Positions 1 to 64,000 of a DNA stretch of 64,000 nucleotides are shown here, in pieces (within the stretch, counting starts at the first letter, position 1; each line of letters begins with the position of its first letter). Source of the stretch: Solirubrobacter deserti. GTDB lineage: Bacteria; Actinomycetota; Thermoleophilia; Solirubrobacterales; Solirubrobacteraceae. The position numbers and the translations under genes are program-made. The notes beneath the pieces are model-generated. The model was not told where the DNA came from. It saw only the letters and a list, made by a program, of their open reading frames with translations, and did not search any database. The stretch lies in contig NZ_QPKJ02000003.1 in NCBI RefSeq assembly GCF_003344625.1, forward strand, positions 62,001 to 126,000. The letters run 5' to 3'.

Positions 1-1
1 C

Positions 2-307
2 TTCAACGCCATGCAGCCGATCGCGCAGGCGATGCTGGCCGACATCGCCGACCCCGCCCATCACGGCGCGGCGTTCGGGATGAACAACCTGATCGGCGAG
101 ATCGGCGCCGTCCTCTCCCCCGCCGTCAGCGGGGCGCTGCGCGACGCCACGGGCGGCTGGTCGACCGCCGTCTTCGTGGACGCCGCGCTGATCGGAGGCG
201 CCGTGATCCTCTTCCTGCTCGTGCGCGAGGCGACGGGCGGGGAGGAGCGGCCCGCCGGACGGTTCCGGCGGGCCAGATCCCTTACGGGTTCGTCGTCGAC
301 AGCGTGA
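2..307 (+). CDS. MFS transporter, C-terminal fragment (5' end outside window)
   Basis: The open frame enters the window at base 2 and encodes the last ~100 residues of a multi-pass transporter. It carries the 'GAAFGMNNLIGEIGAVLSP' type of segment found near TM10-11 of major facilitator drug or sugar exporters, followed by a final hydrophobic helix (VFVDAALIGGAVILFLLV) and a short basic, cytoplasm-facing tail. The substrate cannot be read from the fragment. Its last 26 bases overlap the 3' end of the convergent S15 peptidase gene. Confidence 0.75.
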   Translation, partial: FNAMQPIAQAMLADIADPAHHGAAFGMNNLIGEIGAVLSPAVSGALRDATGGWSTAVFVDAALIGGAVILFLLVREATGGEERPAGRFRRARSLTGSSSTA

Positions 308-2777
308 ACGTCACCGTCTTGGAGTAGGTCCCCGTCCGCAGCGGATCGGTGGCCTTGATCAGCTGCTTGAACGTGACGCCGACCTTCTCGCCCGAGGTCG
401 GTCCGGTCCAGGTCGACTTGGCGAGCTCGGCGCGCAGCGGCTCCGCGAGCGAGAACGCGCCGTTGGTCATGTGGCCGAGGTTGCTGACCGTCAGCGTCGC
501 GTCACCGGCCGTCGAGGTGACGGTGGCGTCCGTGGTCGCCGTGTACTCCTGCTGGCGGCCCGGGATGAACGGATCGAACGCGGCCGGCGTGCCCAGCGTC
601 AGCGAGAGCGTGGCCGGGACGGTTCCCGTCACATCGCCCGGCGTGGACGTGACGCCCTCGCCGATCGCGGACGCCAGCGCGCCCGAGCCACCGACGACCG
701 GCAGCGTGACCGTGCTGCCGGCCAGGTCGAGCGACACCTGCGTCCCGGCGGCCGGGCGGATCGTGTACTCCCGGTCGCTCGAGAACACCATCAGGGCGAG
801 CCGGCGGCCGGCCGGGATGACCGCGTCCTTGGCCTGCATCGTGAAGTTCAGGCGGTAGAACGTGCCGGGCGTGGTCGGCTCGGAGGTGTACTCGGAGTTC
901 CGGTTCTCCGGGTCCATCCAGCCGCGCGTGATGATCGTGCCGTTGCCCGTCTCGGGGAAGGAGACGAGCGCGGCGCTGAAGTTCGCGCGCTTGCTGAAGG
1001 ACGCGTTGAGCGAGAGCTTGGGCGTGCCGCTGATGCGGATCGCGCTCTTGAGCGGAGCCGTCTGGTAGATCAGGCGGTTGGGCGAGCTGGCCGCGTTCAT
1101 CAGCGCGCCGGCGGTGATCGACGCGTCGTCGGTCAGCGTCTCCGCGCCGGCCGAGGGCCGCGGGTCGAACGTGAGGCCGCCGCGGGTGGCGCCGCCCGGC
1201 TTGAGCTTGAGCGTCGCGTCCTGCGTCGCGGGATCGGGCCAGTCGGCGTACGCCGTCGGGTTCTCGTTGCCGCACGCGAGGCTGACCGCCGCGCCGTCGG
1301 TGGCCGTGACCGTGCCGCTGAGCGTGAGGGTGTTGCCGTTGATCAGCTTGATCGTGCGAGCGGCGTTGCCCGCGATCGTCACCGCGTTGCCCACCATGTA
1401 GGCGCTCGCGTCGGCGACCGTGACCTTGTCGGACGCCGAGACGGCGCCGGCGACCGTCGTGTTGCGCGGCGGGCACGCATCCGCCTCGCGCACGACCCAG
1501 GACTTCACGCTGTCCACGCCGTTCTCGTGGCCCCACAGGTACTTCGTGAACCAGCGGTTGAGCATGTCGTACGGGATCGCCCGCGTGTGGCCGCCCTGGT
1601 GGAAGTAGAACTGGCGCGCGACGTTGTTGCGCTTGAGCACGTCCCACAGCTGGGCCGCGTTCTTGGTCATGACGTTGAAGTCGTTGCCGCCGTGGACGAG
1701 CAGGGTGGCGGCCTTGATCTTGTCCGCGTCCTTCATGTAGTTGCGCTCGTCCCAGGTGGCGTTGCGGTTGCCCGTGACGCGGTCCTGGGTGGCCGTGATC
1801 TCGTCGATGATCGGCCAGCACACCGAGCGGTTCGGGCGCGTGTCCTCGAGGCGGGAGTACGTGTACTCGGCCAGCACGTCGAGGTCCTCACCGAGGTAGG
1901 CGTTGGTGCCGCTCTGGCCGCCCGCGTCGCGGTGCGGGGCGCGCACGAGCCCGTACGAGCGGTAGTAGTCGTACCAGTCCGAGATCGCGGCGATCGGCGC
2001 GATGGCCGCGAGACCCTCGACGCCGGTGGTCGCGGCGGCGATCGGCAGCGTGCCGTTGTAGGACACGCCCGTCATCGCCGTCTTGCCGTTGTGCCACGTG
2101 TTGGCCGGAGCCTCGACGGTCCCGGTGCGGGTGGTGTACCCCTTGGCACGGCCGTTGAGCCAGTCGATGACGGCGACGGCGCCGAGGGTCTCGTTGCGGC
2201 CGCCGGATGTGGTGCAGCCGTCGGAGTGCCCTGAGCCCGGTGACTCGGCGTGCACGACGGCGTACCCGAGCGGGACGAACTGCGGTTCCCACGACGTCGA
2301 GATCCGCGGGCTCGTCGCGGTGGGCGACGGGAAGTAGTCGGGGGCCCGGATGCGCGCGGCGGGCGGGACGCCGAGCTCGTGCTCGACGCTGAAGTTCGGC
2401 GAGTCCGAGCCACCCGCGTAGTACGGGCTGTCCTCGAAGATGACCGGCACCTTCAGGCCGTCGGTCTCCGTCTCCTTCGGGCGCGAGACGTCGACGTGGA
2501 TGCGGTCCTTCTTGCCGTCGCGATCGGAGTCGAAGTTCGACTCGACCCACAGCTCGTAGTTGATCCAGTCCGCCTCCGCCGTCGCGAACACGGGCTGCGC
2601 GAGCCCGTTGATGAAGGTCGGGACCGCCGGTGCGGCCGCGAGCGCCTCCGGCGCCTGCCCCGTCGCCAACGCGGTCTTCGGCGGCAGCGGGTTCGCCGCC
2701 GCGGTGCCCACGACCGCCGCCATCGCGAGCGTCGCCGTCAACGCGCTCGCCTGCGCCAAGCGCACGCCTCTCTGCAT
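282..2777 (-). CDS. Secreted Xaa-Pro dipeptidyl-peptidase (peptidase family S15)
   Basis: An exported serine peptidase of ~831 residues, expected to release X-Pro dipeptides outside the cell. ATG 2777 was chosen because a GAGAGGGG ribosome site lies 7-8 bases upstream and the protein then opens with a signal peptide (basic start, hydrophobic stretch to about residue 27, AAANP). The alpha/beta-hydrolase triad is visible: Ser239 in GVSYNG, Asp366 in HGGNDFN and His397 in HQGGHTR. A C-terminal jelly-roll domain, typical of S15/CocE enzymes, follows. Residues ~445-505 form an unusual beta-rich insertion between catalytic and C-terminal domains. CocE-like esterase is the main alternative. Confidence 0.85.
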   Translation of the reverse strand: MQRGVRLAQASALTATLAMAAVVGTAAANPLPPKTALATGQAPEALAAAPAVPTFINGLAQPVFATAEADWINYELWVESNFDSDRDGKKDRIHVDVSRPKETETDGLKVPVIFEDSPYYAGGSDSPNFSVEHELGVPPAARIRAPDYFPSPTATSPRISTSWEPQFVPLGYAVVHAESPGSGHSDGCTTSGGRNETLGAVAVIDWLNGRAKGYTTRTGTVEAPANTWHNGKTAMTGVSYNGTLPIAAATTGVEGLAAIAPIAAISDWYDYYRSYGLVRAPHRDAGGQSGTNAYLGEDLDVLAEYTYSRLEDTRPNRSVCWPIIDEITATQDRVTGNRNATWDERNYMKDADKIKAATLLVHGGNDFNVMTKNAAQLWDVLKRNNVARQFYFHQGGHTRAIPYDMLNRWFTKYLWGHENGVDSVKSWVVREADACPPRNTTVAGAVSASDKVTVADASAYMVGNAVTIAGNAARTIKLINGNTLTLSGTVTATDGAAVSLACGNENPTAYADWPDPATQDATLKLKPGGATRGGLTFDPRPSAGAETLTDDASITAGALMNAASSPNRLIYQTAPLKSAIRISGTPKLSLNASFSKRANFSAALVSFPETGNGTIITRGWMDPENRNSEYTSEPTTPGTFYRLNFTMQAKDAVIPAGRRLALMVFSSDREYTIRPAAGTQVSLDLAGSTVTLPVVGGSGALASAIGEGVTSTPGDVTGTVPATLSLTLGTPAAFDPFIPGRQQEYTATTDATVTSTAGDATLTVSNLGHMTNGAFSLAEPLRAELAKSTWTGPTSGEKVGVTFKQLIKATDPLRTGTYSKTVTFTLSTTNP

Positions 2778-2902
2778 CCCACAACCCCTCTCGAACGGGT
2801 ACCCCTGCAACCTGGGAGTTTGGTGGCGACGAGCATCGCACGCAACCGTCGATGCGGCCGGGACGCGCGGAGATCGCTCCACACACGTATAGGGTCCGCG
2901 CC

Positions 2903-4186
2903 GTGAAGCGCGTGCTCCTGATGGGTGGCGGCGACCTGGCCAAGGAGGTCGGCGCCGCGCTGGAAGCCGGCGGGGCGATGGTCGATTGGCTCGACGAGCC
3001 CGACGACGTCGCGATCCGCGCGGCGGTGGAGACGGGCCAGTTCGACGTGGCGTGCGCGGCTTCGCGCGAGGACGCGTTCCCGCTGCGGATGGCGTTGCTC
3101 GTGCGTGAGCTCGACGAGGACCTGCCGATCGTGGTGACGATCTTCGACCCCGCGATGGCGCGGCAGGTCACGGAGACCATCCCGGGATGCTCGGTCACGT
3201 CGCTGGCCGACATCGTCGCCCCGGTGCTGGCCGGGCAGTGTCTCGACCCGGACATCGTCGCGGTCCGGCGCACCGATGCCGGCTTCATCGGGCTCGACCG
3301 GGGGTTGGAGGAGGTCCCGCTGCCGGAGTTCCGCGTGCGGCGGGCGCGGTCCTGGGCCGAGGCCGTGCTGCACCCATACGACCGCAGCGCCGCGCTGCTG
3401 TTCTACGGCGCGCTGGGGCTCGTCGCGATGCTCCTGTTCGAGTGGATCGGCTCGATGATCGTGCTCGACCAGCAGTGGGTCGACGCGCTCTACGGGTCGA
3501 CGAAGTCGCTGGCGACGGTGGGCCCGAACCCGGCCGTGGAGGACGGGCCGAAGTGGTTCAAGGGCGCCATCGTCGCCTCGATGCTGCTCACGTTGTTGAG
3601 CGCCGCGTGCTTCACGAGCGGGCTGATCAACCGGCTCGTGGACTCGTCGCTGACGGGGCTGATCGGGCGCCGCGCGGTGCCGCGGCGCGACCACGTCGTC
3701 GTGGTCGGGCTCGGGCAGGTCGGCCTGCGGCTGTGCCTGCTGCTGCGCGAGTGCGACGTGCCCGTCGTGGCCGTCGACACCGAGTCCGAGGGCGAGAACG
3801 TCGGCTTCGCGCGGCGGGTGAAGCTGCCGGTCGTGATCGGGCGCGGGGCCAACCCGGCCATGCTCCGGCGGTTGTCGCTCCGCCGGGCGATCTGTCTCGC
3901 TGCGGTGACACCGGTCGACCTCAACAACATCGAGGCCGCGATGGCCGCGCGCGCCGCCGACGACGACCTGCGCGTGCTGCTGCGCGCCGGCGACGGCGAG
4001 CTGGCCAACGAGACCAAGTCGCTGGAGCGGATCGGGCACGTCGTGGACGTGCACCGGCTCGGCGCGGTGTTCATCGCCGGGCTCGTCCTGGGCAAGTCGC
4101 CCGACGCCGTCGCCGTCCGCGACGGGCATCCCCAGCTGCTCCTCGAGTCGGGGTGGGAGGCGTTCCCGCTCGATATTCAGCGCTGA
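2903..4186 (+). CDS. Two-TM channel-like protein flanked by two TrkA-N/RCK-like Rossmann domains
   Basis: A 427-residue protein. Residues 1-120 form a Rossmann-like fold (VLLMGGGDLAKEV). TM1 is at ~163-183, a pore-loop-like segment at ~199-210, TM2 at ~219-240, and a second Rossmann domain begins at GLGQVGLRL (269). The architecture suggests a ligand-gated cation channel of the TrkA/Kch type. The expected selectivity filter TVGYG or TVGFG reads TVGPNP here, so conductance and ion choice are open. GTG 2903 was chosen because TAGGGT (2890-2895) lies exactly 7 bases upstream, which fits a leaderless transcript, and because it opens the Rossmann strand directly. Confidence 0.75.
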   Translation: MKRVLLMGGGDLAKEVGAALEAGGAMVDWLDEPDDVAIRAAVETGQFDVACAASREDAFPLRMALLVRELDEDLPIVVTIFDPAMARQVTETIPGCSVTSLADIVAPVLAGQCLDPDIVAVRRTDAGFIGLDRGLEEVPLPEFRVRRARSWAEAVLHPYDRSAALLFYGALGLVAMLLFEWIGSMIVLDQQWVDALYGSTKSLATVGPNPAVEDGPKWFKGAIVASMLLTLLSAACFTSGLINRLVDSSLTGLIGRRAVPRRDHVVVVGLGQVGLRLCLLLRECDVPVVAVDTESEGENVGFARRVKLPVVIGRGANPAMLRRLSLRRAICLAAVTPVDLNNIEAAMAARAADDDLRVLLRAGDGELANETKSLERIGHVVDVHRLGAVFIAGLVLGKSPDAVAVRDGHPQLLLESGWEAFPLDIQR

Positions 4187-4208
4187 CAGTTGGGTAATAG
4201 CCCAACTG
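4187..4208. promoter_or_regulatory. Perfect palindrome over the start of the hydrolase/ArsR operon
   Basis: CAGTTGGG-TAATAG-CCCAACTG has perfect 8-bp arms. The loop TAATAG sits where a -10 hexamer would be for a leaderless transcript starting at GTG 4208 (7-base gap). It starts one base after the upstream gene's stop codon. The ArsR-type regulator encoded in the same operon is the natural candidate to bind it. Confidence 0.6.
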
Positions 4209-5023
4209 TGGATGGGATGGCGCTGGAGGTGGCCGACGGCCTGCGGTACCGCTGGGGCGGCTCCGGCCCGGTCGTGCTGCTGCTGCACGGGCATCCGCGG
4301 ACGCACACGACGTGGTGGCAGGTGGCGCCGCCGCTCGTGCGGGCCGGGTTCTGCGTGGTGTGTCCGGACCTGCCGGGCTACGGCGAGTCGCGGCGAGCGG
4401 GAGATCAATCCAAGCGGGCGATGGCGGCGGCCGTCGCGAAGTTGATGGAGCGCTTCGGGGACTACTCGGTCGTCGGGCACGACCGCGGGTGCTACGTCGC
4501 GCACCGGCTCGCGGTCTCGCACGGAGCCGCGCGCCTGGTGGTCCTCGACGGCGTGCCGATCGCGGAGGCGCTCGCGCGCTGCGACGCCCGGTTCGCGGAG
4601 GCGTGGTGGCACTGGTTCTTCTTCGCGCAGGAGGCCAAGCCCGCCGAGGACTGGATCGTTCGGGACCCGCTCGCCTGGTACCGCAGCGAGCCGGTGGGGG
4701 CCGAGAACCGCGCGGACTGGGAGCGGGCGGTGACCAACCCGGACGTCGTGCGGGCGATGGTCGCCGACTACCGCGCGGGGCTCCAGGTGGATCGCTTCGA
4801 CGAGGAGGCCGACCGGGAGGCGGGGCGGCTCGTCTCGTGCCCGACGCTGGTGGGATGGTCGTCGCGCGACGACATGGAGGAGCTCTACGGCGACCCGGTC
4901 GACGTGTGGCGGCCGTGGCTGACCGGGCCGGTGCACGGCGTACGGATCGAGAGCGGGCACCACATGGCCGAGGAGGCGCCGGCCGAGCTCGCGGGCGCGT
5001 TGACGGAGTTCCTGCGTGGCTGA
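4208..5023 (+). CDS. Alpha/beta hydrolase, haloacetate dehalogenase/epoxide hydrolase-like
   Basis: About 271 residues, cytosolic. Oxyanion-hole motif HGHPRTHTTW, nucleophile Asp92 in GHDRG and a late histidine in ESGHHM give the Asp-based mechanism of haloacid dehalogenases and epoxide hydrolases. WWHWFFF (~133-139) matches the halide-pocket His-Trp of fluoroacetate dehalogenases. The second carboxylate-binding Arg of that family (GHDRGxR) is replaced by Tyr96, so the substrate may differ. GTG 4208 follows a TAATAG -10-like box by 7 bases; ATG 4217 is the alternative. It overlaps the ArsR gene by 8 bases. Confidence 0.8.
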   Translation: MDGMALEVADGLRYRWGGSGPVVLLLHGHPRTHTTWWQVAPPLVRAGFCVVCPDLPGYGESRRAGDQSKRAMAAAVAKLMERFGDYSVVGHDRGCYVAHRLAVSHGAARLVVLDGVPIAEALARCDARFAEAWWHWFFFAQEAKPAEDWIVRDPLAWYRSEPVGAENRADWERAVTNPDVVRAMVADYRAGLQVDRFDEEADREAGRLVSCPTLVGWSSRDDMEELYGDPVDVWRPWLTGPVHGVRIESGHHMAEEAPAELAGALTEFLRG

Positions 5024-5660
5024 CCCGCGGGTCGCGGTGCTCAAGGCGCTGGCGCATCCGCTGCGGCTGCGGGTGGTCGACCGGCTCGGGCACGTCGGGC
5101 CGGCGCCGGTGAGCGCGCTGGCCGTGGAGCTGGACGCGTCGCTGCCGGACGTCTCGGCGGCGCTGCGGGTCCTGCGGGAGGCGGGCGTCGTGGACGTCTC
5201 CCGGTCCGGGCGCTCTGCGGTGTACGCGCTGGCGGAGGTCGTCGGGCCCGTGCTGCCGTGGCTTGACCGGGTGGTGGGCGCGCGGGCGGCGGCGCCCGTG
5301 GCGTCGCATCCCTCGCGCACGTGTTACGGGCACCTCGCGGGGCCGCTCGGCGTCGAGCTGTACCGGCGGCTGGTGGCGGACGGCGTGCTGGCGGCGGGCG
5401 CCGACGGGACCGTGAGCGTCGTGCGGGGCGACGTGCTGGCGCGGCTCGGTGTCGGCGCGGTGGAGCGGGGGCGGCGCCAGCTCGCGTTCGAGTGCCTGGA
5501 CGCGACCGAGGGCGTGCCGCACCTGGCGGGCGCGCTGGGCGACGCGCTCGCCTCCACGTTCTTCGCACGCGGGTGGGTCGAGCGCGTCGGCTCCGGTCGC
5601 GAGGTCGCGCTAACCGTCGACGGCGGTCTTGAGCGCCTGCTCGGCGCTGACGATCCGTGA
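5016..5660 (+). CDS. ArsR-family transcriptional regulator with C-terminal CYGHLAGPLG domain
   Basis: A 214-residue regulator. Residues 1-75 are an ArsR winged helix (AVLKALAHPLRLRVVDRL, recognition helix around LPDVSAALRVLREAGVV). The C-terminal half starts with SRTCYGHLAGPLGVEL, a conserved module of long ArsR-like repressors. No metal-binding Cys pair of the ArsR/SmtB kind is visible in the winged helix, so a metal ligand is unlikely. It overlaps the hydrolase gene by 8 bases and probably represses the pair at the palindrome 4187-4208. Its 3' end overlaps the convergent lipoprotein gene by 51 bases. Confidence 0.85.
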   Translation: MADPRVAVLKALAHPLRLRVVDRLGHVGPAPVSALAVELDASLPDVSAALRVLREAGVVDVSRSGRSAVYALAEVVGPVLPWLDRVVGARAAAPVASHPSRTCYGHLAGPLGVELYRRLVADGVLAAGADGTVSVVRGDVLARLGVGAVERGRRQLAFECLDATEGVPHLAGALGDALASTFFARGWVERVGSGREVALTVDGGLERLLGADDP

Positions 5661-6011
5661 CATCTGCTGCTGGAGCGTCGAGAGCGCGTCGGCGAGCTGA
5701 TCGGGCTTGCGCTGCGCGTCCTGCACGCCGCGCACGGCCTGGGCGCTCGCGTCGACCTGCTTGACGAACGCGGCGAACTCGGCCTGCGCGTCGGCCGGCG
5801 CCTCCAGCTGGTTCAGGCGCGTGGCCGTGTCCTCGAGCCCCGTGGCGAGCTGGCCGAGCTTGGCCGCGTCCGAAGCGCCCGCCGAGTCCGCAAGCAGCTG
5901 CTGGAGCGGCTGTTGCGCCTCGTTGAAGTCGCGCACGAACGTGTCATTGGTTCCGCAGCCGGCGACGAGCAGCGCGATGGCCGCTGCCGCCGAGATCATG
6001 ATCCGCTTCAT
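5610..6011 (-). CDS. Small lipoprotein of unknown function, coiled-coil
   Basis: A 133-residue protein starting MKRIMISAAAAIALLVAGC, a lipoprotein signal with lipobox LVAGC. The mature part is Gln/Ala/Leu rich and looks helical, with several predicted coil stretches (FNEAQQPLQQLLADS, LATGLEDTATRLNQLE). It is likely anchored outside the membrane. No family recognised. The gene lies downstream of tRNA-Val on the same strand, and its 3' end overlaps the convergent ArsR gene by 51 bases. Confidence 0.8.
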   Translation of the reverse strand: MKRIMISAAAAIALLVAGCGTNDTFVRDFNEAQQPLQQLLADSAGASDAAKLGQLATGLEDTATRLNQLEAPADAQAEFAAFVKQVDASAQAVRGVQDAQRKPDQLADALSTLQQQMSRIVSAEQALKTAVDG

Positions 6012-6057
6012 GCCCGGCTTGACGTCCCGCGCGCCCGGTTTGTTCCGGACGGGGCGA

Positions 6058-6131
6058 TGGGCGGTGCGCGGCTCGAACGCGCGACCTCCTGCTTGTAAGG
6101 CAGGCGCTCTGACCAACTGAGCTAACCGCCC
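6058..6131 (-). tRNA. tRNA-Val (anticodon UAC)
   Basis: On the minus strand GGGCGGT pairs with ACCGCCC in a full 7-bp acceptor stem with discriminator A. The anticodon arm is CCTGC-CTTACAA-GCAGG (anticodon TAC) and the T arm is GCGCG-TTCGAGC-CGCGC. The 3' CCA is not encoded. Confidence 0.95.
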
Positions 6132-6257
6132 CGGGTTCGCGCCAACCGCGCGAGACCGGCAAGCCAGGATAGACCGAGGACCGCTGATAACGACTGGATT
6201 ACGTTTAAGCGGTTCAACGCGGTCAGGATCGGCCGGTTTCCGACGACGAGGAGTCCC

Positions 6258-9200
6258 GTGCCGTCCCCTATCCGTCTCTACGCGGCCGCCGCGGCCGCCG
6301 TGGGCCTGTTGCTCACCGGCGCGCCGCCCGTATCGGCCGCCGACACCGGCTACGTACTCAACGCGAACGAGGCGTCGTTGTCGCGCTTCATACTGGGCCG
6401 GGCGGGTGCGCTCAGCCCGATCCCGCTCACCGCCAAGGCGGACGCCGCCGCGATGGCGCCGGACGAGAAGACCCTGTGGCTCGCCAACACGGAGGCGGGC
6501 ACGGTCACGCCGCTCGACGTGGCGACGAACACGCTCGGCGCGCCCATCACGGGCGTGATCGGGGTGCGCGGGCTCGCGATCACGCCCAACGGTGCGCTCG
6601 CCTATGCGGTCGGCGACGCGGGGATCACGCCGATCGACCTCGCGCTGCGCTCCAGACGCGACGTGATCGCACTTCCCGCCGGCGAGGTGCCTGCGGGCGG
6701 TGTCGCGTTCACGCCGGACGGGACGACCGCCTTGGTCGACACGAACCATCCGGAGGCCAATGGCGGCGTGTACTTCGTCGAGGTCGCCACCGGCACGGTG
6801 GACGTCACGCGGGTGCCGCTCACCAACCCGGCGATCGGTGAGATCCTCGTCCGCTCCGACGGCGTGGACGCCTTCGTGGCCCGCAGCGCCGGCGTGGTCC
6901 CGATCACGTTGGCGACCAGGACGGGTCGAAACCGGATCTCGGCCGGCAGCGGCAACCGCGGTATGGCCATCACGCCGGACGGCAGGACGCTGCTCGTCAC
7001 GCGCTCGACGCTCGCGGGCGGAACCGCGGACTCGCTCGCCTTCTTCGACGCCGTCACCGGCGCCCGCGGCCGGGACCCGGTACCGACCGGCACCGGCGTC
7101 GGCTCGGTCGGCGTCACGCTCAGCCGTGACGGCACGACGGCGTATGTGGCCAACACGACCGCGGGCACGATCCAGCCGGTGAACGTCGCGACGGGCTCGT
7201 TCGGCGCAGTCGTGCCGATCGGCGGCAGCCCGACGCGCATCTTCATCGCCGCCACCGAGGAGCCCGATCCCGAGAACGCACCGGACCCGACGGTGGAGGT
7301 CTCGGTGCCGACGCAGTCCGGCGTGGTCGGCGACCCGACCAACCCGACCGTCACGCTCGACATCGCGCAGAAGAACGAGTTCGGCGAAGCGGTGCCGGCG
7401 TCGCAGCTGAGCGTCGCAACCACCAGCGACAACCCGGAGGTGCTGCCGGCCGGCTCGATCACGATCACGAGCGAGGGCCTGAAGCGCGCCGTGTCCTTCG
7501 CTCCCGCCGCGCGCGGCAAGGCGACCGTCACGTTCACGGTGACCGGCCTCTACGGCAAGACGGGCACGACGACGTTCACGTACGCGGCCTCCGTCGCCAC
7601 GACCGCGACGAGCCGGGTGCTGCAGAGCTTCAGCGACTCGTCGACCGCGATCGACGCCGGCGACGGCCACCTGCTGGTCGCCGACGACGAGTTCGGAGAC
7701 ATCCGCCTGTTCGACACGGCGCGCTCCGGAGGCCCGCTGAAGGAGTTCAAGATCGGCGAGGCGGCCGGCTCCTTCGACGAGATCGACTTCGAGTCCTCCG
7801 CGCGGACGGGCGACACGATCTACTGGCTGGGTTCGCACGGCAACAAGAAGGACGGCGCCATCCAGACCTCGCGGCGCGTCCTGATCGCGACCAAGGTGGC
7901 GAAGTCCGGCCGCGAGACCAAGCTCACGTACCTCAGCTCCTACCGCGGGCTGCGCGACGACCTGGTCGCGTGGGACCGCGCGAACGGCGACGCGCTCGGG
8001 TTCCACGCCGGCACGCAGGCGCAGGTGCGGCCGGACGCGCCGCACGGCTTCAACATCGAGGGCGCGGAGTTCGCGCCCGGCTCCTCGACGACGCTCTACC
8101 TCGGCTTCCGCTCGCCGATCGTGCCGGTGGCCGCGAACGGCCGGGCCGTGATCGTGCCGCTGACGAACCTGAACGAGGTCGCGGCGGGCGAGCCCGCGGA
8201 GTTCGACGCGCCGATCCTCCTCGACCTGGGTGGCATGACGATCCGCGAGCTGCGCCGCAACAAGAGTGGCCAGTACCTGATCCTCGCGGCGCCGAGCGAG
8301 GTCGGTGGCGGCTCGGTGCAGGCGCTGTTCAGCTGGACCGGTCACCGCGGCGACGCGCCGGTCAAGCTCACGACGCTCGTCCCCAACACGGTCGAGCCGT
8401 CCCACACGGACGCGCCCGGATCGTGGGAGCTGATCGGGCGCGTGCCGGACGTGCTGGGCGCGGGCGAGTCGATCCAGCTCGGCATGGACCAGGGCTACGA
8501 GCAGCTCTACGACCACCAGGAGAACAAGGACCTCAGCGATCCGCGGCTGCGCAAGAGCCGCCTGGACACGTTCGTACTGGAGGGGAACGCGGGCGCGGCG
8601 CTGACGGCCGACGCGCCGACCTTCCCCACGCAGGCCGCGGCGACGATCGGCCCGGCGCGCACGGTGACCGTCCGCAACACGGGCTCGCAGCGCCTGGTGC
8701 TCGGCACGACCCGGGTGCGGCCGGGTGACGCGGCCTCGGCCGGTGAGTTCCTGGTCGCGGCCGACGAGTGCTCCGGGCGGACGCTCGGCCTGGATGAGAC
8801 GTGCGAGCTGCTCGTGCGCTTCGCACCGGCGCGGGAGAACGCGGCGTCGGCCGCCGCGCTCGTGCTGCCCGCCAATGTCAGCGCCGGCGAGGCCCTGATC
8901 GCACTCACGGGGACGAGCTCGGCGCTGCCCCAGGGGCCGAAGGGTGACGACGGACCTCCCGGGCCGCAGGGCGACCTGGGCGCGGACGGCAAGGACGGCG
9001 CCGCGGGGCCGAAGGGCGACCGTGGCGAGACCGGCCCGGCCGGGCCGCAGGGTCCCGCCGGCGTGACGGTGCAGGCCTCTCCGCGTGCGGGCGGGACGCC
9101 GACGATCACGGTCGACGCGCGTGGGCGGCTCGTGGTGTCGGTGCGCAACGCGCAGTCGCGGTCGCTGCGGGTGAAGGTCACCGCGCGGGCGACGGTTCGT

Positions 9201-9392
9201 GGCCAGCGCGTGACGCTCGCGACGAAGGTCGTGACGGTGCGCGCCGGCCGGACGGCGACCGTGCGGTTGAGCGTGAGCGCGTCGGCGCGGCGCAAGCTGG
9301 GCGGCGGCTCGCATCCGTTGTCGGTCACGGCCGCCCCCGTGGCGGGCGGGAAGTCCTCGACGCTCAGCGGGCGGGTCCGCGCGGAGCGGTAG
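6258..9392 (+). CDS. Secreted beta-propeller protein with collagen-like Gly-X-Y stretch
   Basis: A 1,044-residue exported protein: signal peptide to ~28 (PPVSAADT), a YVTN-type propeller with repeated 'AITPDGxxLxV' blades to ~340, an Ig-like linker, a second propeller-like region (~455-770), an ASPM/HYDIN-like beta domain (~785-890), then 14 uninterrupted Gly-X-Y triplets (about 896-938, [15 protein letters not shown]...) and a basic beta-rich C-terminus. Likely a cell-surface or matrix protein; no catalytic motif seen. GTG 6258 is supported by an ACGAGGAG ribosome site. A strong terminator follows at once. Confidence 0.8.
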
Positions 9393-9398
9393 ACCGGC

Positions 9399-9426
9399 GG
9401 GGCGCCGACTTTCGGGTCGGCGCCCC
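9399..9426 (+). terminator. Perfect 11-bp hairpin after the propeller gene
   Basis: GGGGCGCCGAC-TTTCGG-GTCGGCGCCCC starts 6 bases after the stop codon at 9390-9392. The stem is perfect with a 6-base loop. There is no U-run, as is common in high-GC actinobacteria. Confidence 0.75.
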
Positions 9427-9482
9427 GGATCCGCCGTTCGAGCGACGACAGGCTCACCGCTTCTGTGGTATTCACGTAAATC

Positions 9483-10739
9483 GTGATGCGACGGTTGGTC
9501 CCCGTCGTCGTACTCGCAGGCCTGTGCGTGCTTCTCGGCCTGCCGCATCCGCGTTCCGCGAGCGCCGCGCCACTGGCGGCGCGCGGAGCGGTCGAGCTCG
9601 TCGACCCGAACGGCGGGCCGCTGTCCGGGCAGTGGCAGAGCTGGGCGGAGAGCGCGCTGGTGCCGACGGTCACGGGCACGGTCGTCCTGCGGCACACGAG
9701 CTGTCCGGGACTGCCGAAGATGGCCGGCTGCGTCTACACGGCGCAGCCGCGCGTGATCTACGTCAAGCCCGGCATCGCCCACCCACGGGCGGTGCTGCTC
9801 CACGAGCTCGGGCACGTGTACGACCTGACCGTCTTCTCCAACCGCGACCGCGCGCGCTTCCGCAAGCTCATGAAGCGCCCCGGCGCGCTCTGGTGGAGCG
9901 GGTCGCGGCCGCTCGCCGAGTGGTTCGCGGAGGCGTACGCGTGGTGCGCCCGCTACGCCCGCATCCGTTCGATCAAGCAGTACGCGATCTACGGGTACGA
10001 CCCGACGCCGGCCCAGCACCGCCGTTCGTGCGCGCTGATCCGGTCCGCCGCGCGCGACCGCACGCCGCCCGCGCCGCCAACCGACACGCCGCCGGTCGTC
10101 ACGGGCGACCCGGCCCCGCCCGCGGCGCCTACGACCGCCGCCGCGACGCCGACGCCCTCCGCCACGCGCACCCCGTCCCCGACTCGCACGCCGGGGACGA
10201 TCAAGACGCCGACGCCGGAACCGACCGCGACCCGCACGCCGCGCCCGACCGCCACGGCGACGACGACCCCGACCGCGACGGCCACGGCGGAGTCGACGGC
10301 CACGGCCGCTCCGACCGCGACCGCGACCGCGACGGCCGAGCCGATTCCGACCGCGACGGCGGAGCCCACGACCACGGCCGAGCCGACCGCGACAGCCGAG
10401 CCGACCCCGACGGCGACAGCCGAGCCGACGGCAACAGCCGAGCCGACCGCGACAGCCACCGCGGAGCCGACGGCCACGGCGACGCCCACGCCGACGGCGA
10501 TCCCCACCGCCACGCCCTCGCCGACCGCGACGGCGACGCCCGGCCCCACCGCCAGCCCGACGGCCGAGCCGACTCCCACGGTGACGGCCGAGCCCACCGA
10601 GACGCCCTCGCCCGAGCCGACCGCGACGCCCGAGCCGGGCGACGGCGGGCTGCTGGGATGCCTGCTCTTCGGCGACTGTGACGGGGTGCTGCCGCCGATC
10701 TGGCCGGTGGGCGCGGGGCTCGTGCTGCGCGTGCCATGA
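9483..10739 (+). CDS. Secreted zincin metalloprotease-like protein with Thr/Pro-rich tail
   Basis: A 418-residue exported protein. The signal peptide covers ~1-29 (SASAAP). The catalytic-type domain carries HELGH (His117, Glu118, His121), and [13 protein letters not shown] may supply a third ligand (Glu), as in gluzincins. Residues ~195-395 are almost pure Thr/Ala/Pro/Glu ('TATAEPT' units), a mucin-like stalk, and a short Cys-containing end follows ([12 protein letters not shown]). No sortase motif is evident. GTG 9483 lies 8 bases after TATTCA; ATG 9486 is the alternative. It overlaps the next gene by four bases (ATGA). Confidence 0.75.
10140..10632 (+). repeat. Low-complexity tandem repeat coding the Thr/Pro/Glu stalk
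   Basis: Degenerate 12-24 bp units based on 'gcc gag ccg acc gcg aca' run in frame through the metalloprotease tail. The repeat keeps the frame open on several other strands and frames, which creates long spurious ORFs there. Confidence 0.8.
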
Positions 10740-11080
10740 TGGCCCGCATGGACGGGTCGGTGGTGTGGCGGGCGGCGCTGCTGCAGGCGCTCACGCTCGG
10801 GGTGGTCGCGGTGACCTTGGCGAGCCTGCTGGACCGCGAGTTCTTCCGCTCCTGGGGCTGGCTCGCCGGGCCGGGGGCGTGGGCGGCGTGCGCGCTGTTC
10901 ACCGGCGCGGTCCTGCGGCTCCCGCTGGTGCCCGTGCTCGCGGGCGCGGCGCTCGCCGGGCTGCCGAGCCTGGTCGGCGTGGCGCTGGACCAGCACTGGC
11001 TGGGCGCGCCGCTCGGGGTCGCGATCTTCGCCGCGTGGTGCGGTCGGCTCGCCGCCAACCGCAGGGTCGCGGTGGCGTAG
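10736..11080 (+). CDS. Small integral membrane protein, unknown function
   Basis: A 114-residue hydrophobic protein with three to four predicted helices (around 9-30, 42-60, 63-80 and 88-105) and no soluble domain. ATG 10736 overlaps the metalloprotease stop (ATGA); ATG 10748 is possible. Its stop codon directly abuts the ATG of the SDR gene, so the three genes look co-transcribed. No family recognised. Confidence 0.75.
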
Positions 11081-11827
11081 ATGGACCTGGGGCTCACCGG
11101 CAAGGTCGCGCTCGTCACGGCGGGCTCGAAGGGCATCGGCCGCGGCATCGCCGAAGGACTGGCCGCTGAAGGCGTGAAGGTCGCGGTCACCTCGCGCGCG
11201 ACCGAGCGGGCCGAGCAGGTCGCCGGCGAGCTCGGCGGCTGCGGCTACGCGTTCGACTCGGCCGACCTCGACGCGATCCCGGCGCTGCTGGACGCCGTGA
11301 AGCGGGACCTGGGCCCGATCGACATCTACGTCGCCAACACCGGCGGCCCACCCGCCGGGAACCCGCTCGAGTTCACCCGTGAGCAGTGGGAGGCGGCGCA
11401 GCGCACGCTGCTGCTCTCGCCGATGACGATCCTCGCGCGGCTCGTGCCGGGCATGGCCGACCGGGGCTTCGGGCGCGTCGTCGCGATCGGCTCGATGGCC
11501 GTGCGGGAGCCGATCGACGCCCTGCAGCTGTCCAACGCGCACCGCCCCGGCCTGGTCGCGGCCTTCAAAGTGCTGGCGCGCCAACATGCCGCCGCGGGCA
11601 TCACGTTCAACCACGTGCACCCGGGCAAGATCGCGACCGATCGCATGATCGACACCGCCGGCTCGCTCGAAGCGGCCAGCGAAGACGCTCGCAAGACCAT
11701 CCCGGCGCAGCGTCTCGGCACCGTCGAGGAGCTGGCCGCCGCGGCCGTCTTCCTGTGCTCCCAACCGGCCTCCTACATCAACGGGACGGCCATCCTGGTG
11801 GACGGCGGACTGACCCGCAGCGTGTGA
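11081..11827 (+). CDS. Short-chain dehydrogenase/reductase family protein lacking the catalytic Tyr
   Basis: A 248-residue Rossmann protein. The cofactor motif TAGSKGIGRGIA (~13-24) and the C-terminal INGTAILVDGG are classical for SDRs of the FabG-like group. The usual NNAG motif reads VANTGGP, and the YxxxK position reads SNAHRPGLVAAFK: the Lys is present but the Tyr is not. This pattern recurs in an SDR subgroup annotated as FabG-like, so the reaction is uncertain. It starts at the base after the upstream stop codon. Confidence 0.85.
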   Translation: MDLGLTGKVALVTAGSKGIGRGIAEGLAAEGVKVAVTSRATERAEQVAGELGGCGYAFDSADLDAIPALLDAVKRDLGPIDIYVANTGGPPAGNPLEFTREQWEAAQRTLLLSPMTILARLVPGMADRGFGRVVAIGSMAVREPIDALQLSNAHRPGLVAAFKVLARQHAAAGITFNHVHPGKIATDRMIDTAGSLEAASEDARKTIPAQRLGTVEELAAAAVFLCSQPASYINGTAILVDGGLTRSV

Positions 11828-11847
11828 ACCCTAGACTGTCTCTGCGC

Positions 11848-11919
11848 GCCCCCATGGTGTAGCGGTTAGCACGCAGGCCTTTCACGCCTGTAGCACGGGT
11901 TCGATTCCCGTTGGGGGTA
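11848..11919 (+). tRNA. tRNA-Glu (anticodon UUC)
   Basis: GCCCCCA pairs with TGGGGGT (one G-U pair). Anticodon arm CAGGC-CTTTCAC-GCCTG gives TTC, and the T arm is ACGGG-TTCGATT-CCCGT. No CCA is encoded. A TAGACT -10 box lies at 11832-11837, 10 bases before the mature 5' end. Confidence 0.95.
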
Positions 11920-11925
11920 CTTCGC

Positions 11926-12084
11926 TCAGGCTTCGTCCGGCCAGTGGCCGTGCGCGTCGAAGTACTCGCGCGCCGCCTCTTCCTTCTCACGCGCGTCGTC
12001 CTTCTTGACGAGGAAGAACAGGACGACGAGGCCCGTGCCGACGGCCAGCGCGAACGAGATGTAGGTCCAGATTTCCAGGAGCAT
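11926..12084 (-). CDS. 52-residue single-pass membrane protein downstream of tRNA-Lys
   Basis: MLLEIWTYISF opens one hydrophobic helix (~6-26), followed by a charged tail that ends in YFDAHGHWPDEA. No family recognised. The ATG at 12084 is only 3 bases after the 3' end of tRNA-Lys on the same strand. No Shine-Dalgarno or separate -10 box is visible. It is therefore probably made from the tRNA transcript, and 3' tRNA maturation would leave a nearly leaderless mRNA. Confidence 0.7.
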   Translation of the reverse strand: MLLEIWTYISFALAVGTGLVVLFFLVKKDDAREKEEAAREYFDAHGHWPDEA

Positions 12085-12087
12085 CAG

Positions 12088-12159
12088 TGCCGCCGGTTGG
12101 ATTCGAACCAACGCACAACGGATTAAAAGTCCGCTGCTCTACCACTGAGCTACGGCGGC
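12088..12159 (-). tRNA. tRNA-Lys (anticodon UUU)
   Basis: GCCGCCG pairs with CGGCGGC, discriminator A. Anticodon arm GCGGA-CTTTTAA-TCCGT gives TTT, and the T arm is TTGG-TTCGAAT-CCAA with its closing pairs. CCA is not encoded. A TACAGT box (~12169-12174 on the minus strand) is a plausible -10, in a short region shared with the divergent TetR gene. Confidence 0.95.
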
Positions 12160-12199
12160 TGGCGCGTGCGACTGTATCGCGCAGTAGGCTTGCCCGAGG

Positions 12200-12823
12200 G
12201 TGAGCGCGGGCCAGATGCAGGAGATGGGTGGCCGCCGGAGACGCCGGACGCCCGAAGTAGCGGAAGCAGAAATCGTCGCCGCGGCGGAGGCGCTGCTGCG
12301 CGAGCGGACGTTCCGAGAGCTGACGGTGGACGAGGTCATGCGGCGGACCGACCTGTCGCGGCCGTCGTTCTACGTCTACTTCCGGGACCGCCACCACCTC
12401 ATGCTCAAGGTGGTCGAGCACATCGGCGCGGAGCTGCGGACGATGTCGCAGCGCTGGTACACCGGCTCGGGCGACGGGCCGGCGCAGGCGCGCGAGGCGA
12501 TGGAGGGCTTCGTCGAGGTCTACGCCCAGCACGGGGCGGTGCTGCGGGCGCTCGCGGACGCCGCCACCGACGACCACGAGGTCGAGCGCGTCTATGTCGG
12601 GCTCGTGGACGAATTCGTGGGCGTCACGGCGCGCCACATCGAGAAGGAGATCGAAGCCGGGCGCGTGCTGCCGCTGGACCCGAAGGAGACCGCGCGAGCG
12701 CTCGTGTGGATGATGGAGCGCTACCTGAACCGCTCGATGGGCCACGAGCCGCGCACCAAGCGCGACACCGTCGCCGACACGCTCACTACCATCTGGACGA
12801 GAGTCCTCTACGGCGCGACCTGA
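12200..12823 (+). CDS. TetR-family transcriptional regulator (EthR-like)
   Basis: A 207-residue regulator with an N-terminal TetR helix-turn-helix (EIVAAAEALLRERTFRELTV, recognition helix DLSRPSFYVYFRDR) and a helical ligand domain. The 'RPSFYVYF' recognition helix resembles EthR-type repressors. GTG 12200 follows a TAGGCT box by 9 bases; ATG 12215 and ATG 12224 are alternatives. It is divergent from tRNA-Lys and convergent with a membrane protein gene that it overlaps by 16 bases. Its target is not evident. Confidence 0.85.
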   Translation: MSAGQMQEMGGRRRRRTPEVAEAEIVAAAEALLRERTFRELTVDEVMRRTDLSRPSFYVYFRDRHHLMLKVVEHIGAELRTMSQRWYTGSGDGPAQAREAMEGFVEVYAQHGAVLRALADAATDDHEVERVYVGLVDEFVGVTARHIEKEIEAGRVLPLDPKETARALVWMMERYLNRSMGHEPRTKRDTVADTLTTIWTRVLYGAT

Positions 12824-13170
12824 CGCGCCGCCCAGAGGCTCAGCGCGGCGCCCGAGGCGGCGACCGCCGCGACGCTGACGCCGAGCGGCGAGAGCGAACG
12901 GCGCGCCGCCAGCGTGCCCACCAGGTCCGCGACGTCGCCCGCGGCCCCCGCGACCAACCACGGCCGTGTGTCGGCGCCGGAGTCGAGCGCGTGCCAGAGG
13001 CCGGTGCCGATCGCGACGTCCCGCGCCCCGAAGCCGAGGCCGAGCACCTTGGCCCCCGTCGTGCGCTCCCCGACCCATATGCGGGTGAACACGCCGGGAG
13101 CGACGGTGAGCGCGGCGCCGAGGGCGACGCGGGCGACAGCAATCTGGCGAGCGACGGTGGTGGCCTCCAT
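12808..13170 (-). CDS. Small integral membrane protein (DUF4267-like), unknown function
   Basis: A 120-residue hydrophobic protein with about four helices. The pattern PGVFTRIWVGE ... AKVLGLGFGARDVAIGTGL resembles the DUF4267-type family; that assignment is from memory of the pattern and tentative. ATG 13170 was chosen because TAGCGT (13178-13183) precedes it by exactly 7 bases, fitting a leaderless transcript. The 3' end overlaps the convergent TetR gene by 16 bases. Confidence 0.7.
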   Translation of the reverse strand: MEATTVARQIAVARVALGAALTVAPGVFTRIWVGERTTGAKVLGLGFGARDVAIGTGLWHALDSGADTRPWLVAGAAGDVADLVGTLAARRSLSPLGVSVAAVAASGAALSLWAARQVAP

Positions 13171-13276
13171 GCGCCGCACGCTACCCGTTCCGTCCGAGCG
13201 CTCGACCACGATGGGCGTGTACGCCTTCATGCGAACGTATGTTCGCTCACGCGCCGGTTCGGGTAGGACTCCCGGC

Positions 13277-13477
13277 ATGAGCGAGATGACGAACACCGAG
13301 AAGGACCCGGCCGAGTGGGTCACCGGCGACGAGCCGATGACGGGCGCGCAGGCCTCTTACCTGAAGACGCTCAGCGACGAGGCGGGCGAGGAGTTCGACG
13401 AGAGGATGTCGAAGGCCGACGCGTCCCGCCGCATTGACGAGCTGCAGGACAAGACCGGCCGCGGCCAGGGTTCCTAG
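13277..13477 (+). CDS. DUF3072-type small protein
   Basis: A 66-residue acidic, soluble protein. PMTGAQASYLKTLSDEAGEEF followed by MSKADASRRIDELQ is the pattern of the actinobacterial DUF3072 family (function unknown). ATG 13277 lies 7 bases after TAGGAC (13264-13269) and has no Shine-Dalgarno, so it is probably leaderless. A hairpin separates it from convergent purH. Confidence 0.85.
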   Translation: MSEMTNTEKDPAEWVTGDEPMTGAQASYLKTLSDEAGEEFDERMSKADASRRIDELQDKTGRGQGS

Positions 13478-13493
13478 GGGGCATGCCCACCGA

Positions 13494-13510
13494 CGTCCGG
13501 AGACCGGACG
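13494..13510. terminator. Hairpin between convergent DUF3072 gene and purH
   Basis: CGTCCGG-AGA-CCGGACG is a perfect 7-bp stem. Outer pairing of TGCCC with GGGCA could extend it to ~40 bases. It would serve both convergent transcripts; no U-run. Confidence 0.6.
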
Positions 13511-13534
13511 CGGGCGGGCACACCCCGCACGGGA

Positions 13535-15142
13535 TCAGTGCTTGAAGTGGCGCCGGTGCGTGAAGACCATCGCGATGCCGGCCGCGTCGGCGGCCTCGAC
13601 GACCTCGTGGTCGCGCTTGGATCCGCCGGGCTGGATGATGGCCGCGACGCCCGCGTCGATGCCCAGCTGCGGGCCGTCCGGGAACGGGAAGAACGCATCT
13701 GAGGCCATCGCCGCGCCGAGCAGCGGGGAGCCCGCGATGCCGGCCTTCTCGATCGCGAGCCGGACCGAGTCCACGCGGGACATCTGGCCGGCGCCGATGC
13801 CGACCGAGGCGAGGTCGTTGGACAGCACGATCGCGTTCGAACGGACGTGCTTGCAGACCTTCCAGGCGAACAGCATCTCGCCCCACTCGGCCTCGGTGGG
13901 CTTGCGGTCGGTCACGACCTCCATCTCCGTGCGGTCCTCGAGGCCCATGTCCCGGTCCTGGACGAGCAGGCCGCCCATGACGCGCTTGAGGTCTCGCTCG
14001 GCGATGTTGGCCTTGCGCCGCTCGTCGTCCTCGAGGATGCGCATGTTCGGCTTCGAGGACAGCAGCTGCAGCGCCTCCTGCGTGAAGTGCGGGGCGATGA
14101 TGACCTCGCAGAACTGCTTCAGCAGCGCCTCGGCGAACTGCTGATCCACCGCGCGGTTGACCGCGATCACCCCGCCGAAGGCCGACAGCGGGTCGCACGC
14201 GAAGGCCGCGTGGTAGGCCTCGACGACCGAGCCGCCGACGGCCACGCCGCACGGGTTGTTGTGCTTGATGATCACGCACGCCGGCAGTTCGAACTCCTGC
14301 ATCAGCAGCCGGGCGGCGTTGAGGTCGAGCACGTTGTTGAACGAGAGCTCCTTGCCGCCGAGCTGACGCACCATCGACAGCACGTGCATACGCGCCCCCG
14401 CGTCCGCGTAGTAGGCGGCGCGCTGGTGGGGGTTCTCGCCGTAGGAGAGGTCCGTCACCTTCTCGTAGGCGGTGAGCATGAGCGGCGCGAAGTCGTCCTG
14501 CTTCTCGACGAACCAGCGCGAGATCGCGCTGTCGTAGCGAGCGGTGGTGGAGAACGCCTCGGCCGCCAGCGACTCGCGCGTACCGAGCGACAGCTTGCCG
14601 CCCGCGTCGCGCAGCTCCTGCAGCACCGCGTCGTAGGACGCCGGGTTCACCACGACCGCCGTGAACGGGTAGTTCTTCGCGGCCGCGCGGATCATCGTCG
14701 GGCCGCCGATGTCGATGTTCTCGATGATCTCGTGCTCGGTCGCGCCACGACGGCGAGCCGTGGCCTCGAACGGGTACAGGTTCACGCACACGAGGTCGAC
14801 GAACTCGATGTCGTGCTCGGCCGCGGTGGCCATGTGCTGCGCGTTGTCGCGCAGCGCGAGCACGCCCGCGTAGAGCTTCGGGTGCAGCGTCTTCACGCGC
14901 CCGTCCATCATCTCCGGGAAGCCCGTGAAGTCGTCGATCGCGCGGACCTCGAGGCCCGCCTCCCGCAGCGCGGCGGCCGTGCCGCCCGTCGAGATGAGCT
15001 CCACGCCGAGCTCCGCGAGCCCGCGCGCGAACTCGACCACACCGGTCTTGTCCGAGACCGACAGCAGCGCACGCTGCACGCGGACCTCGCCCGGCTGCAC
15101 GATGGCCTCCATGGGATCGCTGACGTTACCTGGAGCAGCCAT
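13535..15142 (-). CDS. purH: Bifunctional AICAR formyltransferase / IMP cyclohydrolase
   Basis: Catalyses the last two steps of de novo IMP synthesis in the cytosol. It has 535 residues, normal for PurH. The N-terminal cyclohydrolase part shows the MGS-like fold (LLSVSDKTGVVEFARGL, ELISTGGTA, GGPTMIRAAAKN). The C-terminal transformylase carries the catalytic KHNNPCG. The ATG at 15142 directly follows the purN stop codon (TGA-ATG), so the two are coupled. ATG 15112 (MEAIVQPG) is a possible shorter start. Confidence 0.97.
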   Translation of the reverse strand: MAAPGNVSDPMEAIVQPGEVRVQRALLSVSDKTGVVEFARGLAELGVELISTGGTAAALREAGLEVRAIDDFTGFPEMMDGRVKTLHPKLYAGVLALRDNAQHMATAAEHDIEFVDLVCVNLYPFEATARRRGATEHEIIENIDIGGPTMIRAAAKNYPFTAVVVNPASYDAVLQELRDAGGKLSLGTRESLAAEAFSTTARYDSAISRWFVEKQDDFAPLMLTAYEKVTDLSYGENPHQRAAYYADAGARMHVLSMVRQLGGKELSFNNVLDLNAARLLMQEFELPACVIIKHNNPCGVAVGGSVVEAYHAAFACDPLSAFGGVIAVNRAVDQQFAEALLKQFCEVIIAPHFTQEALQLLSSKPNMRILEDDERRKANIAERDLKRVMGGLLVQDRDMGLEDRTEMEVVTDRKPTEAEWGEMLFAWKVCKHVRSNAIVLSNDLASVGIGAGQMSRVDSVRLAIEKAGIAGSPLLGAAMASDAFFPFPDGPQLGIDAGVAAIIQPGGSKRDHEVVEAADAAGIAMVFTHRRHFKH

Positions 15143-15757
15143 TCATTGATCCTTCACTGTGATTCGGCGCGGGTGATCGGGGTCGGGGCGGACGGCGCCG
15201 CGGGCGATCAACGCGACGGCGGACGTCAGCAGGTCGTGCTCGACGGGCCGGAGCCGGTCACGGACCTCGTCGGGATCCGTCACGTCCGGGAGCTCGAGCG
15301 CGCGTTGCAGGATGACAGGCCCGGAATCCACGCCCTCGTCGACGAAGTGGACCGTGACGCCGAACACCTTCACGCCGTACTCGAGCGCCTGCTCGACCGC
15401 CCGCAGGCCCGGGAACGCGGGCAGCAGCGCCGGATGCACGTTGATCACCCGGCGCGGGAAGCGGCCGAGGAACCCCGGGCCGACGAGCTGCATGTATCCC
15501 GCGAGCACGACGAGCTCGACGCGCTGCTCGAGCAGCCACAGCGCCATCGCCGTGTCTCGCGCCTCGCGGTTCTCGTACTCCGCGCCGGGGAACGTCGCGG
15601 TGGCGATCCCGAGCGCCTCGGCGCGCCCGAGCGCCGGCGCGCCAGGCTTGTCGGAGCCGACCGCGACGACCTCGGCCTCGCGCCCGTGGACCCGGTCGAG
15701 GATGGCCTGGAGGTTCGACCCCGTGCCCGAGGCCAGCACGCCGACGCGAAAGCTCAC
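15143..15757 (-). CDS. purN: Phosphoribosylglycinamide formyltransferase (folate-dependent)
   Basis: Transfers a formyl group from 10-formyl-THF to GAR, third step of purine synthesis. The 204 residues carry the family motifs VLASGTGSNLQAI at the N-terminus, VINVHPALLPAFPG and VTVHFVDEGVDSGPVI with the catalytic Asn-His-Asp set. GTG 15757 overlaps the recQ stop as GTGA, and the stop abuts purH, so it is the middle gene of recQ-purN-purH. Confidence 0.96.
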   Translation of the reverse strand: MSFRVGVLASGTGSNLQAILDRVHGREAEVVAVGSDKPGAPALGRAEALGIATATFPGAEYENREARDTAMALWLLEQRVELVVLAGYMQLVGPGFLGRFPRRVINVHPALLPAFPGLRAVEQALEYGVKVFGVTVHFVDEGVDSGPVILQRALELPDVTDPDEVRDRLRPVEHDLLTSAVALIARGAVRPDPDHPRRITVKDQ

Positions 15758-17670
15758 GCGGCCTCCGAGAGGGTCGTGGGGGCGGGCGACGGGCCCACCG
15801 TGGAGGTCGCCCCGAGCGGCGCGAGCCGGCCGCGGGGCGTGCACGCGAGCAGGCCGCCCGCGACGAGCGCGTCGATCGTCTCCAGCACGCGTTCCGGGCG
15901 CACGTCGCGGTAGGCACCGTAGTTGGGCAGGCCGTCGTAGGAGTGCTCGCGGATCGCCCGGCTGCGGACGCCGCGGAGGATCTCGACGCAGCGCGTGCGG
16001 CTCACGCCGGGCTGTGCGACATCGACGACCTGGAGGATCGCGGCCTCGAGGTCGGCGGCGGGCGCGAGCACGGACTGGCGGCCAACGCGGGCCGGGGCGG
16101 CCGGAATCAGCGACGGGTCGCAGACGTCGCAGCACGGGCCGCTCAACTCCGGCACGGAGCGGTCGCCGAAGTGGCGCAGGATGCCCGCGCGGCGGCAGCC
16201 TTCGCCCTCCACCCAGGCCCAGACCGCGCGGTACTGGCGCCAGCGCACGCGCGTGCCCTCCTGCGTGGCGGTGCGACAGGCGGCCAAGGTGTTGCGGTCC
16301 CACACGCCCACGACGCGACCAGCGACGCGGTCCGGCCCCGAGGGAGCGGGCTGGATGACGCCCGCGCGGGCCATGTAGCCGACGATCGCGCGCACGGCCT
16401 CCTCGTCGCCCTCCGCCTGGGCGAGGTCGTTCATGTGCAGGTTGAAGCGCGGCGGCGAGCCCTCGGCGGCGCCCACGATCGTACGCGCGACGAACTTCAA
16501 CTGGTCCTCGTCGATCTCCGAGCGCTCGATGAAGAAGACGTGCAGGCCCTTGTCCCGGCTGGTGGAGAACAGCAGCGCCCGCGCCGGCTGCCCGTCACGC
16601 CCCGCGCGGCCGGCCTCCTGGTAGTAGGCCTCGATCGACGACGGGACGGACTCGTGGCAGACCGTGCGCACGTCGGCCTTGTCCACGCCCATGCCGAACG
16701 CGTTGGTGGCGACGACGACCGGCGCCGAGCCGTCCATGAAGCGCCGCTGCACGTCGGCCCGCACATCCCGTGGCAGCCCCGCGTGGTAGGCGACGACCTC
16801 GACGCCCAGCTCGTACCCCAGCCGGTCGGCCAGCCGATCTGCCTCCGCGCGCGTGCCGGCGTAGACGATCGCGGGCAAGGCACCCGGCTCCCCGAGCACG
16901 GCGGCGATCCGCCCCGCGACCGCCTCCTTGCCCGCGCACGGGACCACCGAGTAGGCCAGGTTGGGCCGGTCGAACCCCGTCGCGACGTGCACCGGTTCGC
17001 GCAGACCCAGGCGCGACACGATGTCGCGCGCGACCTCGGGCGTCGCCGTGGCCGTCGAGGCCACGATCGCCTCGGCGCCGAGCCAGCGCGCCGCGTCCGC
17101 GAGCCGGAAGTAGTCCGGCCGGAAATCGTGCCCCCACTGGGACACGCAGTGCGCCTCGTCGACCACGAACAGGCCGATCCGCGCCTGCCGGAGGCGCTCC
17201 AGGAACCCGGGCGAGGAGAACCGCTCCGGCGCGACGTACAGAACCCGCACACGACCCGAGATCGCACCGTCCACGGCCCGCCGGTTCGCCGCCGCGTCCT
17301 GCATGCCGTTCACCTGCGCCACCCGGCCCGGAGCCACTGCGGACAGCGATTCCACCTGGTCCTGCATCAGCGACACCAGCGGGGACACGACCAGCGTCAG
17401 GTCCGTGCGCATCAGCGCCGGCAGCTGGTAGCAGAGCGACTTGCCCGAGCCGGTGGGCATCACCACCAGCACGTCGCGCCCCTCGCGCGCGGCCACGACG
17501 GCCTCGCGCTGGCCGGGCCGGAATGACGAGAACCCGAACGCCTCCCGCAGCGCCGCGTCCACGTCCGTGGCGGCCACGACCGGAACCGCCGGCACGCGCC
17601 CGTCCGCCTCGCCCAGGTCGAACCCCAGCTGGGGCGCAGGGGGCGGATCTTCAAGCCACGTGAGGGACAT
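15754..17670 (-). CDS. recQ: ATP-dependent DNA helicase RecQ
   Basis: A 3'-5' DNA helicase of ~638 residues. Walker A MPTGSGKSLCYQLP, DEAH box VVDEAHCVSQWG and the helicase C motif YYQEAGRAGRDG are intact. The zinc-binding region (CRTATQ, CRRAGILRHFGD, CCDVCD) and an RQC-like winged helix (~530-610) follow. There is no clear HRDC domain. ATG 17670 sits immediately beside an 11-bp perfect palindrome holding a TAGTGT box. The gene ends in a GTGA overlap with purN, an unusual pairing of repair and purine genes. Confidence 0.93.
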   Translation of the reverse strand: MSLTWLEDPPPAPQLGFDLGEADGRVPAVPVVAATDVDAALREAFGFSSFRPGQREAVVAAREGRDVLVVMPTGSGKSLCYQLPALMRTDLTLVVSPLVSLMQDQVESLSAVAPGRVAQVNGMQDAAANRRAVDGAISGRVRVLYVAPERFSSPGFLERLRQARIGLFVVDEAHCVSQWGHDFRPDYFRLADAARWLGAEAIVASTATATPEVARDIVSRLGLREPVHVATGFDRPNLAYSVVPCAGKEAVAGRIAAVLGEPGALPAIVYAGTRAEADRLADRLGYELGVEVVAYHAGLPRDVRADVQRRFMDGSAPVVVATNAFGMGVDKADVRTVCHESVPSSIEAYYQEAGRAGRDGQPARALLFSTSRDKGLHVFFIERSEIDEDQLKFVARTIVGAAEGSPPRFNLHMNDLAQAEGDEEAVRAIVGYMARAGVIQPAPSGPDRVAGRVVGVWDRNTLAACRTATQEGTRVRWRQYRAVWAWVEGEGCRRAGILRHFGDRSVPELSGPCCDVCDPSLIPAAPARVGRQSVLAPAADLEAAILQVVDVAQPGVSRTRCVEILRGVRSRAIREHSYDGLPNYGAYRDVRPERVLETIDALVAGGLLACTPRGRLAPLGATSTVGPSPAPTTLSEAA

Positions 17671-17700
17671 CCGGACCGGCGACACTAGCCGCCGGTCCGG
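17671..17700. promoter_or_regulatory. Perfect 11-bp inverted repeat around the recQ -10 box
   Basis: CCGGACCGGCG-ACACTAGC-CGCCGGTCCGG. The 8-base centre contains TAGTGT on the minus strand, a good -10 box 11 bases before ATG 17670. It could be an operator or a 5'-leader hairpin. No regulator gene is adjacent. Confidence 0.6.
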
Positions 17701-17717
17701 ACGCTCCCACGCTGTTT

Positions 17718-17741
17718 GCGCAGTTTTGTTGCAGACTGCGC
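17718..17741 (-). terminator. Hairpin downstream of the binding-lipoprotein gene
   Basis: GCGCAGT-TTTGTTGCAG-ACTGCGC: perfect 7-bp arms and a 10-base loop, just beyond the stop codon at 17749. No U-run, so moderate support. Confidence 0.45.
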
Positions 17742-17748
17742 GCGACTC

Positions 17749-19458
17749 TCAGCGAAGTGCCGTGAACGAGAAGTCCCAGACGCCCAGCGACTCGTTCGCG
17801 ACGCCCTCGACGTTCTTGGAGTGCGCCATCGGCGTGCGGTCCCACGTCAGCGGGACGGCCGGAGCGAGCGCCGTGATCGCACGGTCGACCTCGCCCCACT
17901 TCTGTGCCCGAGCAGCCGGGTCCGTCTCGACCTTCGCGGCCTCCATGAGCTCGTTGACGCCCGGGTCGTCGAGCTGCGACACGTTCGCGTTGCCGACCTC
18001 GTGGATGTTCGCGCCGTTGAACGTCGAGTCCAGGTAGGTCTGGCCGTCGGCGAAGTCACGGATCCAGCCGATGTTCGGGCACACCGCGACGCCCGCGGCC
18101 GGGTTGCCGCAGTACTTGGTCATGACGACCTGCTGGGAAAGCAGGCGCAGGTTGACCTTGAAGCCGACGGACTCGAACGCGGCCTTGGCCAGCTCGGAGA
18201 TCGTCTTGCCGTTGCCGTCGCGCGGGCCGACCATCAGCAGCTCCTCGGTGCCCTCGTAGCGGCCCGAGGCGTAGCCCGCGGCCTGCATGTAGCGCGCCGC
18301 GACGGCCTTGTCGCCGGTCGGCGAGGCGAGGAAGTCCACGCCGGTCCCGGCGGCGCCGCCGGCCTGCTCGAAGCCCGGCGTGCCCGGCGGCAGGAAGTGC
18401 GTCGCGACCTCGCCGACGGCCTTGCCGCCGAGCGCCATCAGCGCGCCCTGGCGGTCGAACGCGGCCACGACGGCCTTGCGCACGTTGATGTCGTCGAACG
18501 GCTCGACCTTCGTGTTCATCGCCGCCCAGCGCCCGCCGCCGGACTCGACGAGCTCGAGCTGCTCCGGCGTCTTCTGGTACGCCTTCTTGAGCTCGGCCGG
18601 CGGCAGCAGCCAGTCACCGGAGACCATGTTCTTGCCGCTCAGCACGCGGCGCGCGGCGATGGTGGAGTCGTCGTTGCCCTGCGGCATCTCGATGCGATCG
18701 AGGTAGGCCGGGCGGAAGTCGGTCGTCTTGTCCCACGAGGGGTTGCGGACCAGGACGATCTCGCGGCCCGGCTCGTAGGTCTCGACCATGTACGGGCCCG
18801 TGGCGACCTGCTTGACGCCGTACTCGCTGACCTTCGCGCGGTCGAGCGGCAGCGCGTAGTCGCGCGGCACCGGGGCGGCCAACGGCAGCACGAGCGCGGC
18901 CGCGAGCGTCCCGCCGGTCCCGCGGCGCAGCTTGAAGACGACGGTGTGGTCGTCCGGCGTCGTGATGCCGGCGATCTTGGTGCCGGCGGCGACGCCGACC
19001 TCCGCACCCACGATGTCGGAGAAGTAGGAGCCCGCGTACGGGTTGTTGACGGTCTTGAAGAAGCCGCGCTCGATCGCGTACTTGAGGTCGTCGGCGACGA
19101 CCTCGCGCTTGACCGGCGGGGAGAACTTCACGCCGGCCTTGAGCTTGAGCGTGACCGTCTTGCCGTCCGCGCTCACCGTCGGCGCCTCGACCGCCAGGTC
19201 GGGGCGCGCCTCGGACTTGCCGGGCTCGTAGGCCATCGGCGTGCGCTGGGTGGCGTTGGCGACCATGTAGCCGCCGGAGTAGTAGGTGATGCCTGGATCG
19301 ATCGAGTCGACGTCACCCGACCACGGCACCGTGAGAACGCCGCCCTGCTTGGCTACAGCCTTGGCGGCGTCGGTGGCTTCGTTGCTAGAGCTCCCGCCGC
19401 AGCCGGCGAACAGCAGCACGGCCAGAGACGCGGGAACCACGATCTTCGAGAGGGGCAT
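17749..19458 (-). CDS. Family 5 (peptide/nickel type) solute-binding lipoprotein
   Basis: A 569-residue extracytoplasmic binding protein. The lipoprotein signal ends at LLFAGC. The mature fold shows SBP_bac_5 landmarks: GGVLTVPWSGDVDSIDPG near the N-terminus, KFSPPVKREVVADDLKYAIER, and the C-terminal YLDSTFNG region. It should deliver oligopeptides or similar ligands to an ABC importer, but no permease or ATPase gene is adjacent. ATG 19458 follows a GGTGGA site; GTG 19467 is less likely. It lies 36 bases after purF on the same strand. Confidence 0.9.
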   Translation of the reverse strand: MPLSKIVVPASLAVLLFAGCGGSSSNEATDAAKAVAKQGGVLTVPWSGDVDSIDPGITYYSGGYMVANATQRTPMAYEPGKSEARPDLAVEAPTVSADGKTVTLKLKAGVKFSPPVKREVVADDLKYAIERGFFKTVNNPYAGSYFSDIVGAEVGVAAGTKIAGITTPDDHTVVFKLRRGTGGTLAAALVLPLAAPVPRDYALPLDRAKVSEYGVKQVATGPYMVETYEPGREIVLVRNPSWDKTTDFRPAYLDRIEMPQGNDDSTIAARRVLSGKNMVSGDWLLPPAELKKAYQKTPEQLELVESGGGRWAAMNTKVEPFDDINVRKAVVAAFDRQGALMALGGKAVGEVATHFLPPGTPGFEQAGGAAGTGVDFLASPTGDKAVAARYMQAAGYASGRYEGTEELLMVGPRDGNGKTISELAKAAFESVGFKVNLRLLSQQVVMTKYCGNPAAGVAVCPNIGWIRDFADGQTYLDSTFNGANIHEVGNANVSQLDDPGVNELMEAAKVETDPAARAQKWGEVDRAITALAPAVPLTWDRTPMAHSKNVEGVANESLGVWDFSFTALR

Positions 19459-19494
19459 GTATTCCACCGATCGGCGGACATGCCCGGAACTTGA

Positions 19495-20925
19495 CTAGCG
19501 CAGGACGGGAAGCGCGTGCTCGAAGGCGTCCTTGGCGGACGTACCTGCGAGTGGGTACTCGCCCGAGAAGCACGCGTCGCAGTGCGCCTCGCGCTCGGAG
19601 CCGATCGCCTCATACACGCCTTCCAGCGACAGGTACGCGAGCGAGTCCGCCCCCAGCTCGGCGGCCACCTCGGCCTCCGTGCGGTTGTGGGCGATCATCT
19701 CCTCGCGCGTCGACATGTCGATGCCGTAGTGGCAGGGATGCTTGATCGGCGGCGCGCTGATGCGCATGTGCACCTCGGAGGCGCCTGCGTCCCGGAGCAT
19801 CTGCACGATCTGCCGTGTCGTGTTGCCGCGCACGATCGAGTCGTCCACGACCACGATGCGCTTGCCGGCGACCACCTCGGGCAGCGGGTTGAACTTCAGC
19901 CGCAGGCCGTGCTTGCGCAGCTCCTGCCCGGGCTGGATGAACGTACGGGCGACGTAACGGTTCTTGATCAGCCCGTCGTCCTGCGGGAGCCCGGAAGCGC
20001 GCGCGAATCCCCGCGCGGCGGGCCCGCCGGAGTCCGGCACCGGGATGACGAGATCGGCCTCGACCGGCGCCTCGCGCGCGAGGATCTCCCCCATCCGGCC
20101 CCTGGAGACCTGGATCACCCGGCCGCCCAGACGGGAGTCCGGCCGGGCGAAGTAGATGTGCTCGAACACGCACAGCGCCGAGCGCGGCGACGGCACCGCC
20201 TGGCGGGTCTGCAGCCCCTTGGCGGTGATCGAGACGACCTCGCCGGGCTGCACGTCGCGCAGGAACTTGGCGCCGATGATGTCGAAGGCGCAGCTCTCGC
20301 TCGCCACGCAGTACGTGTCCCCGAGCATGCCGAGCGACAGCGGACGCAGGCCCAGCGGATCCCGGAAGGCGACCACGCGGTCCTTGGTCATGACAACGGT
20401 CGAGTAGGCGCCCTCGACACGCTGCAGGACGTCCACGACCGCGTCCTCGATCGTCTCCGCGTCGTGCGTGGACAGCAGCGCGGCGATGATCTCCGAGTCC
20501 GACGTCGAGCGGAACGAGACGCCCGCGGCGCGCAGCTCGGAGTGCAGCTCGACGACGTTGACGAGGTTGCCGTTGTGCGCGAGCGCGACCTCGCGCTTGT
20601 CCGAGCGCCAGACGGGCTGCGTGTTCTCCCACGAGTTCGCGCCCGTGGTGGAGTAGCGCACGTGGCCGACCGCCATGTCCCCCTGCAGCGCGCGCAGCTT
20701 GGACTCGTCGAAGACCTGGTTGACGAGGCCCTGGTCGCGCATGGCCATGATGTGGCCGCCCTGCTGAGTCGCGATGCCGGCGGACTCCTGCCCGCGGTGC
20801 TGCAGCGCGTAGAGGGCGAAGTAGGTGAGGCGCGAGACCTCGCGGCCGGGCGCGACTATGCCGAAGACGCCGCACTCATCGCGCGGACCATCACGGTCGT
20901 CAAGAAAGGGTTCTGAAGAGGGCAC
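19495..20925 (-). CDS. purF: Amidophosphoribosyltransferase
   Basis: First committed enzyme of purine synthesis (PRPP + Gln to phosphoribosylamine). It has 476 residues. Cys18 in DECGVFGI would be the N-terminal nucleophile after removal of a 17-residue propeptide. The PRPP motif is VVVDDSIVRGNTT. Cys residues in CVFEHIYF, HPCHYG and HCDACF match the [4Fe-4S]-carrying Bacillus-type enzyme. GTG 20925 is the only reasonable start. A TAGCCT box (20962-20967, minus strand) may be its -10. Confidence 0.97.
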   Translation of the reverse strand: MPSSEPFLDDRDGPRDECGVFGIVAPGREVSRLTYFALYALQHRGQESAGIATQQGGHIMAMRDQGLVNQVFDESKLRALQGDMAVGHVRYSTTGANSWENTQPVWRSDKREVALAHNGNLVNVVELHSELRAAGVSFRSTSDSEIIAALLSTHDAETIEDAVVDVLQRVEGAYSTVVMTKDRVVAFRDPLGLRPLSLGMLGDTYCVASESCAFDIIGAKFLRDVQPGEVVSITAKGLQTRQAVPSPRSALCVFEHIYFARPDSRLGGRVIQVSRGRMGEILAREAPVEADLVIPVPDSGGPAARGFARASGLPQDDGLIKNRYVARTFIQPGQELRKHGLRLKFNPLPEVVAGKRIVVVDDSIVRGNTTRQIVQMLRDAGASEVHMRISAPPIKHPCHYGIDMSTREEMIAHNRTEAEVAAELGADSLAYLSLEGVYEAIGSEREAHCDACFSGEYPLAGTSAKDAFEHALPVLR

Positions 20926-20991
20926 TGGGGTCCGGCGAGCGGGAAAGGACCTTGCCCTCTGAGGCTAGCAACCACCGCGGCGGCGAAAGGC

Positions 20992-20997
20992 TAGTCT
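20992..20997 (+). promoter_or_regulatory. -10 box TAGTCT of the aminotransferase gene
   Basis: TAGTCT lies 70 bases before ATG 21067, and an AAGGAACG ribosome site precedes the start. The 20926-21066 interval therefore holds divergent promoters for purF and this gene; nothing else is seen in it. Confidence 0.5.
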
Positions 20998-21066
20998 GCA
21001 TGGACCCTTTGCCGCTCGCGCACGGCCACGCGCGAGCGGTTCGTCCGTCTAAGGAACGGGATAACC

Positions 21067-22452
21067 ATGGCCACCGACGCACCTGTCCAGATCCCTCGCC
21101 AGCGCATCTCGGAGCTGATCGAGCGCGAGGAGAAGCAGCTCAACGAGCGGACGCAGCGGTCGAAGGAGACCTACGCCCGCGCCCAGGTCCACCTGTCCGG
21201 CGGCGTGGCATCGTCGTACCAGCTGCGTGACCCGTGGCCGATCTACCTCGAGCGCGGCTCCGGCCCGAAGGTCTGGGACGTCGACGGCAACGAGATGTGG
21301 GACTTCCACAACGGCTTCGGCTCGATGGTCCAGGGCCACGCCCACCCCGCGATCGGCGCGGCCATCAACGCCCGCTACAGCGCCGGCACGCACTTCGCGG
21401 CGCCGACCGAGGACGCGATCGCCGTCGGTGACGAGCTCGCGCGCCGTTGGGGGCTGCCGAAGTGGCGCTTCACGAACTCCGGCTCGGAGTCCACGATGGA
21501 CGCCATCCGGATCGCCCGCGGCACCACCGGTCGTGACACGATCGTCAAGATCTTCGGCTCCTATCACGGCCATCACGACGGCGTGATGGTCTCGATCGGC
21601 GTCGAGTACGACCAGATCGGCGACCACGAGAACCTGGCCAGCCTTCCCTACGGCGCCGGTATCCCGCAGGCGGTCGTCGACCTCACGGTCCCGGTCCCGT
21701 TCAACGACGCGGCCGCGATGGAGCGCCGGATCGAGCGCCTGACCGAGGAGGGCCGCAAGCCCGCCTGCGTGATCATGGAGCCGGCGATGATGAACCTCGG
21801 CGTCGTGCTCCCCGAGCCCGGCTACCTCGAGGCCGTCCGCGACATCACGCGCCGCCACGGCATCATCCTCATCTTCGACGAGGTCAAGACCGGCCTGTGC
21901 ATCGCGGCGGGCGGCGCCACCGAGCGCTTCGGCGTCACGCCCGACCTGGTCACGCTGGCCAAGGCGCTGGGCGGCGGCACGCCGATCGGCGCGATCGGCG
22001 GCACCGAGGAGGCCATGACGGCCGTCGAGGACGGCTCCGTCTACCAGGTCGGCACCTACAACGGCAACCCGCTCGGCATGGCCGCCACCAAGGCGAACCT
22101 GCTCGAGGTGCTCACGCCGGAGGCCTACCAGCACCTGGACGCGCTCAACGAGCGCATCCTGGCCGGCTGCGAGGCCGTCATCCGCAAGCACAACCTGCCC
22201 GGCTACTCCGTCGGCGTCGGCTCCAAGGGCTGCGTCACGTTCTCGGCCAACAAGATCGTCGACTACGAGACGTTCAAGGCCAACCAAGACAAGGACCTCT
22301 CCGAGCTCGCGTGGCTCTACAACATGAACCGCGGCATCTTCATGACGCCTGGGCGCGAAGAGGAGTGGACGCTCTCGGTCACCCACGACGACGCGTCGGT
22401 GGACGCGTATGTGCAGGTGTTCGAGGCCATGGCCGACGACCTGATGGCGTAG
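21067..22452 (+). CDS. Class-III PLP aminotransferase, glutamate-1-semialdehyde-aminomutase-like
   Basis: A 461-residue fold-type I PLP enzyme. 'VWDVDGNEMWDFHNGFGSM', SGSESTMDAIRIAR, IFDEVKTGL and the PLP Lys299 in LAKALGGG are all in place. The sequence style resembles HemL-like aminomutases and broad aspartate-family aminotransferases. No haem genes are nearby, so HemL itself is not assumed. ATG 21067 has an AAGGAACG site. The 3' end overlaps the convergent unknown ORF by 136 bases. Confidence 0.85.
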   Translation: MATDAPVQIPRQRISELIEREEKQLNERTQRSKETYARAQVHLSGGVASSYQLRDPWPIYLERGSGPKVWDVDGNEMWDFHNGFGSMVQGHAHPAIGAAINARYSAGTHFAAPTEDAIAVGDELARRWGLPKWRFTNSGSESTMDAIRIARGTTGRDTIVKIFGSYHGHHDGVMVSIGVEYDQIGDHENLASLPYGAGIPQAVVDLTVPVPFNDAAAMERRIERLTEEGRKPACVIMEPAMMNLGVVLPEPGYLEAVRDITRRHGIILIFDEVKTGLCIAAGGATERFGVTPDLVTLAKALGGGTPIGAIGGTEEAMTAVEDGSVYQVGTYNGNPLGMAATKANLLEVLTPEAYQHLDALNERILAGCEAVIRKHNLPGYSVGVGSKGCVTFSANKIVDYETFKANQDKDLSELAWLYNMNRGIFMTPGREEEWTLSVTHDDASVDAYVQVFEAMADDLMA

Positions 22453-22814
22453 AGCACGGCCTGAACCGCCGGCGGCAGCGTGTGCGTCGCCGGCGGGAGC
22501 GGCGCCGTGCCCACGAGGGTGCCCAGGATCGCATCCTGCTCGGCCCGTTCCCGCGCGGCCGCCTCGGCACGCGCGTCGACGGCGAGTGAGAAACGGCGCG
22601 GCGTGGCCGCGCCGTCGCGCACGAGGTCGGCGATGATCCGCGGCGGCGCGTAGCGCGCCATCCGGTCGATCCAGTCGGCGACGGGCTCGCCGTCCACGCA
22701 GCCGAACTCGACCTCGAGCTCACCCGCGAGGATCTCGTCGAGCAGGAGCGCCGCCGCGATCACGTGCGGATCGCGGCCGCGCGTCAGGAGCGTGGCGTCG
22801 GCGGAGAGGCTCAT
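22317..22814 (-). CDS. Hypothetical protein, unusually long 3' overlap
   Basis: The first ~115 residues look like a real soluble protein (MSLSADATLLTRGRDP, AALLLDEILAGELEVEFG, DWIDRMARYAPPRIIADLV). The last ~45 residues are read from the antisense of the aminotransferase C-terminus and are low in structure. The native stop may have been lost, or the gene truly overlaps by 136 bases. Start ATG 22814; GTG 22838 is possible. No family recognised. Confidence 0.55.
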   Translation of the reverse strand: MSLSADATLLTRGRDPHVIAAALLLDEILAGELEVEFGCVDGEPVADWIDRMARYAPPRIIADLVRDGAATPRRFSLAVDARAEAAARERAEQDAILGTLVGTAPLPPATHTLPPAVQAVLYAIRSSAMASNTCTYASTDASSWVTESVHSSSRPGVMKMPRFML

Positions 22815-22853
22815 GACCCCGACGACGCCACGCGTCACGGTGTTATTCCGTGG

Positions 22854-24530
22854 CTACTGGACCGGCAGCAGGCAGAGCCCGCCGGTGGTCGGGTCCGCCA
22901 CCCACTGCTTGGAGGCGACGTTCTTGAGGTAGTCGACCTGCGCCTTGGACATCTTGGGCGCGTTGACCTCCTTCGCGGAGGCGGACGCCGCCCGGGCGCC
23001 CTTCTTGAGCTTGAGGATGTCCACGCCGCGCGCGGCGTCGGCGGTGTAGATGTAGCCGTTGTGGTTGTAGGACGCCCACACGTTGCCGCCGTCGGGCCGG
23101 TAGTAGGCGACCTGAATCGGGTTCGCCGGGTTCGAGATGTCCAGAATGCGCGTGCCCTGCCCGTACCAGGCGTACGTGACGATCTCGCGGTCGACGTCGA
23201 AGTAGTGCGCCGAGCAGGAGGTGAGGTTGTACACCGTGCCCTCGTTGTCAGCCGGAGCCCACGAGCCGACGGCCTCCATCCGGAACGGCTTCTCCGGCGT
23301 CGAGCGCCAGCCCTCGCCGTTGTAGGAGCCCTTCAGCGAGGAGATCGTGAACTTGCCCTCCTCGCGGCACGCGTTCGAGCCCGCGGTCGCGGGGTACGTG
23401 CCGAACCACTCCTCGGTGCCGAGCAGCAGCTCGCCCTTCAGGTAGCGCCAGTCCGTCAGCGGCGCGTTCAGGCCGACCGGCCGCCACGAGTTGTGCATCC
23501 AGCCGCCCGCGTTGCCGTCGGACAGCGGGGTGAGCCGCGAGACGCCGGGGACGAACTTCTCGCTCGTGGTCTGCGGCGAGAGCCCGCCGCCCGCGTACGG
23601 CACCGGGTCGACCGGCGTCGCGCGGCGGATCTTGCGCTGAACCGGGTCCCAGTGGACGCCGTCGGTCCAGTAGCCGCGCGTACCGCCCAGGCCCGCGACC
23701 CAGGCGATGCCCAGCTCGTCGACGTCGACGTCGTGCGCGTAGGCGGTGACGCCGTCCTGGCGGAACAGGTCGACCGGCTTGTGCGGGTAGGAGACCGGGT
23801 TCTTCGGGTCGCGCAGGTCGGTGGCGATGATCGGGCGACCGCCGAGCCAGCCTGCCTGCTCCTGCTTGGTGGACGGGGCCGGACCGCCGGTCCACAGCCA
23901 CTCGCAGTCGTTGACGCAGGACGTCGTGTGGCCCGTCGGCAGCTCCTTGAAGGAGAGCACCTTCAGGTTGGCCGGGTCCTTGGCGTCGACGACGTAGACG
24001 CCGGCGATGTTGAGCCCGCCGTTCGGGTTCGGCACCCCGGCCTCGCCGGTCGTGGTACCGCGGTAGGCGCGCGGGTCACGCGACAGCAGCGCGAGCTTGC
24101 GCTTGTCGTCGACGTCCATGTCCTCGTTCTGCCAGAACGTCGACGTCGGGTTCGACGGCGAGTACGGCGGGTCGCCCGGGAGCCGCAGCTCCTCGTTCGT
24201 GACCTCGTCCAGGAACTTCGGCTTCGCGGGATCGGACAGGTCATACGTCTTCAGGCCGAAGCGGCCCGTGACGAACATGACTTCCTTGCCCTTGTCCTTG
24301 GGCTTGCCGAACCAGTCCCAGACCCAGTCGAAGCGGCCCCGGCCCTTGTCCTTCTTGCCGTAGGTCATGAAGTTGATCGCGGTCGCGTTCGCCGCCTCCG
24401 GCAGGTTGCCGACCAGCTCCATGTTCTTGATCGAGCCTGGCGGCTGCGCGATCTGCGCCTGCGCGGGCGCGGCCGAAACCGCCATGGCGACACCGAGCGC
24501 CAACGGCGCCAGTACCTTCTTGCCCCTCAC
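22854..24530 (-). CDS. Secreted LVIVD-repeat beta-propeller protein
   Basis: A 558-residue exported protein. The signal peptide ends around AQAQI (~26). Repeats such as 'GVYVVDAKDPANLKVLSF', 'TRILDISNPANPIQVAYY' and 'LKTYDLSDPAKPKFLD' are LVIVD-type blades. Cys pairs (SCVNDCEW; TSCSAHYF) may form disulfides. Function unknown; extracellular. GTG 24530 has a very strong GAGGGGGG site 4 bases upstream, which rules out the longer reading. Confidence 0.85.
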   Translation of the reverse strand: MRGKKVLAPLALGVAMAVSAAPAQAQIAQPPGSIKNMELVGNLPEAANATAINFMTYGKKDKGRGRFDWVWDWFGKPKDKGKEVMFVTGRFGLKTYDLSDPAKPKFLDEVTNEELRLPGDPPYSPSNPTSTFWQNEDMDVDDKRKLALLSRDPRAYRGTTTGEAGVPNPNGGLNIAGVYVVDAKDPANLKVLSFKELPTGHTTSCVNDCEWLWTGGPAPSTKQEQAGWLGGRPIIATDLRDPKNPVSYPHKPVDLFRQDGVTAYAHDVDVDELGIAWVAGLGGTRGYWTDGVHWDPVQRKIRRATPVDPVPYAGGGLSPQTTSEKFVPGVSRLTPLSDGNAGGWMHNSWRPVGLNAPLTDWRYLKGELLLGTEEWFGTYPATAGSNACREEGKFTISSLKGSYNGEGWRSTPEKPFRMEAVGSWAPADNEGTVYNLTSCSAHYFDVDREIVTYAWYGQGTRILDISNPANPIQVAYYRPDGGNVWASYNHNGYIYTADAARGVDILKLKKGARAASASAKEVNAPKMSKAQVDYLKNVASKQWVADPTTGGLCLLPVQ

Positions 24531-24612
24531 TGAACCCCCCTCATAGGGTCGGACTACGAACTTCCGGAGCGGCACCCTATCCGGATGTCGCCGGTGCGCA
24601 AACACCGACCAA

Positions 24613-24631
24613 CCACCGGGTTAACCGGTGG
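24613..24631 (-). terminator. Hairpin downstream of purL
   Basis: CCACCGG-GTTAA-CCGGTGG, perfect 7-bp stem, 17 bases past the purL stop codon. No U-run. The rest of 24531-24647 holds only the LVIVD promoter region. Confidence 0.5.
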
Positions 24632-24647
24632 CCGGCCGGTTGTGCCG

Positions 24648-26846
24648 TCAGTCCAGGAGGTCGGTGAGCCCGCGGCTGAACGCACGCTCGAGATCGACCA
24701 GCGGCACCGAGAGCGAGCCCTCGATCGTGAGCGCCTCGCCGCCGACCTCGCCGATCACGCGCGCCGCCGCGCCAAAGGGCGTCATCGCCTCGGCCGGGCC
24801 GGAGACGACGAACGCACCCGGGCCCTCGCCGAACAGGTCGTCGAGGGCGGAGACCTTCGCGCCCACGCCGCCGGCGATCGCCGACTCGGCCAGCGCGACC
24901 GCGACGCCGCCCTCCGCGACGTCGTGCGCGCTTGACAGCGAGCCGGAGCGCACGGCCTGGCGGATCGCGGCGTGCAGCGCCTTGAGCTCGCCGAGGTCAG
25001 GCTGCGGGAGCGGGCCCTCGACGGCCTCCCCGCGCAGCTTCGACAGCTCGGAGGCGGCCTTCGACGGCTTCCACGAGTCGGCGGACACGATCGCGATCAC
25101 GTCGCCGGCGCTTTCGAAGCCGAGCCGGCCGCTCATCCGGGCGTCCGGCAGCTCGCCGACCAGGCCGACGACCGGCGTCGGGTAGATCGGGCCCTCGGCG
25201 CCCTCGTTGTAGAGCGACACGTTGCCGCCCACGACCGGGATGCCGAACGCGCGGCACGCGTCGCCCAGGCCGGCGATCGCCCGCGAGAACTGCCACGCGA
25301 TGTGCGGCTTCTCCGGGTTGCCGAAGTTCAGGCAGTTCGTCAGGCCGAGCGGCTCGGCGCCGACGCAGGCGAGGTTCGCGCTGCACTCGAGCACGGCCTC
25401 GACCGCGCCGCGGTACGGGTCGGCCGCCACGCGCCGGCCGTTGCCGTCGATCGAGACCGCGATCGCAGGCTTGGGGCCGTCCTCCCCCTTGGGCGGGGCG
25501 AGCGCGGTCAGCCGCTCGCCGTTCGCCGGGTCCGGGAGCATTAGGACCGCCGCGTCGGCCTGCTCGGGCCGGCGGACGGTGCGCGAGCCGACGAGCGCGT
25601 CGTACTGCTCGAACACGCCCTTGCGGGACGCCAGGTTCGCCGAGCCGAGCAGCGCGAGCAGGATCTCGCCCGCGTCGTCGGTGTCGATCAGCTTCGGCGG
25701 GACCGGATACAGCGGCGTCGCGGGCTCGGCGGGCTCGAGCTCGTAGGTCGGGCACTCGTCCACGAGCGCCTCCACCGGCAGGTCGCCGACCAGCTCTTCG
25801 CCGTCGAAGACACGCAGCCGGCGCGTATCCGTGACCTCGCCGATCGCGGTCGCGTTGACCTCCCACTTGGCGCAGACGGCCAGCACCGCCTGCACGCGCT
25901 CGGGCTCGACCACGCACAGCATGCGCTCCTGGGACTCCGAGATCATGATCTCGAAGGCCTCCATGTCCTGCTCGCGCAGCGGGACGCGGCGCACGTGGAG
26001 ATCCAGGCCGACCTCGCCCTTGGCCGCCATCTCGGCGCTCGAGGACGTCAGGCCGGCGGCACCCAGGTCCTGGAGCGCGACGAGCAGCTTGCGGTCGAGC
26101 AGCTCGAGCGAGCACTCGAGCAGCTTCTTCTCCTCGAACGGGTCGCCGATCTGCACCGTCGGGCGCTTCTCCATGTCGGCGTCCAGCTCGGCGGACGCCA
26201 GCACCGACGCGCCGCCGATGCCGTCGCGGCCCGTGCGGGCGCCGAACAGCACGACGACGTTGCCCACGCCCGCGGCCGCGGACTTGATCAGCTCGTCCGT
26301 CTCGATCAGGCCGACGGCCATCGCGTTGACGAGGCAGTTCTGCTCGTACGGACCCTCGAAGTAGATCTCGCCGCCGACGGTGGCGATGCCGATCGAGTTG
26401 CCGTAGTGACCGATGCCGGCCACGGCGTGCTCGAGCAGGTAGCGCGAGCGGGCGGACTCGCCGACCTCGCCGAAGCGCAGCGAGTCCAGGATCGCGATCG
26501 GCCGCGCGCCGATGGCGAAGATGTCGCGCAGGATGCCCCCGACGCCGGTCGCAGCGCCCTGGAAGGGCTCGACCGCGCTCGGGTGGTTGTGGGACTCGAC
26601 CTTGAACGCGCAGGAGAGGCCGTTGCCGACGTCCACCGCGCCCGCGTTCTCGCCCGGGCCCATGACCAGCCGCGGACCCTCGGTCGGGAGCGTCTTGAGC
26701 AGCGGCCGCGAGTGCTTGTAGCCGCAGTGCTCGGACCACATCAGCGAGAAGACGGCCAGCTCGACCTCGTTGGGCTCACGGCCCATCTTCTCGACGATCA
26801 GGTCGTACTCGAAGTCGGTGAGCCCGAGCTCACGATGCTTGCTCAT
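24648..26846 (-). CDS. purL: Phosphoribosylformylglycinamidine synthase subunit PurL
   Basis: Large, ATP-binding subunit of the three-part FGAM synthase. Its 732 residues match the small PurL class rather than the ~1,300-residue fused form. Motifs seen: SLMWSEHCGYKHSRPLL near the N-terminus, KVESHNHPSAVEPFQGAATG and the later GGNVSLYNE repeat half. ATG 26846 overlaps the purQ stop (ATGA). It ends the purC-purS-purQ-purL run. Confidence 0.97.
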   Translation of the reverse strand: MSKHRELGLTDFEYDLIVEKMGREPNEVELAVFSLMWSEHCGYKHSRPLLKTLPTEGPRLVMGPGENAGAVDVGNGLSCAFKVESHNHPSAVEPFQGAATGVGGILRDIFAIGARPIAILDSLRFGEVGESARSRYLLEHAVAGIGHYGNSIGIATVGGEIYFEGPYEQNCLVNAMAVGLIETDELIKSAAAGVGNVVVLFGARTGRDGIGGASVLASAELDADMEKRPTVQIGDPFEEKKLLECSLELLDRKLLVALQDLGAAGLTSSSAEMAAKGEVGLDLHVRRVPLREQDMEAFEIMISESQERMLCVVEPERVQAVLAVCAKWEVNATAIGEVTDTRRLRVFDGEELVGDLPVEALVDECPTYELEPAEPATPLYPVPPKLIDTDDAGEILLALLGSANLASRKGVFEQYDALVGSRTVRRPEQADAAVLMLPDPANGERLTALAPPKGEDGPKPAIAVSIDGNGRRVAADPYRGAVEAVLECSANLACVGAEPLGLTNCLNFGNPEKPHIAWQFSRAIAGLGDACRAFGIPVVGGNVSLYNEGAEGPIYPTPVVGLVGELPDARMSGRLGFESAGDVIAIVSADSWKPSKAASELSKLRGEAVEGPLPQPDLGELKALHAAIRQAVRSGSLSSAHDVAEGGVAVALAESAIAGGVGAKVSALDDLFGEGPGAFVVSGPAEAMTPFGAAARVIGEVGGEALTIEGSLSVPLVDLERAFSRGLTDLLD

Positions 26847-27508
26847 GCCGCGGGCACCGCCGCCGCGGAGGCGAACAGCTTCAGCCCGTCCGCGGAGCCC
26901 GTCAGCACGTCGACGGCGTGCTCGGGGTGCGGCATCAGGCCGACGACGTTGCCGGCCTTGTTCGACACGCCCGCGATGTCCCGCGCCGAGCCGTTGAAGT
27001 TGTGGCCCGCGGCGTACTTGAGCACGATCTGCCCGTTGGCCTCGAGCTCGTCCAGCACCGGGTCGGGCGCGTAGTAGCGGCCCGTCGTGTGCTTGGCGGG
27101 CACGGACAGCACCTCACCGACCTCGCACGCGTTCGTCCACGAGGTCGACGCGTTGACGACCTCCAGATCCACCTGGCGGCACGTGAAGCGCAGCGACGTG
27201 TTCGGCAGCAGCGCGCCGGACAGCAGCCCGGCCTCGCACAGCACCTGGAAGCCGTTGCAGATGCCGAGCACGAGGCCGCCGTTGCGGGCGAACAGCTCGA
27301 CCTCGCGCATCACCGGTGAGAAGCGCGCGACCGCGCCGACCCGCAGATGGTCGCCGTAGGAGAACCCGCCGGGGATGATGACCGCGTCGACGCCCTTGAG
27401 GTCGTGATCGGCATGCCAGAGGATCTCGGCTTCCCCCACACGCGACGCCGCCAGGAACGCGTCGACGTCGTCGCACGTCCCCGGGAACCGCACCACACCG
27501 AACTTCAC
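26843..27508 (-). CDS. purQ: FGAM synthase glutaminase subunit PurQ
   Basis: Class-I glutamine amidotransferase that feeds ammonia to PurL. In its 221 residues, PGGFSYGDHLR, the nucleophile Cys in GICNGFQVLCEAG and the His-Glu of MPHPEHAVD are present. GTG 27508 overlaps the purS stop as GTGA and puts KFGVVRFPGTCDD at the N-terminus, where the family begins. The stop overlaps purL. Confidence 0.97.
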   Translation of the reverse strand: MKFGVVRFPGTCDDVDAFLAASRVGEAEILWHADHDLKGVDAVIIPGGFSYGDHLRVGAVARFSPVMREVELFARNGGLVLGICNGFQVLCEAGLLSGALLPNTSLRFTCRQVDLEVVNASTSWTNACEVGEVLSVPAKHTTGRYYAPDPVLDELEANGQIVLKYAAGHNFNGSARDIAGVSNKAGNVVGLMPHPEHAVDVLTGSADGLKLFASAAAVPAA

Positions 27509-27723
27509 TGGATCTCGTAGTCCTCGATGAGCGGGTTGGCCAGGAGCTTCTCGCACATCGCCGGCACCTGCGCGGGGTCCTCGACGTCCAGCTCGACCAG
27601 CCGGCCGACGTGGACGTTCGACACGCCTTCGAAGCCGAGCGCCGGCAGCGCCCGTTCGACGGTCTGCCCCTGCGGGTCGAGAATGCCCGCCTTGGGCCGG
27701 ATCAGCACGCGGACGCGGCTCAC
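27505..27723 (-). CDS. purS: FGAM synthase subunit PurS
   Basis: A 72-residue subunit that bridges PurQ and PurL. 'ILDPQGQTVERALPALGF' and 'DVEDPAQVPAMCEKLLANPLIEDY' (parts shown) are the family pattern. GTG 27723 overlaps the purC stop and its own stop overlaps purQ, both as GTGA. Length is normal for PurS (~80). Confidence 0.96.
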   Translation of the reverse strand: MSRVRVLIRPKAGILDPQGQTVERALPALGFEGVSNVHVGRLVELDVEDPAQVPAMCEKLLANPLIEDYEIQ

Positions 27724-28586
27724 GAGACCCGGTCCAGCCACGCGCCGAACGACTCGCCCGAGAGCCGCTCGTAGGCCGTCACGTACCGCTCGCGGGTCTG
27801 CTCGACGATGTCCTGCGGGATCTCCGGCGCGGGCGGGTTCTTGTCCCAGCCGCTGTTGGTCGCCCAGTCCCGCACGAACTGCTTGTCGAACGACGGCTGG
27901 CCCCTGCCGATCTCGTAGGAGTCGGCCGGCCAGAAGCGCGAGGAGTCCGGCGTGCAGACCTCGTCGCCCAGCGTGAGGACGCCGTTGGCGTCCAGCCCGA
28001 ACTCGAACTTGGTGTCGGCGAGGATCACGCCCCGCTCGCGCGCGTGCTCGGCCACGGCCTTGTAGACCGCGATCGACACCTCGCGCACCTGCGCGGCGAG
28101 CTCCTCGCTCCCGAGCAGCTTCACGGTCTCGTCGAAGTCGATCGCCTCGTCGTGGCCCTCTTCGGCCTTGGTCGACGGCGTGTAGATCGGCTCGGGGAAC
28201 TGCTGGGACTCCTGCAGGCCCTCGGGCAGCGAGATGCCCGAGATCGCGCCCGTGGCCTTGTAGTCCTTCCAGCCCGAGCCCGTGATGTAGCCGCGCACGA
28301 TGCACTCCACCGGAAGCATCTTCAGGTTGCGCACGCGCAGGCCGCGGCCGCGGAACTCAGCCGGTACCCCGTCCGTCGCGCTCAGGAAGTGGTTGGGGAC
28401 GATGTCCTTCGTCAACCCGAACCAGAGCACCGACAGGCCCGTGAGGACCTTGCCCTTGTCGGGGATCGGCGTCGGGTGGACGGCGTCGTAAGTGGAGATC
28501 CGGTCGGAGGCGACCATCAGCAGGTCGTCCCCGAGGTCGTACATGTCACGGACCTTGCCCGAATGCAGCAGCGGCAGCGATGTCAC
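27720..28586 (-). CDS. purC: SAICAR synthetase
   Basis: Condenses CAIR with aspartate in purine synthesis. The 288 residues carry LLHSGKVRDMYDLGDD, SDRISTYDAVHPTPIPDKG, VRGYITGSGWKDY and ADTKFEFG. GTG 28586 is preferred over TTG 28592 because a TAGGCT box (28595-28600 on the minus strand) lies 8 bases before it, as in the other leaderless genes here. It heads the purCSQL run; purL, not purM, follows. Confidence 0.95.
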   Translation of the reverse strand: MTSLPLLHSGKVRDMYDLGDDLLMVASDRISTYDAVHPTPIPDKGKVLTGLSVLWFGLTKDIVPNHFLSATDGVPAEFRGRGLRVRNLKMLPVECIVRGYITGSGWKDYKATGAISGISLPEGLQESQQFPEPIYTPSTKAEEGHDEAIDFDETVKLLGSEELAAQVREVSIAVYKAVAEHARERGVILADTKFEFGLDANGVLTLGDEVCTPDSSRFWPADSYEIGRGQPSFDKQFVRDWATNSGWDKNPPAPEIPQDIVEQTRERYVTAYERLSGESFGAWLDRVS

Positions 28587-28602
28587 GGCCAATCAGCCTA
28601 CT

Positions 28603-29154
28603 TCAGGGCGCGGCGACGGCCTTGTGGAGGCACACCAGGCACTGGTCGAGCGCCTCGTGGCGCGGCATCGACTGCTCGCGCATCAGCGACCACGCCGTGT
28701 ACAGCAGCGCCCACAGCATCGACAGCGTCCACGCCTCCGACAGCGCCGGATCGAGCGTGCCCTCCTCGCGGCCGCGGTGGATGAGCGCGACCAGCTCGCG
28801 GTCGTGCGGCTGCTCGGGCTCGTCCTCCATGTTCCCGATCGCGCCGGTGAACATCACGGTCAGCACGTCGCCGAGCTCGAAGTACTCACGGCACAACCGC
28901 GCCAGCGCGTCCGCGGCCGACCCGTGCGTGAGCTCGGCGCGCGCGGTGGCCTCGCCGACGCGCTCGTTGGCGTAGTCGATCAGCGCGCGCAGCAGGTCGG
29001 CGCGCTCGGCGAAGTAGCGGTGCACCGTCGTGCGGCCCACGCCCGCCGCGCTCGCCACCTCGCCCAGCGACGCGCCCGCGTCGCGGGCGAGCACGGTCAC
29101 CGCCGCGTCGAGGATCGCGCGGCGCGTCCGCGTTCGGGTTCGGCTCTCATTCAC
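28603..29154 (-). CDS. TetR-family transcriptional repressor of the adjacent ABC exporter
   Basis: A 183-residue regulator. Helix-turn-helix region: RRAILDAAVTVLARDAG, then LGEVASAAGVGRTTVHRYF. The C-terminal ligand domain is helical. It is divergent from the ABC exporter gene, with only 36 bases between starts, and an 18-bp palindrome sits between them, so it most likely controls both. GTG 29154; a TATGTT box overlaps the palindrome. Confidence 0.88.
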   Translation of the reverse strand: MNESRTRTRTRRAILDAAVTVLARDAGASLGEVASAAGVGRTTVHRYFAERADLLRALIDYANERVGEATARAELTHGSAADALARLCREYFELGDVLTVMFTGAIGNMEDEPEQPHDRELVALIHRGREEGTLDPALSEAWTLSMLWALLYTAWSLMREQSMPRHEALDQCLVCLHKAVAAP

Positions 29155-29163
29155 TTGCCATAG

Positions 29164-29181
29164 TGGAACATAGCTGTTTCA
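29164..29181. promoter_or_regulatory. TetR operator candidate between TetR and ABC exporter genes
   Basis: TGGAACA-TAGC-TGTTTCA: 7-bp arms with one mismatch. It overlaps the likely -10 regions of both divergent genes (TATGTT on the minus strand, TTCAAT on the plus strand 7 bases before GTG 29191), so one bound repressor could block both. Confidence 0.65.
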
Positions 29182-29190
29182 ATTCGGAGC

Positions 29191-30906
29191 GTGAAAGTTC
29201 TTTGGTCGTTCGCCCGCCCGCATGCTCGCACGCTGGCGCTCGGGCTCCTACTGGCGCTGCTCGGCAGCGCGACCGGGCTTGCCACGCCGCTGGTCACGAA
29301 GTGGGTGCTGGACTCGCTGGGCTCGGGCGATTCCCTGCTCGCCCCGGCCGGCGTGCTGCTCGCGCTGACGCTCGGTGGCTCGCTCGTGTTCCTGCTGCAG
29401 TGGCGGATCCTGGGCGCGATGGGCGAGCGCGTCGTGCTCGGCGCGCGCACGTCGATGATCCGGCGCTACCTGCGGGCGACCGTCCCGGGCCTCACCGCAC
29501 GCCCGAGCGGCGAGCTGGTCACGCGCGTCACCAGCGACACCGTCCTGCTCAGCGAGGCTGCCGCCTCCGCCATCGTCGGGATCATCAACTCCACGGTGAT
29601 GCTGGTCGGCACGCTCGTGCTGATGGGCGTGCTGGACCTGGTCCTGCTCGGCGTGACGATCGTGGCCGTGGTGATCGTGACGCTTTTGTTCGCGCTCGTG
29701 ATGCCGGCCATCGCGAAGGCCAAGACCGAGGCGCAGGAGCACCTGGGGCAGCTCGGCGGCGCGCTGGAAGGGGCGCTGCGCGCGATCAAGACCGTCAAGG
29801 CCAACCGGGCCGAGGACCGCCTGCAGGAGCAGATCGTCGCCAGCGCCGCGACCTCGGCCGAGTACAGCATCCGCGCAGCGCGCAAGGAGGGCCTGGCGTG
29901 GACGATCGCCTGGACCGGCGTGCAGCTGGCGATCATCGTCGTGCTCGCGCTCGGCGCCTGGCGCGTGCAGGACGGGCTGCTCGAGGTCTCGAGCCTGATC
30001 GCGTTCCTGCTCTACGCGTTCAACCTGATGGGGCCGATCATGGAGCTCTCCCAGCAGGTGACGCAGCTGCAGACCGGGCTCGTGGCCGCGGGCCGCATCC
30101 GCGAGATGGACGCGATCGAGATCGAGCCCGAGCTCGCGCCGACCTCGGCCCCCGAGCAGCGCGACGGGCCGATCCTCGCGCTGCACGACGTCGTCGCCGC
30201 CTACGGCCCGGACACCGAGCCCGCCGTGGACGGCGTCAGCCTCACCGTTCCCCGGCGCGGCCACGTCGCGATCGTCGGCCCGTCCGGCGCGGGCAAGACG
30301 TCGCTGTTCAGCCTGATCCTGCGCTTCCTGGAGCCGCAGTCGGGGCGGCTGGAGCTCGACGGGCGCGACTACGCGGGCTGGAGCCACGCCGAGGTCCGCG
30401 ACCGGCTCGCCTACGTGGAGCAGGAGACGCCCGTGGTGCCCGGCACGATCCTCGACAACGTGTTGCTCGGGCGCCCGGACGCCACCCGCGAGGAGGTCGA
30501 AGCGGTGATGGCGCAGGTGCGCCTGGAGCACCTGGATCTGGACGAGTCGCTCTCGGGCACCAACGTCTCCGGCGGCGAGCGCCAGCGGATCGCGGTGGCG
30601 CGGGCGATGCTGCGCGCCCCCGACGTGCTGCTGCTCGACGAGGCCACGGCGCAGGTGGACGCGCTGACCGAGAGCGCGATCGGCGAGGCCATCCAGACCC
30701 GCGCGCAGCAGGGCGCCGTACTCACGATCGCCCACCGGCTGTCGACCGTGATCGACGCCGACACGATCATCGTGCTCGAGGACGGCCGTGTGCGCGCCCA
30801 GGGCACGCACACGGAGCTGCTGCAGTCCGACGAGCTGTACCGCAGCTTCGTCGAGGCGCTACGGATCGATCAGAGCTCGTACGGGAAGTCCGTGATGATC
30901 TCGTAG
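29191..30906 (+). CDS. ABC exporter, fused permease and ATPase (multidrug type)
   Basis: A 571-residue half-transporter that should work as a homodimer. Residues ~1-310 hold six membrane helices of the type-I exporter fold. The ATPase shows Walker A GPSGAGKTS (~363), Q-loop YVEQETP, signature VSGGERQRIA (~462) and Walker B LLLLDEATAQVD. Substrate unknown; the TetR partner suggests drug export. GTG 29191. The last 37 bases overlap the convergent M24 peptidase gene. Confidence 0.93.
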   Translation: MKVLWSFARPHARTLALGLLLALLGSATGLATPLVTKWVLDSLGSGDSLLAPAGVLLALTLGGSLVFLLQWRILGAMGERVVLGARTSMIRRYLRATVPGLTARPSGELVTRVTSDTVLLSEAAASAIVGIINSTVMLVGTLVLMGVLDLVLLGVTIVAVVIVTLLFALVMPAIAKAKTEAQEHLGQLGGALEGALRAIKTVKANRAEDRLQEQIVASAATSAEYSIRAARKEGLAWTIAWTGVQLAIIVVLALGAWRVQDGLLEVSSLIAFLLYAFNLMGPIMELSQQVTQLQTGLVAAGRIREMDAIEIEPELAPTSAPEQRDGPILALHDVVAAYGPDTEPAVDGVSLTVPRRGHVAIVGPSGAGKTSLFSLILRFLEPQSGRLELDGRDYAGWSHAEVRDRLAYVEQETPVVPGTILDNVLLGRPDATREEVEAVMAQVRLEHLDLDESLSGTNVSGGERQRIAVARAMLRAPDVLLLDEATAQVDALTESAIGEAIQTRAQQGAVLTIAHRLSTVIDADTIIVLEDGRVRAQGTHTELLQSDELYRSFVEALRIDQSSYGKSVMIS

Positions 30907-31957
30907 CCGTCCTCGGTGACGAGCACGAGATCCTCCAGGCGGCAGCCGCCGAACCCGCGCCGGTAGCACCCCGGCTCGACGGTGACGACCTCGCCCGCGA
31001 GCAGGTCGTCACCGAGTCGGCCCATGAACGGCCGCTCGTGGACCTCGAGCCCGACGCCGTGGCCGAGCCCGTGGAAGTAGCCGTCCTCGAGCACCGTGCC
31101 CGGCTCCTTGGTCAGCTGGGTGGGATGGCCGGCCTCGACGTACGGCTCGGCGGAGACCTCGAACAGCTTGCGCCCGTTCGCGCCCGCCTTCAGCGCGCCG
31201 TAGACGCGGCGCAGCGAATCCTCGGTGAGCCGGTGGTACTCGGCCAGCTCCTCCGGCGGCGCGCCGCCGCCCGCCACGAACGTGCGCGTCATGTCCGCGT
31301 AGCAGCGCGAGACCTTGTCGCGCGGCCAGATGTCGACCACGACCGGCTCGCCGCGCCCGATCTCGCCCGAGCCCGAGTCGTGTCCGATCGCCGACTGGGC
31401 CCCGTGCGAGACGATCGCGTCGTCGGACAGCTCGCACCCGTGCTCCTCGCACACCGCGGCCATCGCGGCGCGCACCTGTTCGGAGGTGAGCCCGCCGCGT
31501 AGCTCGTGGATGAGCTGCCGCGCGACGCCCATCGCCGCGTCCGCCGCCTTCTGCGCGCGCCGGATGCCCTCCAGCTCGGACGCCGACTTCACGCGCCGGC
31601 GCTGCACGAACTCGTCCTCGTCGACCTCGAGCTCGATCCCCGCCGCCCGGAAGTAGTCGGCGAGGAAGAGCGGGAAGTCCGGTGGGACGCGCGCGGTCTC
31701 GATGTCCAGCTTGCGCGCCGCGCGCAGGCACACCTCGGCCTCGATCGCCAGCCGCTCCCAGCCCTCGGCGATCAGCTCATCCTGGCCGAGCGCCTGCGGG
31801 TCGATCGTCTCGATCCCGTGCGGCGTCACCTTGTGGGCGTCCAGGACCGAGACGGTCGCGGCCCGGCGGCCGTCGTTCTCGAGATAGAGGAACGGGTCGC
31901 CGATGCCGGCGGGGATCTCGTGGAAGAGCGTGGCCGACAGCTCGGGCGCGCCGTAGA

Positions 31958-31973
<16 letters not shown>
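30870..31973 (-). CDS. M24-family metallopeptidase (Xaa-Pro aminopeptidase type) with apparent ATC start
   Basis: About 367 residues: a creatinase-like N-domain and a pita-bread C-domain. Metal ligands are visible in VVDIWPRD (Asp), YADMTRTF (Asp), GLGHGVGLEVHE (His), VVTVEPGCY (Glu) and CRLEDLVLV (Glu). There is no ATG, GTG or TTG near the N-terminus. The sequence GGAGGTGATC, a full complement to the 16S 3' end, is followed after the ideal 7 bases from GGAGG by ATC at 31973, which opens the expected PAVLIYG strand. The gene overlaps the purB 3' end by 16 bases and the ABC gene by 37. Confidence 0.85.
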
Positions 31974-33234
<1,261 letters not shown>

Positions 33235-33238
<4 letters not shown>

Positions 33239-33696
33239 AAGCTCAAGATGCGCGCGGCGAGGGCCGCGGCGTTCTTGGGGTTGTCGACCCCGACGGTGGC
33301 GACCGGCACGCCGGGCGGCATCTGGACGATCGAGAGCAGCGCGTCCAGGCCGCCCGCGACGGTCATCGACGAGGTCAGCGGCACGCCGATCACCGGCAGG
33401 TCGGTGTGGGCGGCGACCACGCCCGGCAGCGCGGCCGCGAGGCCGGCGCCGGCGATGATCACCCGCAGGCCGCGCATGCGCGCGTTCTTGGCGTACTCGG
33501 CCACCATGTCGGGGTCGCGGTGAGCGGACATGACGCGGATCTCGTTGCGGATGCCGCGGTCGGTCAGCTCCTTGGCGGCCTTCTCCATCACCGGCATGTC
33601 GGACTTGGAGCCCATGACGATGCCGACGAGCGGTGCGTCGACCTCCAGGCCCTCGAGCTCGGCGTCGACGTCGGTCTGCGTGGTGGGTTCGGTCAT
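33235..33696 (-). CDS. purE: 5-(carboxyamino)imidazole ribonucleotide mutase
   Basis: A 153-residue class-I PurE-like enzyme that makes [36 protein letters not shown] and [17 protein letters not shown] are the binding motifs. A ~22-residue acidic leader ([20 protein letters not shown]) precedes the fold. Class I needs PurK, which is not in this window. ATG 33696 overlaps the purD stop (ATGA), and the stop overlaps purB. Confidence 0.95.
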
Positions 33697-34880
33697 GCGG
33701 CGATATCTCGTCTGTAGGTCTTGCCAGGGAAGTCGATCTTGTCCGCAGCAGCATATGCGGCGGCTCGGGCGGCCTCGCGGTCCTTGCCGAGCGCGGTGAC
33801 GTTCAGCACCCGCCCGCCGGCGGTGACGATGTGGCCGTTTTCCAGGGCCGTTCCGGCGTGGGTGACCTCGGCGCCGGCGTCCTCGAGCCCGCTGATCACG
33901 TCGCCGGACGAGGAGGTCGCCGGGTACCCGCGCGAGGCGAGCACGACGGTCACGCACGCGCGCTCGTCCCACTCGAGCTCGACGCCCGCCAGCCCGCCGG
34001 GCCGCGTCGCGCGCTCGAACAGGTCGAGGATGTCGCTCTTGAGCCGCGGGAGCACCACCTGCGTCTCCGGATCGCCGAAGCGGACGTTGAACTCGAGCGT
34101 CTTCGGGCCGTCCTCGGTGAGCATCAGGCCCGCGTAGAGCACGCCGTGGAACGGGGTGCCGCGCCGCTTGAGCTCGTCCACCACCGGTTGCAGCACCCGC
34201 ACGCGGACGTCCTCGATCAGCGCGTCGTCGGCGCCCTCGACCGGCGAGTACGCGCCCATCCCGCCCGTGTTGGGGCCCGTGTCACCCTCGCCGATGCGCT
34301 TGAAGTCGCGGGCGGGCGCGAGCGGGAGCGCGTGCTCGCCGTCGCACAGCGCGAGCACGGACAGCTCGGTGCCGAGCAGGAACTCCTCCACGACCACGGG
34401 CACCTCGCCGAAGCGCTGGTCGACGAGCATCTCGGTCAGCGCCGCGCGCGCCTCCGGCTCGTCGGCCGCGATCACGACACCCTTGCCCGCGGCGAGCCCG
34501 TCCGCCTTGATCACCGCCGGGTAGCGCGCGATCGCGCCCAGCCCCGCCTCGACGCTGTGAACGACCGTGTACTCGGCCGTCGGCACGCCCGCGGCGATCA
34601 TCACCTCCTTGGCGTACGCCTTGGACCCCTCGAGTTTCGCGGCGGCCGCGCTCGGCCCGAACACCGGCACCGGGCAGTCGTCGGCGAACCCGGCGACCAG
34701 CGGCGCCTCCGGACCGACGACGACCAGGTCGACGTCCTCCGGCCGCGCCGGCGGCGCATCCTGCGCGATGCCCGCGTTGCCCGGGTCACAGAACACCTCC
34801 GGCTGCTGCGGGGAGCGCTGGAGCGCCCGCACGATGGCGTGCTCGCGGCCGCCGCCGCCGATGACCAAGACGCGCGTCAA
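33693..34880 (-). CDS. purD: Phosphoribosylamine-glycine ligase
   Basis: ATP-grasp enzyme that makes GAR. In 395 residues: [43 protein letters not shown] and [16 protein letters not shown] 34880 is chosen because it overlaps the upstream stop as TTGA and places the GGGGREH motif at the proper distance from the N-terminus. It is second in the GYD-purD-purE-purB-peptidase run. Confidence 0.96.
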
Positions 34881-35158
34881 AGCGCCGCGATGAAGTCGTC
34901 GATCGGGATCGCGATCAGCGTCTCGTAGCGGCCCGAGCCGCGCGACCCGAGCTCCAGCGAGATCCGCGCCATCGTCTTGTCGTCAGGCGCCTCGATCACG
35001 TTCACGAAGTCGAACGAGCCGAGTGTCGCCCACTGCGCCTTGACCTCCGCCCCGAGCTGCTCGACCTCGCGATTGACCTCGCGGATGCGGCTCGGGTTGT
35101 TCTTCACGGTCTGGATCCCCTCCGGTGTGAGCGTCGAGAGCATGATGTAGGTCGGCAC
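34877..35158 (-). CDS. GYD-domain protein heading the purD operon
   Basis: A 93-residue small soluble protein. [19 protein letters not shown] and [20 protein letters not shown] fit the GYD family of dimeric alpha/beta-barrel proteins (function unknown). GTG 35158 has a very good GAGGAGG site 5 bases upstream. Its stop overlaps the purD TTG. The position suggests a role linked to purine flux, but nothing shows it. Confidence 0.88.
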
Positions 35159-35220
35159 AGCGTCCTCCTCGATGGGTTCTGTGATCCTTCTACCGAACCT
35201 CCGCCGCCGATGCGGTGTTC

Positions 35221-35889
35221 ATGTCATCGATGCTCCTGCGCTCCACCATCGTGGGTATCGCGGCCGCCGTGCTGGCGGCGGCGCCCGCCTTCGCCCAACC
35301 TCAGCTCGTCGAGCCCCTCAAACCCTGCTACGTCGTGGCGCAGGAGAACCAACGGGAGCTGGTGACCGTCCACGCCGCCGGGTTCACGGCGCTGAGCCGG
35401 GTCGACATCTTCCTGGACGACGTCCTGCAGGACCAGCCGTCGGCGCTGATCGACGGCCACGTCAAGGGCACCGTCCGGGCGCCGTTCGAGGAGGAGGGGA
35501 CGCGGCCGTTCACGCTGCGGATCGCCGAGCACGGCGCGCCCGCCAACACGGTCACGGCGACGACGATGGTGACGCGGCTCGCGGTCGAGCAGACCCCGCA
35601 GCGCGCGTCGACGGCCCAGCGCGTGCGCTTCGAGGGCCGCGGCTTCCTCACCCTGACCACCCCCGTCTACGCCCACTACGTGTTCGCGGGCAAGGCGCGC
35701 AAGACCGTCCGGCTCGGGTTGCCCAAGGGCCCGTGCGGCACGTTCAGCGTGCGCCGCAAGCAGTTCCCGTTCAAGCGCAGCCCGAGCGAGGGCCGCTGGA
35801 CGATCCAGTTCGACCAGCACCCGCAGTACGACCCGAAGGCCGCGGTGCGGGTGCCGATGACGATCAGGGTGCGGCGGACCGCCGGCTAG
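35221..35889 (+). CDS. Secreted protein of unknown function
   Basis: About 222 residues with a signal peptide (LRSTIVGIAAAVLAAAPAFAQ). The mature part is beta-rich, with two Cys (PLKPCYVV and KGPCGTFS) that may pair, and a basic C-terminus (RKQFPFKRSPSEGRWTI). It looks like one or two Ig-like domains. No family recognised. ATG 35221 is chosen; GTG 35215 and ATG 35230 are also in frame. Confidence 0.75.
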   Translation: MSSMLLRSTIVGIAAAVLAAAPAFAQPQLVEPLKPCYVVAQENQRELVTVHAAGFTALSRVDIFLDDVLQDQPSALIDGHVKGTVRAPFEEEGTRPFTLRIAEHGAPANTVTATTMVTRLAVEQTPQRASTAQRVRFEGRGFLTLTTPVYAHYVFAGKARKTVRLGLPKGPCGTFSVRRKQFPFKRSPSEGRWTIQFDQHPQYDPKAAVRVPMTIRVRRTAG

Positions 35890-35900
35890 GAGTCCGCTCC

Positions 35901-38462
<2,562 letters not shown>

Positions 38463-38477
38463 TCGGGCGGTTCCTAA

Positions 38478-38500
38478 ATCTCAGTCGGGTTGACTGAGAT
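38478..38500. promoter_or_regulatory. Palindromic HspR-type operator upstream of clpB
   Basis: ATCTCAGTC-GGGTT-GACTGAGAT: perfect 9-bp arms, 5-base centre. A TAACAT -10-like box overlaps its distal edge on the minus strand. The same element with two mismatches precedes dnaK. It differs from the classical HAIR box (CTTGAGT-N7-ACTCAAG) in sequence and spacing. Confidence 0.75.
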
Positions 38501-38516
38501 GTTAGCCGCCTGGGTC

Positions 38517-38726
38517 CTACGGATCAACCTCGGCGTGCGTGTCGGCATCGAGGATGATGATCGCGCCCGCGGGGCAGGCTCGCGCCGCATTCCGGAGCGC
38601 TTCGTCGGAGCCGGGCGCCACCTGCTCCGCCACGTCTCCTTCGAGGATGAACACATTCGGCGCCACGTGGACGCAATCGCCGTGCCCGAGGCAGGCGGAC
38701 TCGTCGATCTGGGCGATGAGGGTCAT
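38517..38726 (-). CDS. Ferredoxin, [3Fe-4S] type
   Basis: A 69-residue electron carrier. Cys12, Cys18 and Cys51 lie in CLGHGDC and CPAGAI; the second Cys position of a 4Fe-4S motif is His15, the pattern of P450-type 3Fe-4S ferredoxins. ATG 38726 overlaps the reductase stop (ATGA). It is the last gene of the six-gene redox operon. Confidence 0.92.
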   Translation of the reverse strand: MTLIAQIDESACLGHGDCVHVAPNVFILEGDVAEQVAPGSDEALRNAARACPAGAIIILDADTHAEVDP

Positions 38727-39643
38727 GCGGCCTCCTTCAGGTCGCGCCGCGCCTCGCGGACGCGGTGGGGTTCGTTCATGAGGACGACGGCCTTCAGACG
38801 GCCGCTCTGGCTGTACGTCAGGTCGCCGTTGTGGGTCGCGCCGCGCGGGTCGCCGACGCGCTGGATGCGGACGCCGTACTGGTCGGACCACACGAGCGGC
38901 GGCTGCTCGGGCTTGGGCTGCAGGCCGAGCATGCGGCGGGCGGCGTTCTGGCCACCGACCACGGCCGCTTCCCAGTGGGCGCTGCCGGTGACGTCGCCGG
39001 CGTGGAAGACACCGGGCGCGGGGTCGGGTCTCCAGGCGGGCTTCACGCCGACCGCGACGAGGATCGTGTCGGCGTTCAGCGGGCCACTGTTCTGGCCCAG
39101 CCGGAGCTCAACGCCGTGCCGCTCGTGCAGGGCTCTGAGCCGGTCGCCGCCGCCCGGGCCCATCAAGGCGTCGAACGGCCGCGGGTTGAGGTCGACGAGC
39201 GTCGTGCGGATGCCACGCGCGGTCGCGGCGGACGCGACCTCCTGCCCGATCAGGCCGGCGCCGATGATCGCGAGGTGGCGGGTGCTCGTAAGCGCCTCGT
39301 CGAGCGCGATCGCGTCCTGGCGGGTGCGCAACGTGAGCGCGTGCGGGAAGGCGTCGAGCGTGATCGGCTCGGCGCCGGTCGCGATCAGGGCCCGGTCGAA
39401 TTCGAGGTGGTCGAGGCTCGTGACGCGCTGCTGGACGAAGTCGACGTCGTTGTCGCGGTACCAGGCGTCCGGCTTGAAGCGGAGCTCGGGACGCTCGCCC
39501 TTGAGGAAGTCCTTCGACAGCGGCGGGCGGTCGTAGGGCAGCTCGTCGCCGTACATGGCGATCGGGCCGTCGTGGCCGAGCTGGCGCAGGGTCTCGGCGC
39601 AGCGCTGCGCCGCGAGGCCCGCGCCGACGAGGACGATTCTCAT
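38723..39643 (-). CDS. FAD-dependent ferredoxin reductase-like oxidoreductase
   Basis: A 306-residue two-dinucleotide-fold flavoprotein. FAD motif VLVGAGLAAQRCAETLR, NAD(P) motif AIIGAGLIGQEVASAA and the late GVFHAGDVT are all present. It is ~100 residues shorter than most rubredoxin/ferredoxin reductases, mainly in the C-terminal domain. It probably reduces the adjacent ferredoxin. Four-base overlaps link it to both neighbours. Confidence 0.9.
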   Translation of the reverse strand: MRIVLVGAGLAAQRCAETLRQLGHDGPIAMYGDELPYDRPPLSKDFLKGERPELRFKPDAWYRDNDVDFVQQRVTSLDHLEFDRALIATGAEPITLDAFPHALTLRTRQDAIALDEALTSTRHLAIIGAGLIGQEVASAATARGIRTTLVDLNPRPFDALMGPGGGDRLRALHERHGVELRLGQNSGPLNADTILVAVGVKPAWRPDPAPGVFHAGDVTGSAHWEAAVVGGQNAARRMLGLQPKPEQPPLVWSDQYGVRIQRVGDPRGATHNGDLTYSQSGRLKAVVLMNEPHRVREARRDLKEAA

Positions 39644-40194
39644 GCCTTGGCTCCCTTCAGGCGGGGTTTCTTCTGCTTGGTCAGGCGGGCGACCAGCAGC
39701 GCGGCGGCCGGGACCGCGGTGGCGAACATGAACGCGCGCAGCCAGGTGGACTCCGCGTCAGTGCCGGCACCGAGCGTGTGGATCAGGCCGAGCACGTAGA
39801 CCACCGGCGTGGCGCGATGCAGGTTGCGCCAGCGCTTGCCGCCGATCCGGCGGCGGGCGTAGAACGACAGGCCGAGCGCGGCCGCGAGGTAGCCCGCGAT
39901 GATGCCGAGACCGACGTAGACCGGCTTGAAATCGATGAGGAACGGGATCGCGATCCCGGCCAGGCCCGGCTTGAGGAAGCCGTCGCCGAGCAACGCCAGG
40001 CCGTGGACGGCGATCGCGATCAGGCTGGCGAGCGCGGTCTGCTCGTGAATGGCGACCAGCGCGCGGCGACGCTGCGGCGGGCCGCCGAGGCCGGCGGCGA
40101 GGGTGAGGCCGATCAGCACCGAGACGGCGACGGTGACGAGCGCCACCACGCCGGCGGAGCGACTGACGAGCCAGAACTCGTGGCCTTCGGTCAT
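39640..40194 (-). CDS. Ferric-reductase-like transmembrane haem protein
   Basis: A 184-residue membrane protein with about five to six helices. Four His residues in helices (VAIHEQTALASLIAIAVHG; NLHRATPVVYVLGLIHT) are placed to bind two haems, as in YedZ/FRE-type domains. It may carry electrons across the membrane from the ferredoxin/reductase pair. ATG 40194 overlaps the apbE stop. Confidence 0.85.
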   Translation of the reverse strand: MTEGHEFWLVSRSAGVVALVTVAVSVLIGLTLAAGLGGPPQRRRALVAIHEQTALASLIAIAVHGLALLGDGFLKPGLAGIAIPFLIDFKPVYVGLGIIAGYLAAALGLSFYARRRIGGKRWRNLHRATPVVYVLGLIHTLGAGTDAESTWLRAFMFATAVPAAALLVARLTKQKKPRLKGAKA

Positions 40195-41048
40195 AGCTGG
40201 TGCACCGTCCCGTCGTCGGTGATGAACAGCCCGCCGTGCCGGCGCAGCCACTTGGGCGCGTGGTCCGGGCCGCTGAGCAGCGCGGCCTTGGCGAGCGTGT
40301 CGGCCTCGGTGGTCGTGGGCGCGAGCGCGGTGGCGCCGATGACGCCCGTCCAGGCGGGCTCGCGCGTGGAGGGGTCGAGCAGGTGATGGCGTGGTGAGCC
40401 GTCCGGCGCGTGCCACAGGCGCAGGTCGATCCCCGACGTGGCGACGGCCTGGTCGGTGAGCGTGAGGGTCGTGATCGGCTCGTGCGTGAGCGGGTGACGA
40501 ACCTCGACCGGGTAGGTGCCGGAGACGCGCATGTCGCCACCGGCGTCGATTGCCCAGGCGCCGCCGTTGAGCCGCAGAGCGAGCATGTCGACGGCGAGGC
40601 CCTTGCCGATCCCGCCGGTGTCGAGCCGCAGGCCGGGCGGGCGGCGGATCGAGTGGTCGGTGACGACGACGCGCATCCAGTCGCCGCTTCCGCCGGCCGG
40701 TCGCCGTGGCGGCGCTTGCGCGAGCGCGGCTTTCAGCGGCAGCTCGGGGTCGCGCCGTGTGCGGTCGTACCCGTTGGCCTCGAGGGCGGCGGTGAGCGTC
40801 GGGTCGACGAGGCCCTCCGTGAGCTCCGCCGCCATCAGGCCCGCGGAGATCGCGCCGCGCAGGAGGGCGGACGCGTCGACTTCCTCGCGCGGGTCCGCGT
40901 TCAGGCGCGAGAGCTCGCTGTCGGGCCGGAAGCGCGAGAGCGCGCGGTCGAAGTCGGTGAGGAACTCCCGGCACGCGAGCGCCGTCGCCTCGTCGGCGAC
41001 CACGAGCCGGACCGTCGTGCCCATGCAGTCGAAGGAGACGTCGGTCAT
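40191..41048 (-). CDS. apbE: FAD:protein FMN transferase
   Basis: A 285-residue flavin transferase that attaches FMN to a Thr/Ser of a partner protein. FDCMGTTVRLVV, DTGGIGKGLAVDML, AIDAGGDMRVSG, HHLLDPSTREP and EADTLAKAAL are the family motifs. There is no signal peptide, unlike most ApbE lipoproteins. No FMN_bind protein with an SGA(T/S) target is encoded nearby. ATG 41048 overlaps the upstream stop (ATGA). Confidence 0.92.
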   Translation of the reverse strand: MTDVSFDCMGTTVRLVVADEATALACREFLTDFDRALSRFRPDSELSRLNADPREEVDASALLRGAISAGLMAAELTEGLVDPTLTAALEANGYDRTRRDPELPLKAALAQAPPRRPAGGSGDWMRVVVTDHSIRRPPGLRLDTGGIGKGLAVDMLALRLNGGAWAIDAGGDMRVSGTYPVEVRHPLTHEPITTLTLTDQAVATSGIDLRLWHAPDGSPRHHLLDPSTREPAWTGVIGATALAPTTTEADTLAKAALLSGPDHAPKWLRRHGGLFITDDGTVHQL

Positions 41049-41827
41049 GACGAGCGCGTGGTCAGCGGCGCCTGCGGCTGCGGCGCGGGGGCGGCCGGGG
41101 CGGGAGCCGGAGCGGCGGGCGCGGGCGCGGCGGGCGCCGGCGCGGACGTCGCGGGCGCGGACGGCGAGGCGGGCGCGGAGCCGCCGCCGGTCGCGGGCGC
41201 GGACGTGGCGGGCGCGCGGCGCGGCCGGTGCTCGACGATGCGCGTGATGATCACGCGCCGCCGGATGATCTGACGCGGCTGCGGCGTCGCTGCCGCGAGC
41301 TGCACCGGCTCGCCCTTCCCGATCGCCGGGTCCTTGCCCGCCCGCATCTGGAACCCGAGCAGCGCCAGGATCGCGAAGAAGAGCCCGCACGAACCCGCGA
41401 TCACGGGAAACGCCCCGGGCTTCTTGATCGGCGGCCGCGCCGCGCGCGCGGCGGCGGGCCGGGACGAGCCGCCGGAGGGCGGCGGCGTGTCCGCGGCCGC
41501 GGGCGCCGGGTCAGGGGTGGACGCGTCCGGGCGGGCGAGGAGGGCATCTACGCCCGCCCGGGGTGCGTCGACGTCGCCCGTGGCCGGGCGTGCCGTGTCC
41601 GCGCCGGCCGAGGTGGCGCGCGGAGAAGGTTGGGGAGCCGCGGCGGCGGCAGGCCCGGCGGCGGTGGGCGCGGGCGCAGCGGCGGCGGCAGGCCCGGCGG
41701 CGGCGGCCGGCGACGCGGCGTCACGCGCCGTCGGGTCGGGCGTCGGCAACGGCGGCAACTTCGCCGTCGGTGCCTCGCTGCGGTCTGGCGCCGCGGTCGG
41801 GAGGGCGTCCCAGCGGCGGTCAGTCAT
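41045..41827 (-). CDS. Ala/Pro-rich single-pass membrane protein
   Basis: 260 residues. Residues ~1-140 are a disordered Ala/Pro/Thr-rich cytoplasmic stretch beginning MTDRRWDALPTAAPDR, followed by KKPGAF and one helix (PVIAGSCGLFFAILALLGF). The outer part has a basic patch (IIRRRVIITRIVEHRPRR) and an Ala/Pro tail. No enzyme motif or FMN attachment motif is seen. ATG 41827 overlaps the upstream gene by 8 bases. Its place before apbE suggests a scaffold role; inference only. Confidence 0.75.
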   Translation of the reverse strand: MTDRRWDALPTAAPDRSEAPTAKLPPLPTPDPTARDAASPAAAAGPAAAAAPAPTAAGPAAAAAPQPSPRATSAGADTARPATGDVDAPRAGVDALLARPDASTPDPAPAAADTPPPSGGSSRPAAARAARPPIKKPGAFPVIAGSCGLFFAILALLGFQMRAGKDPAIGKGEPVQLAAATPQPRQIIRRRVIITRIVEHRPRRAPATSAPATGGGSAPASPSAPATSAPAPAAPAPAAPAPAPAAPAPQPQAPLTTRSS

Positions 41828-42332
41828 CGTCGTCGCCGCCTCGGCCTCGGCCGCGGCCGTGGCCGGAGTCGTCATCGTCGTCGTCGAAGTCGTCGTCGCC
41901 GCGGAAGTCGTCGTCGGAGTCGCCGCCGCGGCCGCGGCCGCGGCCGTGGCCCGAGTCGTCGTCGTGATCGTCGTCGTCGCGCGACGTCTGGGCCGGAGCC
42001 GGCGCGGGCGCCGGGGCGCGCGGGGCCGGGGCGGCCGTGCGGGCGGGAGCGCTGGCGCGGGCCGGGGCGGGCGCCGAGGAGGAGGCGGTCCTCCCGCCGC
42101 CGCCGGCCGCGCCGCCGCCGGTGTTCGACGAGGAGGCACGCTCGCGGCGGACGACGTGGATCGTGCGGCGAATCGTCTTCGTCTTGACCTCGGGCTTGGG
42201 CGTGGACGACGGGGTGGCGGCGGCAATCGTCGGGCGCGGCGGCGTCGAAGGCAGGGCGAGGGCCGCCACGGCGACGCCGCCCAGCGCCGAGACGAGCGCG
42301 ATGGCGATGACGACTGGGGTGCGGAGGCTCAT
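41820..42332 (-). CDS. Membrane-anchored protein with alternating Asp-rich and RGRGRGG tail (copy 1)
   Basis: 170 residues. MSLRTPVVIAIALVSALGG starts a signal anchor. A Thr/Pro then Ala/Pro linker follows, and the last ~55 residues alternate poly-Asp blocks with two copies of SGHGRGRGRGGD, ending in GGDDDD. It probably lies outside the membrane. It is the first gene of the redox operon. A second protein with the same tail is encoded at 42921-43331. Acidic blocks could bind metal; unproven. Confidence 0.75.
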   Translation of the reverse strand: MSLRTPVVIAIALVSALGGVAVAALALPSTPPRPTIAAATPSSTPKPEVKTKTIRRTIHVVRRERASSSNTGGGAAGGGGRTASSSAPAPARASAPARTAAPAPRAPAPAPAPAQTSRDDDDHDDDSGHGRGRGRGGDSDDDFRGDDDFDDDDDDSGHGRGRGRGGDDDD

Positions 42333-42402
42333 GCCACATACCATCGGGTGCGGCTGCCCAAGCGTCCGGTAGGCGAAGGGAAAGAGTTCGGAAAACCTGT
42401 CT

Positions 42403-42924
42403 ATGTGCACCGTGAAGCGCTGGCTCACCATTGGGCTCGCGGCGCCCGCGGGCTGCGGGGCCGAGAAGGACGCGCAGTTGGTCGTGGCCGAGGAGCCGCG
42501 TGAGCAGCAGTCGGTCGAGGGCTACCAGCAGTTCGTGGAGGTCTTCGAGGACGGCGACGAGGACCCGCGGACCACCGCGCGGATCTCGGACGAGACGAAG
42601 ACCGCCCGCGTCACCGTCACGGAGGATTACCGCGAGAACCCAGGAGCCCCGGTCTACATCGAGGGCGCGCTGCAGTTCGTGGAGCTCCGCTGGCCCGGCA
42701 ACCCGACTCCCGTGGCCATCGCCGAGCTCAGCGCAACGCCGCGCGCGCTCGCGGTCCCGCCCGGCACCTACACCGTCATCAGCTACACACGCCCGTGCAG
42801 CGGCCACTGCCAGCAGTCGCTTGACCCACCGGTCGACCGCTGCCGCAAGGGCCGGGTCCGCGTCGACGGGAACCTCTCGCTCAGCGTCCGCACGACGGTC
42901 GGCGAGAAGTGCGTGATCCGCTAG
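42403..42924 (+). CDS. Putative exported or lipid-anchored protein, unknown function
   Basis: About 173 residues. VKRWLTIGLAAPAGCG looks like a weak lipoprotein signal with Cys in place. The mature part is acidic with a beta-rich C-terminal half and four or more Cys (RPCSGHCQQS, DRCRKG, GEKCVIR), suggesting disulfides. No family recognised. The start may be ATG 42403 or GTG 42412. It is divergent from copy 1 of the RGG-tailed protein and overlaps copy 2 by 4 bases at the 3' ends. Confidence 0.65.
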   Translation: MCTVKRWLTIGLAAPAGCGAEKDAQLVVAEEPREQQSVEGYQQFVEVFEDGDEDPRTTARISDETKTARVTVTEDYRENPGAPVYIEGALQFVELRWPGNPTPVAIAELSATPRALAVPPGTYTVISYTRPCSGHCQQSLDPPVDRCRKGRVRVDGNLSLSVRTTVGEKCVIR

Positions 42925-43331
42925 TCGTCGCCGCCGCGGCCGCGTCCGCGACCACGCCCACGGCCCTGGCCGGAATCGTCGTCGCCGCCGCCTGACCCGG
43001 AGCTGTCATCGCCACCACCGGGCCCGGAGTTGTCGTCGTCCACCGTCGGCACGGGCGTACTGGTCGGCCGCGGCGTGGCGGTGCGCGTGGGCCGCGGCGT
43101 GGCCGTCCGCGTAGGTCGGGGCGTGGCCGTGCGGGTCGGGCGCGGCGACGGGGTCGGGGTCACGGTCGCGGTCGCGGTCGGCGCCAGCCCTTCGCCGGCC
43201 GTCAAGGGCTCCGACGAGAGTCCGACGCTCTGATTGGACAGCGTGCTCGCCGCCGTGGTGAGTGCGGCCGCGACCACGAGCCCGGCCACGGCGGCGACCA
43301 CGACCACGAGCGTTCGGCGCCAGCCGGTCAC
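42921..43331 (-). CDS. Membrane-anchored protein with Asp-rich and RGRGRGG tail (copy 2)
   Basis: 136 residues. One N-terminal helix (TLVVVVAAVAGLVVAAAL) is followed by a Thr/Pro stalk with three 8-residue PRPTRTAT repeats and a tail of Gly/Ser/Asp blocks ending DDDSGQGRGRGRGRGRGGDD. The tail matches copy 1. GTG 43331 has a GCGGAGGA site. It is the last gene of the two-component operon. Confidence 0.75.
   Translation of the reverse strand: MTGWRRTLVVVVAAVAGLVVAAALTTAASTLSNQSVGLSSEPLTAGEGLAPTATATVTPTPSPRPTRTATPRPTRTATPRPTRTATPRPTSTPVPTVDDDNSGPGGGDDSSGSGGGDDDSGQGRGRGRGRGRGGDD
43062..43140. repeat. Three tandem 24-bp repeats in the Thr/Pro stalk
   Basis: Near-identical 24-bp units around 'ggccgcggcgtggc' encode PRPTRTAT three times in frame. 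Such repeats may vary in copy number between strains. Confidence 0.75.
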
Positions 43332-43465
43332 GACCGTCCTCCGCGGGCAGGCCTGGCGAACGGCGCCGCGAGCGCGCAGGCCAGCGCGTGACGCCGCGCG
43401 CGGGCGGGCACAGCGGGCGCAGCGTCGCGGCGCCGGGCCGGAGCGGGACGGGCGTCCGCGCTCAT
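43328..43465 (-). CDS. Candidate 45-residue Arg/Ala-rich protein inside the two-component operon
   Basis: An open frame from ATG 43465 to TGA 43328. The start overlaps the kinase stop (ATGA) and the stop overlaps the next gene's GTG (GTGA), the same coupling as elsewhere in this window. The product starts MSADARPAPARRRDAAPAVP and is Arg/Ala/Pro-rich with one Cys, without known motifs. It may be a real gene or a coupling leader; composition alone cannot decide in such GC-rich DNA. Confidence 0.4.
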   Translation of the reverse strand: MSADARPAPARRRDAAPAVPARARRHALACALAAPFARPARGGRS

Positions 43466-44823
43466 GAGGTCGTCGCCTCCGCAGGGTGTTCCGAGGTCGT
43501 GGCGCCGTCGGCGACCGGAAACGTGATCGTCGCGACAGCGCCGCCTTCCGGCGCGTTGGCGAGCGTCACGGTGCCGTTCCAGCGAGCGGAGAGCTCACGC
43601 GCGATCGCGAGGCCCAGGCCGGTGCCCCGGCGGCGGGACGCGCGGCCGACGGTGCCGCGGTGGAAGCGGTGGAACACGGTCTCCTCCTCGCCCGCGCGCA
43701 GGCCCGGGCCCTCGTCGGTGACGGTGAGCTGCCCCGGCGCCACGGCGACGACGACCATCTGGCCGGCCGGGCCGTAGTCGATCGCGTTCTCGAGCACGGC
43801 GTCGAGCATGCGGTCGAGGTCGCCGGCCGTGCAGCGCACCAGCGAGGGCGAGCCGCGCAGCTCGATGTGGGCGGCCGGGTGGCGCTCGACCGCCCGGGCG
43901 GCGCCCGCGAGCAGCTCGCACACCGCGTCCGGCGCCCGCGCCGCGCCCGCCTCGCTCAACACCAGCAGCTCCGACACCACGTCCGACAGGCGGTCGACCT
44001 CGTCCAGCGCGGCGCTCAGGTCCTCGCGCGAACCGGTCGCCGCCACCTCTTCGAGGCGCAGGCGCAGCCCGGTCAGCGGCGTGCGCAGCTGGTGGGAGGC
44101 GTCGGCCACGAAGTCGCGCTGGGCGTCGACCATCCGCTGCACCCGCGCGGTCATCTCGTTGAACGCCTGCCCGACCTCGCGCTGCTCCAGGGAGCCTTCG
44201 ATCGCCACCCTCGCCGAGAGGTCGCCCTCGCCGGCCCGCCGGGCGGCGACCGCCAGCCGCCGCAGCGGCCGCACGATCGACGCCGCCAATAGCGCCCCCG
44301 CGCCCAGACCGAGCGCCAACACGATCGCGCCGACCAGGACGAGCCCGATCGTCGCGGATCCCACCGCCCGGTCCACGGCGTCGACGCTCTGCGTGATCCG
44401 CACCGCGCCGTCCGGCCGCCCGTCCCGCAGCACCGGCACCGCCGTGGCCAGGATCGGCTCGTCGAGCGTCGAGGACTCGCGCTCGTCCTGGGACGTCGTG
44501 CCGCGCAGCGCCGCACGCACCTCGGGCCGAGACGAGTAGTCCGCGCCCACGCCGCCCGGCGACGAGTCGGCCACCACGACGCCGCGCGCGTCCAGGATCA
44601 GCACCCGCCCGCGCACCTGGCGCGCGGCCGTCACCGCCAGAGCCGCCGGATCGGACGTGTCGCCCGCCGTCGCGGCGACGACCTCGGCCTGTGAGACCGC
44701 CGCCTGCGACACCTCGGCCGAGATCCGGTCGCGCACGGACCGCACCAGCGGCACGAGCATCGACCCGATCGCCAGCACGAGCACGTAGGCCAGCACGAGC
44801 ATCAGCCGCCCCCGCAGCGTCAT
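43462..44823 (-). CDS. Sensor histidine kinase (HisKA/HATPase_c)
   Basis: About 453 residues. TM1 is at ~6-25, an extracytoplasmic sensor to ~140, TM2 at ~148-172, then HAMP, HisKA with phospho-His in DASHQLRTPLTGL, and an ATPase domain with ENAIDYGP, DEGPGL and RRGTGLGLAIA. The ligand is unknown. ATG 44823 overlaps the regulator stop (ATGA); ATG 44829 is also possible. It pairs with the OmpR-type regulator just upstream. Confidence 0.93.
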   Translation of the reverse strand: MTLRGRLMLVLAYVLVLAIGSMLVPLVRSVRDRISAEVSQAAVSQAEVVAATAGDTSDPAALAVTAARQVRGRVLILDARGVVVADSSPGGVGADYSSRPEVRAALRGTTSQDERESSTLDEPILATAVPVLRDGRPDGAVRITQSVDAVDRAVGSATIGLVLVGAIVLALGLGAGALLAASIVRPLRRLAVAARRAGEGDLSARVAIEGSLEQREVGQAFNEMTARVQRMVDAQRDFVADASHQLRTPLTGLRLRLEEVAATGSREDLSAALDEVDRLSDVVSELLVLSEAGAARAPDAVCELLAGAARAVERHPAAHIELRGSPSLVRCTAGDLDRMLDAVLENAIDYGPAGQMVVVAVAPGQLTVTDEGPGLRAGEEETVFHRFHRGTVGRASRRRGTGLGLAIARELSARWNGTVTLANAPEGGAVATITFPVADGATTSEHPAEATTS

Positions 44824-45497
44824 GACCATGCCGACGGACCCTCGAACCGGAACCCGACGCCGCGCACCGTGTGCACCCAGCGCGGATCACCGAGCTTCCC
44901 GCGCAGCCAGCCGACGTGTACGTCCAGCGTCTTCGTCGACCCGAACCAGTTCTCGTCCCACACGCGCGCGATCAGGTCCTCGCGCGTGACGACCTGCCCG
45001 GCGTGCCGGACGAGCTCCGCCAGCAGATCGAACTCCTTGCGGGAGAGCGCCAGCTCCTCGTCGTCCAGGAGCGCACGGCGCGACGCGAGCTCGACGCGCA
45101 GCGGCCCGACGACCACGTCAGACGGCGCCGACGGCTTCACCCGCCGCAGCACGGCGCGCATGCGCGCGATCACCTCCGCCCCGCTGAACGGCTTGACCAC
45201 GTAGTCGTCCGCGCCCAGCTCGAGACCGACCACCCGCTCGAGCTCGGTCCCCCGCGCGGTGAGCATGATGATCGGCACCTCGGACCCGGCACCGCGGATC
45301 TCCCGCGCGAAGTCGCGCCCGTCGCCGTCCGGCAACATCAGGTCGAGCAGCACGAGCTCGAAGCCCGACGGCCACGCCGCCCGCGCCTCTTCCAGCGACC
45401 CCGCGACGACCGGCTCGAACCCCTCCCGCGCGAGCGCGCTCGAAAACGGCCCGGAGATCGAGGGCTCGTCCTCGACGAACAAGACGCGCGGCTTCAC
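44820..45497 (-). CDS. OmpR-family response regulator
   Basis: A 225-residue two-domain regulator. Receiver: LFVEDEPSIS, phospho-Asp in LVLLDLMLPDGDG, Lys in YVVKPFS. The C-terminal winged helix ends DVHVGWLRGKLGDPRWVHTV. GTG 45497 is 7 bases after a TAGAGT box (45505-45510, minus strand), so the mRNA is probably leaderless. An 8-bp palindrome at 45532-45555 lies just upstream of the promoter and could be an autoregulatory site. Confidence 0.95.
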   Translation of the reverse strand: MKPRVLFVEDEPSISGPFSSALAREGFEPVVAGSLEEARAAWPSGFELVLLDLMLPDGDGRDFAREIRGAGSEVPIIMLTARGTELERVVGLELGADDYVVKPFSGAEVIARMRAVLRRVKPSAPSDVVVGPLRVELASRRALLDDEELALSRKEFDLLAELVRHAGQVVTREDLIARVWDENWFGSTKTLDVHVGWLRGKLGDPRWVHTVRGVGFRFEGPSAWS

Positions 45498-45531
45498 AAC
45501 CGCGACTCTAGGTACCCGAAAGGAAAGAAAC

Positions 45532-45555
45532 GGGAAATCCGCGAAGCGATTTCCC
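45532..45555. promoter_or_regulatory. Palindrome upstream of the response-regulator promoter
   Basis: GGGAAATC-CGCGAAGC-GATTTCCC has perfect 8-bp arms. It lies ~20 bases upstream of the TAGAGT -10 box, covering or bordering the -35 region, next to further purine-rich repeats (GGAAAGAAACGGGAAAT). Confidence 0.5.
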
Positions 45556-45567
45556 TGCCACCGAAGC

Positions 45568-45584
45568 AGCCGGCGAAGCCGGCT
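45568..45584 (-). terminator. Hairpin after the FHA-LuxR gene
   Basis: AGCCGGC-GAA-GCCGGCT, perfect 7-bp stem with a stable GAA loop, 15 bases past the stop codon at 45599. It would insulate the regulator promoter from upstream transcription. Confidence 0.55.
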
Positions 45585-45598
45585 CGCAAGGATCGCCG

Positions 45599-46255
45599 CT
45601 ATCGAGGCGGCGAGACCAGGCCGGCCTCGACCGCCTTGCGCACGAGCTCGAAGCGCTTGCGGTACGGCGCCGAAGACTGCAGCTGGAACGCGTCGAACAG
45701 CGCGCGCATGTGCGTCTTCACCGTGTCGATCGAGACCGTCAGCTCCGCCGCGATCTCCTCGTTGGACGCCGGCCCGTCCGCCGGGCGGCACAACGCGCCC
45801 AGCACGCGCAGCTGCGCGGGCGTGAGCACCGGCACCGCGGCCGCCGAGGCGACCTCGGTGAGCTTGGAGTCCTGCCCCGCCTCGGACGGATCGTGGAAGC
45901 GCAGCCGGGTCGCGCCCACGCGGATGACGTCCAGGTGGCGCAGCGTGCGGCGGCCGACGACCCGCTCCTCGTTGACGAACGTGCCGTTGGTGGAGCGCCC
46001 GTCGTCCAGCACGGTCCAGACGCCGTCCAGGCACTCGATCGACGCGTGCGAGCGCGAGACCTGCGCGTCCCACGGCAACGCGAGGCCCGCTGCGGGCGAG
46101 CGCCCGACGGTCAGCTCGCCGTCCAGCGTCACGATCCGCTGCACCCCGTCGCCGTCGCGCAGCTCGACGAACGGCGCCTCCGCCCGCTCGGCGGCCAGCC
46201 GGGCCTGCAGTTCGGCGGGGGACGACGCGTGACGTTCAGGCCAGTCGTGCACCAC
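45599..46255 (-). CDS. FHA-domain protein with C-terminal LuxR-type helix-turn-helix
   Basis: A 218-residue regulator. The FHA domain (~45-120) has GRSPAAGLAL, SRSHASIECLDG and STNGTFVN, so it should bind phosphothreonine. The C-terminal ~60 residues form a LuxR/GerE-like motif (SNEEIAAELTVSIDTVKTHMRALF). This suggests Ser/Thr-kinase-linked transcription control. GTG 46255 follows TAGAGT (46262-46267, minus strand) by 6 bases; GTG 46252 is the alternative. Confidence 0.88.
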   Translation of the reverse strand: MVHDWPERHASSPAELQARLAAERAEAPFVELRDGDGVQRIVTLDGELTVGRSPAAGLALPWDAQVSRSHASIECLDGVWTVLDDGRSTNGTFVNEERVVGRRTLRHLDVIRVGATRLRFHDPSEAGQDSKLTEVASAAAVPVLTPAQLRVLGALCRPADGPASNEEIAAELTVSIDTVKTHMRALFDAFQLQSSAPYRKRFELVRKAVEAGLVSPPR

Positions 46256-46349
46256 GAGTCCACTCTACGCGCTCCGGACCACCAGGGGTGAGAAGGTTCA
46301 CCCCTTGCGCTGATGGAGGCGCACCCTCCCATCGGACAGGGTTCTGGTC

Positions 46350-46733
46350 ATGGCCGCCCCCTCCCTCATCTTCTTCCCCCCGCCGGAGCTCCTGACCCCA
46401 GTCCGCGACTTCGCCGCCGAGGCGGAGCTCGAGCGCGTCCGCGCCGCCGCCACCATCGCCCGCGACCGGATCGCCGAGATCCAGGGCGTGCGCGTCCTCG
46501 GGCCGGAGGTCAAGAGCGACACGAGCAGCGTGCGCCTCGCGATCGACCTGCGCGACACGGGCAAGGACGCGTGGAAGGTGGCCTGCGAGATGGCCGGCCG
46601 CGGCTTCAAGCTCGACACCGCGAGCAACCGCGTGATCGTCGTGCGCCTGGACGCCGAAGACGTCAAGGGCGCGGCGCACCACCGCCTCGCCAGCGCGCTG
46701 CAGCTCGCGCTCTGGACTACGACGGCGGAGTGA
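46350..46733 (+). CDS. Lone domain resembling the C-terminal part of Orn/Lys/Arg decarboxylases
   Basis: A 127-residue soluble protein. The pattern 'TSSVRLAIDLRDTGKDAWKV ... FKLDTASNRVIVVRLDAED' followed by a helix resembles the small domain after the PLP domain in basic amino-acid decarboxylases. No PLP Lys or large domain is present, and the upstream DNA does not encode one. It may be a remnant or a free-standing domain. The family call is from pattern memory. Its end overlaps the MarR gene by 17 bases. Confidence 0.65.
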   Translation: MAAPSLIFFPPPELLTPVRDFAAEAELERVRAAATIARDRIAEIQGVRVLGPEVKSDTSSVRLAIDLRDTGKDAWKVACEMAGRGFKLDTASNRVIVVRLDAEDVKGAAHHRLASALQLALWTTTAE

Positions 46734-47088
46734 GCGTCTGCGCGAGCACCCGGCGGTGCGTGGGCCGCGCCGCCTCGTAACGCTCGCGCCCTTCCGCCGT
46801 CAGGCAGACAGCCACGCCGCGCCGGTCCTCGGGACACATGGCGCGGCTCACGAGCCCGTCCTTCTCGAGCCGCCCGACCGTCCGTGACAGCGCGCTCTGG
46901 CTGAGATGCACCGCAGCGGCCAGCTCCTGCATCCTCGGCCTCTCGCCGCACTCGCACGCCAGCCGGTCGAGCACCTCGAACTCGCTCATGCCGAGCCCGT
47001 GCGCGGCCAGCGCCTCGTCCAGCGCGACCGTGGTCCGCGCATGGCGAGAGAGCAGGTCACGCCACTCGTACGCGAGCTCATCCAACAC
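46717..47088 (-). CDS. MarR-family transcriptional regulator
   Basis: A 123-residue winged-helix protein: LGMSEFEVLDRLACECGE, MQELAAAVHLSQSALSRTVGRL (recognition helix) and the wing with PEDRRGVAVCLTAEGRE. It is divergent from the MFS exporter and probably represses it. GTG 47088 was chosen because TACGAT (47096-47101) lies exactly 7 bases upstream on the minus strand; longer readings extend into the operator region. Confidence 0.9.
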   Translation of the reverse strand: MLDELAYEWRDLLSRHARTTVALDEALAAHGLGMSEFEVLDRLACECGERPRMQELAAAVHLSQSALSRTVGRLEKDGLVSRAMCPEDRRGVAVCLTAEGRERYEAARPTHRRVLAQTLTPPS

Positions 47089-47121
47089 GCCGTCAATCGT
47101 ACCGCGCACATATGTTGCAGA

Positions 47122-47148
47122 TGCATTAGATGCACATGCATGTATGCT
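47122..47148. promoter_or_regulatory. AT-rich paired palindromes between MarR and MFS genes
   Basis: TGCAT-TAG-ATGCA (47122-47134) and ACATGCATGT (47134-47143) abut each other. The second overlaps the TATGCT -10 box (47143-47148) of the MFS gene. This is the expected layout for MarR repression. Confidence 0.65.
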
Positions 47149-47155
47149 GCCGGAC

Positions 47156-48562
47156 GTGTCTTCTTCCTCCCCAACCTGGAACCCCCGCCGTGCCTCGGCC
47201 GCGACCAAGGCCGCGTCACGAGGCGGCCCGAGCTTCGATGCGAGCACTTGGGGCGCCCTGATCCTGCTGTGCGGGATCGTCTTCCTCGACGGGCTCGACG
47301 TCTCGATGGTCGGCGTCGCACTGCCCTCGATCCAGGCCGATCTCGGCCTCACCACGTCCGAGCTGCAGTGGATCGTCTCGGCCTACGTGCTCGGGCTCGG
47401 CGGCCTGCTGCTGCTCGGCGGCCGCGCGGCCGACCTGCTCGGCCGGCGCCGCGTGCTGTTCGGCGCGTTGGCGGTGTTCACGCTCGCCTCGCTCGTCGGC
47501 GGCCTCGTCGACGACCCGGCGCTGCTGATCGCCGCCCGTTTCATCAAGGGCGCCGCCGCGGCGTTCACGGTCCCTGCCGCGCTCAGCCTCATCACGACCA
47601 CCTTCACCGAGGGCCCGGCGCGCAACAAGGCGCTCGCGATCTTCAACGCGTTCGGCGCGAGCGGCTTCAGCTTCGGCCTCGTGTTCGGCGGCCTGCTGAC
47701 GAGCGCCGACTGGCGGCTGACGTTCCTGCTCCCCGTGCCGGTCGCCGCGATCCTGCTCGCGCTGATCCCGCGCTTTATCGCGAAGGACCGCCCGCACCTG
47801 GGCGCCAAGCGCCGCTACGACCTGCCCGGCGCCGTCCTGCTCACCGGCGGGATGCTCGTCCTTGTCCACGCGCTCGTGGAGGAGAACGTGGTCGAGGGCA
47901 TCGTCGCGCTCGCCCTTCTCGCCGCGTTCGTGGCGGTCGAGCGGCGCACCGCGCACCCGCTCGTGCGTCTCGGCATCCTGCGGTCGGGCTCGCTGGTGCG
48001 GGCGAACCTCGGCGCGATGGCGCTCTTCGGCGCCTACGTCGGGTTCCAGTTCGTCGCGACGCTCTACCTCCAGAACACGCTCGGCTGGAGCGTGCTGGAG
48101 ACGGCGCTGGCGTTCCTCCCGGGCGGTCTGCTGGTCGCCTTCGGCGCGCCGCGGATGGGCGCGATCATCAGCCGCTACGGCACGACGCGGCCCATTCTGG
48201 CGTCCACGCTGGCCTTCGCCGCGGGCTACGCGCTCTTCCTCCCGGTCGACGCGAACCCGTACGTGCTCACGTTCCTGCCCGTGATGCTGCTGATCGGCCT
48301 GGGCTTCACGCTCGGCTACGCGGCGCTCAACGTGCAGGCGACGGCCGGCGTCGCCGACCACGAGCAAGGACTCGCGGCCGGCCTGGTGCAGACGAGCTTC
48401 CAGATGGGCGGCGCGATCGTCCTGGCGGCCGTGACCGCGGTCGTGAGCTCGGGCTACCAGACCGCGATCGCGGTGATCGTCGGCGTCGCCGTGGTCAGCA
48501 TCGCGCTGGCTCTCATCGGCGTGGCGCGACCCCGGACGGACGAGGTGCTGGCCACCCAGTAA
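47156..48562 (+). CDS. MFS drug exporter, DHA2 (14-helix) type
   Basis: A 468-residue transporter. FLDGLDVSMVGVALPSIQADLG in TM1 and the LGGRAADLLGRRRVLFGAL loop are DHA2 hallmarks. The early part is a ~35-residue Ser/Ala-rich cytoplasmic tail. GTG 47156 lies 7 bases after TATGCT, fitting a leaderless transcript; ATG 47144 is the alternative. The MarR partner suggests export of a toxic small molecule. Confidence 0.9.
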   Translation: MSSSSPTWNPRRASAATKAASRGGPSFDASTWGALILLCGIVFLDGLDVSMVGVALPSIQADLGLTTSELQWIVSAYVLGLGGLLLLGGRAADLLGRRRVLFGALAVFTLASLVGGLVDDPALLIAARFIKGAAAAFTVPAALSLITTTFTEGPARNKALAIFNAFGASGFSFGLVFGGLLTSADWRLTFLLPVPVAAILLALIPRFIAKDRPHLGAKRRYDLPGAVLLTGGMLVLVHALVEENVVEGIVALALLAAFVAVERRTAHPLVRLGILRSGSLVRANLGAMALFGAYVGFQFVATLYLQNTLGWSVLETALAFLPGGLLVAFGAPRMGAIISRYGTTRPILASTLAFAAGYALFLPVDANPYVLTFLPVMLLIGLGFTLGYAALNVQATAGVADHEQGLAAGLVQTSFQMGGAIVLAAVTAVVSSGYQTAIAVIVGVAVVSIALALIGVARPRTDEVLATQ

Positions 48563-48571
48563 GGTCGCGGC

Positions 48572-49015
48572 CTACCGCTTGATGTGCTTGATGGGGATGA
48601 GCGAGGTGCCGGGCTGGCCCTCGTACCGCACGATCTCGGCCTTGACCGACTCTCGCTTCTTCTCCAGCCGCACGATCTCGTCCTGCAGCTGCTGGGCGCG
48701 ACCCTCCAGCACCTGCACCTTGCGCTGCATCCGGTTCAGCTGCTCCTCGAGCTCGAAGACCTTCTCGACGCCGGCGAGGTTCATCCCCCACTCGGTCGTC
48801 ATCTCCTGGATGCGGCGCAGGCGCTCGACGTCGGCCTGCGAGTACAGGCGCGTGCCCTTCGGCGAGCGCTTGGGCTCGATCAGGCCACGCGCCTCGTACA
48901 TGCGCAACGTCTGCGGGTGCATCTCGGCCAGCTCGGCGGCGACCGAGATCATGAACACGCCGCGGTCGTGATCCACCCGCGCCGTGATCCGTGTGGTGCG
49001 GCGGGAAGACGCCAT
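48572..49015 (-). CDS. hspR: Heat-shock repressor HspR (MerR family)
   Basis: A 147-residue MerR-type repressor. The helix-turn-helix MISVAAELAEMHPQTLRMYE and the wing PKRSPKGTRLYSQADVERL are typical. A C-terminal coiled coil (VQVLEGRAQQLQDEIVRLEK) follows. It should repress the dnaK operon and clpB together with DnaK. ATG 49015 overlaps the dnaJ stop by one base (TGATG). The conserved order dnaK-grpE-dnaJ-hspR supports the call. Confidence 0.96.
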   Translation of the reverse strand: MASSRRTTRITARVDHDRGVFMISVAAELAEMHPQTLRMYEARGLIEPKRSPKGTRLYSQADVERLRRIQEMTTEWGMNLAGVEKVFELEEQLNRMQRKVQVLEGRAQQLQDEIVRLEKKRESVKAEIVRYEGQPGTSLIPIKHIKR

Positions 49016-50133
49016 CAGCGCGCTCCCGCCGCCCTCAGGATCCGCTCGCGCGGGTTGCCGTTCATCACCTTCGAGAGCTGCTCGACGGCCGCCTGCTGCT
49101 CGGCGGTGAGCGAGGACGGCATGTCGATCACGAACCGGTAGTGCAGGTCGCCGTTGCCGGACTTGCCGAGGATCGGCGCACCCTCGCCGCGGAGCCGCTG
49201 GACCGTGCCGTGCTTGGTGCCCGGCGCGACGCGCAGCTTCTTGGTGCCGTGCAGCGTCGGGACCTCGACCTCGGCGCCGCCGAGCGCCTCGACGACCGTG
49301 ATCGGCACCTCGACCTCGAGGTTGTCGCCCTTGGCCTTGAAGACTTCGGACTCGGTGACGTGGGTCACCACGTACAGGTCGCCCGGCGGCCCGCCGCGTA
49401 GCCCCGCCTCGCCCTTGCCGGCGAGCCGGATCCGCGAGCCCTCGCGCACGCCCTTGGGGATGTTGACCCGGTAGCGCTTCATCTCGCGCAGCCGGCCCTC
49501 GCCCCCGCAGGTCCCGCACGGGTCCTCGATGACCGTGCCCGTGCCGTTGCAGCGCGAGCACGGGCGGGTGATGGAGAACACGCCCTGGCCCTGGGCCTCG
49601 ACGCCCCGGCCGCTGCAGACCGGGCAGACCTTGGGCGAGGTGCCCGGCCGCGCGCCCGACCCGCGGCACGTGGTGCACGGCGCGTGGGTGGCGACCGAGA
49701 CGGGCACCTGGGCACCCGTCAGCGCCTGCTCGAACGACAGCGTGACCGCCGTCTCGAGGTCCTTGCCACGCTCCGTCGCCGGCTTGGTGCGCGTGGCGCG
49801 CCCGCCGCCGGTGTTGAAGATCCCGCTCAGGATGTCCGAGAACGAGCCGAAGTCGGCGCTCGACGCGCCGCCGGCCGTGCCGGACGTCCCGCCCCCGAAC
49901 GGCGAGGTGCCGCCGAAGACCGAGCCGCCGCGGTCGTACTTCTTGCGCTTGTCGGGGTCGCCGAGGACGTCGTAGGCCTCGGAGATCGCCTTGAAGCGCT
50001 CCTCGGCCCCCGCGTCCTTGTTCGTGTCCGGGTGGTACTGCCGCGCGAGCTTGCGGTACGCCTTCTTGATGTCCTCCTGGGACGCCTTCTTGTCGACCCC
50101 GAGGGTCTTGTAGTGGTCGGTACCGCGCGCCAT
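49015..50133 (-). CDS. dnaJ: Chaperone DnaJ
   Basis: A 372-residue co-chaperone that stimulates DnaK. J-domain with HPD ([10 protein letters not shown]), a Gly/Phe-rich linker (~75-120), four CxxCxGxG zinc modules ([32 protein letters not shown]) and the two C-terminal beta domains are complete. It starts 2 bases after the grpE stop. Confidence 0.97.
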
Positions 50134-50135
50134 CG

Positions 50136-50719
50136 CTACTGAGCCACCACCACGCGAGCGGGGCGCAGCACCGCGCCGTTGATCCGGTAGCCGGACTGGT
50201 AGACCTCGGCGACGGTGCCGGACTCGACACCCTCGATCGGGGCCTGGGCCATCGCCTCGTGCTCGTTGGGATCGAACGGCTCGCCCTTGGGCGAGAACGC
50301 CTGGATCCCCACGCGCGCGAGGGCGGCCTGCAGCTCGCCCGCGACCATCGCGAAGCCCTTCACCACGTCCTCGTGCCCCTCGGCCGCCTTGAGCGCGAGC
50401 TCGAGGTGGTCGAGCGCCGGCAGCAGCTCCTTGGCCAGCTTCGCCATCCCGCGGTCGGCGGCCGCCGCGTTCTCACGCGCCATCCGCTTGCGGTAGTTGT
50501 CGAAGTCGGCCTGGGCGCGCTGCGCCAGCCCGAGGTACTTGTCACGCTCGGCCGTGAGCGCGTCGAGCTCGGGCGCGATCGGAGCCTCAGACGCGGGCGG
50601 CGCCTCCGCATCCGCGAAGGACGTCTCGCCCGCGCCGGACGCCGCAGCGTCGGGCGGCGCCGCCGCGGAGAACTCCTCGGGAGCCTCCGCGGCTTCGACG
50701 TTGACGTTCTCGTCCGTCA

Positions 50720-50720
<1 letters not shown>
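50136..50720 (-). CDS. grpE: Nucleotide exchange factor GrpE
   Basis: A 194-residue DnaK exchange factor. An acidic, disordered N-terminus (~1-60) precedes the long helix ([20 protein letters not shown]) and the beta-wing ([25 protein letters not shown]). ATG 50720 overlaps the dnaK stop by one base (TAATG). Confidence 0.97.
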
Positions 50721-52648
<1,928 letters not shown>

Positions 52649-52670
52649 GTGGCTATTGCTCCTCGTCCGA

Positions 52671-52695
52671 AATCTCAGTCTGCTTGACGCAGATT
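52671..52695. promoter_or_regulatory. HspR-type operator of the dnaK operon, inside nth
   Basis: AATCTCAGTC-TGCTT-GACGCAGATT: 10-bp arms with two mismatches and the same 5-base centre as the clpB site. Most of it encodes the last residues of nth (NLRQAD) and its stop codon, so coding and operator functions share the bases. Confidence 0.75.
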
Positions 52696-53343
52696 GTAGC
52701 CGGTCGGACAGAGCCGCAACAGCGCGCAGTCCTCACATTTAGGGCGCCTTGAATGACACGTCCGGCGCCCGTGCCGGAGCAGGTTCACGTGGAACTCGAG
52801 CTCCTGCCCGCGCGGGGTGAGCGCGAGCATCGCGTCGTGCAGCTCCTCGAACGGGGCCTTCTCCCGGAACAGCCCCAGGCGGGTCCCCACCCGCGAGACG
52901 TGGGTGTCCACCGGGATGTCGCGCTTGCCGTAGGCGAACAGCAGCACGCAGGCCGCGGTCTTGCGGCCCACTCCGGGCAGGCCGACCAGGAGCTCGCGCC
53001 CCTCGTCCACGCTCATGCGCGCGAGGGCGGCGTCGAAGGTGTCGACGTCGATCGCCCGCAGGATGTCCTGGATGCGGGCCGACTTGACCTTCGAGATCCC
53101 GCCGGGCCGGATCGCGAGCTCCACCTCCGCGTTCGGCGCGTCGCGAACGGCCGCCCAGCTCTCGAAGCGCTCGCGCAGGGCGAGGTAGGCGACGTCGCGG
53201 TTGCGATCGTTGGTCGACTGCGACAGGACGGTGAGGATCAGCTCGTCCAGGCCCTGCCCGTGCGGCGGGGCGAACGGCCGACCGTAGACGAGGCGGAGGC
53301 GGTCGCGGATCCGGCGGACGCGCGCGCGGTTGAGCTCAGGCAC
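52675..53343 (-). CDS. nth: Endonuclease III (DNA glycosylase/AP lyase)
   Basis: A 222-residue base-excision repair enzyme. The helix-hairpin-helix [16 protein letters not shown] carries the catalytic Lys, and [14 protein letters not shown] carries the catalytic Asp. Four Cys in [17 protein letters not shown] bind a [4Fe-4S] cluster. GTG 53343 was chosen because TACGGT (53351-53356) precedes it by exactly 7 bases on the minus strand; TTG 53370 and GTG 53352 are longer options. Confidence 0.95.
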
Positions 53344-53379
53344 GACGGCCACCGTATCGGCGCGATCCAATACCCCGGT

Positions 53380-53409
53380 TTGGCGATTTTCAGCACCGTC
53401 ATGTATTGT
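53380..53409 (+). promoter_or_regulatory. Promoter of the CAP-domain gene
   Basis: TTGGCG (53380-53385) and TATTGT (53404-53409) with an 18-base spacer. A ~165-base leader follows before ATG 53574. The 53344-53573 interval is less GC-rich than its surroundings; nothing else is seen in it. Confidence 0.5.
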
Positions 53410-53573
53410 TTCTGACGGATCGCGCGGTCCACGGGCTGCGAGATCCGTGTGCGACCTTTAGGTTGCGGGCCGCGCGGACGGATTTCGCGCTGGTCGAAGT
53501 ACGGCGACGGACTGCGCCGAATTTGGTCAACACCCCGGTGGCCTTGGTCGGGCCTCCGGTCCCAGGGGGATTC

Positions 53574-54041
53574 ATGTCCGTCACGTCCGTGCGGCGAGCG
53601 CTGCTCGTCGTGTGTCTCATCGTCTGCGTCTCAGCGCCCGGTGCGGTGGCGCGCGCGTCGGCGCGCACCGACTCGCTCGAGGCCGGGATCGTCCGTGCCA
53701 TGAACCAGTTCCGCGCCCAGCACGGCCTGCCGCAGCTCCGTCAGCAGCTCGGGTTCGCCCGCGCCGCCGACGTGCACTCCGCCAGGATGCTGCGGGAGAA
53801 CCGGCTGGCGCACGGCGCCTACGGCAAGCGCGTGCGCCGCTACGTGCGCCGCGTGGCGCGCGTGGGCGAGAACCTCGCGTGGATGAACCGCTGCGACCCG
53901 CACAAGGTCGTGCGCATGTGGGCGCGCTCGTCGTCGCACCGCCACGTGATGCTCTCGCGGTCGTTCCGCCGTGTCGGCGTGGCCCGCCGGGCGACGTCGC
54001 GTGCCTGCTTCGTCACCGCTGACTTCGGCACCGCCCGCTAG
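53574..54041 (+). CDS. Secreted CAP/SCP-domain protein (YkwD-like)
   Basis: A 155-residue exported protein. The signal peptide is followed by a CAP domain: MNQFRAQHGLPQLRQQLGFA, HSARMLRENRLAHGAYG, GENLAWMN and SSSHRHVMLSRSFRRVGVA. His and Glu of the CAP cavity are present. Role unknown, probably cell-surface. ATG 53574 has an AGGGGGA site; the longer reading from 53406 lacks a signal and is rejected. Confidence 0.9.
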   Translation: MSVTSVRRALLVVCLIVCVSAPGAVARASARTDSLEAGIVRAMNQFRAQHGLPQLRQQLGFARAADVHSARMLRENRLAHGAYGKRVRRYVRRVARVGENLAWMNRCDPHKVVRMWARSSSHRHVMLSRSFRRVGVARRATSRACFVTADFGTAR

Positions 54042-54073
54042 CGCCTCGGCGCCCGATACGCTGTCTGCCGCAC

Positions 54074-55630
54074 ATGCGGCGGGCGTTCGAGCATCCCCTC
54101 GCGCCGGCGCTCGGATGCGCGCTGGCCTGCTTGGCGTACCTGATCGCGCAGCCGGCGACGGCGGACATGGCCGCGCACTCCTACCGCGCGTGGCTGTTCG
54201 AGCAGCAGGGGCTGACGGTCTGGAACGCCCAGTGGTACGGCGGCCACCACGTCCTCGGCTACTCGCTGCTGTTCGCGCCGTTCGCGATGGTGCTCGGCCC
54301 GGCGCTCGTCGGTGTCGCCGCCGCGATCGCGGCCACGCTGCTGTTCCCGCCGCTCGCCCGCGCCGCTGCGCCCTCGGACACCGCGGCCGCGATCGCGTCC
54401 TGGCTGTTCACCGCGGGCGTGCTGTCGAACGTCGCGATCGGGCGGATGCCGTTCCTGCTCGGGATCGCGTTCGGCGTGGCGGCCTGGACGGTCACACGCG
54501 GCGGGCGCCGCGCGCTCGGCGGCGGGCTCGCCCTGTGCACCATGCTCGCCAGCCCCGTCGCGGGCGTGTTCCTGATGCTCGGCGCGGCCGCGAAGCTGCT
54601 CGCCGACGGCCGGCCCGCGCTGCGCACCGCGGCGTGGGTGTTCGCCCCGGCCCTGGCCGGCGGGATCGCGCTGTGGGCGCTGTTCCCCGAGGGCGGCAAC
54701 GACCGCTTCACCGCCACCGCCTTCTGGCCCATGCTCGCGATCAGCGCCGCGGGCGTCGCGCTGCTCACGCCGGGCCGGCGGACCATCTGGGCCGGCGGCC
54801 TGCTGTACCTGGGCGTGCTGATCGGCGCGTTCGTGGTCCCGACGCCGTTCGGCCAGAACGCGCTGCGGCTCGGCGTGCTGGCGGGGCCGTCCGTGCTCGC
54901 GCTCGCACACCGGCGGAAGGTCCCGCTTGTCGCGGTGGCCACCGTCGGCGTCGCGCTGCTGTACCTGCAGTGGCTGCCCGCCGTGCGGGCCGTGGCGGAG
55001 GCGCACGGGGACCCGTCGACCCGGCTCGCGTTCCAGGCCGAGGCGCGCGACTTCCTCGAGAAGCGGGCGCAGCCCGGCGAACGCGTCGAGGTCCCGCTGA
55101 CCATGAACCATTGGGAAGCGGCCGACCTGGCGAAGGTCGTCCCGCTCGCACGCGGGTGGGAGCGCCAGCTGGACGCTAAGGCCAACCCGATCTTCTACGA
55201 CGACGAGCGACTCACGCCGGCGCGCTACCACGACTGGCTGCGCGAGAACGCGGTCCGCTTCGTCGCGCTCCCGACCGCGCCGCTGGACTACTCCGCGCAC
55301 GCCGAGGCGCTGCTGCTCGAGGACGGGCTGGACTACCTCGAGCTCGTCTACGAGTCCCCGCGCTGGCGCATCTGGGAGCTGCGGGACCCGGTCCCGCCCG
55401 CGTCCAACGGCGCGTCCATGCTTGCGGCCGGCCCGAACTGGTTCATGGTCAACGCCTCCAAGCCGACGGTCGTCAAGTACCGCTACACGCCGTACTGGAC
55501 GACGACGAACGCGTGCGTGAGCCGCGCGCCCGGCGGCTGGACGCGCGTGGAGCCGGAGGAATCCGGCGTGCTGATCGTGCAGGCGCGCTTCGGCATCGAC
55601 CGCAGCCGGCGCGCCAAGACCTGTCATTAG
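54074..55630 (+). CDS. Multi-pass membrane protein, GT-C glycosyltransferase-like
   Basis: A 518-residue protein with about ten helices in its first ~320 residues and a soluble C-terminal part. DMAAHSYRAWLFEQQGL in the first loop has the acidic-residue layout of GT-C transferases using lipid-phosphate sugars. Family assignment is tentative. ATG 54074 lies 11 bases after a TACGCT box. It precedes the PAP2-PIPS-ino1 genes on the same strand and may modify inositol lipids. Confidence 0.7.
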   Translation: MRRAFEHPLAPALGCALACLAYLIAQPATADMAAHSYRAWLFEQQGLTVWNAQWYGGHHVLGYSLLFAPFAMVLGPALVGVAAAIAATLLFPPLARAAAPSDTAAAIASWLFTAGVLSNVAIGRMPFLLGIAFGVAAWTVTRGGRRALGGGLALCTMLASPVAGVFLMLGAAAKLLADGRPALRTAAWVFAPALAGGIALWALFPEGGNDRFTATAFWPMLAISAAGVALLTPGRRTIWAGGLLYLGVLIGAFVVPTPFGQNALRLGVLAGPSVLALAHRRKVPLVAVATVGVALLYLQWLPAVRAVAEAHGDPSTRLAFQAEARDFLEKRAQPGERVEVPLTMNHWEAADLAKVVPLARGWERQLDAKANPIFYDDERLTPARYHDWLRENAVRFVALPTAPLDYSAHAEALLLEDGLDYLELVYESPRWRIWELRDPVPPASNGASMLAAGPNWFMVNASKPTVVKYRYTPYWTTTNACVSRAPGGWTRVEPEESGVLIVQARFGIDRSRRAKTCH

Positions 55631-55685
55631 CCGTTGTTGAGGCCGAGGAGGCCGAGGCGCCGCCCCCTTTAGTCTTGGGCGGACG

Positions 55686-56453
55686 TTGCTGTCCCGAGTG
55701 CTCCCCCGCGGCCCCCGCGACCTGCTGTGGCAGGTTCTCCTGTTCTGCGGCGCGTACTGGCTCTACCGGCTCGTGCGCGGGCAGGTCTGGGACCAGTCCG
55801 CGGCGGCGTTCGCCAACGCGCGCGACATCGTCGACCTCCAGCAGGCGCTGCACGTCTTCGCCGAGCCCGAGATCCAGCGCTGGGCGATCCAGACGGGCTG
55901 GGTCGACGACCTGGGCTCCTGGATGTACCTGAACACCCACTTCGGCGTGACCACGGTCACGCTCGCGTTCATCTACCTGTTCCGCAACGAGCACTTCTAC
56001 TGGGTGCGAAACATGTTCATGGTCGCGATGGGGCTCGCGCTCGTCGGGTACGTCGCGTACCCGACCGCGCCGCCGCGGCTGATGCCCGAGCTCGGCTTCA
56101 CGGACTCGGTCATGCAGTTCACGGGCGTGGCGCCGACGTCGGACGTCAACGCGCTCTACAACCCGTACGCCGCCGTGCCCTCGATGCACGTCGGCTTCGC
56201 CCTGATGCTGGCGATCTCCGTGATCCGGATGACGCGCCACACCTGGGTGAAGGTGGTGTGGGCGACCTATCCGCTCGTCGTCAGCCTGGTCGTGGTCGTC
56301 ACCGCCAACCACTGGATCTTCGACGCCGTCACCGGCGCCGCAGTGGCGGTCGTCTCCGCGTTGGCCGCGCAGGTGCTGTTCGCGCGCGTCTGGCCCGCTC
56401 ACTGGGCGTTCCGCTCGGAGCCGGGCCTGGCCGCTCCGGCGCGCGCCGGGTAG
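55686..56453 (+). CDS. PAP2-superfamily membrane protein (Aur1/inositol-phosphotransferase-like)
   Basis: A 255-residue protein with about six helices. PAP2 motifs: YPTAPPRLMP, AVPSMHVGFALM with the first His, and TANHWIFDAVTG with the second His. This form resembles the Aur1-like group. With PIP synthase next door, it could dephosphorylate phosphatidylinositol phosphate or transfer inositol phosphate; inference. TTG 55686 lies 10 bases after TAGTCT (55670-55675); GTG 55698 is an alternative. Confidence 0.85.
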   Translation: MLSRVLPRGPRDLLWQVLLFCGAYWLYRLVRGQVWDQSAAAFANARDIVDLQQALHVFAEPEIQRWAIQTGWVDDLGSWMYLNTHFGVTTVTLAFIYLFRNEHFYWVRNMFMVAMGLALVGYVAYPTAPPRLMPELGFTDSVMQFTGVAPTSDVNALYNPYAAVPSMHVGFALMLAISVIRMTRHTWVKVVWATYPLVVSLVVVVTANHWIFDAVTGAAVAVVSALAAQVLFARVWPAHWAFRSEPGLAAPARAG

Positions 56454-56466
56454 GCTGCGCGGCCGA

Positions 56467-57072
56467 ATGGCCACACGCGACTACCAGACGGTCATGCGCA
56501 ACCGTCTCATCGAATCACGGCTCACGCCGAACGCGATCTCCCTGACCGGGTTCGTGCTCTGCGTCGTGTCCGCCGTGCTGATCCTGCAGGGCTGGTGGAT
56601 CGCGGGCGGGATCGCGTTCATCGTCGGTTCGGTCTGCGACACCCTCGACGGCCGCTACTCGCGCATGTCGGGCAAGGGCACGCCGTTCGGCGCGTTCCTG
56701 GACTCGACGCTGGACCGGCTGGAGGAGGGCATCGTGCTCGCGGCCGTCGGCGTGATGTTCGTGCGCGACGAGGACCTGACGTTCATTTTCAACGCGGAGG
56801 TCGCCGTCGGCGTGACGGTCCTGGCCGTGCTCGCGTCGCTGATGGTGTCCTACACGCGAGCCCGCGCCGAGGCGCTGGGCGTCGAGTGCAAGGTCGGCAT
56901 CGCGGATCGCGCCGTGCGCGTCGTGGTGCTGTCCGCGGGCCTCGTGTTCGGGTTCGTCCAGGCGATCGAACCCGCCGTATACGTCCTGGCCGCGATGGCG
57001 ATCATCACGGTGTTCCAGCGCATCTTCCACGTGCGCTCCGAGCTGACGAAGCCTGTAACCGATACGGTCTAA
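56467..57072 (+). CDS. CDP-alcohol phosphatidyltransferase, probable phosphatidylinositol phosphate synthase
   Basis: A 201-residue membrane enzyme. The catalytic signature reads [19 protein letters not shown] followed by AFLDSTLDR, with all four Asp in place and Ser for the usual Ala before Arg. It should join CDP-diacylglycerol with an alcohol; the neighbouring Ino1 makes inositol 1-phosphate the likely acceptor. ATG 56467 is 10 bases after TAGGCT. Confidence 0.88.
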
Positions 57073-57122
57073 GTGGGTTTATTGACCGACGGTCATCAAC
57101 ACTTGGAAGGGATTTGAGGCAC

Positions 57123-58313
57123 TTGACGGCGTCAACGAACGGCAACGGCCGCTACCAGAACGACAAGGTCCGCGTCGCCATCATCGGCGTCGGCAACTGC
57201 GCGAACGCGTTCGTGCAGGGCGTGCACTACTACAAGAACGCTGATCCGGAGACGCGCGTCCCGGGTCTCATGCACGTCGACCTCGGCGGCTACCACGTCG
57301 GCGACATCGAGTTCTCCGCGGCCTTCGACATCGACGCGGACAAGGTCGGCAAGGACCTCTCCGAGGCGATCTGGGCCGGTCAGAACAACACGATCAAGTT
57401 CTACAACGAGGACATCCCGAACCTCGGCGTGCCGGTTCAGCGCGGCATGACGCACGACGGCCTGGGCAAGTACCTCTCGCAGAAGATCACGAAGGCGCCG
57501 GGCTCCACGGTCGACATCGTCGAGGTGCTGAGGGAGACCAAGACCGACGTCGTCGTCTCCTATCTGCCGGTCGGCTCCGAGCAGGCGACCAAGTGGTACG
57601 TCGAGCAGATCCTCGAGGCCGGCTGCGCGATGGTCAACTGCATCCCGGTCTTCATCGCCCGCGAGCAGTACTGGGACAACCGCTTCAAGAAGGCCGGCCT
57701 GCCGATCGTCGGCGACGACATCAAGTCCCAGGTCGGCGCGACGATCGTCCACCGCCAGCTGGCTCGCCTGTTCGGCGACCGCGGCGTCGAGCTGCAGCGC
57801 ACGTCGCAGCTCAACGTCGGCGGCAACATGGACTTCTACAACATGCTCGAGCGCGAGCGCCTGGAATCCAAGAAGATCTCCAAGACGAACGCCGTCACCT
57901 CGATCGTCGACCACGAGATGCCCGAGCACGACGTGCACGTCGGCCCCTCGGACTACGTGCCGTGGCTCACGGACCGCAAGTGGGCGCACATCCGCCTCGA
58001 GGGCGCGGCCTTCGGCGACGTCCCGCTGACCGCCGAGCTCAAGCTCGAGGTGTGGGACTCCCCGAACTCGGCCGGCATCGTCATCGACGCCGCCCGCTGC
58101 TGCAAGCTCGCCATGAACAACGGCGTCTCCGGCCAGCTCGACGGCCCGTCGTCGTACCTGATGAAGTCGCCGCAGAACCAGCGCCCGGACGACCAGGCGC
58201 GCCAGGCGACCGAGGAGTTCATCGCCCGCTACTCGCGCGCCGAGAAGGTCTCGCGCGCCGCGCGCGAGAAGAAGGCCGCGACGACCGAGAAGGTCCAAGC
58301 GCCCGCCGAGTAG
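57123..58313 (+). CDS. ino1: 1L-myo-inositol-1-phosphate synthase
   Basis: A ~396-residue NAD enzyme that turns glucose 6-phosphate into inositol 1-phosphate. [53 protein letters not shown] and [12 protein letters not shown] are family motifs. A Lys/Ala-rich tail of ~30 residues is added. TTG 57123 is the only sensible start (AAGGGA site about 10 bases upstream). The leader has a palindrome GACCGACGGTC at 57084-57094. It supplies the adjacent PIP synthase. Confidence 0.93.
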
Positions 58314-58320
58314 GCCCACC

Positions 58321-58349
58321 GCGGGCACGCAGGCGTCCTGCGTGCCCGC
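58321..58349. terminator. Bidirectional terminator between ino1 and the GGDEF/EAL gene
   Basis: GCGGGCACGCAGG-CGT-CCTGCGTGCCCGC: perfect 13-bp stem with a 3-base loop, between two convergent stop codons. Very stable; no U-run. Confidence 0.8.
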
Positions 58350-58352
58350 GTC

Positions 58353-60923
58353 TCAGCGTCGGGTCAGGGCCGCCGCGGCGATCGTGCTCGTGAGGTCACG
58401 CGGGCGGCCGACGTGGAACCCCTGGGCCATGTCGACGCCCAGGCCCTGCAGCAGGTCGACGGTCGCCGCGTCCTCGACGTACTCGGCGATCGTCCGCTTG
58501 CCCAGCCCGCGCGCGGCGTGGATCAGGCTCTCGAGGATCACGCGGTCGGTCGCGCTGCTCGCGCTGTTGCGGACGAACTCGCCGTCGATCTTCAGGAAGT
58601 CGAACGGCAGGTGCTTGACGTAGGTGAACGAGCCGAAGCCGACGCCGAAGTCGTCGAGCGCGAACCGGCAGCCCAGCCGCGCGAGGGCGGACGCGAACGC
58701 CTGCGCCTCCTCGAGGTTGGTGACCGCGGTCGTCTCGGTGATCTCGAAGATCAGCCGGTCGGCAGCGAACCGGTGCGCCTCCAGCGCGTCCGCGATCGCC
58801 GCCAGCAGCTCGGTGGAGCCGAGTGAGCTGCCGGAGAGGTTGACCTCGAAGATCAGGTCGCGGTCCCGGTTGGCGCCGAGCGCCGCGATCGCGCGGGTGA
58901 CGACCCAGCGGTCGATCTCCTCCATGAGCCCGAACTGCTCGGCGATCGGCACGAAGCTGCCGGGCGCGATCTGCTCGCCCTCGCGGCCCAGCATCCGCAG
59001 CAGCAGCTCGTGGTGGACGACCGAGCCCGAGTCCAGGTCCTGGATCGGCTGCGCCAGCAGCACGAACCGCTCCTCCGCCAGGGCGGTGCGGATGCGGTCG
59101 ACCCAGCGCAGCCGGGTCTGCGTGCTCGACGCCGAGCGGTGGTCGAAGCGCGCGGCGCGCCGACGGCCGGCCGCCTTGGCGTCGTACATGGCCAGGTCAG
59201 CCGCCATCAGGGCCTCGTCGGCGTTGGCGAAGTCGCCGTCGAGCATGGCGTAGCCCGCGCTCGCGCTGACCGAGTGCAGCCCCGTGATGTCCGGCACCAC
59301 CGAGCCGGTGCTCACGGCGGCCACGAGCCGGTCGGCGGTCATGTGCGCGTGCTCGTCGGACGCGCCCGGCAGCAGCACCGCGAACTCGTCGCCGCCGATC
59401 CGGGCGACGATGTCGCCGCTGCGCACCGCCTCGCTCAGCGCGTGCCCGGCGGCCCGGATCACCTGGTCGCCGACATGATGGCCGAGCGTGTCGTTGACAG
59501 CCTTGAAGTGGTCCAGGTCGAGCAGCATGACCGCTCCCCGCGCCGCGTCGGGCCCGGTCAGCAGGGCGTCCAGCCGGCGCTGGAAGCCGCGCCGGTTCAG
59601 CAGCTCGGTGAGCGCGTCGTGCTCGGCCTGATGGCGAAGCTCGACCTCCAGCCCCCGCTGCTCGGAGACGTCGATGACCTGGGTGAGCACCGGGTGCGCG
59701 GCGTCCCGGTCGCGGAGCCGGATCAGATGCACCTGCACGTAGCGCGCGACGCCGTCCGTGGCCGCGAGCCGGACCTCCCGGCCGACGCCGACGCCGGGGC
59801 GTTCGAGCGCCTCCCGGAGCATCGCGCTGACGGCGGCGTGATCGCGCGGATCGACGAGGTCGACGCAGGTCATCTCCGCCAGCTGCTCCTGCGTGTGGCC
59901 GGTGAGCTCGCCGAGCGCCGCGTTGACGCGGGCGAAGCGCCCGTCCGGCGACGCCAGCGCCTGACCCACGGGGCTCGCCTCGAAGGCGTCCGCGAAGCGC
60001 AGCTCGCCGACGGCCAGCCGCCGCCGCGCCCGCCACGCGCTGGCGATGATCAGCGCGAGCGCGGTCAGCCCCGGACCGACGAGCAGCCCCAACGCGCCGT
60101 AGCGGATGCCGTCGCCGCTCGGCGCGTCGGCCTGCACTGCCATCCGCACGCCGCCGTACTCGACCGCCCCGCTGGGCGCGGACCGGGCCCGCGGCGCGCC
60201 GATCACGGTCTGCCCGGCGACCGCCACCGCCACCTCGGTGTCGCGCACCAGGGCGCGCTCGACCGTCTGGTCGAGCCGCCGGAACGTGAGGCTTCCCACG
60301 ACGAACTGCCGCGGGTCGTTCCCCACCCGGGCGTAGACGGCGAACCCCCGCTCGTCGCGCTGGGCGAGCGCGATCGGCCCCGTCGCACCGAGCTCCCCGG
60401 TGCGCGCGGCACGCTCGAGTGCGCGGCGGCGCACCGGGTCCACCAGCAGATCGAGCCCGACGATGTTGCGACCGCGGCCCGCGTCACGGATCTCCTCGAT
60501 GACGGCGTACTCGGGACGCTCACCCGCGAGGACCATTGCTCCGTCCGGGCGCAGCTCGCGCACGCGGACGCCGAGCCGGCGCTCCGTGGCGGCCCGCTCA
60601 GCGGCTTCGATCCGGCGGATGTACCCGAACGAGTTCGCCTCCGAGTTCTCGAACATGTCGCGCGTGTAGGCGTCGAACTCGGCCCGCGTGACGTTCCGGC
60701 TCGCCTCGAACAGGCTGGCGAGGCCCTCGACCTGCGCGCTCAGCTTGGTCAGCTGCAGGCGCAGGGCGCCCACCGCGGCGGCACGCGCCTCGTCGTCGCG
60801 GAGCGCGGCGCGCTCCGCATCCAGACGCGAGCCCGCCAGCCACAGCCCCAGCGTGACCAACGCTCCGACGAGCACCGTCACTCCAACGCCCCGAAGACGG
60901 GCCGGCCGCCGCTGCTGTCGCAA
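58353..60923 (-). CDS. Membrane-bound CHASE-PAS-GGDEF-EAL regulator of cyclic di-GMP
   Basis: 856 residues: TM1 (~13-30), an extracytoplasmic CHASE-like domain, TM2 (~275-295), PAS (~310-430), GGDEF intact at 510-514 (RIGGDEFAVLL) and an EAL domain. The EAL signature reads ELL (Glu639) but EVNLSG, EITET, DDFGVGFGS, FLKIDG and AEYVED are kept, so both synthesis and breakdown of c-di-GMP are possible. TTG 60923 is 6 bases after TAGGGT. Confidence 0.92.
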   Translation of the reverse strand: MRQQRRPARLRGVGVTVLVGALVTLGLWLAGSRLDAERAALRDDEARAAAVGALRLQLTKLSAQVEGLASLFEASRNVTRAEFDAYTRDMFENSEANSFGYIRRIEAAERAATERRLGVRVRELRPDGAMVLAGERPEYAVIEEIRDAGRGRNIVGLDLLVDPVRRRALERAARTGELGATGPIALAQRDERGFAVYARVGNDPRQFVVGSLTFRRLDQTVERALVRDTEVAVAVAGQTVIGAPRARSAPSGAVEYGGVRMAVQADAPSGDGIRYGALGLLVGPGLTALALIIASAWRARRRLAVGELRFADAFEASPVGQALASPDGRFARVNAALGELTGHTQEQLAEMTCVDLVDPRDHAAVSAMLREALERPGVGVGREVRLAATDGVARYVQVHLIRLRDRDAAHPVLTQVIDVSEQRGLEVELRHQAEHDALTELLNRRGFQRRLDALLTGPDAARGAVMLLDLDHFKAVNDTLGHHVGDQVIRAAGHALSEAVRSGDIVARIGGDEFAVLLPGASDEHAHMTADRLVAAVSTGSVVPDITGLHSVSASAGYAMLDGDFANADEALMAADLAMYDAKAAGRRRAARFDHRSASSTQTRLRWVDRIRTALAEERFVLLAQPIQDLDSGSVVHHELLLRMLGREGEQIAPGSFVPIAEQFGLMEEIDRWVVTRAIAALGANRDRDLIFEVNLSGSSLGSTELLAAIADALEAHRFAADRLIFEITETTAVTNLEEAQAFASALARLGCRFALDDFGVGFGSFTYVKHLPFDFLKIDGEFVRNSASSATDRVILESLIHAARGLGKRTIAEYVEDAATVDLLQGLGVDMAQGFHVGRPRDLTSTIAAAALTRR

Positions 60924-60973
60924 GCGGCGACCCTACCCAGAACTTCGCAGGTGCGAGAACGGTTGGCCGGTTC

Positions 60974-62437
60974 TCAGTGCGCAGCGACAGGTTCGCCCGC
61001 GGCGCCCGGCTCGGCGACGCGCACCGACGGGACGATCGCGCCGACGATGATCGCGCCGGCGGCGAAGACGCCCGCGGCGACCCAGAAGGCGACCGTGTAG
61101 CCATGGACGGTGGCCGTCTCGGCCAGGGACGGCGACGGGGTGTGGCCGTTGGCGTAGGACGTGACGGCGCCGGCGAAGATCGAGCTCAGCAGCGCGGTGC
61201 CGATCGAGCCGCCGACCTGCTGCATGGTGTTGACCATGGCCGAGGCGACGCCCGTGTCGGCGCGGTCGACGCCGTAGGTGGCGCTCTGGAAGGCCGGCGG
61301 GAAGATGTTGCCCATGCCGACGCCCATCAGAACCAGGGCCGGCAGCACGTGGGTGACGTAGCTGGAGTCGGTGCCGAGCTGGGTCAGCACGAGCATCGCG
61401 GCGGCGCCGAGCAGCATGCCGGTGACCATGTGCGGCCGCGGACCGAACTTGGCCAGCAGGCGCTGGCTGACGACGTTGGCCGTGACGATGATCGCCGCCG
61501 ACATCGGCAGGAACGCGAGGCCGGTCTGGATCGGCGAGAAGCCGAGCGTGGACTGCAGGTAGTACGTGAGGAACAGGAACAGCGCGAACATCGCGATGCC
61601 GGCGATGCCGATGCCGGCGAACGCGCCGCCGCGGGTGCGGTCGGCGATCACGCGCAGCGGGAGCAGCGGGTGCGCGACGCGGCGCTCGACGGCGAAGAAC
61701 CCGGCGAGCAGGATGACCGCGGCGACGAGCATGATGATCGTCACGGGGTGGCCCCAGGAGTTCGTCTCGGAGTTCGAGAAGCCGTAGACGAGCGCGAACA
61801 GGCCGGACGTGGCGAGCAGCGTGCCCGGGACGTCGATCCGCGGCCGCTGCGGGTTCGCCTGGTTGGTGATCAGGCGGAAGGCGAGGACGGCGGCGGGCAG
61901 CGCGAACAGCAGGTTCACGTACAGCGCCCAGCGCCAGGACAGGTACTCGGTGAGGATGCCGCCGAGCAGCAGGCCGATCGCGGCGCCGGTGCCGGCGATC
62001 GCGCCGAAGATGCCGAACGCCTTGCCGCGCTCACGCGGGTCGGTGAAGGTCGTGGCCAGCAGCGCGAGGGCCGAAGGCGCGAGCATCGCGCCGAACACGC
62101 CCTGCGCGGCACGAGCGCCGACGAGCAGGCCGAACGAGTCGGCCGCGCCGCCGACGGCGGAGGCGACGGAGAAGCCGAGCAGGCCGCCGATGAACGTCCA
62201 CTTGCGCCCGAACAGGTCGCCGATGCGGCCGCCGAGCAGCAGCAGGGAGCCGAACGCGAGCGCGTAGGCGGTGACGACCCACTGGCGGGAGTCGTTGCTG
62301 AAGCCGAGGTCCTGCTGGGCGCTCGGGAGCGCGATGTTCACAATCGTGGCGTCGAGGACGACCATGAGCTGCGCGATGGCGATGACGCCGAGGATCAACC
62401 AGCGGCGTGAGTGGTGGGGATCGGTGTGGGGAGGCAT
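60974..62437 (-). CDS. MFS drug exporter, DHA2 (EmrB/QacA) type
   Basis: A 487-residue, 14-helix transporter. MVVLDATIVNIALPSAQQDLG in TM1, GGRIGDLFGRKWTFIGGL and the motif C region GTGAAIGLLLGGILTEYLSWR are characteristic. ATG 62437. It is divergent from a TetR gene, which probably represses it. It is distinct from the MarR-linked exporter at 47 kb. Confidence 0.93.
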   Translation of the reverse strand: MPPHTDPHHSRRWLILGVIAIAQLMVVLDATIVNIALPSAQQDLGFSNDSRQWVVTAYALAFGSLLLLGGRIGDLFGRKWTFIGGLLGFSVASAVGGAADSFGLLVGARAAQGVFGAMLAPSALALLATTFTDPRERGKAFGIFGAIAGTGAAIGLLLGGILTEYLSWRWALYVNLLFALPAAVLAFRLITNQANPQRPRIDVPGTLLATSGLFALVYGFSNSETNSWGHPVTIIMLVAAVILLAGFFAVERRVAHPLLPLRVIADRTRGGAFAGIGIAGIAMFALFLFLTYYLQSTLGFSPIQTGLAFLPMSAAIIVTANVVSQRLLAKFGPRPHMVTGMLLGAAAMLVLTQLGTDSSYVTHVLPALVLMGVGMGNIFPPAFQSATYGVDRADTGVASAMVNTMQQVGGSIGTALLSSIFAGAVTSYANGHTPSPSLAETATVHGYTVAFWVAAGVFAAGAIIVGAIVPSVRVAEPGAAGEPVAAH

Positions 62438-62466
62438 GCCTTAGGGGAGGAAGTGGAGGCTGGTAT

Positions 62467-62479
62467 TCCGGTTATCGGA
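62467..62479. promoter_or_regulatory. Short palindrome between the DHA2 exporter and TetR genes
   Basis: TCCG-GTTAT-CGGA, small but centrally placed in the 100-base divergent region. It is a weak candidate for the TetR site. The rest of 62438-62537 holds a TATCCT box (62521-62526) for the TetR gene. Confidence 0.35.
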
Positions 62480-62537
62480 CAAGGTAGCACGGAACTGGAG
62501 GGAGTGCTTCCGCTTTCTTCTATCCTGCGTCTCACCC

Positions 62538-63179
62538 ATGTCCGCCGCCCGCCCCCTCCGCGTCGACGCCGAACGCAACCGCCAGCGCATCCTCGAAGCC
62601 GCCAGGACGCTGTTCGCCGAGCGCGGCGTCGACGTGTCCGTCGATGACATCGCCGCGGCGGCGGGCGTCGGGATCGGGACCTTCTACCGGCGCTTCCCGG
62701 ACCGCGAGTCGCTCGTGGAGGCCGTCTTCGCCACCAAGCTGGACCGCATCGTCGAGGCCGCCCGGGCCGCGCTGGAGATCGAGGACCCGTGGGAGGCGTT
62801 CCGCACGTACGTGATGACCGTCTCGCGCATGCACGCCGGCGACCGCGGCCTCAAGGACGTGATGCTCTCCACCGATCGCGGCCGCGAGCAGGTGACCGCG
62901 TTCCGCGCGACCATCCAGCCGCTCGCCGGGGCGCTGATCGAGCGCGCCAAGGCCGCGGGCGTCCTGCGCGAGGACATCTCGCCGTTCGACATCCCGCTCA
63001 TCCACCAGGCGGTCGGCGCCATCGCCGACGTCACCCGCGACTGCTCACCCGACTACTTCGAGCGTACGCTCACCCTGCTGGTCGACGGCCTCGCCCAGCA
63101 GCGCACGGCGCCGACGCCGATGTCCGCCCCGCCACTGAGCGTCGACCAGTTCCTCACCATCATGGCGCGCCGGCGCTGA
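62538..63179 (+). CDS. TetR-family transcriptional regulator
   Basis: A 213-residue regulator. RQRILEAARTLFAERGVDVSV and GVGIGTFYRRFPDRESLVEAV are a clear TetR DNA-binding domain; the rest is a helical ligand domain. It is divergent from the DHA2 exporter and likely its repressor. ATG 62538 is 11 bases after TATCCT. Confidence 0.93.
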   Translation: MSAARPLRVDAERNRQRILEAARTLFAERGVDVSVDDIAAAAGVGIGTFYRRFPDRESLVEAVFATKLDRIVEAARAALEIEDPWEAFRTYVMTVSRMHAGDRGLKDVMLSTDRGREQVTAFRATIQPLAGALIERAKAAGVLREDISPFDIPLIHQAVGAIADVTRDCSPDYFERTLTLLVDGLAQQRTAPTPMSAPPLSVDQFLTIMARRR

Positions 63180-63182
63180 CCC

Positions 63183-63521
63183 TCACTGCGGGTGCTGCAC
63201 CTCGACGACGGGCGGCGGCTCGTCGTCGGTGCCCGACACCCGGAACTCCACCTGCTCGTACTCGAGCCCCGGCTCGGACAGCACGTACTCGACCGGGATC
63301 GGCGTGAGCACCTCCGCCGCCCCGCCCTCCGGCCCGCTCAACGCCAGCTCGAGCACCAGCATGCGCGGGTTGATCCCCGGGTTGCCCTCGTAGTCGCGCA
63401 GCTCGGCCGTGCAGCCGTCGGTCCGGCACACGACGGTGCCCGACACGCGCAGCGCGCCGTCGCTGCCCGGCATGTGGTCGTGGATGGCCGTGAAGTCCTC
63501 GTAGTGGGCGACGACTGACAT
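63183..63521 (-). CDS. Small soluble protein, unknown function
   Basis: 112 residues starting MSVVAHYEDFTAIHDHMPGS. Acidic and probably beta-rich, with a possible Cys pair (CRTDGC) and an acidic end (TDDEPPPVVEV). No family recognised. ATG 63521 has a GGAGGAG site, which supports it as a real gene. It ends 3 bases from the TetR stop. Confidence 0.75.
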   Translation of the reverse strand: MSVVAHYEDFTAIHDHMPGSDGALRVSGTVVCRTDGCTAELRDYEGNPGINPRMLVLELALSGPEGGAAEVLTPIPVEYVLSEPGLEYEQVEFRVSGTDDEPPPVVEVQHPQ

Positions 63522-63632
63522 GCGCTCCTCCGTGGTCGATGTGTGCGGGAACCTACGGTCGGGCGGATCGGCCGCCCCTGGCCGGACGCTCAGGTTTCCC
63601 AACGCAACCGGGTTCCGGCGTACGATGACCGC

Positions 63633-64000
63633 TTGCCGCTGGAAGTGCACGATCAACTCACGCGTGGGCGGCTGCTGCCGCTCAGCGCGGTCGCCGCGTG
63701 CGTCGAGCACCTGCGCGGCGGCGGGCTCGCGGTGCTCCCGACCGAGACGGGCTACATGCTCGCCGTGGACGCCACCGACGAGGCCGCGATCGACGCCGTC
63801 TACGCCGCCAAGGGGCGCCCGGAGGCCAAACCGATCCACGTGGCCGTCGCCTCGCTGGAGGAGATCGACCGGGTCACGGAGCTGCCCGAGGAGGCGCGGC
63901 GCCTGTGCCTGGAGCACATGCCCGGGCCGCTGACGCTGGTCGGGCGCAGCCGCGGCGTGGTGCCGGACGCGCTGACCGCGCACACCGGGACGCTCGGCGC
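63633..64000 (+). CDS. Sua5/YrdC/YciO-family threonylcarbamoyl-AMP synthase-like protein (3' end outside window)
   Basis: An open frame running off the window. LPTETGYMLAVDATDEAAID, KGRPEAKPIHVAVAS and MPGPLTLVGRS are the YrdC-fold motifs, including the conserved Lys/Arg set. It would make threonylcarbamoyl-AMP for tRNA t6A, or be a YciO paralogue. TTG 63633 is 6 bases after TACGAT (63621-63626), as in other leaderless genes here; GTG 63645 is an alternative. Confidence 0.85.
   Translation, partial: MPLEVHDQLTRGRLLPLSAVAACVEHLRGGGLAVLPTETGYMLAVDATDEAAIDAVYAAKGRPEAKPIHVAVASLEEIDRVTELPEEARRLCLEHMPGPLTLVGRSRGVVPDALTAHTGTLG

Follow-up and report, generated by a model that had tools for sequence, protein, structure and literature searches.

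A putative C-terminal flavin tag on membrane-anchored stalk proteins encoded beside ApbE and an MsrQ-like haem protein in Solirubrobacter

The window analyzed, a stretch of 64,000 nucleotides from Solirubrobacter deserti (contig NZ_QPKJ02000003.1), carries the Solirubrobacter gene order RR-HK-Tail2, then Tail1-PA-ApbE-FRE-FNR-ferredoxin, with genes and boundaries confirmed (Table 1). The gene identities given in a preliminary description of this DNA were borne out for ApbE, the ferric reductase (PF01794, 2.1e-07), the Pyr_redox_2 and Fer4 proteins, the HisKA/HATPase kinase, and the OmpR-type regulator, and both of the poly-Asp proteins with SGxGRGRGRGG tails are present. However, the facing arrangement that had been described for the two operons is wrong: every named gene lies on the minus strand, and a plus-strand ORF (42403-42924) sits between the two operons. 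The Pro/Ala-rich PA protein (41045-41827), encoded between Tail1 and ApbE, had been absent from that description. A contig scan rendered three Solirubrobacter loci, each of which stops at a contig end near ApbE.

Table 1. Features of the redox and two-component locus in the window
Feature	Position	Strand	Characteristics
OmpR-type response regulator (RR)	44820..45497	-	Response_reg 1e-20, Trans_reg_C 2.5e-25
Membrane sensor kinase (HK)	43462..44829	-	HATPase_c 8.7e-19, HisKA 1.4e-12, HAMP 1.5e-11
Tail2	42921..43331	-	One membrane helix, motif QSVGLSSEPLTAGEGLAP, Pro/Thr linker, Asp/GRG tail ending -DD
Tail1	41820..42332	-	One membrane helix, basic motif KTIRRTIHVVRRE, Ala/Pro stretch
PA protein, proposed flavin stalk	41045..41827	-	One membrane helix, QMRAGKDPAIG, basic motif IRRRVIITRIV
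Codons for TRSS, last four PA residues, proposed tag	41048..41059	-	Terminal Ser proposed to receive FMN
ApbE (FAD:protein FMN transferase family)	40191..41048	-	PF02424 1.7e-45; without signal peptide; Lys254
FRE, ferric-reductase/MsrQ-like membrane haem protein	39640..40194	-	PF01794; four invariant His
FNR, ferredoxin-reductase-like FAD/NAD(P) flavoprotein	38723..39643	-	Pyr_redox_2 1.4e-28
Single-cluster ferredoxin	38517..38726	-	Fer4_15 3.3e-09, Fer4_13 3.4e-09

The match of ApbE to PF02424 reached 156 bits (cut-off, 25.6) and covered profile positions 1 to 258 of 266, and that of FRE to PF01794 reached 31.5 bits (cut-off, 28). Four His residues of FRE, putative haem ligands, were conserved in 43 of 43 FRE sequences, and the scores of FRE against the NCBIfam models for MsrQ and MamZ fell far under the cut-off. 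The sensor region of HK gave a weak Cache-type match (sCache_3_2, 1.1e-4), under the cut-off. The C-terminal part of Tail1 consists of two Asp/SGHGRGRGRGG blocks and ends in -DDDD, and the distal part of the PA protein is a Pro/Ala stalk with the C-terminus PLTTRSS.

The preliminary description had centered on the tails. A DNA pattern for them occurred 16 times across seven genomes of the genus, being present in six, and its reversed control occurred 0 times. Twelve of the 16 occurrences were C-terminal tails of Tail1 or Tail2, and the remaining four were not tails; within the genus, the GRG/Asp tails are limited to this locus. Neither a random scatter of tails in these genomes nor a complete lack of co-occurrence of the two operons among relatives, both named in that description as counting against it, was seen. 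The proposed tie between a trans-membrane redox chain and a two-component system was also supported, with a regulator and a kinase within approximately 5 kb in 58 of 103 clade-1 haem-protein records, a count in which contig ends truncate some of the regions and the similarity of some kinases to the HK of the window is weak. In 38 of these 58 records, the regulator was encoded on the other strand, and OmpR-type regulators were also found near the redox operon in relatives. The two-component system next door, together with the membrane protein Tail2, probably controls the redox operon.

No Pfam family matched Tail1 or Tail2, and the NCBIfam matches of Tail2 were weak, of low complexity, and under the cut-off; relatives of Tail1 were found. 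A search demanding the post-membrane motif and a kinase rendered 22 Tail2-type proteins encoded behind a kinase, including that of the window. While 21 of the 22 end in -DD (mean of 1.1 expected by shuffling, largest value 6 in 5000), GRGRG is carried by five, and the RGG tail was rejected as the core of the system. Judged from these sequences, the GRG repeat is a local elaboration, and what Tail2-type relatives have in common is the post-membrane motif and the C-terminal -DD. At least one further GRG tail behind a kinase (L068) is found on a protein without the motif that defines the 22. The acidic/RGG tails might be metal- or polyanion-binding surface probes, an idea raised in the preliminary description, with input into both the redox chain and the two-component system, a role compatible with a flavin-bearing PA stalk and in agreement with the restriction of the tails to this locus in the genus and with the excess of -DD ends; given that the RGG part is not needed in most Tail2-type proteins, we regard this role as unlikely. 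The tailed proteins were rejected as ApbE substrates because their SGxG is not followed by a properly placed Ser or Thr and their termini are Asp. The electron-carrying part is likely the PA protein rather than the tailed proteins.

The PA protein matched no Pfam family and no NCBIfam family. It belongs to a large family encoded beside ApbE and the haem protein, whose members have one membrane helix, a GxDPAL motif, a low-complexity stalk, and, in most of them, the extreme C-terminus [ST]xxS. A large protein search gave eight sequences, one of them that of the window, to which five others were aligned. Two sequences from that search, P0006 and P0008, match ApbE and appear to be mis-called ORFs. 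For the family, a search profile of 38 residues was used that spans the helix and GxDPAL and is blind to the C-terminus; it was trained on 24 of 30 initial matches, the other six having been removed by eye as other genes, with C-termini visible. It matched 86 closed ORFs, distributed over 69 loci, and 70 of the 86 ended in [ST]xxS; the tag counts exclude ORFs that run off a contig. As the sequences are related, this and the other counts do not represent independent events. Composition shuffles gave a mean of 6.05 such ends and at most 13 in 2000. The proportion was 48/62 outside the training set and 62/75 at E<1e-3. By comparison, the same end was found in few control proteins (FRE, 2/112; ApbE, 0/103; HK, 1/66; RR, 3/67; FNR, 0/26; ferredoxin, 0/30; ClpB, 0/5; other closed ORFs, 305/12500).

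A profile-free test, which left out loci with fewer than 700 bases upstream of ApbE, was in agreement with these counts. A same-strand protein with one or two helices and an [ST]xxS end was present in 65 of 75 clade-1 ApbE+FRE loci, compared with 0/75 on the opposite strand and 2/45 in distant windows; no such protein was scored in the other 10 clade-1 loci or in 4 of 7 clade-2 loci. Chance was therefore rejected as the source of the tag by the shuffles, the control genes, and the profile-free test. The FRE sample comprised 70 new strong-clade places, of which 62 were fetched in 60 regions. FRE matches weaker than 1e-10 were ignored in the analysis of neighboring genes. Outside the order, there were 41 ApbE places, of which 26 were examined as narrow loci and 20 were refetched wide (5 of these 20 already known to be tagged), and the tag was found in 5 of the 26 narrow loci plus 3 of the 15 additional wide ones.

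The consensus of the tag across the family is T-[SRAG]-[QAST]-S. According to PMC12052999, which also covers an engineered flavin-tag, the ApbE flavinylation motif is D-x-x-[ST]-G-A-[ST]; seven residues are enough for flavinylation, terminal tags perform best, FMN attaches to the last Ser/Thr, replacement of Asp by Ala has a minor effect, and ApbE is reported to favor Thr as the acceptor. The PA tag resembles that flavin-tag in being a short terminal peptide whose last Ser/Thr is the FMN site, as proposed here for PA, but it is natural, lies at the extreme C-terminus of a low-complexity stalk, and mostly lacks D, G, and A. The PA terminus of the window, LTTRSS, fails the motif, with agreement at T(-4) and S(-1) only and no Gly, Ala, or Asp. 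Of the 70 tagged proteins, 8 have Gly at -3 and 19 have Ala at -2, and all 70 end in Ser, at variance with the reported preference for Thr. An exact [ST]GA[ST] terminus was present in 3 of the 86 PA-family ORFs (TSGAS, QSGAS, and VTGAS), and a protein ending in VTSGAS neighbors an ApbE that has the usual Thr. Outside the order, an SSGAS terminus and the near-matches DIRTGQS and DSDSGQS were found.

The genome of the window encodes a single ApbE, and FMN_bind (PF04205), DUF2271, DUF3570, and NQR2_RnfD_RnfE (NqrB/RnfD), the substrate classes searched for, each gave 0 matches in it (completeness, 96.7%). ApbE was present in 34 of 61 genomes searched among relatives, and FMN_bind was absent from 27 of the 34; outside the order, it was absent from 28 of 35 ApbE-bearing genomes. 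If the tag had another role, such as export, assembly with FRE, or control of proteolysis, ApbE would flavinylate a protein not seen here, for instance one of a type other than the four searched, such as Flavodoxin_4 or FMN_red. The failure of the window tag to fit the published motif is consistent with such a role; nevertheless, with the four searched families not found in the genome and some relatives having exact or near ApbE motifs at that terminus, we find it quite unlikely.

Ser, His, and Asp are named as the catalytic residues of other ApbEs in PMC12052999. In an alignment to solved ApbEs, S205, H222, and D250 of the window ApbE map onto these positions, and the Asp is replaced by Glu in 29 of 34 relatives' ApbEs. 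Lys254, four residues past D250, is Lys in 34 of 34 aligned sequences and Thr or Ser in four solved ApbEs; the Thr at this place presumably has a metal role in ApbE. With both replacements, the activity of this ApbE clade could differ. Together with the deviation of the tag from the canonical motif, they would fit a different transfer, for example of another nucleotide group, which would leave the stalk modified without making it a flavoprotein. This seems very unlikely, as the remaining conserved residues align with those of solved ApbEs, the neighbors are redox proteins, and the same kind of tag occurs in three of seven loci whose ApbE keeps Thr. There is only a slim chance that PA is a mere structural tether for FRE or ApbE with C-terminal likeness due to common descent, as the co-occurring genes and conserved membrane core would allow, since the stalks differ in kind (Pro/Ala, acidic, and Gln- or Ser-rich) and the last four residues are kept.

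We therefore propose, with a probability of about two in three, that the locus encodes an MsrQ-like electron export system in which FMN, added by ApbE to the C-terminal Ser of the disordered PA stalk, takes the place of FMN_bind. The sequences themselves show linkage of the genes, a conserved tag, and a genome without matches to the substrate classes searched; we infer the modification, the modified residue, and, from the protein families, the electron path. Electrons would pass from NAD(P)H to FNR, ferredoxin, and the two FRE haems, and so across the membrane. The ApbE of the operon would link FMN to the last Ser of PA, and the flavin at the tip of the flexible stalk would take electrons from the outer FRE haem and pass them onward in the cell wall. 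The folded FMN_bind carrier would thus be replaced by membrane-tethered, low-complexity PA stalks, which would leave the FMN unshielded by any folded site. The stalk end was placed outside by charge in 62 of 69 cases, and there is little room for a signal peptide on ApbE (at most 17 residues in 45 of 58). Since ApbE lacks a signal peptide and the stalk is predicted to end outside, FMN would need to be added before export, and the extreme C-terminus may serve as the site because it would be the final stretch of the protein to exit the cytosol. Recurrent neighboring genes gave no clue to the electron acceptor, the three clusters compared with Pfam corresponding to an ABC ATPase, an enoyl-CoA hydratase, and proteins of no family.

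MsrQ-like flavinylation clusters are broadly conserved in Actinobacteria, and NAD(P)H has been proposed as the donor for a subset of them, according to Meheust et al. (2021, PMC8238504). The locus resembles them in combining a PF01794 haem membrane protein with apbE. However, those clusters (PMC8238504) typically include a gene for an FMN-binding domain, where the locus has none detected and C-terminally tagged stalks instead, and its donor side, unlike theirs, is a separate FNR and ferredoxin. FMN_red proteins, as described by Huang et al. (2024, PMC11334425), are modified by ApbE within an unstructured extension at the C-terminus, as is proposed here for PA, but they have a folded flavin-binding domain, whereas PA matches no Pfam or NCBIfam family. 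No description of a membrane stalk with a naturally occurring flavin tag at its C-terminus was found in the accessible portions of the open-licence literature.

A C-terminal flavin on a floppy, membrane-anchored stalk would, it seems, be a new kind of flavoprotein. We lean slightly toward a broader reading of these sequences, a flavoprotein class without a folded flavin-binding domain, in which disordered membrane arms, up to three per operon, would receive FMN on the C-terminal Ser from a cytosolic Lys-variant ApbE, be exported, and act as swinging electron carriers in the cell walls of Solirubrobacterales and of certain other Actinomycetota. If true, protein labelling would gain new tags as well as a new ApbE clade, a flavin carrier would be possible without the need of a folded domain, and the natural C-terminal flavin tag would provide a substrate for those ApbE-bearing genomes of the phylum without a recognised FMN_bind.

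The genes were all found on the minus strand and, from high to low coordinate, encode a regulator and a sensor kinase, two single-helix membrane proteins with poly-Asp and SGxGRGRGRGG tails (Tail2, then Tail1), a Pro/Ala-rich stalk protein (PA protein), ApbE (FAD:protein FMN transferase family), a ferric-reductase/MsrQ-like haem membrane protein (FRE), a ferredoxin-reductase-like flavoprotein (FNR), ferredoxin and ClpB. The stop of the PA protein overlaps the ApbE start. The boundaries, gene families and tails of the preliminary description were correct in the window; its two operons do not face each other, since the genes of both lie on the minus strand, and its observation as a whole was partly confirmed. 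The redox/two-component system is real and conserved, and its most interesting part is the component left unnamed there, the PA protein.

Features with their coordinates in the window or in fetched loci
Feature	Locus	Coordinates	Strand	Remarks
PA protein	window	41045-41827	-	C-terminus PLTTRSS
ORF of 173 aa	window	42403-42924	+	between Tail1 and Tail2 halves; without Pfam or NCBIfam family
FHA-domain protein with weak helix-turn-helix match	window	45599-46255	-	PF00498, 3.3e-14; adjoins regulator
Stalk protein	L069	12798-13508		extends past tag
Stalk protein	L158	7077-7520		extends past tag
Helix protein	L242	5241-5834	-	ends DSDSGQS or SSDAS
Helix protein	L255	4994-5737	-	ends DSDSGQS or SSDAS

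FRE was found in 33 of 61 genomes (own plus relatives; E<=1e-3) and in 84 of 151 sampled from the order Solirubrobacterales, own among them (E<=1e-12), with four His kept in 43/43 sequences. The window's FRE shares 100% identity with its counterpart in the S. deserti record L032. Linkage was counted in 103 FRE records of clade 1 from 99 loci, comprising the fetched regions, some cut by contig ends, and the window. A same-strand ApbE was present in 87 records (85 of these ApbEs with Lys), a nearby PA-type protein in 72, ferredoxin in 29 and FNR in 26. In 58 records FRE had a regulator and kinase close by, on the opposite strand in 38 of them and on its own strand in 20, which supports the earlier idea that both operons belong together. 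In several operons or loci (L132, L134, L136, L069 and L074), the PA-type stalk proteins number two or three and differ in their tags. The FHA-domain protein had a homologue only in L057, a close relative, among loci L035-L074. The plus-strand ORF is absent from L057, because the Tail1 and Tail2 ORFs there are only ~310 bases apart.

MsrQ-like clusters typically carry an FMN-binding-domain gene next to apbE, according to PMC8238504, whereas our own genome (7,551,297 bases, 428 contigs, completeness 96.73, contamination 5.04) contains one ApbE, and searches across it detected no FMN_bind, DUF2271, NQR2/RnfD or DUF3570. ApbE occurred in 34 of the 61 genomes and FMN_bind in 7, all among those 34. 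Seven of the 11 FMN_bind matches lay a few kb or less from another ApbE, and none was seen <100 kb away on the same contig from the 57 FRE places of the E<=1e-3 search (both by eye). Outside the order, 28 of 35 ApbE-bearing genomes lacked FMN_bind; two with tagged loci (G253 and G346) also have it, elsewhere in the genome. In a few genomes (L100-L105), a separate ApbE adjoins a true FMN_bind protein with a VSGATYTS-like site.

The PA protein matched no known family in Pfam and NCBIfam searches. Its single membrane helix leads into QMxxGxDPALG, then a run of basic residues and finally a stalk of low complexity. A profile of helix and GxDPAL only, trained on 24 sequences, retrieved 86 closed ORFs, all distinct, in 69 loci. 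The tag [ST]xxS ended 70 of the 86 (trend P-[VLI]-[VT]-T-[SRAG]-[QAST]-S), whereas shuffling the 40 C-terminal residues gave 6.05 and never more than 13 in 2000 shuffles. The tag ended 48 of 62 non-training ORFs. Among controls, it ended 6 of 409 products of adjacent genes from seven families and 305 of the 12,500 remaining closed ORFs. Of the 16 tagless ORFs, 12 had [ST]xxS followed by 1 to 11 further residues (by eye) and 4 offered no clear case. Since some stalk proteins extend past the tag, the proposed FMN site is not always the final residue; those in L144, L149, L135, L069 and L158 run a few residues beyond it (TRTSPVPPP, TRTSGGGGGDDE). Without the profile, a same-strand tagged protein was found in 65 of 75 clade-1 ApbE+FRE loci, against 0/75 on the opposite strand and 2/45 in distant windows; among the 10 misses, 4 were tagged in the separate PA-family listing and 4 had a stretch resembling the tag close to the C-terminus. 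TTRSS or TTQSS was retained in five relatives from a large protein search while the stalk varied. All these counts measure conservation and not repeated origin, because related sequences are not independent.

The window ApbE aligns with solved ApbEs, and by our mapping S205, H222 and D250 fall on catalytic places, with Lys254 in the place of a Thr, four residues past the catalytic Asp, that we take to be metal-binding. Lys occupied this position in 34/34 sequences of one alignment and in 33/34 of an earlier set (exception L053, ANTAST), in which Glu replaced the catalytic Asp in 29/34. The PA stop lay <=17 residues from the ApbE domain in 45 of 58 cases, leaving little space for a signal peptide.

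The published ApbE motif is D-x-x-[ST]-G-A-[ST], with FMN on the last residue and seven residues sufficing; according to PMC12052999, Asp-to-Ala has a minor effect, Gly-to-Ala and Ala-to-Val retain about half, Thr is favoured over Ser, and terminal tags perform best. The tag of the window protein falls short of this motif. Three of the 86 PA-family ORFs end in TSGAS, VTGAS or QSGAS, and in clade 2 (usual-Thr ApbE) 3 of 7 loci hold a protein ending VTSGAS, VSQGS or VSGGS, the search finding no tag in the other 4. Outside the order, a same-strand tag occurred in 5 of 26 narrow loci (opposite strand 1/26); 20 wide regions gave the same 5 plus 3 of 15 others (opposite strand 1/20). Ends there include SSGAS, DIRTGQS and DSDSGQS, the latter two matching the seven-residue motif save for Gln in place of Ala. 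Such ends in relatives link the loosely fitting tag with the canonical motif. In L242 and L255, also outside the order, an ApbE without detected FRE lies 2 and 8 bases behind the helix proteins, which may be other terminal-tag substrates.

The pattern GRGRGRGGD occurred 16 times in the DNA of seven genus genomes, the reversed control 0 times. Of the 16, 12 form the C-terminus of Tail1 or Tail2, in some cases on contig ends, and 4 are not tails, so the GRG tails belong to this locus. The order was searched for proteins that have a membrane helix plus [IV]G[LI]x[SG][EQ]P (slightly looser as run) and follow a kinase; this recovered 22 Tail2-type proteins, counting the window's own. Of these, 21 end in -DD, against a mean of 1.1 and a maximum of 6 in 5000 shuffles of the last 30 residues, and 5 contain GRGRG. 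The RGG part looks like a local elaboration on an acidic C-terminus.

Charge around the PA helix averaged +5.6 before and +0.8 after it (before > after in 62/69), which suggests that the stalk lies outside. A cytosolic ApbE would reach the stalk C-terminus only prior to export, which may explain a site at the last residue. The locus was filed as a variant of MsrQ-like flavinylation systems but was kept out of the class of proven ApbE substrates, since the window's tag misses the published motif. Most likely, electrons would pass from NAD(P)H through FNR to ferredoxin, then to the two haems of FRE, to a putative FMN at the stalk tip and finally to a presumed acceptor outside the cell.
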